Origin: Cinnamomum chago | Taxonomy: Eukaryota > Streptophyta > Magnoliopsida > Laurales > Lauraceae | NCBI GenBank assembly: GCA_038049695.1 | Contig: CP142451.1 | Span: 11,530,001 to 11,594,000, forward strand | Direction of reading: 5' to 3' | Length of the DNA: 64,000 bases | In this document: piece after piece, positions 1 through 64,000 of the stretch | Layout of the letters: each line of letters opens with the position of its first letter | Position numbering within the stretch: the stretch's first letter is position 1 | The notes under the pieces: generated by a model | The model's database searches: none | What the model was told of the DNA's origin: nothing | The model's input: only the letters and a program-made list of their open reading frames with translations | Translations under genes and position numbers: made by a program

Positions 1-353
1 AAGGCGCTTGATACACAACAAAATCAGGTACGTAAAAGAAATAGACTTGAGATTCTCAAAATCTTTTCAGGTGACCCTTTTGGGAGAGAATAAAAAACGC
101 TAATCAAAATTGAGAAACTTTGTGAGTACACACTCAACAAAGTTATGAGTCACCATCACTCATGTCCAGGTCAGAGATTCAAGTTTCTAAATGCTGTCTG
201 TTGTCTATACAAAACCACTCAACTCACTAGTAAGATACAGGTGAAACTCTGGAAAAATGATGGGGGAGAGAATATCATGGATGAAAACTTTCAATATTCA
301 CCTCTGTACCAACTAAGTTTGGTTGGGTCTTCCCAACATAAGAATATAATTTC
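1..353. other. 3' flank of TYW1, no gene seen
   Basis: This stretch lies just downstream of the TYW1 stop codon on the minus strand and probably contains its 3' UTR and polyadenylation region. No open frame here shows a recognisable domain. Confidence 0.5.
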
Positions 354-3300
354 CTAGTTGCCAAGAGCATTTGCTCCATGGCGTCGCTCCTTTCGATAGC
401 GAGACTCATTAGGATCAAAGCCACCTTCCTCCGCACCATAGATGGCCCAGGATGGTGTGGCTGCCATGTAATCCTCGCTGCTAAATGGCTGCCCAGATGC
501 CACCTGCATTCTCAACAGAGTTAAATTGGATCGTGGAAAACATGAATTCAATTAGTGGACAAATCTTCAAAGAACTGAGTAGAGTTACCAGGTCATGGAA
601 TTTTTCATAGTCTATCCATGTGAACCACTGGCCATTGACTTTGAACTTGTCAACTCTTGCCAAGAGCACACAACAAGAGTGGGCATGCTCACATGCAATT
701 TCGTATTCCCCATTGCATTTGAGAGCCATTGCCTCTGAAAAAGCTTTGACATCAGAATGCCAGGGGACATTCTCCATTGTCAGCTTTGAAGTGGCAGATC
801 TGCATCATGATAAGCTAGATAAAGTGAGCTACAAAATGCATTGCTAGCTGCAAACATTATATGTTCTTTTTTTTCTAATTCTTTTTAAACAATAGATGTA
901 AACATATCAAGGACCAAAAATGGACAATGAAACAATAAACAACTTACGAGCCACAGTATGTAACACCCTTGATCTCAATAAAATCCGGTTTTCCAATTCT
1001 GAGCAAGTTGGTGTATGAATCAATATCCTCCGCATTCCACCCTTTCACCAGAGTAAGCCGATAAACAGTCCGCTGTTGTTTCTCATGGAGAGACGTCAGC
1101 GAATCCTATTAATTTGTTTTGCAACATGAGCCAGTAATTAGCCTTGAGATTGACAACTCAGATAATTGAAATCAGTTGACCAAAGTGCCAGAGAAAAGTG
1201 CACTTCAGAGAAATTACAAGTTCATGATACACCTTTTACTAACAAATACCCCACCATTGCTGTCAATTTTTTTGGAAGACAAACTTTAGTCATAAAGAGA
1301 CTTCACATGAACCACATAGAATGGAAGGAACTTCACTCACTTGGACAGAACAATGGAAGACCTTGATATTTCTTAGCACAAGATCCTCAAAACTAAACAA
1401 ATGCAGTATCGGACATGAATATTATTTTTGTATATTTTTTTCCTTCTCTCTCTTAAGAGAAGGGCAGGTGTGTTTGCTTCTTCAGATGTAGAGAAGAGTG
1501 TTAGACATGCCATTTTTCCCCTTCTAGATAAAGAATGAAGAAATTATTCATAATACTGGATGACGACTAAGAAGGTAAAGCACAACAGTCCACTAAGGTG
1601 ATGAAATGCAGCCCGATTAAAATAAATAATAGTGTCTTCTACCAAAGAACAACTCCTCCCTTGATACCCTCAAGGTACATTTTCTGAGTTTGACCCTCTA
1701 GGAGTCTGTTGGAACAAACCATCACTCTCTATGCAAAACTTAATTTCATTTAGAACATAATAAAAAAACTCCATCGCTCATTGAAACTTCCACCTGTCCA
1801 GGATGACCATTTTACGATGACAGGACTCTGAAATTAAATTTGAATCTCCATTCTGCTCCTCCAGCAGTTGCAAGTGCCATAAAATAAGATTCCATAGAGT
1901 GCGATAAACGGATGTTTCTTTTTTGAATTTCCATGAGGCTGCTGCTCATGTTAAAAGTGAAACAAATCCATTCGTGTACAGGGACTGACCATATTGTTAT
2001 ATCAAATTCCAATCATGGTATCCTTCCAGTAACGGAGAAAAACCTTTTAAATATTACCTGCCGACCTTTTTCTTAAAGGCATCTCAAAACCTTAATAGTT
2101 GCAACCCGAAGCTCATTTCTATTCTAGGAATACTAGTAGATCTGGTAAGTCTTCCGACAGCAGAAGCTATATCAAGACTAATACATTTCATTAGGAGCAG
2201 TAAACTCCCTATCAACATTGAGTATTCTATCTAAGAAACCCCTTCTTTTTCTGAATGGTATTCTATCTAAGAAACTCATCCCTTGTTTCTTTAATAATAT
2301 ATAAAGAGGAGCGGAGTTTTGGATAAAGGCATGCACAAGAATAACCAAATGGCTATAGACACATTAGCTATCACATGATGCATAATGCACATCTAATATA
2401 GTAACTGTAGTGCCCAAAAAAAGTATAGAAAGAGAGTGCTTACAATGAAGCGTTCCCAAAAATCTGCAAAGAGTGGTCTATCAATTGCCTTCAGGCTATC
2501 CTTTGATGCAGCATCTACACTCACATACAGCTGTAATTATCTGAAAGAAGTTAATGCCTCTATAATATAAAACTCAAACAGAAGGAATTTCTAAATCACA
2601 CTTCTGGACAGATTTTTCTTATTTCTACAAAGAACATACAAAACATACTAACCTGCGTGATAGGTCTCAACATCCTAATCCTTTCAGGGAATTGGGCATT
2701 GGTAACAAGAAAGGTTGAAATTCGCCTCCTGTGCAGTTCATCAACAAGTGTATTTATCTCTGGATACATGATGGGCTCACCAACAAGTGACAAGGCGCAA
2801 TGCCTGGGAGCAAGACCTTCAGATAAACGCTTGGGCTTAACTCCTGCAGAGGACAAAAAGCTTCTTATAAAAACAACTCAAAATAATAATAATAAAAAGA
2901 TCAGAAAGGACTGCAAGTAGTGATGATTCATTAATTTTGAAAAGTACAATAGGTGAAAAGTAAAACTTCATAAAATCTTTATATGAAATCTGACGTATCA
3001 TGTTATGGATAGGACATCTGTATCCATGTCCAGGAGATCAGAAAGTAAAAAGTCCTATCCTCAACCGTATCTGGGCATCACAGGTCAGTATTTGTACATG
3101 TAATTTGACAAATTTCTTAGGAGATGCATCATCATGGGCAGATAAACACATTTGCAGTGCCCCAGAACCATTGAACCCACCTGGGACTCCTTTCATTTGT
3201 TTTATCATTTTTGTGTGCTGGTCTATGGCAGCATTCACGATCTCCAATGGATCGTCCATCTTCCACTGCCAACTCTTTCCTACAGGATTTGTATGATGCC

Positions 3301-6300
3301 TCCAACAGAAGACACACTTATTGGCGCATGCCAAACTAGGGGTTGCTTCCATGCACCTGTTCCATAGAGAGATTAGACAGGATCACAAACTAGCATGGAA
3401 ATAATAATTTGAAAATAAATGAATAAAATGAAACGAAACAAATGCCAAGGCCGCAGAAGTAGGGCTATTAACAGGTGGTCATTCCCTTCAGGTAGTGGTA
3501 CACATCTGCCACAGGTCCCAATAAAAAAATGTGCCACTACCTGTGGGTGTTAAATGCACAGTACCCGATTCCCATTATACTAAACAGGCAGGTCCAGTTG
3601 TATTGGTTGGTACAATGTGAGAGGCAACTTGAAAGTACTGCTCAATGGGCTATCCAAGGAGGTCACTGGTACAGCTCAGTGGGGTTGCACACGTGTTACA
3701 GTGTGTTGATGGGACGATGTTTGTATGTACTGGTAAGGCAAAGTAATTAGGGTGGGGTGAAATAAAAATAGGTGCTCACCTGATTGATCTGCCATTAAAT
3801 TGAACCACAAACAAATATTGCACTCAGAAAAAAATGAGGACATAAATTCCGGAGTTGGGATCATATGATCCTCACCTAATCCACATCAAACCTTTACCAT
3901 CCCTCCCTAATCCTATGATTGGCATGCATCCACATGGGTCCCACAAGGAGTGTGAGAGACCCATTATCAACCCACGGATGGGGATTGGCAAAAAAGTTAA
4001 TATGGTGGATGTAATGTGCTATAAAAGTGGCCCAAAGTTTAACAGCACACAAGTGTATTATTTTTGTGATTCCAATCCAACATAGGTATTGGTTAAATTA
4101 GTGTCCAATTCAAGTAAATGCCAATCAATACACAGCAGTGTAGCAATTGCAACTAGGTTGGATTGATCAATAGGTGGGCCTCATATATAGGAGATATAGT
4201 AGAAAACTGTACAACCTTATTGCAAAACAAAGATGCCCCATTTAGATTATTGGATTTGGACCCAAAAAAAAAAAAAACCCTTCATAAACCATAAAGCAGA
4301 ATCGATAGACTAAAGAACACATACTTTGTTTTTATCAATGAACTAACAAACAGAGAATACACATTGGTGAGATGTAAAAACAATCAATAATAACTCATAA
4401 TATTTAAATCATTGGCAAAAGATGAAGCAAAAGGCAACTGATGAGATAAAAACAATCACCTATGACTCTCTATACCATAAAATGAGTGCTTGTAGCAACC
4501 CCCACGCCCTCGAAGTTGTGACTTGGTCCATCTACAAAGTTTAACACCACTATGTGAACCGATAATTTTATATCCCTGCACATACAAAATCACCCAAAGT
4601 GGAGAATTAACTGTTGGCCCTGGCCCTTTTTATCAGATAGAATTTTGAGGGGAACTTGAAACTTTGAATCAAACAAGAATACAGTTTAAAACAATAACAA
4701 ATGAACAGCCTCCTATAATAATCATTAACAAATAATATAAATAAGTGTTGTACTTCTTTAACAAAAAAATGTTGTATTTGTCACCTTTGATATGTGGATA
4801 CTTGGTACCTGCCAGCGTATCCAAGTTGGACTAACAACAGTTGTATCAATACTTGATACTTCTAGGGTACAAGTTTTGCATATCCTACCTATCAAGTCCA
4901 TTTTATTCATATAGTTCTCTTACTAACAATCTCATTAATTCAGAAATGTTCAAAATAAAAAATTAGGATGAGTCATCTCCCCGATCCCCACGTCTATATC
5001 CATATCCACATCCATGTCCTAAATTTTCAAGAACGGAGTCATCTCCCTGATCCCCATATCCATATCCATATCCATATCCATATCTGGGCATCATAGCTTG
5101 TTGCAAATCTCAAACCCTCTGGAACCTAAATGCATGAGTTGACTAGTATAAAAAATAATAGAAACCATGCTCGACATTGAATATAAAAACTGAGTAAGTC
5201 ATTTTACTGAATGCATTAAAACTTAGTTTTAAATATTGCTCTAGACCAATGCTTATCAGAATGGGCCTCACTGTACCAACATTTCAATATGCATTAATAG
5301 ACTGAAAAAATCACAGAACACTGAGACATGCACAAGCATGAACACATTACACATGGATACATACACAAATATAGGCCTATGTTCACCCACAAACTGGTAT
5401 GCACATAGTTACATGCAAACCTCTTGCTTGGCCAACTTGGATGCATTCCAATCATTCGGGTAGGGGGCTGGCAAACTTGGACGCATTCCAATCATTCCGG
5501 TAGGGGCCCGTGAAGGTCTCTCCATGTCTTTCAGATGTTCCAGAAATTCAGCCTCATCAGATTATTGTAGGTATGGATTTTATAGCCATGAAGATTAATG
5601 GAAAAAAGGAGTGTTTCAATCCAGTGGTGTAACAATCAGATCAGTATCATTTTAAGGTAATAGTTAATTCAGGGGGAGAGTGGGACTGATCAGAGGTGGG
5701 CCCACAAGGACACACATATTGTTGTATGTTTTCCCATCTACATTTCCCTGTTTTACTGTTTAAAGGAACAGAATAACTCACCTTTGAAATTTGTAGAAAA
5801 CAAACCAAACATGAGCATTTTAGATTGCAGTTTGCACTCAACCAAAATATTGGTATACCAACCAAACTATTTTTTATTTTTTATTTTTTTGATCAGTCAA
5901 CCAAACATATTAATAACAATAAATAAAATATCAGTGACAATTTTTTATTCTTTGATATATATATATATATATAATAAACTGGCAGATTTAGATTTTTAAA
6001 TGTAAATAAAAATTGCATTTTCCATTCCATTTAGAATCCTGACAGAAAAATGATTACAATCATAACTTTCCCTATCCAAACAGGGCCCAAAATAAATTTG
6101 CCTTTGTTCTTAGTCTTCTCAACTCCAGTAGAGTCCATCAACTTAAGTTCCAAATATCATTTTCATACTAAAAATGATTATGATTACAAATGTATGCTGT
6201 TCTGAAATATAGAAGAGCAAAAAATGTAATTGCAAGGGAAGAATGACTTGATAAGATTGTCAGTATATTCTACTACGAATGCCAAATTTCCTGAATCTAT

Positions 6301-7263
6301 TCTAAAAACCATACCAGCAAAGAAGTACCCCAGATGTACAACAGAAAGACTCACCTGCTTCTCTAAGTTAGTTCTAATAATTGGAGTAACCATTTCCTTC
6401 ACACCCTTCTCCTCTCCATTCATGGAAGCCAATGGCTTCACCGCAGACTTCGAATTCAATCCCTTATTAGCAGAATTCCTTGAAGGACCTTTCCCAGCAA
6501 TATCTTCCAAATCAACAACACCTGATTCCTCATCCGCATCGCTTTCATCGTATTCTGATCCACCGAAGCTCTCACTCTCACTCTCACTCTCACCACCATT
6601 CTCCAAGACAGAACCAGGAGAATTCCACTCTTTTCCTTCCAACGCAGCCAACAACCTTCCACTCCACAGATCAAAAACCCCATCCAAATCCCCTCCATCC
6701 ACATCCCCTTCAAAAAGGGGTAAGATCTCTCTCGCGCCAAGCGCTCTCATCCGCCGGGAAAACTCCTTCGCAAATGCATTGAAGCTCGCACCATACGACC
6801 CGCTTCCGACGCCAAACACGGCGAAACTGCAGCCGGAGAGGATCAGAGATCCGACTCTGAAGTCGTCGGCGCTCTCGGCGAGCCACCTGGCGAGGAATCC
6901 GGCATTGGGAGGCGGGTTTCCGTCCTCCCAGGTGGATGCGACGAGGATGATTAGGGTTTCGTTGGGGAGATCTTCGGGCTCGTAGTCGTTGGGGTCGAGG
7001 AGATCGAAGGGGAGATTGTGGGAGGAGAGGAGGCCGGAGAGGCGAAGGGCTAGGGCTTTGGAGGTGCCGGTTTGGGAAGCAAAGAAGAGCTTGGGTTTGG
7101 GTTTAGGGTTTTGAGTGGTTTGGTTTCTAGGGTTTTGGGAGGAAGAGAGGAGCTTCAGGTGGCGGAGACGGCGGGATTTCCAGAAGCAGAAGGCGGTGGC
7201 GGAGAGGAGAGCGAGGAGGGCGAACCGGGCGGGGAGGAGGGAGGAAGAGGGCTTTTCGGTCAT
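354..7263 (-). CDS. TYW1: TYW1, tRNA-Phe 4-demethylwyosine synthase
   Basis: The family makes the tricyclic core of wybutosine at G37 of tRNA-Phe, condensing N1-methylguanosine with pyruvate by radical SAM chemistry. I rebuilt eight exons on the minus strand: 7263-6355, 4575-4460, 3356-3181, 2843-2653, 2530-2444, 1105-948, 799-589, 503-354. All borders are GT/AG, phases agree, and the sum is 665 codons plus stop. Residues about 10-27 are a hydrophobic anchor. From about residue 59 there is a flavodoxin domain with the FMN loop SQTGTS, followed by an acidic linker (about 225-260). The radical SAM cluster motif is C352-x3-C356-x2-C359 inside ACANKCVFCWRHHTNPVGK. The later segments ALSLVGEPIMYPEI, GKPDFIEIKGVTYCGS and the wyosine-base-formation region TMENVPWH are all present. 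The frame is open upstream to 7443, but the ATG at 7263, directly before the anchor, is preferred. It looks complete and functional. Confidence 0.95.
5040..5100. repeat. Degenerate CATATC hexamer array ending TCTGGGCATCATAG
   Basis: Within TYW1 intron 1 the hexamer CATATC (or CATATCC) is repeated several times and ends in a conserved TATCTGGGCATCATAG tail. Related sequences occur at 3015-3080 and, far away, at 54000-54072 and 54690-54731. This is a dispersed repeat family of this genome, probably the end of a mobile element. Its full borders were not resolved. Confidence 0.55.
5431..5510. repeat. Tandem duplication, two 40-bp units
   Basis: In TYW1 intron 1, the unit at 5431-5470 and the unit at 5471-5510 differ at only a few positions; both contain CATTCCAATCATTC. 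It is a simple local duplication without coding potential. Confidence 0.8.
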
Positions 7264-8788
7264 TTCAAGAGATTGGTGGGTTTTCGATCGATCTATCAAT
7301 CCCGCAACTTCATGCGGTGAAGAAGACAGAAGCGAAAATTTGACTGTATTTGATTGAAACGGGCCGGAAATGGGTCGAGTCCGAAATGGGTATAATGTAG
7401 ATGTAGGGCCCACCTTCGGCCCCACTTGGAGACGGAGGCTCAATCATCACCGGCCCCACTTGATCTACGGCCAATAAGTTTTCACCGTCTAAAATAAGTG
7501 TACACTCGATCTAATTGTCCAATTATTGAGATGGGTGTAAAAATCCCAAAACATCTTAAGGGGTTTTGGGTTTTATGGTCCACTCGGATGAATCAAAATA
7601 TGAGCTCCACCATGTGTTCCCGAGTGAAAGATTCCATTGGACCGGACCAATTCAAGCCCAAGTATGCTATAATTTGTTTTTTGGTAAATAAAGTGCGTTA
7701 AATTGTTTATTACGTATTCCACTTTTTTTTTATGAAATAATGTCATCGGGCATCACTATGTTGGAATGGCAGTCGAACTATATAAATTATGTTGCCCAAT
7801 TCTGATATATTATGATACAAATAATCAGATAAGTTGCATTTCTTTAAATATATCCTTACCGTTAAGGATTTGGCTGAAAAATGCTTTTCGAATGCCCCTC
7901 GTTGGGCCCGCATGGGTACATGATGCTAAGAGAGGTTTGGACATGGAAAGGTGAATATGAGATATTAATCCAGCTAAATGATCCTAACTCAATTTTTAAG
8001 TCCTTCAAGTTTAATGACTATATATCACACAACTCTTTCTCGCGACAAAATCCATTTAGGGAAGTAGCGCGTGTGATAGGATTGGATTGAATAAAGGTGT
8101 TGAGCATTGCCTCCCAAGAAATGAAATTGGAAATGGGGGGCTTTCCACAAAGGGATTTTTTTTATATATATAATTTCACTTATTGAAGTAGTAGATCCAT
8201 CATTTCATTCAAAAAGGCCAAGAACAAGTAAATTGATCCTATCTCTTTCCACTATTGCCTCAGCCAGAAATTGGTGGGAAAACACAAGTAAATTAAGTTG
8301 GAATAACTCATGATCCATAAGCAAAGGTTCATTATTCTTTTTCGGCGATTACATCATCACAAAATCAGTTAGAGGCAAGAACAACCAATACACAAGCTTC
8401 ACCAGCTCATCATTGGACAATGCTTTAACCATCTTGTAATTCTAATGGTTGGCTCAACAACTATCATTCAAGAAGAGGTACTGTCTGACATAGTCCGATG
8501 ATTTGTAACTTATCATTACAAATATAATCAATACATAGAAGTATGTTCATGCGTACACAGTTAACATCGCCATAAGCACGTGGCATCTTGTTGCTCTTGC
8601 TTGCAGTACAACCAATAATGGACTCACTGCTCTAAATTTCTTTCGATCTACAATGAAACCCCATTTGCATATGGCAGATTGGCTACATAATCTTTGCTTA
8701 ATGACTTGTGCATGTCTAAACCTACAGCTGAAGTATTTCAGTGATTCACACAAATGCAGTTAGAGCCGAACATACAAATCAGGTCTCT
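7264..8788. other. Intergenic: TYW1 promoter and 3' flank of the DUF21 gene
   Basis: About 1.5 kb lies between the TYW1 start and the stop codon of the next minus-strand gene. It must hold the TYW1 promoter and the DUF21 3' UTR. The small open frames here have no recognisable domains and AT-rich, non-coding-like composition. No clear TATA box was identified. Confidence 0.5.
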
Positions 8789-11700
8789 TTAGTCAACTCC
8801 ATCAGAATCTTGAAAGCGTGTTGTAGGTGAGCATGTTACTGAAGTGCCAGTAGAGACAGAAAGCGCTGGTGTCGGTCCAGGAGCTGCTAGATAAGGGGAG
8901 GAAGGAGAATGTTGAGAAAGATTGTACGGCATGGACAAAGGCGATGCTGGTGTTGGCGTGCCTGCAATTGATGATAATGTAGAAGGCTGAGGTGACCTTG
9001 AGTTCGGAGCATGTTTAGGAGATGCTTGCATGTTGACCTTTATCCTGTGTTTCAAAAGTTCCACAAGATATCAATAACACAGATATTTAAGCAATCAAAT
9101 TAACATATTCAAAATCCAAATCAAGTTTTAGGCACTACCAGCTTTCCCTAAAAGTTTAAAGGCCGATTACCCCATTAAGCCAACAAAGAACTCAATAAAT
9201 TTCTTTCAAGTGCCATAAGACTTGAAAGAAGGAAAAGAAAATGAGGTCCATTGTAGCATAAGCAATGTAGACTTATTTGACACATATCCAACTGTTACCC
9301 ACCTTTGGATTGAAATCCTCAAAAACTGACTCTTTCTAAAACCATTAAACTTGAGGGACATGGATGAAGGGGTTTGGATGATGAATTGGGGTTGATATTT
9401 GCAGACCACTAGGTCTAATTGAGATCCTTCCATCCCCAATCACCCCATGATTAGCATTGTGTGTGTTACTGCTTTACTTATCATATCACCTATTACCCAT
9501 TACGATCTGTTCCACAATATTTCCTATCACTTTTGACTGATTATTTGGAATGCAAACACTAATAATTTCCTGTTTTGGTTAGAAAGTTTCAAAATTTTAT
9601 ATATGTGGTGTGTGTGTCAGTGTGTGTATTAAAATGATGGATAAACCTCCATTTACTACATATTCATGGTTTCAGACCTCATCCATAGTGGTCTTGTTAT
9701 GGCAAATTGCTCTCAAACCCTGAACTAAGTTTACTTCGTCACCATTAATTTTGAGGTTCTATCACATCTAATTTAATGTAAAAACCATTAAGAATGAAGA
9801 CATTAGATTTTTTTTTTCAAGGAAAGGACAAACAGACCAAAATGTACGTTTGGACTGATGTTAGCCACCAAGTAATGGTTGTGGCGCTGGCCAATATGAA
9901 GTCCATAATTGAGTTTCAAAACCTGGATATTCTGGTCCAATATTGTTGACCTTTATTCCTAAAAATAAAAAAAATTGTTAAGAAAATTATTAAATTTAAA
10001 ATCTTCATATTAATGGTTTCAAAGCGCTTAGATGTAAAAAAATAAAATAAAATTTTAATTTAATGTAATGACAGAGAAATTATTTTAGGGCTTCCAATTG
10101 ATGCCATAAACATTGCAGCAGTCATAGCCAAAACTGGTAAGCAACAGCAGAAGCAGTTAGGCATCAGCCAAGTTTCAAAATGACGATACATATAAAGAGT
10201 TGGCTTTTTTGGAATAAAACATATATAGTCGATAACATTAAAATGGGAAGTAAGATACATTCTCATAATATCAGTACTTCTCTTCAAGTAACCTCACAAA
10301 ACTATCATGATGCAATGGCAGTGCGACAACTATACGTATTCCAAACACAGGGATACTTGAGAAGGGTTCATAAATTTTAAACTCACCGGTTGTGGATATT
10401 TATGTATTCATCAGTCTCATCCAATATTTCCTCCTGTATGGTATGGACATGAATAAGATAAGATCAGAGAATAGAAAATTACTTTGCAGAATATAAGAGA
10501 TGAGTAGCTTTTCTTCATGTGGAAACAGATAAAGTAGGAGGAATAAAGTATGGAAGTTCACAAGTGTTTGAAAGCTCATTCAACCAGAAAGATTTAACTG
10601 AGTCATTCTCATTTAGGATAACTGTGCCATTAAGAGATCTCCAGAGAACATGCATGGGGGTTAAGTACTGTAATTTATCTCAGCAAAAAAAAAAAGTACT
10701 GAAATTTAAACATAAGAAAATAAAAATAAGTAACAAATATGATATTTGAGACTAAGGATTAGCAGATCTTCTAGATTGCCATAGATATGATGTCTCACAG
10801 TTTGGTAGTAACTATACAATTGAAAGAAAGATGCCAGAACCATCTAAAAAGTTTATTGCCAGAACCATCAAAAAGTTGGATTATACAAACTACGTAGGAT
10901 TATGTTTGTCTATATCTAGTTAGGGATTTACCAGCAATACGTACTAGGCCAACGGGTACACGTATTATTTTATTATGAGTGCCAATAAAAAGATTTAGTC
11001 ATAGGGTCAACCCCATGGATTCATGAATCATGAGCACTCATAAACTCTTCTTCCTCCTTTCTCTCTTTATATCTTCCAACTCTACCTTCAAATTGTAGTT
11101 GTTCATCATTAGAGAAAATCATGAGTGGAACCTACGTAACCAAGAACGTGCCATTTGAAAATTTGTTTTTTAGGACACTCCTATTGACTGCTGTGACAGT
11201 CAACATTTTTATTAGGAAAAAGCACTCTCATCATTCCTTGATTGTAGTATGATTTGTTGAGGTTTTCTATGGTGAATATTTCAAAATAGTCCTAAGTTTT
11301 GACCACATATATATATAAATAATATTAATATAAAGAAGGTTCAATGAATCAATTGTATCAAAAAGGACCTCATAAGTTTTTGGCGGCAACTTAAAAAATC
11401 CTCGCTGTAAGTGGCCCTAACGCCTTCATAAAACAAGCAAACATTGTCAAAACCTACCCATCTTGTTTAACCACATCCATCTTCCCCAACTGACTGATTT
11501 GTACATGAGCTTCATCAATCTTAACATCTCAACTTGTCTACATCTTCCAACCTATATTCAAGCTTCTTCATCTCCATCATTAGCAACAAGTTAGCCCTTA
11601 GGTCATATTTAGGCAGTCCTTATTCCCATCGCCTTCTCTTATTTTCTATTTTTCTTTCATAGATGACAAGGGGGTGAATACAATTTTTGAGTGGATTTGA

Positions 11701-14700
11701 TGAAAGTTTGGGAATTGCCTTGGGTGAAAACAATTTTACATAGGGTGTTAATTTTCTTAAGTTTTGGTATAGATTAGGGGCATTAGTAAGGGGATTTTGA
11801 TTGGAGATAATAATGAAGGTGGGACTTGGGCCCATTTATTGTGAAATGGGGCCAGATCCGGAACGTGGAAGAATTAAATTTGTGAAAGATTTCATACTTA
11901 AAGGGTTCCAATTTTCCTCTAGAAGTGGTGGTGAATGTAGTTGATCCAAGGTGGGAAATGGACCGGGATAGGATGGACAATGCTAATGAGTCCCCTTCGT
12001 TGGAGAATGTTTGGGGTTGACCAAGTGAAAAAAGAAACCCGCAAATATTGGGTCTTCAGCTTGAATACTTGTAGTGAGAGAAGGAGCATTTAAGTCACTT
12101 TGCATAGTTAGCTTGTACCATTCCTAACGGGGTTAGCATAAGTTAACAACAACAACCTATTTGAAGACACCTAAAAAATTTAGGGATGTTTTTATGTTAT
12201 CAATTTATTGAAACTTTTCTGGCATTAGACCAAAACCTAGGGACTCTTATGAAAATTTCCCACTTCCTATACTATTTATGCATTTGTCATGTAGCAGAAC
12301 ACATTCATATTTGTCAAGAAAACAATATTATTTATCTAAAGCAACAGATTTTATTGTGATAAAATGGCAGTCCAGTCCATGTTGTGTTACCAGTTTACTA
12401 GGATCACCATGTCCACAATAAAAAAAAATTATTTGTGAAGTAACACTGTCTAAACAACATATATATGAAATGCCTATAAAATTTAACAAAAGCTCATCAA
12501 AACACTGTTTCATTTCATTTTCCTATTGCAGCTACTAATTTCTTGTGTAATATTTCCAAAACCTGATATCTTGTGGACCCACCTGTAGAAGCTCTTCAAT
12601 TACATCCTCCATGGTAATCATGCCAATAACCACCTCATTGGATGGAAACTCTGGAATAGGAGAATGTTCAACATCTAGAATGCAATCTGATTCTGAACGT
12701 TTTTGTCGTTTCTTTAACGAAGGAGCAGCTGAAGAGCGGTTGCTTAGCTGTTGATCTGCATCTTCCTGTAACCCTGCAGAGTAAGAATGATTGAGCTTTG
12801 ATTTTGTTCCCGTGATTTGGTCGGAGATATTAATGCCCAGACTTTGATTGCCCGAAAGAACGACAGCAAAGAACAAAAACTACAATGAGTCCCAATTATG
12901 CAACCTTGAGGTATGGTGGTCTATCTAGAACTCATGACTATACATACCCCAATGAACATAAATAACTGAAAGGGAATAAAAAACCAAAATCATCCATTTT
13001 GTAACACTGAAGACCCATCCTGTATTATTTATTATATTAAGAGCCATTCAAAGTTCACATCAAGTTTTCACTATTTGATTTCACTATTTTTATTCGATGT
13101 ATAAATGAGGGAATCAAATATTATCGTCTTTTTCACACTCAAACAAGTTTGATCAGACCACTCAAAAGGAAACTAATTCTGAAAAGTATGATCATTTTCT
13201 TGATACCTTGTAGAACAAAGGATGGGAAGCATAAGATATTACCAACTCCTGGATTGAAAACCATAACCCCAAGCTTCAAACACAAGGTTTTAAAAATCAG
13301 ACCCAGGAGGCGAGTAGGCGACTCCGTCCCCTTTGAGTTCAGTCGACTCAACCAAGATACATGTGACTTAGAAAAGTTGCACCCAAGAACCTAAAAACTA
13401 GAATGTTGAAAAATAATGTCCTATATAGTATAGAATTTTAAGGCTCGTCATGTTTTACTTAGATGAATAAAATCCAAGTATAAATAGTGGTTGTCATTTG
13501 TTTTTCACTCAATTGAACGAATAGTGCGTCTGATCTTTGAATGCTTAGATCTTATACAAAATGTGGTTTAGTCTTCTAACATCAGTGTAAAAAATCCCTA
13601 AAAGGCTTCCAAAGCTTCTTCCAACAGAAAACTAGGGAGAAAAGATGTTTAAAGCCCTTTTTTTATTGGAATCGGTTAGAACATAGACTGGGGGTGACGA
13701 GTCCGAGTCGATTTGGACTTGGCCTATTCTTAAAACAATGTTCACCTAATTTCTATACAGTCCTCGGCATAACTAAACACACGCATAAACAGGTGCAGAA
13801 AATACCCACCTGAGAGTGAAAAAAAGGGGGGCAATGAATGAGTAATTGATGAACAAACTTCACAACTATAGGATACAAAGTAGACATATTAACAACAAAA
13901 CACTTTTTCATCTAAGAAATATAGTAATAATCTAATCTCGTCCTGCAACCCAACAGAAGACAAGGATTTGAGGAGGAACCCAAATCCACCATACGCATTC
14001 AATGGCAGATCTTAACCCATCAAATCGAAACAGCACTCACACAAGTAAATATTATGTAGACATGGATAGCAGTGCAACTGGATCTTTACTCGCATGAAAC
14101 AAAATGTTCTATTCATTGGACCAAAGAAAATTATATATATATAAAAAAAAAAATCATTCAGCAAAGAGTAATATCTAGTTCTTCAGATCCTTGCCTTGCT
14201 TTAAAGTTGTTTCAGGTTTGCCTCTCTGCTTAGTGTTCAACTTAGTTTCATGGTGCTTCACCTCTTTATTTTTCTTCAATGTATCTTTTCTCTCATTGGT
14301 ATCCCTGAAAACAACAGCTATGTGGCTATGACCCTTCTGAAATTCATTCAGGATGTCATACAGAGGAATGTTGTCTGAAACCCTGAAGAATGGACAGGAA
14401 ATCAAGAAATGAAATTCAGAAACTTGCTTAGAATGCAGAATTAATGATAGAAAACCAAACACCCACCCCCCCCCCCCCCCCCCCCCCTCTCTTAATGGAA
14501 ATGGTCAATATGATGGAGAGCCTGATTTGAGAAAAAAAAAACAATTTTCATGCCCCACATGTTTCCAGTCACTATTAACAGCAACACGTCTCTATTAATT
14601 GCTAAATATACAGAATTTTTACCATCTTGGAGCTCCCTAGAGTTTATTAAAAGAACTGACAATGTTCCTTTAAAACATATGATCCTTTAGACGAGAAAAC

Positions 14701-17700
14701 TAAATCAATAGAGAAGAACACGTCGTGCAGCAACAGCATGGAACATTGATAAACACCACTTGTTTCTTATAAACTATTTACCAATTGACTAAACAAAGAA
14801 CTGTTTGCAGATGTTCGAAGCAAAGATGAAACAAACTAGTCTCCTCACCTAGGAATTTTCCGTATGGTCATTTTTCTCAAAGGAACGGCATCATTAGGAT
14901 CAATTGTCAGGAGACCTTTTACCTGCACAAAACTTGTCGAGTCAAATAAAAAGCTAGCAACTAGAACATTTTCAATAAATCTGTGAGTAAATCAAATATA
15001 GTCTATCTGCTGTATCTTGGTTGCCATTTGATTGAAAACTACAACTCTTCTTTAGAAAAAAAAAAAGTGTGAGCACTAAAATCTAAAGGGAATAGATGAC
15101 AAAAATCCGCATTTGTATATAATGTACGATGACAAACTTGATCAAATAGCTGAGAAACTCACTAAATCAACTAGACCCTGTTGGAGTACTGACCATATTG
15201 AGGTTATGGATAAATACAAACTCCCATTATTCTCTCCTTCACTAAAGTCCTACTTGCTGTATCAAAATGCATTTACTGACAGATCTAAAAATACAACTTG
15301 ATATCAGAACTTCGATTAGGCTCAGCCACTGGTGAGCTTAATTGTACCGCTGATGTCATCATTTGTATGGTAGAAGAACACAAATGTAACTAAGGCCTAT
15401 ACCCCCTAGATAGTTTTGGATTTATGGAATATTTTTGTGATTGTTTAGGATTTTTTTTAAGCAGAGAAGAGTTATGTGTGATAGGTGCTTAATTGTTTAC
15501 AATTTGAGCCCTAATATCTGGGTTATCCCGTGCTAGTTCATGTTTATTTTATTTGTTTTTACATAGTCTTTGTTAATTTTTATGCAAAGGTAAAAAGGAG
15601 CAAAAAGAGAAGAACTAATGAAGACATTTTGGGCGTGAATCACCAAGTAGGGCCATGGTGGGTCCCATTCAAGTTGTTTCAGATTTCAAGACTACTTTCT
15701 AATTCTTTGGACAACTTACAATTTAAATCAAAGAAGGAAAGAGTTGGAGAAAGAAAGTATAATCAAAGAAGAAAAGCGAAAGAAAGAAGAAAAAGGAAGA
15801 AACCCAATCTAGGGTTACACGCCCAAAGGGGGTCCACATCCATTGCAAAAAAGTGGAATTTCAGAATTTTGAAAGTCCTATTCAAGTTAAAGTGGAGCCC
15901 AAGAATGGAGGAGGAAAAGGAGAAAAAGAAGGAATGTTTAAAGGAAGAGTTCAAGCCAAGTTAGAAGTCCAAAAGGGGGGTCCCACACTCAATGTTGCAC
16001 GCACCATATAGGGCCCACGTTTATGTTAAAAGTTCAGATTTAATCTCTTGCGATTAAATCTCAGATTTGTGGGTCCATGTGAAGAAGTTTTTAAAAGATA
16101 CAAGTGGGACCAGATTTAGAAAGTTTTTCTAAACAAGAAAGAAGACTCCTAATTCATTCTAATTAGGAAACAAAATTGTAAAGAAAGTTAGAGATCTAAA
16201 TCTACAAGGGAACTATGTATTAAGAGGGCTGTTGCAAGACTTATAAATAGGCAAAAAGGGAGTGGACGTCCAAGCACCCATCAGCACATCAACCAGCGAT
16301 CATACTCGACATCATCATCCCATATTTCCTAGCTGTCGTACAACACCTTCGGAGCATTCTTTGGAGAGCTTTTGGAGCGAGGAAAAGAGAAGCAAGCTAT
16401 TGGCCGACTTCTTCTTTTTCTTCAATCTTCTAGTTTTCTTCTTATGACTCTATTTTCTATTTTCTTTTTCATCAAAAGACATGAGTGGCTAACTTTTTAG
16501 GACTAGGGTGTAACTGAACCCTAGCCTAATTCTATATAGTCTCTTTTGGCATCTTTTAATTCAGATTTCAGTTTTATTAGTTGAGATTCTAAATCATGTT
16601 ATTAATTGATGAGTTGTGTATATGCCATGCCAACCATGCCATGTTCAATTAATTTTAAGAGTAGCTAACTTAATTTTGATTGATCTTGATGTTAAGCATC
16701 TAGGGTTTAGAACCATGAATAATCTAAGTATATGCCATGCTTAGACTCATGCATTTATCTTTCCCATTGTTTTTATGCATTATGATTGTTTTGACTAGGA
16801 CATATGCCATGCTTAGTTTTTGCATCATAATGAACAATTCATATAGTATGCCACTCTTGAATCAGGTTTAGGGGAATAGTAATCTAGATACATATGCCAT
16901 GGTCTAGGCTGATAGATGTCACTAATAATTCTGATTTTTTATTAAAAGATAATAAGGGACATGCATAGGATTGGTTAGGGGAGTAGATGAAACCCTAGTT
17001 CATTCATTATTATTGTTTTTCAATTCTAATACTAGCTGTGTGTTTTAGGTTACTTTCCATTTAGCTTTTGATAGTTTAATTTACTGTTTTTAATAGTTTA
17101 ATTCAATCTTTCATCGTTCATTTGTTTCTTTTAATATTCTGATTTTTTTGTTACTTTTGACATTATTTTATCACAAGTCTTCGTGGGATCGACCTCATAC
17201 TTACAATTCATTATATTACATAGTGATCTTGTGCGCTTGCGGGTTTTAATTGTGTGCATACTAGTAGCTTATTTCTAGGTTGCTTGGTGCACACCATTTT
17301 GTTTGTTCACAAATATATATTGAAAATTCAATTTTGGAAGACTGCCTTGGTCAAGAATTTTTCTAACTTTTACCCCAATATTCCCTTTTTGCTACTATGT
17401 CCTCCCTAATTTCCCGGTGTACATGATTTAAGGCATTTATTGCTTTAGTCGATTCAGACTAAAATCTCAGATTAGTCCAGGCCGAAACCATTACACCTTG
17501 ACTGTTATATAAAAACCATGCTCTCCTCCCACAGATTGAAGGCATCCATGGAGATCTAGCAATCAAGTGAAGAATGCATTCTGAGCCACTTCCACTAAAA
17601 CGTTCATGAGGTGACAAGAAAAGAAGCTCCAACAGCTAAGATAAAAGTACAAATAAAAGTTGAAGTCCTTTCCTTTCAAGGTAAAACTTCTTTCAGTCTC

Positions 17701-19546
17701 CTATTTCCACAAAACATTTCAGCAGACTAAATAATCTATTTGGTGTTTAGATTGTGGCTTTGAAAGTACACATTTTTATTAACCTGTTGGTTCCATATTG
17801 CTGGGCATACTTATTTATTATATAAACAATTTACTTCCACATTGATGGCCATACCTATTCATTATGCTTGTAAACAAGTTACTTCAACATTTAAGGGCAT
17901 ATCCTGTTTATGATTTATAAACAACCACAGATATGGTTACAAACTATACCATGCGCATCAGTGACAAGATGGCTTGCTTGTGCAATATCCAAGCCACTGT
18001 CTAAGTGTACCTCACCAGACGAAGACTGAAAACATGGGACATAGAGTAAAACAAAAGATGGATGGTTGGGAAAAAAATCAATGATGCTCATTCAAGTTAC
18101 ACAAGAGGGCAACATTTTAATTTTTAAGCCCGATTTAATGCTAGACAATCCAAATGATAGCCCCGAATCGTAATTGATGTGTGACTTAGGATTACTTTGT
18201 GCCAGAAAATTTACAAAATGGGCCTGAATGATGTGTGGCTTAGAAGTTTGAAGGCATTTGTGTGTCCCACAAGCACCAGGTGGCCATGTGGAAATTTTGT
18301 ATAAAACACTGAAGACAATTTTATTAGACCTACAACACTTAGGACAGATTCTATATTTCACTATATATATTTATAGCGGAAGTTTCAAGTGTATCTATCC
18401 CTCACCATAGGGAGAGGGACACTTCCATAATTGGGAATGAAGACAAGGAAGTGTACATCACCCTATGTACTGTACTTGAAAAGTAACTTTTGTACTTGAA
18501 AATTCCCAATTATGGAAGTGTCCCTCTCCCTATGGTGAAGGATAGATGCACTTGAAACTTCCCCATATTTATATGTGGTAGATGCTCCTATGAGAGATAT
18601 CTCTCACCTTATATGAAAGATAGGGGTGGGGACCCTCACATTTAAGTTGTTGGCATTGGATATGGATGTGAGGGCCCCCACCTTATCTCTCTTAGTAAGG
18701 TGAGAGCATCTCTCATAGGAGCATCTCCCTTTATAAATATATATAGGGAATTCTCCAAAATGCCCCACTTTAAAAACACCCCTTTTTCCGCCCTTCATTT
18801 TTTTGTCATGGGGCCCACCTTAAGTCAATCTAATCTTTTCACACACCCCCCCCCCCCCCCCCCCAAAAAAAAAAAAAAAAACACAATGATTAGTCACAAC
18901 TCCAAATTTGACACTCATCCAAATTTTTCTCGCCATTAAATTTTAGGGTCATGGGTCAAAGGTTTAGGATGATCTTATGGAGTAAAAATTTTGTTAGATC
19001 TTTCCATCCAATGGATTTCCATGATCATCGTGCATCCCAGTGGGCCCAACTAAGAAGGGCGAGTACGCAAACACCTAGTGGGGCCCACTTTATTATACAT
19101 CAAGTGGACCATATAACAGGGACCCCTCCTTATAGTCATTATAGTCACCAATCCGGGGGTTTGGCATCCATCCGAACGGACTGGACTATTAGATCAACTG
19201 TGCAATTATTTTGGAGAATGGAAACTTGTGGGCCGTTGATCTAGTGGTTAGGATCACCATCTGAACCTCCATCACTACACATACGTGGGGGACGAGATCT
19301 TTCGATCCCCCGGTCCCATCCCCAGGTGCTCACCTAGGTGCTCACAATTAGGTGAGCACCACATGCCTCAATACCTAGTTGGACCCACCTTATGATACAT
19401 CCAAGTGGACCATAAAATAACACCCCCCCACACACACACACACGAATGATAGTCACCGATATTGGCACCCATCCGAATGGACTGGACCGTTCAACAGTTT
19501 ACTCATTTTGGACGGTGAAAACTGGTAGGCCACACAAGGATTGGTG

Positions 19547-19588
<42 letters not shown>

Positions 19589-22500
19589 CAGATGTGCCAC
19601 AATGTAGATTTTTGTATGAAGAGAGGTGGTTGCACAATTATAAATGACGTCAAAATCTTGCTTGTAATAGGAATCACTTACCAGGATGAGTCCAATTATG
19701 TTGCTTGGTTCTCCTACATAGACAGGAACTCTGCTATGACCATTTGCCATTATTGAATTCAATGTCTGCCTGGCAAGACAAAAGTATTGAGAGAGAGAGA
19801 GAGAGAGAGAGAGCATTTCAGAGAGATCACTGAAATAATTAATGGGATATCAGTAATTTGGGTCATGATAGATGATAGGATTTAAAAGCAAATAGATGAT
19901 AGAAACTCACACATCAAGAACGCCATCCAGATCAAGAGAAAATGCTTTAGATATGGGGGTCATGGCATCTTTTGCCGTCTTTTCAGTCAGTTCAAGGGCT
20001 CCAGCGATGATTGTTGTCTCATCATGGGTTAAATCTCCACCTTTTCCAGCCTAGAATACATAATATAGAGTGCATTATCCAAGCACGTCTTACTCATGTT
20101 AATAATATTTGAAAATGATTGTTCAGTCAAAGATGAACATAAAGGCACTCTTATCATATTGCAGCTGCCAAATTTCTCCAATAAGGATAAAAGATTCTCA
20201 TAAACATTTTAGGAAATATAATGTTATTTTCTGGAGAAACACCAAATATGTTGCCCTGAAGTCAGTTTAAAAAAAATCAAATAAAGTTAAACATTTCCAC
20301 TGGAAAAACAAAAGGCAACATTCACCAATCCACAAAGTTCCAAGCAATATTAAATGAACAAGGTTGGAATGGAATAATGCACTTTTGCAAGAAAAATTAC
20401 AAGCAATTCTCAGTTGAAAGGTGTTATTACTTCATTCCCATGAAAATCCACGAATGTCTTAAGCTCTGCTCTCCTCAAAAGAACAGCATGCCCCTTCCCC
20501 AACAACCAATCCAGCATCTGTAGAAGATATAATAGAAAAGAAACGATCCAAAGCCACATTAATATAAGAAGTAAGCAACTACACAGACATATTACAAACA
20601 GTTGCACATTATGAAATAAAAAATAATTAAAAAAGATAATCATTTCAGCTGAAAATTTTGTTCAACAAACAATAGGAAGTTGCATTACTTACAATTTTAC
20701 ATCATCCAGTCCAAGAAGAATTTCTTGGACTAGTTAGAGAGCACCAAACAGTCCAAGAAGAGGTGGCTAGGCTTAAAAGGATGTGGCCATGTTTTGCACA
20801 GATAAGGAGTCCAAAAGGTTTTGGACCAATAAGAGAAATGAGTCCAAATTCAACCCGATAAGGGTTGGACTACAATAGATGACCGTATTTTTTTAGTACG
20901 TATAAGGTGTATATACACGGTATATATGTGAATTGAGTATCAATTCCGGTACACCTGAAGAGCATGGTAACTCCACAAGACTAATTCAAAGATAGGGACT
21001 CTTGGAGGTAGTTACCATATATTCGTTCTTCTTAATCCACCCCTGTACATATCCTCTCTAAAACCTCCCCAAAGGGTATTTACGTAATTGTGCATTGAGG
21101 ACAATTAAAATAAAAATGAGGCACTATCTTGAAGAGGGGACGGTATATGTCATAGCAGTTCCAAAATAATTACGGTACCAAAGCAAAAAATCTTGTTTCC
21201 CAACCTCTCTAATGACTATTGTCTAAGTGGTGTAGGTCTAATAAATCAGGTTCATTATGGAAGTTGGGGAATGATGGTTGGTCGGTGCCAAATCAGGTTC
21301 ATTATGCTTCTGGGTTATGGAAGTCTATTCTTTCTGCCAAGAGTGAGTTTGATGAGAGAATCCGTTATAGAGTTCATAATGGTAGGCAGGTGAAGTTTTG
21401 GCATGATGTTTGGTGTGGGCAACAGGCGTTGCATTCTCTCTTCCGTAATATCTATTTATTAGAAAGGAGACACCATGCTATGGTGGCTGATTATTATCGC
21501 TATGTGGGCGGATCAATAGTTTGGGCTTTTCGATTTCGAAGGAACTTAACAGATAGGGAGGTCTCTGATTTTACAAGGTTGCTTGCCCTATTAAATAAGG
21601 CTTATCTGTCAATTGTAAGGGATGATATTAGGCTATGGAAACCTGGGCAATTTTCGGCAAAATCTTTCTTCAAGGATATGAATTGTGTGGGGACATTCCT
21701 GTAATACTAAAGTTTAGCCTGATCTCGGCAAAAGCATCAACTAGGGTCTCGGCCGCATGGATCCGGACCAACCGATGTGCTCGTTCCTGCGCCACCTCGC
21801 TTTCGGCATCTCCTTTTGATGGTGTCGGTAGGAACCAGCCAGTCTCACTTCGGCTCTACTACTATTGTGCCCATTTCGGTCTCGACTGTGCACCTTCGCC
21901 TTCTACTGTGGCTATGGAACAACCAAGGCAGGGTCTGACAACCACACTTGACACTTGGGCGCGTGACAGGGTACGGGTACGGGCACGCACTGATGGAACA
22001 AATATACAATCCAAGCCGTCCACCCTCACCACCTCTCTGACAGACCCACATCCAATGGCTGCAGCCATCAGGGCAAGACCCGAGAGGGGATCCGATGGGA
22101 CCCCAGCCGCCAACGGGTCAAAGCAAGGTCAGGCCCAATGTGACTCGCATTTAATGCAGTATGGGCTGATCAGACCCTCATTTAATGCAATGTGGGCTAT
22201 AGTGGACCGTCATCGATGGCTCTATGGGGCTAATATGGTCCTGATCCTAGCAGTCAAATCATGAGGCCCACTAACAGGCATCCGGGACTTCTCATATAAG
22301 GAGATCCACCACCCAAAACCAGCTACGCACGTTTACATGCATGCAACTATCCAAACACCACTCTTTCTTCTCCGATCAGCCTCCCTGCACTAACTTAGGC
22401 ATCAAAGAGCCTTGTGCTGCCCACAGCCAGGGTCCTTTGACCGATGTTTCTTCTTTTCCTTCCCTTTCAAGACCCAGAAGCGGTAAGCTCTCCCAGTCGT

Positions 22501-25500
22501 TTGGATAAGTCCTCAAAGGCTCCCAAAATTCTGTGAGTTTATATTTTCAGCACTTACAATTGGCGCCGTCTGTGGGAAACGATTTGCATAGTCTTCCCTG
22601 ACATCATGACTAGGAGAGCTACGAAAGGCGGAGAAACATCCAAGACACTGTTAAAGTATAAACTTGTATGATAAATAGGCCCAACTCACTTGTATGATAA
22701 TAGGCCCAGCCCACTTGTACATATGAGATCTAGTCATAACTTGTATAGTAGACTAAATCGTATGTTAGGCTGTTTTACCATATTTAGAGATTTAATTAGG
22801 TTCTGATTTGATGATTTGTAGCCTAAATCTAGGCAATGTAAACTCTATATAAAGAATAGCAATCCAAGAAGACAAAGAGGTCGATTGGAATCATTTTCAC
22901 AAAAGTCTCTTTCTCTCTCTCTCTCATCTTTCTCTTTCTCTCTCTCTGTCATGGTATCAGAGCTTAGGATATGATCAATCTTCTTCTCTCATTGATCCAC
23001 TGAGTCTTCCTGGCGTGGATCTTCTTCCTGGCGTGCTGATCTTCTCTGTTACTGTCACTGATCAAAAGTGGCCCACCACGGATCATCTTCGTATCTCCAA
23101 GATATCACTACAGTTGTGATCGACTATCCTTGAGGGTCTTTTTAAGGATTTTTATGGAATTTTTCCATCAGCTTTGAGGTAGGTTCCAGCCACTTCTTAC
23201 TCTGTCGTTTTTAATCAAGTTTGGTCAGATAGTTTTCATCAAGACCGTCCAGATTTGTGGATCTGTATCCAAATCTCCTCATACTTGGACTGAATGAAGT
23301 AACTTTGATCTTCTTTAAGATCTTCAAACCTGATCTGTGTTTTGATCACCCTGTGGGGCCCACGAACAGATCTGGTCCCAAAACTCCAATTCGTTTGGGC
23401 TGTCTGGGCTGTCTGGCAGTGTCTGGGGGCTCTCTTCTGCTATTTGTTAGTCCTGTTTGCTGTTGTTGATGCTGCTTGTTACTGTTAAGGGCTGATTAAT
23501 TGGGTACTGCTTAGTGTTATTGCTGCTGTTAGTACACTGATTGCTGCACTATTATTTCACTGTTGAATCTGCACTGTTGGGGCTGTTTTCTAAGAATATT
23601 TCTGCATTGATATTATGGAGAAAAATGATATCACTCTGGTTAAGTTTAATGGTAAAAACTATACCACTTGGTCTTTTCAATTTCAAATTTACCTTAAGGG
23701 TAAAGAACTCTGGGGACATCTTGATGGTTCAGATCCCAAACCTATTGATGATAAGCTTCTCCCTAAATGGGAGGTTAAAGATTGTCAGATCATGACTTGG
23801 ATATTGGGATCCGTCGATCCACAGTTTATCCTGAACCTTCGCCCATACAAGACGGCCCAAGAAATGTGGCATTATTTAAAGAAAATATATTTACAGGGAA
23901 ATTCTGCTCGACGGTTTCATTTAGAACACGAAATCTCGCAGTTTGTTCAAGGGACCCTGTCGATACAGGATTACTACTCTCAGTTTACAAGTCTGTGGAC
24001 TGATTATGCTGAGATTATTTATGCTGACCTTCCCGCTGCCTCCTTATCCTCTATTCAAGAGATCCATCAAACAAGTCAGCGGGATCAGTTTCTGATGAAG
24101 TTACGGCCACAATTTGAAACTGTCCGCTCCAACTTAATGAGCAGGGTGCCATCCCCCTCACTCGAATCATGTTTGGGCGAACTTCTTAGAGAGGAGCAGC
24201 GCTTGGTGACTCAGACAACACTTGCACAGACTTCTCCTCAGGCGGCTCCTATCGATGTTGCTTATATAGCCCGGGGTAAGCCCCAAGCCCGAGACATGAG
24301 CAAGGTCAAATGTTTTTGCTGTCAAAAACTCGGACATGTTTCCACTCAGTGCAACCAGAAGTTTTGTTCCTACTGCAAAACCAAAGGTCATGTTCTTCCA
24401 GAATGCAGGACACGACCTCAGAACAGGCCACAGCAACAAAGAGCTTATTCTGCACATCTTCCTGAAGCTTCTTCACCAGTCATGCCTGCACCACCTGAAG
24501 AGTCTTCACTAGTCATGCCTGCACCACCTGCTGCCACTTCTTCTTCTACCCTTACTCCTGAAATGGTCCAACAAATGATCATAAATGCTTTCTCTGCACT
24601 TGGCCTGTCAGGTAAACCAAAATTTTCAGAATCCACCTGGTATATTGATTCAGGGGCCTCCAATCATATGACACACTCTCCTGCGAATATGACTCATATT
24701 AGGAAGTATGATGGAGACCTCTGCATCAATACTGCTGACGGTGGCAGTGTTCCCATTACCGCTGTTGGCCATGTTCCTCACTCCTTGCCCTTGCATAATG
24801 TTTTTCTGTCTCCTCGCTTAACCACCAATTTGTTATCAGTTGGTCAACTTGTTGATAATAATTGCTCCATCCTTTTTTCTCGCTCTGGTTGTGTTGTGCA
24901 GGATCAAGTATCGGGGAAGGTGCTAGCGAAGGGCCCTAAGCAGGGAAGACTGTTTCCTCTCCAGATTTCGTCACAAGAAAGGCCTCCTTCAGAGTCTGCT
25001 TTGCTTTCTCATTCTAGTCATAATAAATGCCAGTTATGGCATAATCGTTTAGGACATCCTAATTCCAAAACTTTGATGTTTTTATTGAATTCTGGTTTAA
25101 TTAATGATAATAAAGTTTCTTTTAAGGATGTTTCTTCTAATTGTGATAGCTGCAAGATGGGGAAAGGGAAAACCCTTCCGTTTCCTCTTCATGATTCTTT
25201 GGCTCTGAAATGTTTTGATATTGTTCATAGTGATGTCTGGGGTATTGCACCTGTTATCTCTCATTCTCATTATAAATACTTTGTTACATTCATTGATGAT
25301 TATAGTCGTTTTACTTGGATTTATTTTTTGCATTCTAAGTCTGATGTTTTCTCGGTTTTTAAGGTTTTCTTGTCTTATGTTGAGAATCAGTTTTCCACTA
25401 CCATTAAAATTCTTAGATCTGATTCAGGGGGGGAGTATGTTTCTAAGGATTTTCAACTATTTTTGCAAACCAAAGGAATTATCTCCCAACGATCTTGTCC

Positions 25501-28500
25501 CTACACCCCCCAACAAAATGGTGTGTCTGAACGAAAAAACCAACATCTTTTAGATACTGCTCGTTCCCTCTTGTTAGCTTCTTTTGTCCCCACTAGGTTT
25601 TGGCCCGAAGCCCTCTCAACCGCTGTGCATGTAATAAATCGTTTACCTTCCTCTAGATTAGATAACCAGATACCTTTTTTTAGACTTTTTCAAAAAAATC
25701 CTCTTTATGATCATCTTCGTCCCTTTGGGTGTGTGTGTTTTGTTCTTCTCCCTCCCACTGAGCGTACTAAGTTAACAGCACAGTCCTCCAGATGTACCTT
25801 TCTTGGGTATGCTCTTACTCAAAAAGGCTATCTATGTTATGATCCTATAGCCAAAAGAATTCGGGTGTCTCGCAATGTCGTGTTTTTCGAAAATCAGTAT
25901 TTCTTTCCAAGGCATGGTGATTCGAATGACTCTGTTCCTTTATCTTTTTTACCACCCTTTTCAGATGCAATACCTCAACCGGTTACTCGTTTTAGGCCAA
26001 ATTTTGTGTATGAACGACGGAAGGTTACAGCTGATTCTGCCTCTGGGTCTCTCCCTACGCCTACCATTCCTGCACCTGATCCTGCACTTGATCCCCCTCC
26101 GGAGCCTCCTGCTCTTCGCCGATCCACTCGCCACATCAGGCCCCCTGATCGTTATGGCTTTACCCATGCTTCATTATTAACCACTTTATCTTCTGTTTCT
26201 ATCCCTAACTCATACTCTCAGGCAGTACAGCATGATTGTTGGATACAGGCTATGCAGAAAGAACTTACCGCTCTTCAAACAAATCATACATGGGACGTCG
26301 TTCCTTGTCCTTCATCCGTCAAACCCATTGGATGCAAATGGGTATACTCGGTGAAATTGAAATCTGATGGATCATTGGATCGCTACAAAGCCCGCCTGGT
26401 TGCACTTGGAAACAGGCAGGAGTATGGTATCGACTATGAGGAGACTTTTGCTCCGGTGGCCAAAATGACAACTGTACGTACAGTTCTTGCAATAGCCGCT
26501 TCTCAGTCGTGGCCCCTGTATCAGATGGATGTGAAGAATGCATTTCTTCATGGGGACCTTCAAGAGGAAGTTTATATGCGTCTCCCTCAGGGAATTCCTT
26601 CTTCTTCCAAGACTGATGTCGCTCGTTTACGACGCTCCTTATATGGCCTTAAACAGGCGCCCAGAGCCTGGTTTGACAAGTTCCGTACCACTCTCCTCTG
26701 GCTTTCTTTTATCCAAAGCCCGTATGATCCTTCGATGTTCACGATTCATTCATCCAGAGGATCTACAATTCTCCTTGTGTATGTCGATGATATCATCATT
26801 ACTGGCCCACACAGTGATATGATTCGACAGATACAGGCCGCTCTGCAAGATACATTTCATATGAAGGATTTGGGACCTTTGAATTATTTCTTGGGTTTAG
26901 AAGTTCATCAATCAAAGAAAGGTTTGTTTCTGCATCAACACAAATATGCTACTGACCTTGTGGCTCTCGCCGATCTAGGTGATTCTACCCCAGTTGACAC
27001 CCCTTTGGAAGTGAATGTTAAGCTTCGTCAACAAGATGGTGAGCTCCTTCCTGATCCTACTTTTGATCGTCGGTTAGTTGGTAGCCTTGTCTACCTAACC
27101 ATCACCCGACCAGATATCTCTTATGCTGTTAATCTGGTCAGTCAGTTTATGACAGTCCCGCGGCATCATCATTTGGCGGCAGTCAAACGGATCATTCGAT
27201 ATATCCTTGGTACCTCTACCCGTGGCTTATTTTTTCCAGTTGGCACACCGCTTACACTTACTGCTTATTCTGACGCGGATTGGGCCGGCTGTCCGGACAC
27301 ACGCCGCTCTACCACAGGATGGTGCGTTTACTTGGGAGACGCCTTGATATCTTGGAAATGTAAAAAACAAGATAAAGTCTCAAAATCTTCCACGGAATCA
27401 GAATACCGTGCAATGTCTTCCGCTTGTGCTGAGATCCTATGGCTACGTGGGTTGCTCTCAGAGCTTGGATTCTCACAGACTCAATCAACTCCTCTTCATG
27501 CTGATAACACAAGTGCTATTCGAATCACTGAAAATCCTGTGTTTCATGAACGGACTAAGCATATAGAGGTGGACTGTCACTTCATTCGGGACGAGTATGA
27601 TCGCAAAGTCATTACTCTTCCCCATATTTCCACTGAGTTCCAGCTTGCTGATATCTTCACCAAGGGCCTTCCACGGCCGCGGCATGAATTCTTGGTTCGC
27701 AAATTGTTGCTGGTTGATTCCCCGCATCAATTTGAGGGGGGGTGTTAAAGTATAAACTTGTATGATAAATAGGCCCAACTCACTTGTATGATAATAGGCC
27801 CAGCCCACTTGTACATATGAGATCTAGTCATAACTTGTATAGTAGACTAAATCGTATGTTAGGCTGTTTTACCATATTTAGAGATTTAATTAGGTTCTGA
27901 TTTGATGATTTGTAGCCTAAATCTAGGCAATGTAAACTCTATATAAAGAATAGCAATCCAAGAAGACAAAGAGGTCGATTGGAATCATTTTCACAAAAGT
28001 CTCTTTCTCTCTCTCTCTCTCATCTTTCTCTTTCTCTCTCTCTGTCACAACGTGTAGGACCGTCCTTTGACCTCCTTTCTGCCAAGAAGAAGTCTGGGAA
28101 GAAACCTGTTGCAGAAGACTACGATGAACGTGATTTCATCCAAGTCAACGTCCAGGAGCATAACCTTCTCTCGGAGTCACTCTCGAGGGGAATAACGGCG
28201 TCTCTCCGGCGGGGAGACTCTCGACAGCAGCTTAGAGAAGATCTCCCGCTGGGTCGGGTTCAACGGAGCAAGTCTCCAGCGGTGGATAAGCCAGCTCTCT
28301 CTGATCAACCGGAGGACGATGATGATGAAGATTATAATCTTGATGATGACTTCGACTCCACCCTTGAGGAGATTAGAGCGCAAAATGCCACCATCAGAGA
28401 AAAAGGCGCATTGATCCGCCAGCTCCAGCAACAGCTGGAAAGAGCGACAGGCTCGACCAGGCAGCAGCAGTCGCAGCGACATGACGAGGGAAGAGCTTCT

Positions 28501-31500
28501 CACAGCAGACGCACTGCTCCCCCTGAGGCTTCACCTGAATGAGAAGAGGCGCGATCGAGCTCGCGATGAAGGCTCGAGCACCAATCGCAGCCATTCGAAG
28601 AGAGTGTCGGAGACCATTCTAGAGGACAGGTACGACAATCAGGAGTGGCTCGACGAGCGCATCAAGCTGACAGTCCAGCGCAACCTGGAGGTGGCTGGTC
28701 TCGCCTGAAACCAACGGGATGCCTGCGAGTCCATCGATCTCGGCACATCACCCTTCTCTCGCGACATCAAGAATTATCCCCTTCCGAGGAAGTTCACCAT
28801 CCCGAGGTTCGTCACTTACGACGGGACTTCGGATCCGGCTGCTCACCTGCGACACTTCTCCCAGACGATGTCTGTTTGGGGGGACGAGGGCAACCTAAAC
28901 TGTCGAGTCTTCTCCTCCAATCTGGGTGACCTCCCCTTGAAGTGGTTTTGTGCGCTCCCAGAAGAGTCCATTTCGAGTTGGCAGCAGCTCCAGCAGTCCT
29001 TCATGAAGAAATTTCAGGCCTACAGAATCATGCCGAAGACGGACGCAGATATTATGGCCTTGAAAATAAAGTGAGAGGAGAACATCACCCGTTTCGCCAA
29101 GCGATTTTGGACAGTCTATAGCCAGATCGTCAGCCAGTTCGGCGAAGGCTCCAGCATCCACCTCGGGAGGAAACAAAAGGCCTAGGCTATCCGTAGACCC
29201 ATACAGGGCAGTCAACACTATCTTCAAGGAGCCCATCCACAAGATTATGAACAAGATTAAGGCAAAACCGTTCTTCAGTTGGCCGCAGCCCATGAGGGGG
29301 GACCCATCCTCCAGGGACCAGATCAGATTCTATGCATATCACAAGCAGGGCGGGCATAAGACCGAAGAATGCAGGATATTGAGGTCACACTTGGAGAAGC
29401 TCGTCCAAGACGGACACCTGCAAGAATACATCAAGGCGGGTGCCAGGGATGACAACCAGGCCCCACGCCAAGACGAGAGGAGCCAAGATAGTGATGGGTC
29501 TGAAAAGCTCATAAGCGTCATCCATCTAGCTCCCCCTCCCAAGGGGAGTAACCGAGCTCGCGCTGAATCCAGGCGGGCCTCCCACAGCGAGCAGGTGTTG
29601 GCTGCCGAACTCGGCTCAGCTCCCAAGAGGGCTAAGAGAGAACGGCCCAAGATCTGGTTCTCTGACGCAGACCTGGAAAGGGTCTAGCTCCCCCATAATG
29701 ACCCGTTCATCGTCACTCTGAAACTGAAGGACTGCACCGTGCAGAGGATCCTTGTCGACCCCGGCAGTTCATCCGAGGCCTTCTATTTCGATTGCTTCAG
29801 AAGGATGGGCCTGACGAAGGATCTGTAGGAAGCCTGAACTCCCCTCATAGGCTTCAGTGCCAAGCCGGTCCAAAGGAAAGGTAACCCTCAGAGTCAAAGT
29901 CGGCGGAGCATCCGTGATGACAGACTTCCTGGTGGTTGACGCGCCATCACCCTACAACGCCATAATGGGCAGGACATGGCTCCATAGTATGGAGGCAGTC
30001 CCCTCTACTCACCACCAAAAGCTGAAATTTTCATTGGAAAATAGGAATGGCAGAGTGGAGATAATTACAGTCCGAGGAGACCAGCAAGCGGCCAAGCAGT
30101 GTCTGATGGCCGTGGTGTCCGGGAAACGAGAGCCCAAGCAGGTCCACATGGCCGAGATGGAGAAGAAACTGGACGAGGTCGGCTAGGACCCGGAGACGAA
30201 AAGCGAGGAAGACCTGACCGAAGTCAGGATCGACCCGAACGATCCGGAACGGTTCTTCCTGCTCGCGGAGCCAGAGAAGTCAGAGTTGGCCCAATTTTTG
30301 GTACAGAACAGAGAAGTCTTCGCCTGGACACCCCACGAGATGCCTGGCATTGACCCCGAGGTCATGTGCCACAAGTTGAATGTGGACCCTCGCCACAGGC
30401 CCGTAATACAGAAAGCTCGTAGGATTGGGGTGCCTCAGACAGAGGCCGTGATCGAGGAGGTGGACAAGCTGCTCGAGGCCGGAGTGGTCAGGGAAGTCCA
30501 GTACCCGACCTGATTGGCCAATACGGTGGTTGTCAAGAAAAAGATAGAAGAGTGGAGGGTGTGTGTCGACTTTACCGACCTCAACAAAGCTTGCCTTAAG
30601 GACAGCTTCCCTCTCCTGAAGATCGACCAGATGATCGACGCTACTGCTAGATACGACAGGATGAGCTTCCTTGACGCGTACCACGGCTGCCATCAGATAC
30701 CAATGCATGCGCTGGACGAAGAGAAGACAGCATTCATAACTCCCAGAGGCACTTACTGTTACAAGGTGATGCCGTTCGGATTGAAGAACGCGGGGGCCAC
30801 CTACCAGCGACTCGTCACCAGGATGTTTCAGGCCCAGCTCGCCAAGACCGTTGAAGTCTATATTGACGACATGGTCGTCAAGTCCAAACAGGCGCAAAAC
30901 CATTTGGAAGATCTGGCTCAAGTCTTCGATATTTTGAAGAGGTTCAAACTCAAGCTCAATGCGTCTACGTGCGCCTTCGGTGTCCGTTCCGGAAAGTTCC
31001 TTGGAAGCTTGGTCACACGCAGAGGGATCGAGGCGAATCCAGATCAGATCTCGATCATTCTCAAAGTACAGAGTCCCACTACTGCGAAGGAGGTCCAGAA
31101 GCTCACTGGCATGGCGGCCGCACTAAATCGCTTCATCAGCAGATCCTCAAATAAGTGTCGGCCTTTCTTTCAGCTTCTTAGGAAAAATTCCAAATTTCAA
31201 TGGACTCCGGAATGTGACCAGGCCTTGCAGGAGCTCAAGGCCTATCTATCTTCACCCCCTTTGCTCTCAACTCCGATGCACGGAGAAGTTTTGTACTTAT
31301 ATCTGGCGGTCTCGGATCATGCGGTGAGCTCGATCCTCCTTAGAGAAGAGGACAAGCTTCAAAAGTCAGTCTATTATACGAGCAAAACCCTCATCGATGT
31401 CGATACCAGATACCTACCCCTAGAGAAGCTCGCGCTGGCATTCGTCAGCGCCTCGCGTAAGCTCTCCCACTATTTCCAGACTCACACTATAGTGGTTGTT

Positions 31501-34500
31501 ACGGAACATTCACTCAAATCCGTTTTCAAAAAGGCTGACTTTTCAGGAAGGATCTCCAGATGGGCCGTCGAGCTGGGACAGTACGATATTCAGTATCAGC
31601 CCAAGACAGCGATCAAGGCCCAAGTGTTGGCAGACCTTCTCATGGAGTTCTCTCCGAGTTCGGCACCAACCCAGCTCAGCACCGAACTGGGGGGCCAGGG
31701 GGATGAAGCGCCCACGGGCTCTGAACAGTCACAAGGCCAGACCCTAACCCCAGTTTGGAGAGTCTTCGTTGACGGATCCTCCACTTCAAGAAGAGCTGGT
31801 GCAGGGGTTGTCCTCCAGTCTCCAGAAGGGCTGGTCATCGAACAGGCCCTAACCCTGGATTTCAAGGCGTCAAACAACGAAGCAGAGTACGAAGCCCTGA
31901 TAGCAAGACTAAACAACGCCAAAATCCTCAGAGCTCAACAGCTATTGGTCTTCAGCGATTCACAGCTGGTGGCGAACCAGCTGACTCGGGACAGGATGGC
32001 CGCTTATCTAGCCCTTGCAAAGAAGCTGCTCTCTCAGTTCCAGATGGTCGAAATCAGGCAGAGAGGCAGAGAGTCAAATTCTCACGCCGACGCCCTTGCC
32101 AATTTAGTCTATGCTGTCGAAGCAGGCAGGAGAAGAAACATTGAGGTAGGATCGCTGGCCATGCCCAGCATAGAGCTTCATCCACCTCGGGAAGTAATGT
32201 GCATTGATCTCGGCCCGAGCTGGATGGACCCCATCATAGCATACTTGAAGGATGGCCAGCTCCCTGAGGACAAGAGCAAGGCTCACCGAATCAGACTCAA
32301 AGCAGTCCGGTTTTGGTTGTCTCCTGAGGGCAAGCTTTACAGGAAGTCCTTCACAGGCCCCTACCTCCAGTGTGTTCATCCAAGCAGAGTCGAGGATTTC
32401 CTCTATGAGATACACGAAGGGATCTGCGGAAGCCACATTGGAGGTAGGTCTCTAGCATACCGCGCCATCAGCCAAGGCTATTGGTGGCCGTATATGCAGA
32501 AAAACGCACAGGTATACGCCAGAAAGTGTGAGAAATGTCAGAAATTCTCTCATTCCCTCCATCAACCAGCCCAAGATCTCAGTCCGCTCTCCAGGCCATG
32601 GCCATTCGCCCAATGGGGGCTCGACATTATGGGACCACTTCACCGAGCTCCAGGGAACAGGAGGTGGCTAATTGTAGCCACCGACTATTTCACCAAATGG
32701 ATCGAGGCGGAACCGTTGTCTTCCATCACAGAGCAAGATTCCAAGAACTTCGTATGGAAGAACATTATCACGAGGTTCGGCATTCCAAGAACTTTGGTCT
32801 CGGACAACGGGACCCAGTTCGACTCCAATCTCTTCAAAGGTTTTTGCCAAGGGCTCGGCATCAGGAACCACTATTCTACTCCAGCGTACCCTCAGAGCAA
32901 CGGCCAAGCTGAGATTTCTAATAAGGTGATACTTGATGGGCTCAAGAAGCGACTTGACCAAGCTAAGGGAAGATGAGTAGAAGAACTTTCAAGCGTCCTA
33001 TGGGCTTATAGAACTACCCCGAGGCGCTCCACTTCCGCAACGCCTTTCTCCCTTGCCTACGAGATGGAGGCGGTCATCCCTCTGAAAATTGGCCTCCCGA
33101 CCCTAAGATCCAAACTCTTCGACCAAGGACAGAATGAAGCAAATCTGGCCAGAGAACTGGATCTAGCCGATGAGCGAAGGGAAGTGGCAGCAGTAAGATT
33201 GGCTGCCTATCAGCAACAGCTGGCCAAGGGTTACAACCAGAAGGTCAGAGAGCAGAAATTCTCAGTTGGAGAGCTAGTTCTAAAGAAAACACTCCTAGGG
33301 GATAAGGATCCTAATCAGGGTAAACTGGCACCGAACTGGCACGGACCGTTCAAAGTAACTTCCATTGCTATGCAGTCAGCTTATAGACTCGAAGACATGG
33401 ATGACCGGCAGCTGCCGCGACCGTGGAACGCATTGCACCTTAAGAAATTCTATTTTTAGTTTGTACTTGTACTCCAAGCATTTTCAAGATTAATGATAAG
33501 CCGCCTTTGTTCTTGGTTCCATGACGTTCTAAATGGCCACCAGCAGTCCGGCAACAATGCCCTTGATGAGATAGCCTTGGGTCGGTAAAAACCACCCAGG
33601 CGTGAAGCCATTACGGCCCTTGATGAGATTGCTTTGGGTCGGTGTAAACCACCCAGGCGTGAAGTCATTACGGCCCTTGATAAGATCGCTTTGGGTCGGT
33701 GTAAACCACCCAGGCGTGAAGCCATTACGGCCCTTGATGAGATCGCCTTAGGTCGGTGTAGTCGACCCAGGCGTGAAGCCTTTACGGCCATTGGCGTTCC
33801 CACCTCGGATCGGCAAACGCCACCCACGCGTGGATCCATTTCGGCTAAGTTGCCTCTAGTTTCATTCACGCCGAAATGAGTGAGACCTCTAAGGTTGACG
33901 AGAGCCCCAAACGGTTATAGGTCACTCATGACCAAGTTCTAAACTGACCGGTCTACCTCAAGCCAAACTCATACTTGTGAAAAAAGTGAGAACGCGGAAA
34001 AATAATGACAAGCCACGGGCAAGCAGAATTCAAAATGGACACAATGATTTGAGGCAAATTGAGAAATTTTATTGAAGATCTTTTGTTTGTACAAATGTCT
34101 AATTACAAGTTTCTACCAAAGCAAAAAGAAAAAGGGGTACACTTCTATATATACAACAGAATTTAGGGTGACCCAGCCACATCATATTCGGTGTTCGCCG
34201 CTTCGGCGCCGCCTGTTGGAGGAGCCTCGGGAAAGCCTGGCGCTGTGTCGGCGGAAGTCTCCGGTGGAGGAAGAGTTGCGGAAGCCTCGGCAGGAGCTTG
34301 GAGCGCAGACGGGGCTCGCCCGAACTCAGGAGGGTTCTGGTACAAAGGATGATCTTCGGGGACCCCCATCTCCTTGAGTACGGCGCGACAGCCGAGCTGA
34401 AACAGCTTCGGACTCAACTTTTTGATCTGGTCGGTGTAGTTCCGGCCCGCGTCTGCTACCCCTTCTAAGAAAGCGGCGTCGACCTCAGCCCTGGTCGACG

Positions 34501-37500
34501 CAACTAGCTCCTCCTTCGCCTTCTTCTCTAGCTCGAGCTCGGTTGCCAGCCCGGCCGATCCCTTCTCTTCGGTGTTGAGTTTCCCTTGCAATTCATATGT
34601 CTCTGCCTTTAGTTGGGAGAGCTCGCACACCGCCAAGTCGACCTGAGCGTCAAGCTCGGCCTTCTTGGCCTCCACCGCCTTTAGCTCCTCGCACTTTGCC
34701 AGCAGTGCAGCTTCGGCCCGCCGCTTTTCATCCTCGAAGCGGCCAACCCTGGCGTCCTCGTCAAGGACCCTGTCCAAGACTACTTGTAGCCCCTGGACGC
34801 CCTGCAAGAGAACAAACGAGAGTCAAGATCCGGATTTTTGTGCGAAACAATTAACTACGCAAAAACCCAGCACTTACCGAAAGAGGGTGTTGCAGTGTCT
34901 TCATGAGCAGTTGTGCGCTATCAGCTGCATTGTGCCTCTCCATGTCCTTCGGGAGGGCACAGGCTCTGTTGAGGGTCGCGACCGCGGCCGTATTGCTCAT
35001 CAGTCGATCCTCGACATTCAGTGGCCTTCCAGGCCACAACTCGAGGTCTGGCTTGAAGGCTTCTGGCCCTGGCGGCGAAGTCTCCAGGGGCAGTCCGGGG
35101 CCTCGTTCCACCGAAGCCTCTGTCACGGATGTCGCCTCAGGAGGAGGCCTCTCCCTCTCGGCCTCCGCAGGCCGCAACTGCGCTCCCGTCCTAGAGGCCT
35201 CCTTCCTGGCCCTCTTCCTGGGACGCTCCCTCTCCCCTTCGATGGAAGGTCGAACCTCTGAGCTCGGGGGGGGGGGGGGGCAGCAGGAGCGGAGGGGGCT
35301 GCGCCGCTAGACCCAGCCGCCTGGTCGCCAAAAAGGGCGTCCTCCAGATTAAGCGGTTGATACGCCGATCGGCGCCTCTCCATCTCTTCAGCACTCGAAG
35401 ATGAGTAGTTCTCGATCTCTCTGAGTGGATCGTTTTCGGCATCGACGACCGACGTGGAGGCCTCAGCGCCAGAGACGGCTCTGCTCGCGGTTTTGGCTAG
35501 GGCGAGAATCGTCTCTCCAGGACGGCCCGATTTCCTTGTGTAAGACAGGTACTTCGGCTCGTACCCGAGCAAGGAATGGGCGGCTCTGTTTTGGTGGCCT
35601 CGGTATCTGTAGACCTTGTTCAGCCAGACCGTGTTCCTCCTCCAACAGTCTAGCTGGGCATCTCGCTTTCTCTAGGAAAGGTCTGTAAAAAAAAAAAAAA
35701 AAAAAAAAAAAGGAAAAGTCAGAACAAAGTAGAAAAAAGATACAAATGCATAATCCGAAACCCAGTAAGGGAGGGCTCAGTGCTTTACTCGGTGGAATCC
35801 CGAAGAATTGCGGGACTTGGACCCTCCTTGCCGCCTCGGATTCGGTCGCTCTGCACTCCCAGTTGCCTGAGACGAACAGGCGATCGCCCCCAGCGTACTT
35901 GTTCGATTCCTCCAAGGCCGTGATGAAGGGCTGACACTTTGCCTTGACACGAAGGTAATATATGCCGCCTTCTCGGGATTTGCAAAGGTCGTACACATCC
36001 TCAATAGTATCCTATTTAGTTCGGCGACGCCCATGATAATTTTGAAGTCGTTTGGCATCAACTGACAGGGGCACAGGTTCCATGCCTGTAGGCACGACCT
36101 GAGGAGAGGGTGAAGGGAGGAACCTAACCCCACCTTCAATGATGGCGACTAGAGGGAACGGCATCCAGCCTCTGTTAAAGGCGTGGCCGTCGGACAAACT
36201 AGAGGGGTCGACGGGCCTCACCCGGACGTCCTCCAGGATCATATAGGCCGCCTTGAGCTCTATCAGGGCCTGAGGGGTGTCTATCCAATAACTATAAACC
36301 CCCATTTCTAAAAAAAACCCTAAAAGTAGAAACTAGGACAGAGCAGGGCAGAGGACAGGAACCCTAAAAGCTAGGGTAAACAAGAAAAAGAATCAAAGAA
36401 GGGTACTCACCGGTTTGATGGTGAGGCAGGACCAGACTGGTGGGCGACGCTGGACTGGGCGACTGCAACTGAAGATCACAGGAGGACAGGTCTCTAATTA
36501 AGGTTCTTTACTGGTATTCTGCTAGAAGGCCAAAGTAAAAATGAAGAAAGATGAGGCAAACTAAATATAAAGGAAAAAGATGGGCGTCATCCCGAATTTC
36601 AAAGGGGAGACACGTGCGAAGCGTCGCCTCATTCGCTCCACACGCCCCCTCGAAGTTGTAGAGAAGCCCATCAGACGGTGACACGTGGCGCAATCGGTCC
36701 GCCTCCCCAAATTAATCATGGTTTCCACATTTATCATTCCATTGATTGCCTCAGGCAAGTGAAGCGATGGCGGCGCATTAAACCCCTAAAACCCTTAATT
36801 GGGAAACGATTTTAGGGTAAATGCCAAACGACAGCGATGATCGACATCAAGATGGCACAAATCCAACTTAGGATTCCAGCTCAGCTCTCAACCTCAAGAC
36901 TTGGGGAACCCTAGAGGTCAAGAGCTGGGGGGCAATTGTGTGGGGACATTCCCGTAATACTGAAGTTTAGCCTGATCTCGGCAAAAGCATCAACTAGGGT
37001 CTCGGCCGCATGGATCCGAACCAACCGATGTGCTCTTCCTGCGCCACCTCGGTTTCGGCATCTCCTTTTGATGGTGTCGGTAGGAACCAGCCAGTCTCAC
37101 TTCGGCTCTACTACTATTGTGCCCATTTTGGTCTCGGCTGTACACCTTCGCCTTCTACTGTGGTTGTGGAACAACCAAGGCAGGGTCTGACAGCCACACT
37201 TGACACTTGGGCGCGTGACAGGGTACGGGCACGCGCTGATGGGACAGATATACCATCCAAGCCGTCCACCCTCACCACCTCTCTGACAGACCCACATCCA
37301 ATGGCTGCAGCCATCAGGGCAAGACTCGAGAGGGGATCCGATGGGACCCCAGCCGCCAACGGGTCAAAGCAAGGTCAGGCCCAATGTGACTCGCATTTAA
37401 TGCAGTATGGGTTGATCGGACCCTCATTTAATGCAATGTGGGCTATAGTGGACCGTCATCGATGGCTCTATGGGGCTAATATGGTCCTGATCCTAGCAGT

Positions 37501-40500
37501 CAAATCATGAGGCCCACTAACAGGCATCCGGGACTTCTCATATAAGGAGATCCACCACCCAAAACTAGCTACGCACGTTTACATGCATGCAACTATCCAA
37601 ACACCACTCTTTCTTCTCCGATCAGCCTCCCTGCACTAACTTAGGCATCAAAGAGCCTTGTGCTGCCCACAGCCAGGGTCCTTTGACCGATGTTTCTTCT
37701 TTTCCTTCCCTTTCAGGACCCAGAAGCGGTAAGCTCTCCCAGTCGTTTGGATAAGTCCTCAAAGGCTCCCCAAATTCTGTGAGTTTATATTTTCAGCACT
37801 TACATGAATGTTTCTTCTACTAGTGTGCAGGATGGAAAGGCTTTTGGAATTTTTTTTTTTTAAGGGTTACTTTCATTAAAGGAAAAAAACAATACAAGAG
37901 TCTTGTACTGGCAAGAAGAAGAACAACAACAATAAAGCCCCTAAAATCCAGGGAACAACCGAAACATCCTCACCAAAAAACGAAGCAAAACCACAACAGC
38001 CCAACACCTAACTACTGGAATGCAATATCCTTCTGTGCATAAAATGATCTATAGAATAATCTCTGAAAACGGGGTTTATCATCGCCCATTGAGCAACAAA
38101 AATTTTAATTTTCCCACATAGCGAATTTCCATTTGTTGCTACTCCTTCAAAACATCTAGCGTTCCTCTCCTTCCAAATATGCCAAATCACAGCAAGAAAG
38201 GATAGCTTCCACATCTCTTTCCCCTTCTGGGACCCAATGGGATACTTCCATGCCATAAACAGCTCCTGAATATGCTTTGGGAGGACCCATCTACATCCAA
38301 ACCAGCTAAATACAACATTCCAAATCTTCACAGCACTCTTGCACCTTAAAAGTAGGTGATCTATAGTTTCCTCATCTTCCAAAGACATAGGACTGCGTTG
38401 ATGACAATCTTCCCTCTTCGTCTAAGATTGTCCATACTAACAATTCGTCTTCGGAGAACTAGCCAGCCAAAGACCACTATTCTTGGTGGGGCTTTGAATT
38501 TCCAAATATTCGCAATCTGGGGTTTCCTCACAGTCCTTGTAGAGTTGGTCGAATAAAATGATGAGATGGAGAATGAACCAACTTTCGAGGCTTTCCAAAT
38601 CCCGATATCCTCCCCTTCTTCAATGATAATCACATCACTAACAAGATTTAAAAGGGATATAAATTGCCTTGCCTCCATGTCCTTCAGATTTCTTCTGAAA
38701 ATTGGACACCAAATCACCTCTTCCTTATTAGTACATCTTTCAAAGCAGTTTTTAACCTTCGCTTCCTTCACCAATTCACAATTAAACAGCTCCAGGAATT
38801 TCTTTGCTAACGGGCAATCACCTACCCATGTATCCTTCCAAAAAAGAATCTTCTCCCCTGATCGTACCTGATATTTTATGTTTTGCATAAACTTCTTCTT
38901 TACAGATACTATACCTTTCCACATTAATGAGAAATTGTAACTACTTTCTCTAGTCTCCCAGTCATCCCTTTGGTTGCCATATTTGGCCAGCAACACCTTC
39001 CTCTGTAATCTTTTCGACTTATCGCCCAACCTCCATAGCCATTTCCCTAACAAAGCTTCATTCATACCTCTTAGGGATTTGATGCCCAAGCCTCCTTCCA
39101 TCTTGGATGAGCATACCGAGGACTAATCCACCAGGTGAAACTTTCTTTCCTCACATCTCCCCTGCCAAAGGAAGTCCCTTTGTAGCTTCTCTATTCTGTT
39201 GATCACTGATATTGGGCATGGGCATTTCAGAATTGACAAATAGTACATTGGAAGATTTGTCATCATTGATTTTATAAGAGTTATCCTCCCTCCCATAGAT
39301 TGATGATTGGCTTTCCAGGTAGACAATCTCATTTCCATCCTTCCAGCCACCAGGTTCCAAATCGATTTATTCGTTGATCCTGAACAGAGGGGGGACCTAA
39401 ATATTTAACTGGGAAAAACCCCACTTTGCATCCTAGAACCTCTGCAAGCTAACCCACCACCGAATCCTAAACTTTTATCCCTATCAACTCGCTCCTAAAA
39501 AAATTAATCTTTAGTCTTGATACCGCTTCAAAACAAATTAGGATGGCTTTCACATTTCTAATTTGGTCTTCAGACGCTTCACAAAAGAGATACTGATGGA
39601 GCCGTAGCAGCCACTTTGAATCCCGTTAATAAACCTCGATTCTCTGCTGCCTTCACCATCCTACTCAACGCCTCCGCTACAATTACAAATAGGAAAGGTG
39701 ATAATGGATCTCCTTGCCTACCCTTTGAGCTTGAAAGTAGCCTTTTGAGGTACCATGTATCATAATAGAGAACGAGGCTGAAGTCACGCATTCCGTGATC
39801 CAATTTCTCCATATTCCACCAAATCCCATCCTCTGCAGAAAAGGTTTTTGGAATTCTCTAGTGCCACTAAGAGTGTTGGTTTTTTGTTCGATTGCAGGAC
39901 GTCATAGTATTCTAACTATTGACAATCTTATAAGGAAAAATATCATTCTAGTAAATGGTTGTCCGATGTGCTTAAAGGATGAGGAAATGGTGCATCATCT
40001 ATTAATTCACTATAATTTTGCTCATAGAGTTCGGTCAGCCATTCTTATGATGTTTGATATGCAATAGGTGATGCCAAGATATGTTGAGGAGCTTTTCTTT
40101 AATTGGAGGTTGGGTTGCAAGTTAGTTCGTGGCAAGATTCTTTGGAAGTTGATGTTGTATGCAACGCTTTGGAGGATATGGCTGGAGAGGAATAATAGAG
40201 TATTTCAGAATAAAAGTCACTCAGTAGCGGAGATTTTTGAGGCTATTATTTGGTTTGTGTCTAAATGGGTGCGCAAGAAAAAGGAGTTTGATGGTGTTGA
40301 TTTATTTGACCTTAACAGGTCTTGTGGAGCTGTTTTAACGTGGGGTAGGACTACCAAGCTTTTGAAGAAAATTTCATGGATTTCCCCTGCTATGGGTACT
40401 AAAGCTTAATTTTGATGGTAGCTTCATTAAACCTTTAAGTTGAGAAGGAATTGGAAGTGTTATTCGAGATTGGTCTGGAAACATTATTAGAAGCTTTTCA

Positions 40501-43500
40501 AGTCCAGTGGATTGCTCGAATGCTAATGAAGCTGAAATCTTTGCTCTTCTGACTGGTCGTCGTGAGTTGGGTCGTCTGGATGATCTTAATGCTATCATTA
40601 AAGCTGATTCTTTCTCTGCAATTCAATGGGGATCCGGTCAGTCTTCTTTCCCCTGGCTTATGGCGGATTGGGTTGAGGAGATTCAGGATATTCCAAGTCT
40701 TTTGGAGACTACTTTTCATCATGTTCTTAGGGAGGCAAATTCCAAAGCAGATAAATTGGCAAAGGAGGGAGTTTTGATCAATTCAATGATGTTTTTGTTT
40801 AGTTTTCTTGGTTTTTCTATGTTTGTAATTGTTCATCCTTTCTTGTTTTCTGGGAGCAATAAAATTTATAGTTATCAAAAAATATTGTCTAACCGGCACA
40901 AGCAGTCTAGAGTTTCAGCAAAACCAGTCCTCTCTACTAAGTGACTATCATCTTCAAACCTGAGAGAGAGAAGAGGAGAGCAAAAGAATTCTCCTTCTAC
41001 AGATGAGCACCCCAAAAATATCTAGCTCTTCTTTCTAAGGTTTCTGAAATCTGTCCTTCACTCATCTCTCCACCATCATTAGTCTCCGATTCAAAGATCA
41101 GAGCACCAATACTTGCACCCTTCTCCGCCTTGCATCATGATCAGATCAAATGAGCAAGAAATCAAGAAGAACTACAGAATTGCTCTTTATTCACATCAAA
41201 CGTGCAAGTTCAGTGTTAGATTAAGGTTTTGAATCGGCTTATTTTTCTCGAGTCTGAACTACAGAATTGCTCTTTATTCACATCTGTTTATTCGAATCTC
41301 AAAAGAGCATTAATCAGAGAGAGTGTGAAGAGAGTATCAATTCTGGCATACCTGCAGAGCATGATACCTCTACAAGATTGATTCAGACATAGGGACTTTT
41401 GTAGATTAATACTATAAATTAGTTATTCCCAATCTACCCTCATACATATCCTCTCTTTAAAACATCCCTAAATGGGTATGCATGTAATTGTACATTGAGG
41501 ACATTAATATAAAAATGGGGCACACACTCAAAGAGGGGATGACATATTTCATAGTAATTCTAAAATTGTCAATATATACTGAGCATGATAAGAAGGCGCC
41601 AAGGATGCGACCGTTCGCCCAGATCCAGCCCGCTAAGGGTTTCAGACCCTACAATTAATCCATGTTCAGCCTGTTCAGACCTACTTAAATGCACTCAGAT
41701 CTAGGTCATATTCAGGCCCACTGACAATCGTAATCCCAATAGTTCTTTTTTTTATATATTGGTTGAAGCTCAGCAGCTGAGGTGGTTTCATGTCACTAGG
41801 AAGACCATGTCTCTATCAACTATGCTATGAGTGTGAAGGTCTTACAGTATTCATTTTGCCAAGAGACATAATGAAGGATAAGAGTCGCATGCCCATAATG
41901 CTGCTTGCTTTCCTTCAAATTTTCTCTCTGTTCGCAGTTAAACGATGGTTTGGACCCCATTATATGCATTTTGGACATGGAATCAACCAATTCTGTGATA
42001 TTTGCACCCAAGTTCCTCCCCCATTTCCTTTTCTTTCTTCCCTTATTTTCTTTTCTTTCTTTCAATTGGGCATTGGACTACTAGTCAAGATCAATCTCTC
42101 TAATTCAGATTGAGTCATTTACAGTAGTGTAACAAAATGAGTGAAAAACGTCATACCTTACTGATGGGATAAGCAACTGGGAAAAACAAAAATAGAAGAA
42201 GTCGGACGAGTGGTGCCAATGTTGCCCCCACAGCCATGCCATAATGAGTACAAATAGCTTGTGGTAATATCTACAATATACGCGTACAAACATAAAAGTT
42301 AGTGACCCTAGCAAAAATAGGATTGATTAAATAATAAGTGAAGCTTAGCTTCAATCACCTCACCAAACAAGAGTATCAAAGTCACAGAGATCAGTATGGC
42401 AGCCCAAGGAGGCACAAGCTTGTCCAAAAAAATTGGAAGTGACTGTGATCGATAGAGCACATACAAGTGACAAAATAGTTAAAGGTTAAAGAGCATTCAT
42501 CTAAAGTGAGGACATAAAAGAATAAATGCCGTAGATCATTGGAGAATGTGAGTTAACATCTGGAAGTTACTAACCTCCATCGCCAAAGAGTTTCCAATCA
42601 AAAGAGTACAGAGTAACAAATGCTGGTTTTTCACCACAGGAAATATTTTTGCTGCCAAAAGCAACCACTTGAATTATCTTATTGATTTTTTATGAATAAG
42701 CATAATAGTTAACACGATCTAAGAGAAATGTATTCGTTTTTACTGGAAATTGAGAGCTTAACATTAATTCATCTAAATTTTTTTTTTTTTTTCTTTCTCC
42801 TGTGTTTCTAAGAAGACATCAACCTCAAAACGTATATTAGAAGAAAAGAAGCTTTTTAAGTGAGCATCCATTCAGCCACCTCATATCCATGAGATCACTA
42901 AGTTTTCCTCAATAACCTGTAGCAATGAGTAAGTAAACCACATGCCTTGTCCCATTTTAGTAAAAATATCAGCTCCCATTTGCTTCCCTTTAGTAATGAG
43001 AAAATTCCTATCATTTGAAATGACACAGGCGCATACATGGAGGAAACATGACCCACATGGGAAACAGTCCTCACGAAAGTATCAAGGAAGATTTTACAAT
43101 TTGATTAGGATTGAAAGCCCATAATTAACAAATCTAATGAGTTTTAGTGGTTAGGATCCTATCTCTTTACTACTATCAATTGCTTAGATTGCCAATCGGT
43201 TATTTTGTTGAGAAAATCTCTATTTATATGTAGGGATGCTGGCCAAAGACATTCTAGCATTATGTGAGTTAATTTTGAGAACATTGGGGTGAAACCTCAT
43301 TTCGCATGAATTATATCAAAACTTTGAGAATGAACCACTCTGTTTCGAAGACTGAAATAGGGTGTGAAGGAAAGTTATTGCCTTTTGGTGTGAAGCCAAG
43401 ATATTTGCTACTCACTTCTAAAATCAGTACTGCCCCTTTGTGAATTCAATTCCAAGAGCTATCATTCAAGGGGGAGAAAAATCAATTCCAAGAGACCCTA

Positions 43501-44248
43501 GAAAAATCGGAAGTAGCTCATCATTTACAACTGAGGTTGCATGTTCAAGTCATATTAACTTAAAACAAGTATGTAAGTTTAATTTGTGGGCCATTGTTTT
43601 GTTGTAATTGCAACCCACTTGTTCAGCAAAGGTCCATAATCTATCTGGGTATTAACCATACACACATGAGACATCAAACTCGCAAGTTTCGCTTTTATTA
43701 ACAACATTATGAGAATAAGAATATCTATCATGAGGATGCAAAGAATCTGAATTCTGATACATCAGTTTAATTGGCTCAATTGGCCTATCTTGTCCATTGA
43801 TTAATTTCTCATCAATTGGGTTATCAAGCAAGTTCTGATTCCATCCAAGTGTATTTGAGATGAAGCAATAAAACTAGAGAAAACCCAAGAACAATTAAAC
43901 ATTTCAGGTAGAACTGACACCAAACCAGCCTTTTTAAAAATTCCAAAATCATCTGTTCCTCCTTCTTTTCCTTCTTCTGATCAAACATGATGGAATTGAA
44001 GCTTAATTATATATCAGTAGTCAGTAGTAAGAATTGAATTCAAATTAGAAAGTAGAGAGAGAAGAAAACTAACTGGCGTATTTGCGGTCCTGAGGACGGC
44101 CGGATTTGATGAGGACTTCGAGGTCGACAAGACCCAGAGACATGAGTCCGAGAGTCAAACCCGCCATCAGACCTGCGAAGGCAACCAGACCCACCACTAC
44201 CACCACGTATAGAAAGAACGCCGTTTCGCAGCACCCAACTTCTGCCAT
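8789..44248 (-). CDS. DUF21/CNNM-type membrane protein with CBS domains
   Basis: Family members are multi-pass membrane proteins related to CNNM/CorC Mg2+ transport factors; the plant substrate is uncertain. Twelve exons were rebuilt: 44248-44074, 42651-42575, 42442-42359, 42270-42157, 20517-20431, 20050-19911, 19769-19682, 14922-14849, 14382-14195, 12773-12583, 10433-10387, 9044-8789. Phases agree and give 506 codons plus stop. DUF21 covers residues about 10-180 with four membrane segments (from [63 protein letters not shown]). The CBS pair starts near [12 protein letters not shown] (201-212). It continues through [19 protein letters not shown] and [20 protein letters not shown], and ends with [14 protein letters not shown]. 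The tail is Ser/Pro-rich and ends QDSDGVD. Intron 9 has a GC donor. Intron 4 is 21.6 kb of nested transposons; the coding exons themselves look undamaged. Confidence 0.93.
14462..14487. repeat. Poly-C run in intron 8 (plus-strand C)
   Basis: A run of about 24 C residues, broken only near its start, lies 80 bases upstream of the exon 9 acceptor on the minus strand. It is prone to length polymorphism and assembly error. Confidence 0.9.
15475..17300. mobile_element. Probable LTR-derived insertion (solo LTR or LARD-like)
   Basis: This block in intron 7 has its own style. It holds a purine-rich A/G stretch (15590-15960), then AT-rich sequence with the phrase ATATGCCATG recurring at about 16618, 16728, 16801 and 16892. 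Near the right end is TTCGTGGGATCGACC followed by TTGTGCGCTTGCGGG, a pattern I associate with the 3' part of long Ty3 LTRs. No protein domain is present. Exact ends and target duplications were not found, so the limits are approximate. Confidence 0.35.
17950..18025 (-). other. Candidate orphan exon, 76 nt, inside DUF21 intron 7
   Basis: On the minus strand a pyrimidine-rich tract ending TTTTCAG precedes 76 bases that read openly as [20 protein letters not shown] and a few more residues, followed by a GTATAG donor. It is not part of the DUF21 protein, whose exons 7 and 8 already join in phase. It could be a captured gene fragment or chance. I do not recognise the peptide. Confidence 0.25.
18361..18748. 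mobile_element. Outer MITE with hairpin arms, interrupted by another MITE
   Basis: With the inner insertion removed, the left end CTATATATATTTATA plus TGTGGTAGATGCTCCTATGAG is the near reverse complement of the right end, CTCATAGGAGCATCTCCC and so on. The arms continue inward through about 60 bases around CTCTCACCTTA and GTGGGG(A/G)CCCTCACA. It is a foldback element without coding capacity. Confidence 0.7.
18376..18564. mobile_element. Inner foldback MITE, 189 bp, 9-bp target duplication
   Basis: The ends GCGGAAGTTTCAAGTG and CACTTGAAACTTCCCC are inverted repeats. The arms pair almost perfectly for about 61 bases (roughly two mismatches) around a loop of about 60 bases. ATATTTATA occurs directly on both sides (18367-18375 and 18565-18573), a 9-bp duplication fitting a Mutator-type MITE. 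It sits in the left arm of the outer MITE, so it is the younger insertion. A transcript across it would form a long hairpin. Confidence 0.85.
18845..18881. repeat. Adjacent poly-C and poly-A runs
   Basis: About 19 C residues are followed directly by about 17 A residues. There is no coding meaning; it is a likely sequencing and polymorphism hotspot. Confidence 0.9.
19071..19532. repeat. Diverged direct repeat, two copies of about 160 bp
   Basis: Copy 1 (about 19071-19234) and copy 2 (about 19371-19532) share the order ACCTAGT, GGACCCAC-like, ATACATC, AAGTGGACCATA, TAGTCACC, CATCCGAA, GGACTGGAC and TGGGCC/TAGGCC. Between them lies a short palindrome, GGTGCTCACCTAGGTGCTCA with GGTGAGCACC (about 19325-19361). 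These are probably two related short elements, or one element duplicated. Confidence 0.65.
19548..19588. repeat. (TA)n microsatellite
   Basis: About 20 uninterrupted TA dinucleotides lie in intron 7, some 95 bases downstream of the exon 7 donor in transcript direction. A (GA)n run of about 25 bases also occurs at 19788-19813 in intron 6, just upstream of the exon 7 acceptor. Confidence 0.95.
20927..21172 (+). repeat. Left LTR of the outer short-LTR element
   Basis: It aligns along its length with 41324-41571. The end is set by the following decayed primer-binding site. The preceding ATATA is part of an AT run, so the start could shift by a few bases. Confidence 0.6.
21173..21184 (+). other. 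Decayed initiator-Met primer-binding site
   Basis: CGGTACCAAAGC differs from the usual Copia-type site TGGTATCAGAGC at three positions, all transitions. It lies immediately after the left LTR, where a primer site belongs. Confidence 0.55.
21684..22558 (+). repeat. 5' LTR of the Ty3 element
   Basis: Nearly the same sequence recurs at 36937-37804. Differences include an extra GGGTAC unit near 21970 and scattered transitions. A 2-base spacer separates it from the primer site. Confidence 0.93.
22561..22576 (+). other. Primer-binding site of the Ty3 element
   Basis: TGGCGCCGTCTGTGGG follows the 5' LTR after AT. The first ten bases match the complement of a tRNA-Asp 3' end, a common primer in plant Ty3 elements; the rest diverges, so the tRNA assignment is an inference. 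Confidence 0.6.
22649..22951 (+). repeat. 5' LTR of the Copia element
   Basis: It is identical to the 3' LTR apart from one CT repeat unit near its end. ATATAAAG (about 22850) may be the promoter TATA box. Confidence 0.95.
22952..22963 (+). other. Copia primer-binding site (initiator tRNA-Met)
   Basis: TGGTATCAGAGC directly follows the LTR, the standard site for minus-strand priming in plant Copia elements. Confidence 0.92.
23615..27748 (+). CDS. Copia gag-pol polyprotein, 1377 aa
   Basis: One uninterrupted frame encodes all functions for retrotransposition. The N-terminal gag region is followed by a zinc knuckle C233-x2-C236-x4-H241-x4-C246. The protease has IDSGASNHM with active D345. The integrase has the HHCC-type start ([13 protein letters not shown]) and the core with DVWG, DDYSRF, SDSGGEY and NGVSERKN. 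The reverse transcriptase has [22 protein letters not shown] and the catalytic YVDD at 1056-1059. The RNase H has SDADWAGC and SSTESEYRA. The stop codon TAA lies in the first six bases of the 3' LTR, so the protein ends EGGC. No stop or frameshift was seen, so the element may be autonomous. Confidence 0.97.
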   Translation: MEKNDITLVKFNGKNYTTWSFQFQIYLKGKELWGHLDGSDPKPIDDKLLPKWEVKDCQIMTWILGSVDPQFILNLRPYKTAQEMWHYLKKIYLQGNSARRFHLEHEISQFVQGTLSIQDYYSQFTSLWTDYAEIIYADLPAASLSSIQEIHQTSQRDQFLMKLRPQFETVRSNLMSRVPSPSLESCLGELLREEQRLVTQTTLAQTSPQAAPIDVAYIARGKPQARDMSKVKCFCCQKLGHVSTQCNQKFCSYCKTKGHVLPECRTRPQNRPQQQRAYSAHLPEASSPVMPAPPEESSLVMPAPPAATSSSTLTPEMVQQMIINAFSALGLSGKPKFSESTWYIDSGASNHMTHSPANMTHIRKYDGDLCINTADGGSVPITAVGHVPHSLPLHNVFLSPRLTTNLLSVGQLVDNNCSILFSRSGCVVQDQVSGKVLAKGPKQGRLFPLQISSQERPPSESALLSHSSHNKCQLWHNRLGHPNSKTLMFLLNSGLINDNKVSFKDVSSNCDSCKMGKGKTLPFPLHDSLALKCFDIVHSDVWGIAPVISHSHYKYFVTFIDDYSRFTWIYFLHSKSDVFSVFKVFLSYVENQFSTTIKILRSDSGGEYVSKDFQLFLQTKGIISQRSCPYTPQQNGVSERKNQHLLDTARSLLLASFVPTRFWPEALSTAVHVINRLPSSRLDNQIPFFRLFQKNPLYDHLRPFGCVCFVLLPPTERTKLTAQSSRCTFLGYALTQKGYLCYDPIAKRIRVSRNVVFFENQYFFPRHGDSNDSVPLSFLPPFSDAIPQPVTRFRPNFVYERRKVTADSASGSLPTPTIPAPDPALDPPPEPPALRRSTRHIRPPDRYGFTHASLLTTLSSVSIPNSYSQAVQHDCWIQAMQKELTALQTNHTWDVVPCPSSVKPIGCKWVYSVKLKSDGSLDRYKARLVALGNRQEYGIDYEETFAPVAKMTTVRTVLAIAASQSWPLYQMDVKNAFLHGDLQEEVYMRLPQGIPSSSKTDVARLRRSLYGLKQAPRAWFDKFRTTLLWLSFIQSPYDPSMFTIHSSRGSTILLVYVDDIIITGPHSDMIRQIQAALQDTFHMKDLGPLNYFLGLEVHQSKKGLFLHQHKYATDLVALADLGDSTPVDTPLEVNVKLRQQDGELLPDPTFDRRLVGSLVYLTITRPDISYAVNLVSQFMTVPRHHHLAAVKRIIRYILGTSTRGLFFPVGTPLTLTAYSDADWAGCPDTRRSTTGWCVYLGDALISWKCKKQDKVSKSSTESEYRAMSSACAEILWLRGLLSELGFSQTQSTPLHADNTSAIRITENPVFHERTKHIEVDCHFIRDEYDRKVITLPHISTEFQLADIFTKGLPRPRHEFLVRKLLLVDSPHQFEGGC
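27734..27742 (+). other. Copia polypurine tract
   Basis: GAGGGGGGG abuts the 3' LTR and would prime plus-strand DNA synthesis. It is also coding (EGG of the polyprotein end). Confidence 0.85.
27743..28047 (+). repeat. 3' LTR of the Copia element
   Basis: It matches 22649-22951 with one extra CT unit. Its first six bases complete the gag-pol frame and stop codon. Confidence 0.95.
28048..29687 (+). pseudogene. Ty3 gag remnant, after the Copia insertion
   Basis: The gag ATG is at 22606, left of the Copia element. The frame resumes at 28048-28050 ([10 protein letters not shown]), with an acidic stretch and a coiled-coil-like [12 protein letters not shown]. The retrotransposon gag core follows: [20 protein letters not shown], then [21 protein letters not shown] partial zinc-knuckle-like region [13 protein letters not shown] lacks the first cysteine. 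Stops at 28706, 29072 and 29685 and at least two frameshifts (about 28500; between 29075 and 29247) break it. It is not translatable as one protein. Confidence 0.88.
29700..33459 (+). pseudogene. Ty3 protease, RT, RNase H and integrase remnant
   Basis: The protease region has [12 protein letters not shown], with Pro where Thr or Ser normally follows the catalytic Asp, then [10 protein letters not shown]. The reverse transcriptase runs from [12 protein letters not shown] to the catalytic YIDDMVVKS (about 30860). The first RNase H follows. A second RNase H-like domain ([28 protein letters not shown]) typifies the Tat lineage. The integrase has the HHCC finger, the core with DIMGP, SDNGTQF and SNGQAE, and a C-terminal segment ending at 33459. 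Nonsense codons at 30511 (PT-stop-LANTVV) and 32974 (KGR-stop-VEEL) stand where related elements have tryptophan. Others lie near 29826 and 30183. Confidence 0.92.
33559..33843. repeat. 57-bp tandem repeat, five copies, in the Ty3 element
   Basis: Units start at 33559, 33616, 33673, 33730 and 33787 with GCCCTTGATGA or a variant, and contain GGTCGGTGTAAACCACCCAG and GCGTGAAG. The last copy is diverged. The period is a multiple of three, which creates long repetitive frames on both strands. It lies between the end of pol and the antisense frames, where Tat-lineage elements often carry tandem repeats. Confidence 0.93.
34163..36305 (-). pseudogene. Antisense accessory gene of the Ty3 element (PF04195-like)
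   Basis: Minus-strand frames run from [20 protein letters not shown] (36305) through a segment [19 protein letters not shown] resembling the putative gypsy-type transposon domain PF04195. A frame of 149 codons (35572-35123) follows. The last segment (34807-34163) is rich in Glu, Lys and Ala and probably coiled coil ([19 protein letters not shown]). Possible introns separate the parts. An apparent extra C near 36105 breaks the first frame. Known Tat elements (for example Grande gene23) carry similar antisense genes of unclear role. A run of 15 G sits at 35266-35280. Confidence 0.65.
36921..36935 (+). other. Polypurine tract of the Ty3 element
   Basis: AGAGCTGGGGGGCAA lies directly before the 3' LTR start. 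It is purine-rich with two pyrimidine interruptions and is the likely plus-strand primer. Confidence 0.65.
36937..37804 (+). repeat. 3' LTR of the Ty3 element
   Basis: It matches 21684-22558 at about 97% by eye. The TGAAT that follows completes the target duplication and continues the interrupted L1 frame. Confidence 0.93.
37851..39839 (-). mobile_element. 5'-truncated L1-type LINE on the minus strand
   Basis: Read on the minus strand from 39839, it starts inside reverse transcriptase ([20 protein letters not shown], about 39710). It continues with the L1 segment [20 protein letters not shown], the motif [14 protein letters not shown] and a zf-RVT end ([15 protein letters not shown]). It ends in a poly-A tail (plus-strand T run at 37851-37862). 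The 15-bp target copies AAAGGCTTTTGGAAT (37836-37850) and AAAGGTTTTTGGAAT (39840-39854) differ at one base. The coding frames are broken near 39110, 39360-39580 and 38380. It landed in the plus-strand L1. Confidence 0.88.
39855..40944 (+). pseudogene. 3' part of the plus-strand L1 ORF2: zf-RVT and RNase H
   Basis: The stretch continues the L1 frame with [20 protein letters not shown] and the zinc-binding region ([18 protein letters not shown]). It passes an in-frame stop near 40064, reads [16 protein letters not shown], and ends in a plant L1 RNase H domain ([37 protein letters not shown]). Stops at about 40064, 40407 and 40441 make it nonfunctional. The L1 itself ends at about 40882, so the last 60 bases of the open frame are flanking sequence. 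Confidence 0.82.
41172..41292. repeat. Short direct repeat in the outer LTR element
   Basis: GAACTACAGAATTGCTCTTT followed by ATTCACATC occurs twice, at about 41170 and 41257, spaced about 87 bases. It is part of the non-coding interior left of the right LTR. Confidence 0.75.
41324..41571 (+). repeat. Right LTR of the outer short-LTR element
   Basis: It pairs with 20927-21172 and ends TTGTCA, followed by ATATA. Confidence 0.6.
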
Positions 44249-44253
44249 CTCTC

Positions 44254-44348
44254 TCCCCTCTCTCCCTCTCTCTCTCTCTCTCTCTCTGCAATGAAATAGA
44301 AGGAAAATTTACTATACAGAGCTCTCTCTCTCTCTCTCTCTCTCTCCC
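44254..44348 (-). promoter_or_regulatory. GA-rich tracts in the DUF21 gene 5' UTR
   Basis: Two GA runs on the minus strand (plus-strand CT at 44254-44287 and 44325-44348) lie 6-100 bases upstream of the ATG. GA/CT tracts near plant transcription starts are frequent, and some bind BPC/GAGA factors; that role is an inference here. Confidence 0.5.
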
Positions 44349-45136
44349 CCCGTATGTAGAGAAGGAAAAGTAAAAACACAAATAAATCTCTGTTCTGTTC
44401 TAGTCCCTACCAAGTGGGGAAGGAGGGAATATAAGAGACAAGTAACAAAGTACCATGTATTTATTATTGTTAAAAATGTAGATGGCTCAAATTAAATGCC
44501 TCCTTTTGTTTGGACAAAGTAACTCTTAATTATTTTAAAATATTTATTCTCACAGTAATTTTTCGATTATCATCATCAAAATCTTATTTCAATTACGTTG
44601 GATCAACTACATGAATTATGTTTTTCCGTCCTGAACTATTTTGAGTCAAATTCTCATATAAGCTTCTCCATTTTGATCATCACCACAACAATTTCTCAAT
44701 AATATTAAAAAAACATATGTCGTTGTGCAAGACGACAAGATTAATCCCCTAGAGCATGCACGATCGTATCACACATGTGCACTAAGTAGATTTGATGGTG
44801 TCAAGCACACAACATGAGGAGAGAACTCACACCTTATGCCCATGACCCAACACCTAAGTGGAACTGGTTTCACACACAAAAAAAAAATTAAATCCTTTTT
44901 TTCAAGTTGTTATTTTAATGTGATTCTATGCTCGCCTTAGATGAGCTTTTTTATTTTTCCATCAGCAAAAAATTCATTTCCTATGAAGTAACCGTATAAA
45001 TAAACCTACATAGTCCATGCCCGTTTGGCACTTTATTAGATTAGTAAAAGTCAAGTAAATACTTTATTTTCCAAACAAAATGTCACATCAATAACGCTTT
45101 AATTCTAAATTTCCTCCATCTTGTTAAAAAAAAAAG
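44349..45136. other. Intergenic, DUF21 promoter region
   Basis: This AT-rich 0.8 kb lies between the DUF21 5' UTR and the Mutator-like element. No open frame of note and no further repeat structure was seen. Confidence 0.5.
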
Positions 45137-45177
45137 GGGGGTGCTATTCGCACAACGAATTTAGCTTTTCCCACACA
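45137..45177. repeat. Left terminal inverted repeat
   Basis: It pairs with 51716-51756 with mismatches at positions 4, 5 and 13 only. One extra G at 45136 makes the outer border uncertain by a base. Confidence 0.9.
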
Positions 45178-45428
45178 ATTTCTCTCCACACACATAACAA
45201 AAATTTAAAAATAGCATTTTTTCTTTCCACACACAGCAGAAATCCCCATTATAGCCCTCTCTTCATTTCCCTCTTTCTTCCCACACACACACACGTTTTT
45301 CATCCACAGCAGTTTGGGTTTTTCATCCGGCCGATCCACCTTGCTTCCGCTCTCTGTCTCCGGCGTCTTTTATCTCTCCGGCGTTACTCCGGCATTCACA
45401 ATCCTCTACACCATCTCCTCTTTCAAAG

Positions 45429-45799
45429 GTAAATCTCTATCTCCACCATTGTCATTTCATTTTTCTTCACCATTCATTCTTTACCATTTTATTCATCTTA
45501 GATTACCTTTTTTTTCATGAAAACTTGTTATAGGGATAGATTCTCATTGAATGTAAGTTTTTACAAACAATGGTGATGATTTTCCTTGCATTTGGGCTGG
45601 TTTGTACACCATCATCGCCAGCACGGTTTGTTCTGACCTGAAAGTCCGAACAAATTGGATTTGTTCGGATGTTTAGGTCCGAACAAAATGATTTTGTTCG
45701 GACTTTCAGGTCCGAACAAATGGACTTTGTTCAGACCTGAACATCCGAACAGTTTGATGCAAAAACCATAATCCTACAATGTTTGTATTTTTATTTCAG
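45429..45799 (+). other. Inferred 5' UTR intron of the PMD gene
   Basis: TTTCAAAG with GTAAATCTC at 45429 is a good donor. ATTTTTATTTCAG ending at 45799 is a good acceptor, just before the ATG at 45802. The first hairpin array lies inside it. Confidence 0.5.
45626..45752. repeat. GTTCGGA/TCCGAAC hairpin array 1
   Basis: Repeated blocks such as TTTGTTCGGACTTTCAGG with TCCGAACAAA form self-complementary units of about 25-30 bases. There are at least three pairs in 127 bases. The array lies upstream of the PMD start, within the inferred 5' UTR intron, about 0.5 kb from the left end of the element. Confidence 0.9.
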
Positions 45800-45801
45800 A
45801 T

Positions 45802-47667
45802 ATGGACCAACCGAGCTCTTCTAGGGTGCGACCTACTGCTTCTAACAGAAGGCGTCGCCACCCAGTTGTAGAAGAACCTGTTCTTCGTGAGGAGGACGTT
45901 GAAGAACAACCAGAGATGGAAGAGCAACCATCTCATGGGCCACCAGATAGGTCGTTACTAACCAGCTTTGATACACATATAGCTGGGCATATTTGGAGTG
46001 GAGAGGTGTTTCGTTTGTTTCATATGAACTTTGATTGATTGATTAAGTTGTGAATTTATTCGATAATGATGTATCAATTGTTAACTGCAGGATCAAGGAG
46101 CATTGAAGTGTCTAAGCCATGGTCAAAAAGTGTCATTGTGGCAATGGCAATTGAATGGATCTGATAGGTTCAGGCGATGGATGTCCAGGTCCAGTTTGGC
46201 TCCCTTAGTGACTGCATCATACCGCAGTGTCAATAAGATTATTGTATCGGGTTTTGTGGAAAGGTGGCAACCTGAGACTAACACCTTTCACATGCCATTT
46301 GGTGAGATGACCATCACTTTAGATGATGTTGCATCCATCATAGGCATCCCAGTGACGGGGCGGACTGTCTCGTACAATGATAGAATGTCATATGAGGAAG
46401 CTCAAGCACTCCTTGTTGATGCACTAGGAGTAGAAGCCATAGAGGCACATGATGAGCTGATCCAGGTGCGGGGTCAATCTGTTAGATTGGAGTGGCTACG
46501 GGAAAGGTTTGGTGGAATGTCTGACGATGATGGAGAGGAGATGGTTGACTGTGCAGTCAGAGCTTACCTTCTGTACTTACTGGGATGTACGTTGTTCACA
46601 GACAAGAGTGGCACAAGGGTGCCGATCATATATCTTACACATCTGGTGGATTTGGATAACGTACGTTCATATGCATGGGGTACTGTTGCACTGACATATT
46701 TATACAGGCAGTTGGGGTTAGCAACCCGGCGTGAAGTTAAACAAATGGCCGGTTACCTGACTCTATTTGAAGCTTAGGTGTACGAGCACTTCGAATGTTT
46801 GGCTCCAACTCCAAACATTCACTATCAGCCCTCCCACCTCCGAGTCCATCGATGGGTCTCTCGTAGGGAGTCTGCGCCTTTACAGGCATTACGAGAGACT
46901 TGATTCCATGAGCACTGACTTGGAAATTACGCAAAGTTTCTTACTCATTTTCTATCACATGATGTTATTATTCTGTATTATGTATTTTCATATCTTATAC
47001 TTGGATTCACCATTTTCAGGTTACTTGGGACCCATATCGTGATGTTAGGCGCTTTCACCCATTCAACGAGGTTGCATACTAATGTGGATGCATCAAGTGC
47101 ATGGATGTTGTTGAGCCTCATCATCCGGATAGGGTGCTCGGACAGTTTGGGAGAGTACAAACTATTCCTCCACCGCCATTAGCCCCCATTCGCGCTACGC
47201 GAGGTCCGACTGCCCGTGACTACCATATCGCGTATCAATACATGAATCAAATTTGGGAGGGATGGTCTAATCACCTACTGTCTGCATTGAACCGTAGTCA
47301 ACCGGTAAGGCGTCCTGCAGATTGTGTTCCCGGGTATATGGATTGGTACAGACGAGTCTCATGGAGGATATTACAAAACCCAAATCATCACTCTAATTTT
47401 GCTCCCGGACCCGACGAAACACAGTCAAGCAATGCGGTGAACTATGAGCATCGTAATTCGGATGCACTATTCATTCTTGATGAAGTCATGGAAAGGGGTG
47501 AGGACCATTGGGTTGAAGATCCACGGGGACTATATACCCATGTGAATCAGGTTGCCCACGTTTTACGGGGAATGTCCATTGCCGATGCTCAACGAACCAT
47601 TCGACATCCCCACATGAGTTCACAGAGTTACACCCGTAGCAGGTCAACAAGGGGAAGGAACAACTGA
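45802..47667 (+). pseudogene. Plant mobile domain (PMD) protein gene, broken
   Basis: The PMD family (MAIL1/MAIN-like, aminotransferase-like plant mobile domain) occurs both in host proteins and in transposons. Exon 1 is 45802-46005 (MDQPSSSRVRPT; 68 codons). Exon 2 starts at 46091 and holds the domain core: VERWQPETNTFHMPFGEMTI, LDDVASIIGIPVTGR, RAYLLYLLGCTLFTDKSG. A third exon starts at 47020 (VTWDPYRDV; MDVVEPHHPDRVLGQFGRVQ) and ends at 47667. Breaks: TAG at 46775 (FEA-stop-VYEHF, where tryptophan is usual), a frameshift near 46870, and TAA at 47080. Its place opposite the transposase resembles that of mudrB in MuDR, but it is unrelated in sequence. Confidence 0.82.
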
Positions 47668-47936
47668 AATGATGAAGAAGTTTAACTAACAAAAACCAAT
47701 GGTTGTAGTCATTTTTTTATTATTTTTGTAATTTGGATGGTTGTTATAAGACTTGGAACCTCTTTTAAGTTGTCTTTTATTTGGAAAGTGGTTGTACTTT
47801 ATTAATTAATTCAAATGGTATTTTGTTTACTTTACCTTTGATTTTATGTTTGGAATATGCTTGAATTGTTACAGATGTAGAACCATATATCTTCAATGAA
47901 AATCTTCGAAAAGGACGAACTGAACATGTTTTGAGA

Positions 47937-48114
47937 GTTACAGTTAATGTTCGGAAACACAGTGCCGAACCAAACCAGTCTGTTCGGAAACACAGTACCG
48001 AACGAAACCAGTTTGTTCGGAAACAAAGGTCCGAACCAACCCATTCTGTTCGAAAACACAGAACCGAACAAAACCATTATGTTCGGCACTGTGTTTCCGA
48101 ACATTAACTGTAAC
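47937..48114. repeat. GTTCGGA hairpin array 2, closed by 34-bp perfect inverted repeats
   Basis: Bases 47937-47970 and 48081-48114 are exact reverse complements of each other over 34 bases (GTTACAGTTAATGTTCGG and on). Between them are further GTTCGGAAACA / CCGAAC blocks at roughly 35-base spacing. The array sits between the convergent 3' ends of the two genes, so either readthrough transcript would fold here. Confidence 0.92.
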
Positions 48115-48403
48115 CATTTTGTTCGCATTTAAAAACCTGTCTGTATTCGGCCGGCAAAACCAATGCATCCTAGTAGTTTTAAAATTTCTTCATACATCAA
48201 AGCATTCATTAAATACAATAAAAAGACATTACTAAAACACATTCCAAACTCCATCAAATGTTTAAAAATAGTTATTACATGCAACATAAAGTCTCACATA
48301 CACCATGTAGTTCTATTCAATCCAAATCAATTGTCTCACATGTTGATACATCTGGAGTTACAAGCTCTTTGAATTGTACAATCCGATCCCTGTATGGAGT
48401 CTC

Positions 48404-51400
48404 TCAACCATTCGCACAAGAGTGATGAAATTGTCTCCACTTATTTGCAATGGGCGGAATTGGATGACCAGGTACTAAGAATAATTGAACAAAATGATTC
48501 TGATTAACAAAACCTATTGTTCGCTCGTTCCGAGAAGGTGTCGGCACTGGCACAGACCGCAATGGGAGGAAAGTCAGACACTGTTCTATGCTCAAGTGGT
48601 ATAACACCAAATTATAACGAGATGCTATGAGGTGCCCCATGTCAGGCATAGTCATCCAATTGTCCATCGATGGGTTGTCATCATAGTATGATAATGCTTC
48701 CACCAATTCCTCAACTCTGTTCTCCACCGCATATAATTGTTTGTAGTGGTCTACATGTGCAAGCAACTCTTGTAATAAATCTCTCCTAACTTGTCTCCAT
48801 TCATCCTCGGCTAGTCCAACCAAACCAGCGATGGCTCTGAATCCACAGTTACCATCAGCTGCGACGTCCTTTACATGTCGAATGTAAGGCCTCAACCCCA
48901 CGGGAAATGAGAGAACATAATTATTAATGCTCCTTGACCTCGTACGAATCGCACTAATCTTTTCTCTTCTCTTTTGTTTGCATTCTAACCATCCTGAATT
49001 AGGAGAGTAGTTATCCTGTGCAGACGATACCAACTCAAATGCGCTTGGATCTCGTCGGGTTGAGGTGTCAACTTTCATACTTGGTCTACCTCTTGTTCTT
49101 AATTTTACTTCAGGTTCTATCAAATGAGTACTTTCTGGTTTTGATAGTTCTCGTATCTTCTTTAGAAGTTGCAGTTTTCTTGTGGAATCATATTCATTGA
49201 ACCGTTTTTCCAGTAACTGCAAATCTGCCTTACAATCCAGGCCCATAGAAGAACTTGTTGACGGGGCAGTAGGCAACATATCAAGCTTACACCAATGCGG
49301 ATGTATGCAACTTAGAGGAATAGGCCGCCCTTGACTTATATATTCAGCAATCTCATGCGCACAGGGTAATCCATGTGTGCGTCGAATAACACAACCACAA
49401 ACACTGGCGTCAATTCCAACTACGTTGGCTCTCTTGGTTTCTGTTAAGATTTTCTCAAGTGCATTCTTAGAGACATTACCGCGAAGCTCTTTGTATTCGG
49501 CCGGCTTGAAATTATGTTGCACAATTGTCTTACTTTTCTCAAATGAAGCTTTGATACCGGTATGCTGCAACTCTAGCAAATTGTGGATTTTAGTCCAAAC
49601 CGCTTCAAAATTTCCTTGACTTGATCCCAGCTGCCTCTTAAGCTGTGCGTGTGAACTCTCAGCCCTGCATATGATTGTTAAGAGGTGAGACATAGCAATT
49701 AATAGGCATAAATCAAATAGAAGGTATTTTTTAAAAAGTACCTATTCGAAGTAGTATTCCCAAAATGGATACTATTGTCTGTCCATGCAGAAACAAATCT
49801 CTCCTTGTAATGATCTAACCAATTACCCTTCACGTAATTGAGTGCATCAGGATACGTACTGAATTCTTGATTTAGCTTACGTAGTTGTTCACCAAACTCC
49901 TCTTCTGTTGATGAAGACACTAACATATTCCAGTTCATAATAAACCTGTCTCATTTCTCTTTAGTTTCAAAAAACTTTTTGCATCTCGCCAATACGTTTC
50001 TATTAATATGCCATTTGCATAATAAATGAGTTGCACTCGGGAATACTCTGTTAATGGCGTTCATGAGTGACAGTTCTCTGTCCGTCACAATGACATCGGG
50101 AAGAATACCATCACCTATAATTTCCCGCAATACACCCAATGCCCATGCATAATTATCTTCGCGTTCTGCATGAAGGTATGCAAAGCATACAGAAAAAGTC
50201 ATGTCTGTGGATGTGACTCCAACAACCTCCAATAGAGGCATGCGATAACGATTGGTCTTGTAAGTACAGTCCATTATCAAAACATGTGGAAATGCACGTA
50301 ATAAATCTAAACTGCTTGGGTGCGTCCAAATCAAGTCAGTTACAGTATCGCTGTCCTCACAAGTCTTATGCCATTCAATGTAATTATGCTCTGTTAGCTT
50401 CCCAAGCAGTTGTTGCATCTGACTTCTTCCACCCCGATCATTAACTTTATATCTGTAGCGTGCATTGTATATTGTCTTCATTGTGGTTACGTTTAATTCA
50501 CTTCTTTGTTTCAACGTAACCAAAATTTCTTTTGGTCTAACCATGCTCTTGGACATATCAACCAGCAACTGAGTTTCCTCCTTTGATAATCTGCCTGCAA
50601 AAGAATGCCCCTCTAAATGTTCTGCTACCGAATGATTGTGCACGCCACATGTGACCTCCAACATCCAATCATCATTTGAGTCTAACTTTATGCCCTTTAA
50701 TGCGAAAGGGCATCCACATTTTTTTGAACCGGTTTGTTTGACCCTTTTTCGCTTTTGGCCCTTTTCATGCTTATATTGTCCACTTCTCTCGCATGCAAGG
50801 AGTACTCTAGGTTTGACACCTATCCGAGCAGCATTTGAAACCTTTATCACAATGACAAACCCGTTTTCCCGTCCTACACCACGAGCCCAACTGATCAATG
50901 AATCGCGACTGTGAAATATCTACAGTAAACAATTTTAATATTAATTTAGTAACAAATATTTATAATTTGAGTAATAAATTCACAATCGGACATACCTCTT
51001 GAGTTATAAACTCACTGGTATAATCCATGACAAACTCCGATCCAACCTGACTTTCCTGCGTAGAGACCTACAAAAAATACATAATAATATGTCAATGTTC
51101 GGTATGAAACATCCGAACATATGAAGTGTTCGGAATTTCAGGACTTCACAAAAGGCATTTGTTCGGACATTAAAGTCTGAACAAAAGCCATTTGTTCGGA
51201 CTTTAATGGCCGAACAAAATCCATTTGTTCGGACTTTAATGTCCGAACAAAAGCCATATGTTCGGACCTGAAAGTCCGTACATATCGAGAACCTGCAACT
51301 CGTTCCAGGTGAGAAAAAAATTAAAAAAAGAGGTAAAATAAATAAAAAACACAAACAAACAAAGGAACTGACCTTTCCAATACTACTTTGGTTTAAAGTT

Positions 51401-51429
51401 ACAATTTGATTGTTGTTTTCTTCCTTCAT
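48404..51429 (-). pseudogene. FAR1/MULE transposase fused to an OTU-like protease, one nonsense codon
   Basis: Four exons are inferred: 51429-51373, 51067-50996, 50919-49742, 49664-48404. Phases agree and total 855 codons, with one internal TGA at 49951-49953 (ETKEK-stop-DRFIMNW, where relatives have tryptophan). A FAR1-type zinc-binding region (KKCGCPFALKG; CGVHNHS) comes first. The MULE transposase domain has LIMDCTYKTNRYRMPLLEV, PDVIVTDRELSLMNAI and CKWHINRNV. A SWIM zinc finger reads CGCVIRRTHGLPCAH. The C-terminal third is OTU-like: VAADGNCGFRAIAGLVG gives the catalytic Asp-Gly-Asn-Cys, and NHFVQLFL gives the His. Apart from the TGA it looks intact, so function needs readthrough or another copy. 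Confidence 0.9.
51097..51281. repeat. GTTCGGA/TCCGAAC hairpin array 3
   Basis: About five self-complementary units such as TTTGTTCGGACTTTAATG with TCCGAACAAA, spaced about 34 bases, lie wholly inside transposase intron 1 (51068-51372). This is about 0.5 kb from the right end, mirroring array 1. Confidence 0.92.
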
Positions 51430-51715
51430 TGCACTAGAAAGTAGAGGAATGTAAGTGAAGATTAGTAGAAAAGTGGATGGAGGAAGTAGAGAGTGAGAAG
51501 TAGAAAGTAAATGGCTTGAATAGGAGAAGAAAATGGAGGAATGTGAGTGAAGATGAGTTGCCTAAGGAAGGTGGAGGAAGTGAAGAATGAGATGAGTGAG
51601 AGAGGAAGAAGCTTGTGTGTGAAAAGAAAATAGGTTTTGAGTTTTTATTGGACTATGTCTATTTTGGTCATTTCATGAAGGGGCATGAATGTAATAAAAA
51701 AAAAACAAGTTTCCT

Positions 51716-51756
51716 TGTGTGGGAAAAGCTAAATTCGTTGTGCCAATAGCAAGCCC
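51716..51756. repeat. Right terminal inverted repeat
   Basis: It is the reverse complement of 45137-45177 at 38 of 41 positions, followed by ten A. Confidence 0.9.
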
Positions 51757-51766
51757 AAAAAAAAAA

Positions 51767-52574
51767 CCTCATTTCTCTACTTAAAGACAAAAAAACTCCA
51801 CTTTTCTATATGAAAAGTCAAAAAGATTCAATATCAAACGACTAAAAACAAATTACCATCATAACCCCATTATATTTCATTCTCTCTTGATTTGATGCTT
51901 TGCTACACTTTATTTTACATGTAAAATTACTAATAATTTCCTATGAGATTCTAATATTAAACTAAATTGCTCATAGTAAATGCCTTCTTTTTGTATGGGC
52001 TCACGCAAAACCTAATCTTAGTTATTTTTAAATTGTTATTGTCACAATAATTTTCCGACAATATCCAAAAAAAATAATCAGAAAATCCCAACATTTTCCC
52101 TGATGCAATGATTTCTTATAATAGTAATGTTTGTTATAAAATTAAAATAAATGACAATGGAGCCACCTACGTAAGACATGTCAATTATATTAATATATAA
52201 TCTAATGCTTCTAGTTCTAGTCATCTAGTAGCGTGTAAATCCTCTAGATTCGTTCGTGCATAGTAGATATAATAATGCCAGAGGATATGTGGAAATAAGT
52301 TGTCTTGAGTCACTTTCTTATTGTTTATTTGCAGGCATCAGCATCTTTCCTTTTTATATTACGATGATGAAGTGGAGTTACTGAAGAATGAATGATATTG
52401 GGTTCATTTATATATCAGTAGTGCTATCTGGTCAAAAAGTTTGTTTAGATAGACTTTTTATTTATATATAGGACGAAATCTCAGGCAAAATTCCAAAAGT
52501 GGAGCCCACTTTCCACTATCCAACTTGCTCATGAACTCTTTAGTTCCTCTTTATTGAACTTGGACCAAACTGGC
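51767..52574. other. Intergenic, AT-rich, no feature seen
   Basis: The stretch between the Mutator-like element and the next MITE is AT-rich, with no credible open frame and no repeat structure that I could define. Confidence 0.5.
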
Positions 52575-52581
52575 ATCCTTT

Positions 52582-52939
52582 TAGAGATGTAAATGGGTCC
52601 CCATTTCTCGAATCATCTGGAGGTTCCGACCCGCCAAAAACCGGCTTTGGATCCTCATTTATGCCCCAATAAATGAATGGTTCTGGTCCCGTTCTATCTT
52701 GGTTCAAACCCGAGACAAGACATATTACTTCAATTTTCGAGAATTTCTCCTAAAAATCATGTTTTTTAAATATCATTCTCTTCCTAGACTTGGACCCGGG
52801 TCCGGACCCGTCCCATATATGGTTCTAGTTCAGGTTTTGAAACGATTCAGGGTCCGGATCCGGTTCCACCTTCTCCTTATCGGTTCTGGTTCCGAGTCCA
52901 CCATGGACCCGGACCGGAACTGACCCATTTACAACCCTA
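52582..52939. mobile_element. hAT-like MITE, about 358 bp
   Basis: The ends TAGAGATGTAAATGGGTC and, in reverse complement, TAGGGTTGTAAATGGGTC are inverted repeats. ATCCTTT flanks both sides (52575-52581, 52940-52946). The interior has many GGACCCGG/CCGGGTCC and GGTTCCG/CGGAACC patches. The TAGGG-TGTAAA ends and 7-8 bp duplication fit non-autonomous hAT elements. Confidence 0.72.
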
Positions 52940-52946
52940 ATCCTTT

Positions 52947-54490
52947 AAAATAAGTATTTTTAGCTATGTTGAAGATTTGTGTTTGACTTACCCACCCATG
53001 TTCCTAACCAGTTGAGCTTCAATTAAGAGAAAAATATTCATGACGTGGATGGAAATTGAACTTTACGACCAAAAGAGAGGTATGGTATGCATCATCTAGT
53101 ACCACCTCTGCAACTATAACTTTTATTAAATAAATAATATTAGAAAATTATTTATGAATTATTAAGATTTAATAAAAAAAATCAGTTTCTTTACCATTTT
53201 ATTTTGGTAATAATGTAAATTTCCCACATTTTTCTCAGAACATTTTAAGATTTTTCCAGTATAAATCTATTCCTCCATAACTGCACTGGGACTGTGTTAC
53301 TCATCCAATGAAGTAGAGTATGTCTTCCCTGAAGCTCCTGTTCTTGGAAATTCCTTGGGATGATGTAAGTCTCCAAGTAAGCAGCATCATTTCTCCTTTC
53401 TTTTCTTGTCCTTTTAGTTAGAACTGCTACAATCTGAGGGGAGCTTATCAGGAAGTGCTTTTTAAGATATCCCTGTTTAGTTATGTGAGAATTTTGCAAC
53501 GGAGCTACTCTACTCCTTCTTGTGGTTAATGTACTTGCATTCCTTTTCTAGTAGCCACAATTGGTCTCTTAGCTTTCTAGTAAGACCTCATGAAGTGACA
53601 AGAGGTAAATGGGACAAGATGGATTAGTTGAATCTAAGATGACAATCAACAATAACAGCAATCCAACATCAACTAAATTATTTTTCAAGGTGAAGCAAAA
53701 TTGGATAGAACCAAAACCACCCCTGTAACATGATCCCAGAACTGCGGGTTGCTTGCTCCAGAGCATAGGATGGCACTACCACCACTGATTTAACATGCAA
53801 TGCAAAGAGATTGCACAGTTTGGAAGGTGCTCATTGTCACAGCCATGAGGTTTTTGAGTTCAAGTCATTTTACTATTAAAAAATAAATAAAAGAAAAGTA
53901 TGTCATACCACATGATGAAGGTAAATGGATAGGGGCAATCTATAATGCTCAGATACTTCAAAGTGGGCAACGTATCGTGTCGTATCGTATCCGATACTTC
54001 ACTTTTTATGTGTAAAATCCGTGTCCATGCCGTGTCTATGGCGTGTCCTTGCCGTATCTGGGCATCATAGGGGGCAATTACTTGGACCTTCAGAACTTTC
54101 AGTACTCATTAAGCAGGTTTTAGACGTTCGTGACACCCACAGAACCAGCTTATTCAAAATTAGTATGAGTAAATCATTACCAGTTCTATTAACTGAATTC
54201 TATTACCAGGTGAACTAGATTCTTACATGTCAAAACAGCATTTAATTCCTCTCAAGTCTTTCCATCATTGACTGGTGGACATTTTACAGTATACCAAACA
54301 CAATGGATCAGAAATCTCAAAAGAAATCAATTAAGTTCTATCTTGTGGCAACCCATGAATGTACAGAAAATTCTCCAAGACACATATTTGCAGCACAATC
54401 TCATTCTACTGCTCCCAAGGTCAAACATACAGATCAGCAATCTGAAATACCTGCTAGAACTATTCCCTTCATAACCAACAAGAAACTAGG
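52947..54490. other. Intergenic; holds a dispersed repeat at 53960-54072
   Basis: Most of this stretch shows nothing recognisable. At about 53960-54072, CGTGTCGTATCGTATCCGATAC is followed by GTCCATGCCGTGTC repeats and TATCTGGGCATCATAG. A shorter relative lies at 54690-54731 inside the next gene. A minus-strand open frame at 53245-53499 has no recognisable domain. Confidence 0.5.
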
Positions 54491-57400
54491 TCAGGCGTCA
54501 AGGCAGTTCTTAATGCCCTCCTCAAATTTTTCGAGAGAAGATATCGTATCCGTTAGCATATCTTCCACCTTTTGTCTGCAGAACATAAGATAAATTAGAA
54601 CCCAAATACTACAAAACAGCCAAATGTATTCAAATTCTCTCATATCTGTTGTTTCGTTTTATTTGTGAAATGAGTCCCTATCAAATCCATGGCATGTCCA
54701 TGTCATATCCATGCCATATATGGGCATTGTAGGACGCAGTTACATGACGGAGACTACAGGCCCATGGATAAACCATTGTACGAGGGTAAAGAATGTGAAA
54801 TGAGGCATGAAGTAATTGCATCAGAAAGAAAATTTGACGAGGGTAAAGACCAGATATTAAAAAAAGAGTGTATCAATAAAGCCTTCATTTACATCACATG
54901 ATTCCTAGAGCAATCTCAATGGGATTCTGCCCACAACTTCGGAAAAACCTCAAAATCTAAAAGCTCCGACAATTTAGCAACCAGCTACCAGTATCTGACT
55001 TCATATAGCAGTCAAGCCAACGTTAGTAACAACTATCAAGTATATCACCTTAAAGTAGAGTTGCATCCACACAAAATTAGTGATGATGCATATAAAATCT
55101 CAGTACTTAATATCTAGAAATGGTTGTAAGTAATTATGCTAGCTTAATCAACAAAAAAAGCAGGAAAAGAGGATGTAAGTTCTCAAAATGATGCCCATAG
55201 GACAAGAGTGCAATATTTAAGTAATTGGCATGTCATAACTTTTACAATTTGCTAATTATACCTATCAGAGGGGAGTTGAAGGTCACTGGTGCTTAATTCA
55301 CCATTGAGGAAGGTGAAGGATCTGCACAATAAGAAACGCATCATAAAGAAGGTGATTATAATGTCACAAATATGACAAGTATATCATTGCTTTCTAGATA
55401 TGCAGTAAGAAAAAGAATGTAAAGATGATCTTTAAGCTAAAAATTCTGATTTAGCAAAAAGGAAAACAGTACCTTCATGTTCTCAACAACTAAAGCTATC
55501 AACAGAATTTCCTTAAGTTGTTATTCTAGGCGCAACAGACGTCATGTTAAAGCAAGGGCATATACAAGTGACAAGTTACAATTTTTATAAGTTAATCTTG
55601 ATTCTTCTGTTGAGAGTAGGCAAAAGTTGACTGAACCAACAGTGATAGCAAATAATGAATATCAAGTGAGCCTAGAAGCTTGTATCTTGGCTTGAGTAGA
55701 TTGCATTTAGCCAACCCCAGTTCAATGGGATAAACCGATGATGATGGTGATGCTATTGAATTTATGAGTTTTTGTTAAGGGTGGATTGAGTAATGATCCC
55801 TTTTTTTTACTGGATTAGCTGTTGGTTATTGACTCTACAACAGAGTTTTTTTTTAATACTAACAATTTGCTTATGGTTTTATATTCATGTAAAGAAGAGT
55901 CTTAATATAACGAGGGGGATATGACTAAAAGGAAACAAAGTTTTTTCATCTCCCTCCCGGAAGTTATTCACTAATCCCATTTCTTGGTCTCTTGTTCCTT
56001 TTGTGAAACATTTAAGTAGCTATCTCAGGCTTTGCCAGAATATGTTGTTCCTACACAGTTTCTACAACTGTAACATTGACAGATACAAATTTTGTAATAA
56101 CAGTGTATTTTTATGGATGTCAAAAATAAAGTTGTTACTGATGCCTCCAAATTAAAGTAGAAATTCAGTTTTTAATGGTTTTTGCCTCTTAGAGTGGAAG
56201 GAAAGAAAGTAACCTTAAAATACAATACAGCAGTGGGTATCCTATTAGCTAATATAACAGAAGCGGTGAAGAAGCATATCATATCACCTCTTCAAGGAGA
56301 TTGTGTTCATGGAAAACAAACATTAGATGACACTTTGGTAGAAAATGAATGTATCAATTTGAGAAAATGAAGTTGTTTGGCTGGGTTTGCCATGCAAAAT
56401 TGATGTGGAAAAGGCATATGTTCATTATATACCACCTAAGGATAATGAAATTCAGAGTTAAATGGTATCCATGGATATGTGAATTGATGCAAAACAAAAC
56501 TAGGAGTCAACACCTAGGGCTGGCTGCATACTTCTGAATCCAAAATCAGCAAACAAGCACAACAAAATACTTATAGAACTAACCTAGGAGTCAGCACCTA
56601 ATGCACCAAGTATAGGAAGGAGTAAACACCTTCCATAGGCTAGAGCGATCACTGACTCAAGGATTTTGCCGCCAAGCAGCAAAACGTAAAAACAAATAGA
56701 TTTGAATTGATGAGCAAAGTCAATTGCAGTGACTTATTCAGAGAAAACCACATATTTCTAGTTGGACTGAAGCTGGACTATTCTAAAACATCTCTTCTTC
56801 TGCAGTTGGACTTCTACTTAGATCAATAACAATAACACCTACTAACCAGAACTCAGAGAAAACTTGACATGTCAGTTCTGAGATCTAAAAACTTGCTTCC
56901 AAATCTTTGTTGGCCTCCCCTTCCACCTAGTACCTTGCACTGGCAACACTTCTATTCTTGGTACAGAGACTTCCATATACTCCTAACATAAATCCTTTGT
57001 GCTGTTTGTTCAAAATGAACTTACCTTGTATATTTCTACTTCGCCTTTCTCACAAAATTTTGATTTATTTCATTTAACAAACAAAAAATAAGTATTTGAT
57101 AACAGGTAATTTAAGTAAATTAGTCACACCAAAATGCATCATTAACTAACATCACCAATGGAATCCCATACGTTTAGCTGCAAAATTGGTAAAGAAAGAT
57201 AGGAGCTACCTTACAAGATCACCAAGAATAGCCTCAGTTTCCAATTTTATAGGATTTCTATCTTCAAGTAGTGAAGATGCATTCTTCAAAATCAAACTGA
57301 ATGTGCAAACCTGCAAAATGTAGTGATTATTTAAAATTGCATTTTAGATAGAAATCATCAAAATCCCTATTGATCAACCAACAATCATTGAGATAAGTTA

Positions 57401-59457
57401 ATCTTCATTAATGTCATTCATGAGCATTATATTACACATGTAATTAATTCAGGCACTGTTCTATGCAAAAAAAAAAATCATGTCTACTCATCCAAGTGTT
57501 CTTTAGATCAAATCAGATCATAAATCATCCGAGGGGCAGATTGGTTTGAACTGTATGACTGTTCAGCCCATTAAAACCTGTAACCCAGAAATGCTGATCT
57601 CACATGAAATTCAGGGCACATCCAAGAGGAGAAAGAAAGAACAATTCAAACAGAATTATTCAATGGTAATTTTCTCAAACGAAGACTTGAGCAGAACCAT
57701 TGACATTTTCTCTTCGATTTATATCAATTGTAATTATATGTAGAGATGTGATTTATTTAACAATGCTGACTCAAACATGGAAAAGAAAATCCCAATCTAG
57801 GAATAAATACAACACATTCTTTCCAAATCTTGAGAAGGCCAAACCTCAACTCCAGTTTGTGCCTGAAAGGAAACAAATGAATTCCGGTCTTCCAAAACAC
57901 AGTCCCTCGCAGCAGATTTTAGCAGCTTTTGCACTTCTTCACCCAGGTCCTTGGTCGAAAATTCCGGTGTAGTCCCTGGGAAAACAAAATTGGAATATGT
58001 AATAAATTAACTAAGGAGCCATTATGATGATGAGAAAATGACAGGCAGGGTGTCCCCACAAGGTGGAGAATCTTCTTACTTAGGACTTTTCTCAAGTAGT
58101 AAATTTGCATCATGTTTGGATTTGGATGGAGAATGGCTATGTAAGAGAAAGCCATTTTGAGACCATTCTTTACACACACAAACAAAAAATTCATTCATGC
58201 CTTATCCCATCTTATTAAATGGTTATTTCAACAAAAAAGATTAACAAATATATAAGAGTAAAGTTACTTTCCTCATCTAAATGGCCTCTAATGGGAAGGG
58301 GGGAGCTGGGGGCCAAGAGAATTCCCTTTGCCCCTGTTTCTTTAGTTTTTGTGAGAAAAAGTAAAGACCACTTGAAGCTCTCTCCACTTGTTGAAAAAAG
58401 CAAAACCCACCAAAGGCCTCAGAAAGCCCAGTTTTCCCTACTTTAATCATTAAATACTCTCTCCACTCACCACCATTTTCAAAGGTAAAGTGCATGGTAA
58501 GATTTGTCCACCTTGTCCATCCAATTTTTGGGGTGTTGAAAACAGGTGGAGGAAATTGTCCATTGAGGAAAATTTTAAACTGTGGACAGTTTTCTCCACC
58601 TTCATTTTCTCTACCTTTTCTTTGCATCTCAGGTCTGTTTGAATGAAGAAAAAAGGTGGAGAAAACTTCCCAAACATCAAATTTGCACATGGGCAGTTTA
58701 ATCCTCTTATTTTCTAAATTAAGAGATTGATAGAGAAATGAAGAGCTACCATCCACAGCACAAATTTCAAATTCTAAGTATTAAAGGTTTCCTTCTTCAC
58801 CTTTTAACCACTTGTTTTGTCTACCCAAAATGTGTAGAAAACATGTGAAGAACCTTCACTTAGTTTTATTTAAGCTATTCGAAATTCCCAGTTTCACTTT
58901 CCCACCATCCAAACACCACCTAAGAATCCGGGGGGGGGGGGGGGGGGGGGGAGAGAGCTCCTTACTTAGCAAGACCGAGGCGTTACGGAGGCTTTCTCGA
59001 GAGGCATCAATGGGAGCTAAAAGAAACTTGGAAGTTTTCTTCTTCTGATCTTTCAGCCATTCTTTAGGCCCCGCTGTAACATATCCAATCCAACAAAGAA
59101 ATCAGAAAATTATTACTTGACATAGGAAGGTGTAAATTCACATTTCACATATAATGGTGAGACAAACAACGTACGTATGCCGAGAGAGAAGGCAGAAGAA
59201 GCCTTTGGGGTTTGAGTGAGAGAGAGAAAAGATAAGAAGAAGATGGCATTTCGTCTGGAGGCCTTAGAGTGTGGTGATTGCTGCTGCTGTTCTTGTTGAT
59301 GCTCATGTTCTTGTTGATATTGTTGTTGTTGATGATGTTGTTGAGAGGATTTTGGAGGTGGTGGTGTTGGAAGTTGGGTGAGGGAGAAGATATGGCGAAG
59401 TAGAGTTGTCATGGGAACCAACGGTCGGCTGTGAATGTTCAGACGTGTGAGAAGCAT
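54491..59457 (-). CDS. Predicted plastid, probably thylakoid-lumen, protein
   Basis: Six exons join in consistent phase: 59457-59175, 59073-58966, 57975-57845, 57310-57210, 55321-55262, 54575-54491, giving 255 codons plus stop. A second ATG at 59412 (MTTLLRHIF) is a plausible alternative start. The N-terminus is rich in Ser, Gln and Pro like a plastid transit peptide. It is followed by SRRNAIFFLSFLSL and ASSAF, resembling a twin-arginine thylakoid signal with a lumenal cleavage site. The mature part reads GPKEWLKDQKKKTSKFLLAP, EVQKLLKSAARDCV, VCTFSLILKNASSLLEDRNP and ends FEEGIKNCLDA. I do not recognise the family. Targeting is inferred from the signal, and gene structure from open frames plus splice phases. 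No broken exon was seen. Confidence 0.8.
58930..58951. repeat. G22 homopolymer beside an exon 2 donor
   Basis: Twenty-two G on the plus strand lie 14 bases past the exon 2 donor, so the pre-mRNA has a C22 run near the start of the intron. Length errors are likely. Confidence 0.9.
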
Positions 59458-60508
59458 GTTTTATCATGTTCTCAAATCTTATCCAATCCAATCGTTTGGA
59501 GATGAGCAATGGGCTTAGTTAAATAGGTTACGGGCTTGACCCGCTTTGGGTGCTCGACCCGATATGCGGGTTTCAAAATATTTATGTATTTATTGTTAAT
59601 GAAAAGTACTTGTAAAATATTTTTATCATAAAATACCTAATAATACTTGTCCTAGTGCTATGTGGATTTATGTTGTCATTAGTGAGTTATATCATGCATT
59701 TCTAACACCTCACATAGGAAATCACCTCTACTTATCGTAGGGTAAGCCAGGTATGTGTCACACCAGGAGCGGGTTTGACAGTAGGGCTAGTATATATTTT
59801 GGCGAGGGCACATTTTGATTAGCTCAGATTTTCTATAGGTGGGCAATGCTATGGAGTTCCATTCTTTCCATTAAGAATTCTATCTCTTGGTAGTATCCGA
59901 TATAAATGCTCCCCAAAACATAATTTAGAATCAAATGTTTATTAACTAATGAACTTGGAAATAATATTGTAAGAGATTCGGTAATTCTCTGATTGATCCA
60001 AATTTATCTCCTTGGTCGCAGAGATTTCAGGACTAGATTTTTAGATTCATCCATATGCCCCAGATATGATACTGAAGCTTGGAAATGGACAATTGCAACC
60101 AGGTGTTTGAGAAACTTTAATCCAATTCAAACAACCTGATTTGGTGTTTTTGTGTTTTTAGCTTGGCCCAGGCTATGGTCTGTTTTCCATTTTTCAGCCT
60201 ATGTGATCATGGACTTCCGTTTCCTGTCTTTCCCCATATTTTGGTCTTTTGGCTGGCCCAGTATGGTTTTGTGGTGTAGCTCTGTTTTGGTTGTGTTTCT
60301 CTGTTAAAAGTTTGCAAGTGAGATAGAGCTTCTTCCTCATCATTGCTTTGTACACTGTACATTTCTTTTGGAAAGATACACATCTTATCTTTCTAAAAAA
60401 ATTGTAAAATGATTTTTGTTCTTTCATTCTTAATTAACCGCCCGAAGTTTCAACAAAATCCTTTTTTTTTTAACCCCAGCTAAGGATTGGTTGGGACCCA
60501 AGAGAGAG

Positions 60509-60613
60509 CCCGCATACACAGGAAGAAAGCACACACAAGTGAGAAAGAAGCCCACACACGCGGAAAGAAAGCCTATACAACTGGAAAATGAGCCCGTACA
60601 CGCGGAAAGAGGT
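60509..60613. repeat. 21-bp minisatellite, five diverged units
   Basis: Five consecutive 21-base units follow the pattern CC(C/T)-N-A-ACACGCGGAAAGAAAG; units 3 and 5 are closest. The period keeps one frame open (repeating K-P-x-x-x-E-R-K), but nothing suggests it is translated. Confidence 0.75.
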
Positions 60614-60882
60614 GACATACATAAAGTTCAAACCCTAAACAGTCAAGTGAGAACTACCACTCCTTACCACCCGCGGATAAGAAGGTGTTTTCAAAGGAAA
60701 ATTTCAGCTTCAAACGATTGAAGTTGAAATCATCCTTTAGATCTCACCTTCCACAAATTGTTCCAGCACTTGTGCTACAACACTAATGAAGGAGTAATAA
60801 TGTCTTTCCTTTCTTTTAAGTTTTAACTACACATGCCATGTAGCAAGTTACAAAATGAATTCAGATACTTTTTACCACTCAC

Positions 60883-61108
60883 CACATAGCAAGTTGGGAA
60901 TCAAATTCGGATAACAAAATTTCTTCCAAACTTCCTTTTTCAGCTTCATGAGCCAATCGTGACACTTGCTTTCTCAGAAGGGAGCTAAAAAGTACTTGAT
61001 TTCTAAAAGAGGAGAGTTGCTTTTTTTCAAAGAGGGAGAAGTCCCCACTACTGTGTCTCCCATGGAATGTTAAGGGCAGATTGAGATATAGAGGGAGGCC
61101 CAGAATTC
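60883..61108 (-). other. Candidate orphan exon
   Basis: The acceptor TATTTTGTACAG precedes 226 bases that are open in one frame (LSSFRNQVLFSSLLRKQVSR, HEAEKGSLEEILLSEFDSQL), followed by the strong donor ATGTG/GTGAGT. A short segment upstream (61319-61356; LLVTASVLARAD) also has good splice sites, but its phase leads to a stop in this exon. It may be a decayed gene, a non-coding exon or chance. The family is not recognised. Confidence 0.28.
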
Positions 61109-62942
61109 CTGTACAAAATAGAAAGCTAAAGTTCATTCATTCACATGAAATTAAATTTCTAAAAATGGGTTCCAACTTCCCATCATCGTGGCTAAAACTA
61201 AAATTAAGTTGAGATCACCATCAAATAATCTCTGTTTTGATGGCACATAAGAGACCACTGGGATGAGAGATCAATTTAGCACAGCAAAATGGGCTCAAAA
61301 GAGAAGGAATAATTATACCTATCAGCCCGAGCAAGGACAGAAGCAGTAACTAGTAACTGGCAGTTTAAATTTTTATAAACCTGCAAAAGCTTAATAATAG
61401 TTGCAAAAAAAGACATTAAATATAATATAATTTATTAGTTCAAATTTTAAATATAAAAAATCAAAATGACCTTGACATTAAACCTCATATATAATTATTT
61501 ATAAATTAACTTTAATTATTTAAAATACGAATAATTTATTAAAATAATATTACTGCCAGGTCTCTCCATTGAGGTAAGAGTTAAACAACCAAGCTTTAAA
61601 AAAAGGCTACAAATTGGATGGGAATATTATTATTATTATATTCTTCTAAATGCATAACGATAACGGCAATCCGTCATGCCATGTCATCACACGTAGCGGA
61701 AAATATCATTGTTCCGAGGAACGCTTAATATCATTGTTCCTCCCACACGCGTCTTGGATAAACCCCAAACCCCAAGTGACTCGTTAGATTTAACACCCAT
61801 TGTAATCATGGGGCCCATTTTTTCAAATAGAAACCATTTATCAGATTTAACAGACATTGCATTCGTTGACCTCTGGAGCACCCTTTCGATTTGATCATAC
61901 AATAGGGACTCCATTTTTATTGAAATAGACGAAAAATAAAGCAAGTTCCTTGAAGGGCATCTTACAAATTTGAATAATGATTTACGAAATGAACCCAAAA
62001 AGATGGGCCCCCCTCACATGCATTGAAAAAAGGACGGTGTTGCAATTTCGTTCTGCCTCAAGTCACAAATATCTCCTCAACTCTTCCCGAAAGACTAAAC
62101 TATCCAATAAAGTCGGTTCATCTCTTTTAATCGCCACCACCTAACTCTCTTTTTTTTTCACCCATCCCATTGGTCTTTCCCCACTGTAAAAAAATAAAAA
62201 AATTGGAGGTTTCAGTTTTGTCCTGACAGGACAAAGTGCCTTTAAGCTTTCCGATCATATTAGGTGAAATCTCTCAATCAATGAGAAAAAAACACGATAT
62301 TAGGTGAAGTCCGTCAGTCAATGAACCCAACGCAACACAACGAATATTATTCAAAGGAGTAAAAACGACCTTGGCTTTTATACAACTCTTTCTCAAATTT
62401 CACATGTATTACATCTATGGCCGTTAGCTGCAAACAAGGAATCTTTTCTATACAAAGAGGGGGGAAAACCAAACAGATTTAGATGAATCTTAAGCAGGTT
62501 AGATTTGGGAAAGGAAACCCATCCTTGTAGATCATTCTATTAAGAGATCTAGCAAACACTACAATAAAAAAATTTGCAGATGAATCACCGCCGTCAATAT
62601 CAGGCCACCAGCCCTCTGGAGTAGGAAAAGGTGCACGAACATAACATCATAGCCATACAATCACAATCTCCCATCAAAAAATTGCAAAACCAACCACAAA
62701 TTAAAAGAAAAGAGAGCATATACCCAAACCATTTCTATTTCTATATTGTTTCTTCTCAAGAGAACACCATAGCCATAGCAGATAAACCGGAGCGAAAGAT
62801 CAAAAACACAACTCAGGACATCACACGAACATAAAAGTAACCAGATCTAAAGAACCATAGACAGAAAGATCAAATCCTAACAGCACCGCACTCAGTTGCT
62901 CCGAGACCAAGAACCAGTGACCTACCAAGACAACTAGGAAGT

Positions 62943-63712
62943 CTAGCTCCTCCAGTTGCCCTCCGATCCGCCACCCCTGGAGGAGTAACGATCGGAACCT
63001 CCGTAGCCACGGTCTCGGCCTCCACCGCCTCCGCGGCTGTAGCCTCCACCCTCGCTACGGCGGCCGCCACCATAGCCTCCACCGCCGCCACCGTAGCCTC
63101 CACCGCCGCCGCCGTAACCTCCACCACCACCACCGTAGCCTCCACCGCCACCGCTGCGGAATCCGCCACCGCCACCGCCTCCACCGCTTCCCCGGGACTG
63201 AGCCTCGTTGACGGTGATGCTTCTTCCGTCAAGATTCTGGCCGTTCATACCTTCGATGGCGTCCCTCATCGCCTGCTCGTTGCTGAAGGTTACGAATCCG
63301 AACCCCCTCGACCTTCCAGTCTCTCGATCGCTGATGATCTACACAAATCATGACAAATCAGAAACAAGACCTGAGAACTATAAAGACCAAACCAAACAAC
63401 AAAACACAAAAACAACAGATCTGAGTCTTGATACAGATCCAGATCCAGATCGCTACCGATCTGAACAAGATCTGACAAGTATAAAGATCAAAACGAACCA
63501 GAAGCACAAAAAAAAAGGGATCCGAGTCTCGATCTGGATCTGGATCTAATGAAAAAGACAAATAAACAAAACGGATCTTGATCTACTCGATCAGATACCT
63601 TCGACTCGATGATTTCTCCGAAAGCACTGAAGGCGCGCTCGAGGGAACGGTCGTCGGTGGCCCAAGCAAGGCCTCCGACAAAGCAGCGGTACTCGACATC
63701 GGCGCTGGCCAT
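62943..63712 (-). CDS. GRP7-like: Glycine-rich RNA-binding protein, GRP7 class
   Basis: A small RNA-binding protein with one RRM and a glycine-rich tail, 169 codons. In related species it acts in RNA processing and export, cold response and circadian output. Exon 1 is 63712-63599 (38 codons) and exon 2 is 63338-62943. RNP2 is CFVGGL (residues 10-15) and RNP1 is RGFGFVTF (49-56). The RRM ends near NGQNLDGRSITVNEAQSRG. The tail repeats GGGGYGGGGG with RGG-type arginines and ends GSEGNWRS. The intron falls between IESK and IISD, between RNP2 and RNP1, where Arabidopsis GRP7/GRP8 carry the intron used for autoregulated alternative splicing. The ATG is the first of the frame that gives the family N-terminus MASADVEYRCF. 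Confidence 0.95.
63339..63598 (-). repeat. GRP intron with an old internal duplication
   Basis: On the minus strand two roughly 100-base halves share the order GATC(C/T)(A/G)GATC(C/T)(A/G)GATC, AGACTC(G/A)GATC, a T/G-rich run, then TCTTTATA(C/G)TT(G/C)TCAG(A/G)TCTTGTT. The T/G-rich parts (for example GTTGTTTTTGTGTTTTGTTG) could bind an RRM protein; this is inference. Confidence 0.65.
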
Positions 63713-63813
63713 AGCTGAAAAAGGAAGGAAAGAGGAGAAGAACAGGAACCGAACCGGGAAAAGAGGGGGAGAAAAACCCACCTCTTGAGAGCACAAGAAC
63801 AAAAGGAAGACTC

Positions 63814-63829
63814 AAACCCTAACTTTATA
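63814..63829 (-). promoter_or_regulatory. TATA box and telo-box of the GRP gene
   Basis: On the minus strand TATAAA (plus 63824-63829) lies about 112 bases upstream of the ATG. It is followed at once by TTAGGGTTT (plus 63814-63822, AAACCCTAA), the telo-box common in plant translation and RNA-related genes. Spacing suits a transcription start near 63795-63800. Confidence 0.7.
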
Positions 63830-64000
63830 GACAGTTTCCGTCCTCATCCGTCTATCTTGTTAACCGTAGTTAGTTAAGTCGAGTTAGACTCGAGTGGGGT
63901 TACAGCAGGTCTTGCTGTGGTTAGTTTTGACTAACCCGGGTTCATTGCTGACCCTTTACCCATCCACGATATTTATCTCTCCCTCTCACAATACTATAAT
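63830..64000. other. Upstream promoter region of the GRP gene, cut by the window end
   Basis: GC-balanced sequence with GAGTTAGACTCGAGT-like palindromic patches. No gene was seen. Confidence 0.4.

What the first reader, a model, noticed from the sequence alone, without database searches (positions are those of the whole stretch)
45137..51756. Mutator-like element combining a PMD gene, an OTU-fused FAR1-type transposase and hairpin arrays
The sequence shows 41-bp inverted ends, poly-A flanks and two convergent spliced genes. PMDs and MULE transposases are known to share transposon families, and protease domains (ULP1, OTU) occur in some MULEs. Having a separate PMD gene, an OTU domain fused after the SWIM finger and three matched hairpin arrays in one bounded element looks like a distinct family. 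I infer that the PMD product is an accessory factor, as mudrB is in MuDR.
Basis: partly seen in the sequence, partly recalled or inferred. Interest (0 to 1): 0.85.

Follow-up and report, generated by a model that had tools for sequence, protein, structure and literature searches.

The report
Jumping gene carrying its own anti-silencer
This is a plant jumping gene that carries, besides its cutting enzyme, a protein predicted to fold like a known transposon anti-silencing factor and three arrays of a repeated short DNA motif, which suggests how it may escape shutdown by its host and gives a testable function to a widespread plant protein domain.

The parts
45126..45135 (.). left target-site duplication (A10)
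45137..45178 (+). left terminal inverted repeat, 42 bp
   Evidence: I14, 93%
45629..45751 (.). array 1: four 33-bp units TGTTCGG-N10-CCGAACA, upstream of the PMD start codon, in what reads by eye as a 5'-UTR intron
   Evidence: present in 15 of 15 copies
45802..46005 (+). PMD gene exon 1 (predicted)
46091..46922 (+). PMD gene exon 2; in this copy an in-frame TAG at 46775 and a frame shift near 46898
   Evidence: PF10536 8.2e-42
47020..47667 (+). PMD gene exon 3; in this copy the splice donor before it is lost and there is a TAA at 47080
   Evidence: PF10536 6.3e-10
47948..48103 (.). array 2: five 33-bp units between the convergent 3' ends, enclosed by a 34-bp stem when folded as RNA
48317..49664 (-). 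transposase exon 4: SWIM motif (49399-49355) and OTU domain (48904-48407; Asp/Cys motif 48856-48833, His motif 48499-48482)
49742..50919 (-). transposase exon 3: FAR1 and MULE domains; in-frame TGA at 49953-49951 in this copy
50996..51067 (-). transposase exon 2 (predicted)
51096..51282 (.). array 3: six units, some imperfect, in transposase intron 1
   Evidence: intron GT/AG in 15 of 15 copies
51373..51429 (-). transposase exon 1 with start codon (predicted)
51715..51756 (-). right terminal inverted repeat, 42 bp
51757..51766 (.). right target-site duplication (A10)

Best explanation
A two-gene Mutator-like transposon of the FAR1 type with its own anti-silencing module. The minus-strand gene makes the transposase (FAR1 zinc finger, MULE core, SWIM, OTU). 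The plus-strand gene makes a PMD protein predicted to share the fold of VANC21. The three non-coding arrays (TCGG-N10-CCGA, 33-bp period) are its cognate binding platform: one upstream of the PMD coding region, one between the gene ends, one in the first transposase intron. When expressed, the PMD binds the arrays in element copies and removes silencing marks there, as VANC21 does on VANDAL21, so that the transposase can be expressed and mainly array-bearing relatives are mobilised. Shown by computation: element, copies, target duplications, gene pairing, arrays and their persistence, VANC-like fold of a PMD relative. Inferred: that the PMD is the protein that binds the arrays, and that binding is anti-silencing. 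The OTU domain is inferred to be a working ubiquitin-type protease with unknown substrate.
Against: No binding or methylation data. The model is of a relative (54% identical to the window's PMD exon 2), and sequence profiles found no PDB relative. VANC21 motifs lie in one orientation; here they alternate. Hairpin capacity beyond the motif in 11 of 15 arrays fits an RNA or cruciform role too. Within family A, PMD variants shared by copies are 10 non-synonymous to 2 synonymous, no sign of constraint at that depth. The core is shared by lineages whose PMDs are 59-62% identical, so target switching is less clean than VANC21 against VANC6, and flanks vary between arrays of one element. CpG decay in arrays (0.019-0.046) is not lower than in coding DNA (0.023, 0.035). 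C-D dN/dS for the PMD is 0.61 (D is decayed). Host PMD proteins MAIL1 and MAIN promote silencing (PMC5418596).
Confidence: 0.56

Rival explanations
1. The arrays act as RNA (or cruciform DNA): transcribed hairpins that feed, divert or block small-RNA silencing, or affect splicing and transcript ends.
For: All three window arrays fold far better than shuffles (arrays 1 and 3 z -10.5, -11.3; array 2 whole z -12.8). With motif cores kept and spacers shuffled, 11 of 15 arrays in five elements still fold better (z -2.7 to -9.5). Spacers are more alike in reverse complement than shuffled spacers in all three window arrays. Tandem repeats can be siRNA sources and RdDM targets (PMC10398659 passage).
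Against: 4 of 15 arrays show no such excess (z -1.1 to +0.3; two of them in the decayed element L034). What persists between lineages is core, N10 gap and 33-bp period, while spacers do not (33% against 84-94% identity between arrays). Growth of arrays by inverted duplication would give the same complementarity. It does not explain the VANC-like PMD.
Confidence: 0.2
2. The arrays are bound by the transposase itself (FAR1-type zinc finger), as enhancers or autoregulatory sites, and the PMD is another kind of cofactor.
For: Arrays lie near both 5' ends; the transposase has a FAR1 DNA-binding domain; the transposase is always the search anchor, so it is always present too.
Against: The listed sites begin about 0.5 kb inside the ends in A, B and C, none in the TIRs. 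The PMD, not the transposase, matches a protein solved on its tandem-motif DNA. The FHY3/FAR1 site CACGCGC (recalled) does not resemble the motif.
Confidence: 0.18
3. Chance nested insertion of a PMD gene and unrelated repeats into a transposon.
For: PMD matches are common in this genome (133 rows).
Against: 15 of 15 full copies with target duplications; 37 of 48 convergent pairs against about 0.1 expected; arrays at 5 of 5 further loci read.
Confidence: 0.005

Closest known systems
VANDAL21 / VANC21 of Arabidopsis (Hosaka 2017 PMC5735166; Sasaki 2023 PMC10398659; PDB 9lnj)
   Same: Transposon with a transposase and an extra protein of the same predicted fold; short motifs in tandem repeats in introns, intergenic and other non-coding DNA; repeat gain and loss between copies; motif differences between families.
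   Different: Protein is PMD (PF10536), below the DUF1985 cut-off; motif is TCGG-N10-CCGA at 33 bp, alternating and hairpin-forming, against YAGTATTAY in one orientation; OTU on the transposase; two genes, convergent.
MULE-encoded PMD-C proteins in grasses and Amborella (Ikeda 2017 PMC5418596)
   Same: PMD carried by a Mutator-like element; those authors already speculated about anti-silencing.
   Different: There described as fused to the transposase; here a separate convergent gene, with arrays and OTU. None of the 120 listed proteins (of 138) in a search with a joined PMD+transposase query carried both Pfam domains.
MuDR (mudrA + mudrB) of maize (recalled)
   Same: Two convergent genes between TIRs, one of them accessory.
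   Different: mudrB is unrelated to PMD as far as recalled; no comparison was run.
ULP1-bearing MULEs (Kaonashi, CUMULE; recalled)
   Same: Ubiquitin-like-protease domain in a MULE.
   Different: OTU instead of ULP1, at the C end of the transposase.

Membership tests
Mutator-like elements (MULE) | MULE-type transposase | tested here: met
   PF10551 3.7e-26; frame open in 8 of 15 copies
Mutator-like elements (MULE) | terminal inverted repeats and target duplications of about 8-11 bp | tested here: met
   42-bp TIR; 8-10 bp in 15 of 15 copies; 8 and 9 bp for L032 and L033
FAR1-type transposase | N-terminal FAR1 domain and C-terminal SWIM motif | tested here: met
   PF03101 3.7e-7; CxCx9CxH motif read by eye; no Pfam SWIM hit
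OTU cysteine proteases | OTU fold with Asp/Cys/His | tested here: met
   D 42, C 39, H 42 of 43 aligned; activity not tested
Plant mobile domain proteins | PF10536 above cut-off | tested here: met
   144 bits against 34.9
VANC anti-silencing proteins | VANC21 fold | tested here: met
VANC anti-silencing proteins | DUF1985 above Pfam cut-off | tested here: not met
   19.8 bits against 35.1
VANC anti-silencing proteins | motif arrays in the element's non-coding DNA | tested here: met
   orientation differs from VANC21 targets
VANC anti-silencing proteins | binds the motif and causes loss of DNA methylation | not testable with these tools
   needs protein and plants
VANDAL elements | VANA/VANB/VANC gene set | tested here: not met
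   two genes recognised; the PMD is below the DUF1985 cut-off; VANA and VANB sequences were not compared

The most novel reading that the evidence does not exclude
PMD and VANC are one ancient family of sequence-specific DNA-binding chromatin de-repressors. Array-bearing PMD elements are a second anti-silencing system in flowering plants, and the host silencing proteins MAIN and MAIL1 are captured or domesticated members of it, turned from removing to keeping silence.
Probability: 0.38. Interest if true: 0.93.

Novelty: new variant of a known kind. Interest (0 to 1): 0.85.

Why it matters
A 2021 review calls the plant mobile domain a domain of unknown function and the mode of action of MAIN and MAIL1 largely unknown (PMC8616336 passages); that TE-borne PMDs might be counter-silencing factors was only suggested (PMC5418596, PMC8616336). 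A predicted fold shared with DNA-bound VANC21, plus a defined 24-bp candidate site repeated about 15 times per element, makes the question directly testable: one EMSA or DAP-seq can decide it. It would add a case outside VANDALs of a transposon protein with its own tandem-repeat targets, and a candidate target logic for host PMD proteins.

Tried and rejected
TIR 20-mer: no match in viral contigs; one in bacterial genome contigs, in a Chitinophagales MAG, with no PMD or transposase similarity and no periodic array in the 8 kb held; taken as chance. DUF1985 search of the own genome: nothing, and nothing in the controls, so uninformative. PMD profile against PDB sequences: nothing up to E=10. PMD model against BFVD: nothing at E below 0.001. 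PMD-transposase fused proteins: none among 120 listed of 138. CpG decay as a trace of hypomethylation: no difference. A first PMD reading with exon 2 one base short made every copy look broken and was mended. A first fold of array 2 left out part of its last unit and gave z -3.1; the whole array gives z -12.8. I had held this weak fold against the hairpin rival; after I raised that rival from 0.10 to 0.20, lowered the best explanation from 0.62 to 0.56, the FAR1 rival from 0.20 to 0.18, the novel case from 0.40 to 0.38 and interest from 0.86 to 0.85. Gap controls (N9, N11) and a TIR pattern search genome-wide did not complete.

Literature negatives rest in the open-licence PMC library only: no paper held both DUF1985 and plant mobile domain; no paper on an OTU-fused MULE transposase was seen in the rows listed (20 of 46, 15 of 48). 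The paper behind 9lnj was not found and may state the PMD link. Papers seen as passages only: PMC5735166, PMC6446971, PMC5418596, PMC10398659, PMC9168764, PMC12859917, PMC8616336, PMC6419827; all others as search listings.

Full report
Element. The interval is a bounded DNA transposon: 42-bp inverted ends flanked by A10 on both sides. In the window's own genome (1.061 Gb, 14 contigs) 15 full-length copies, the window's among them, were retrieved and aligned: pairwise identity 98.1-99.5%, target duplications of 8-10 bp in 15 of 15 (one read by eye). Truncated or interrupted copies also exist (L017-L023), and a further copy, judged by its array sequences, turned up later (L035). Only 20 of 1615 first-look candidates were scored, so the count is a lower bound.

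Genes. With predicted GT/AG introns, the PMD frame (561 aa) is open in 8 of 15 copies and the transposase frame (884 aa; 893 aa in one copy) in 8 of 15; both are open in 3 of 15. The window copy is broken in both. Of 471 singleton changes 59% are C>T or G>A, fitting decay of methylated DNA (inference). In the transposase, variants shared between copies look constrained (13 N to 15 S, 0.35 of expectation) and singletons do not (120 N to 40 S, 1.21; Fisher p=0.0034). In the PMD shared variants are 10 N to 2 S (2.07) and singletons 75 N to 40 S (0.77), so no constraint is visible at that depth.

OTU. Pfam does not call it in the window protein at E 0.1. Evidence: profile matches to OTUD5 (E 4.7e-4) and, weakly, OTUD3 (0.027) and VCPIP1 (0.043); the model; structure matches to OTU domains; catalytic D 42, C 39, H 42 of 43 aligned. 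The segment is found in 107 of 120 listed relatives and in 106 of the 119 with the SWIM region; the 13 without it were not examined further. Between B and C the OTU-bearing exon has dN/dS 0.15.

Arrays. The window has 15 units in three arrays; the two motif halves mostly alternate at 17/16 bp. Between array 2 and arrays 1 and 3 the two 7-bp cores are 94% and 84% identical, the inner 10 bases 33%, the linker 42%. All 15 copies have all three arrays; some differ by one whole 33-bp unit (three cases), others by other lengths. Genome-wide, TGTTCGG-N10-CCGAACA occurs 1463 times against 2 for the reversed pattern. Of the first 50 listed sites, in 16 clusters, 3 clusters (one of them the window's element) show three arrays, 4 show two or more in other numbers, and 9 a single array; singles were not examined, except that one lies beside a listed family B transposase. 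Exact sites miss decayed or divergent arrays.

Hairpins. All three window arrays fold strongly as RNA; array 2 as a whole is closed by a 34-bp stem (z -12.8). When motif cores are kept and spacers shuffled, 11 of 15 arrays from the window, L032, L033, L034 and L040 still fold better (z -2.7 to -9.5) and 4 do not. So the arrays are both motif arrays and hairpins; whether the second is selected or a by-product of inverted duplication is open.

Other families. A search with a relative's transposase scored 48 loci, none of them among the 15 copies; 37 have a listed PMD within 6 kb and all 37 are convergent, against about 0.1 expected. The PMD list was itself capped (117 of 5124 candidates scored); two of the 11 apparent misses were read (L035, L040) and both have a PMD and three arrays; the other nine were not. 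L032 (family B), L033 (C) and L034 (D, decayed and close to C) have three arrays in the same places: before the PMD, between the genes, and beside the 5' end of the transposase. Exact TCGG-N10-CCGA: 9, 12, 10 in A, B, C against shuffle means 0.04-0.06 (maximum 1); other gaps from 2 to 30 give at most 3. L034 has 5 exact and 16 at up to one mismatch; L040 12 exact. Four PMD loci chosen from the list, without a transposase hit in the 5.5 kb read, have no periodic sites. Family A against B/C/D: synonymous difference 0.69-0.82, proteins 59-70% identical; this is one deep split, not several. Survival of core, gap and period across it points to selection on the sites. Flanks differ: position -1 is T in all 28 half-sites of a family A copy (L003) against C in 37-66% in B, C, D; position +4 is A in 82% against C in 66-77%. 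Sites were picked by their core, so only flank statistics are unbiased.

Tree. The window PMD (38% of columns filled) falls with Camellia, Rosaceae and Cinnamomum proteins in a set of 16 rows (95/97), apart from the MAIL2 group (100/100); its nearest neighbours are unresolved.

Mechanism. By analogy with VANC21, which binds motif-dense tandem repeats in VANDAL21 non-coding DNA and is linked to hypomethylation there (passages), the PMD is proposed to bind the arrays and open silenced copies. Binding, direction of effect and the OTU's role are not shown.

Prior ideas. Ikeda et al. 2017 and a 2021 review already proposed that TE-borne PMDs may act against silencing (passages). Not found in the searches named are the fold link, the arrays with their geometry, and the convergent pairing with an OTU-bearing transposase. 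Whether the 9lnj authors have noted the PMD link is unknown; a January 2026 meeting report speaks of unpublished results on VANC structure.

Noticed in passing
proteins P0125, P0126, P0129, P0131, P0173: In Rosaceae the FAR1-OTU transposase is annotated together with AWS and SET domains, with 35 and 37 member sequences in two clusters; possibly a domesticated gene or a repeated gene-model fusion.
   Followed up: no
proteins P0122, P0123: Actinidia relatives carry an FHA domain with the transposase.
   Followed up: no
window 23594-27748: One open frame of 1384 aa that reads by eye as a Copia-type polyprotein.
   Followed up: no
window 30514-33459: Gypsy-type polyprotein pieces, recognised by eye, with a 57-bp tandem array just beyond (33559-33793).
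   Followed up: no
G000:C1:350791-356350 and other clusters: Many more palindromic sites than the scored element copies explain; a few clusters show the same three-array geometry, others are single.
   Followed up: partly
proteins P0001, P0016 and others: 8 of 50 PMDs also match DUF7745 (best 3.8e-6), in P0001 and P0016 over a large part of the PMD, so DUF7745, PMD and DUF1985 may be one superfamily.
   Followed up: no
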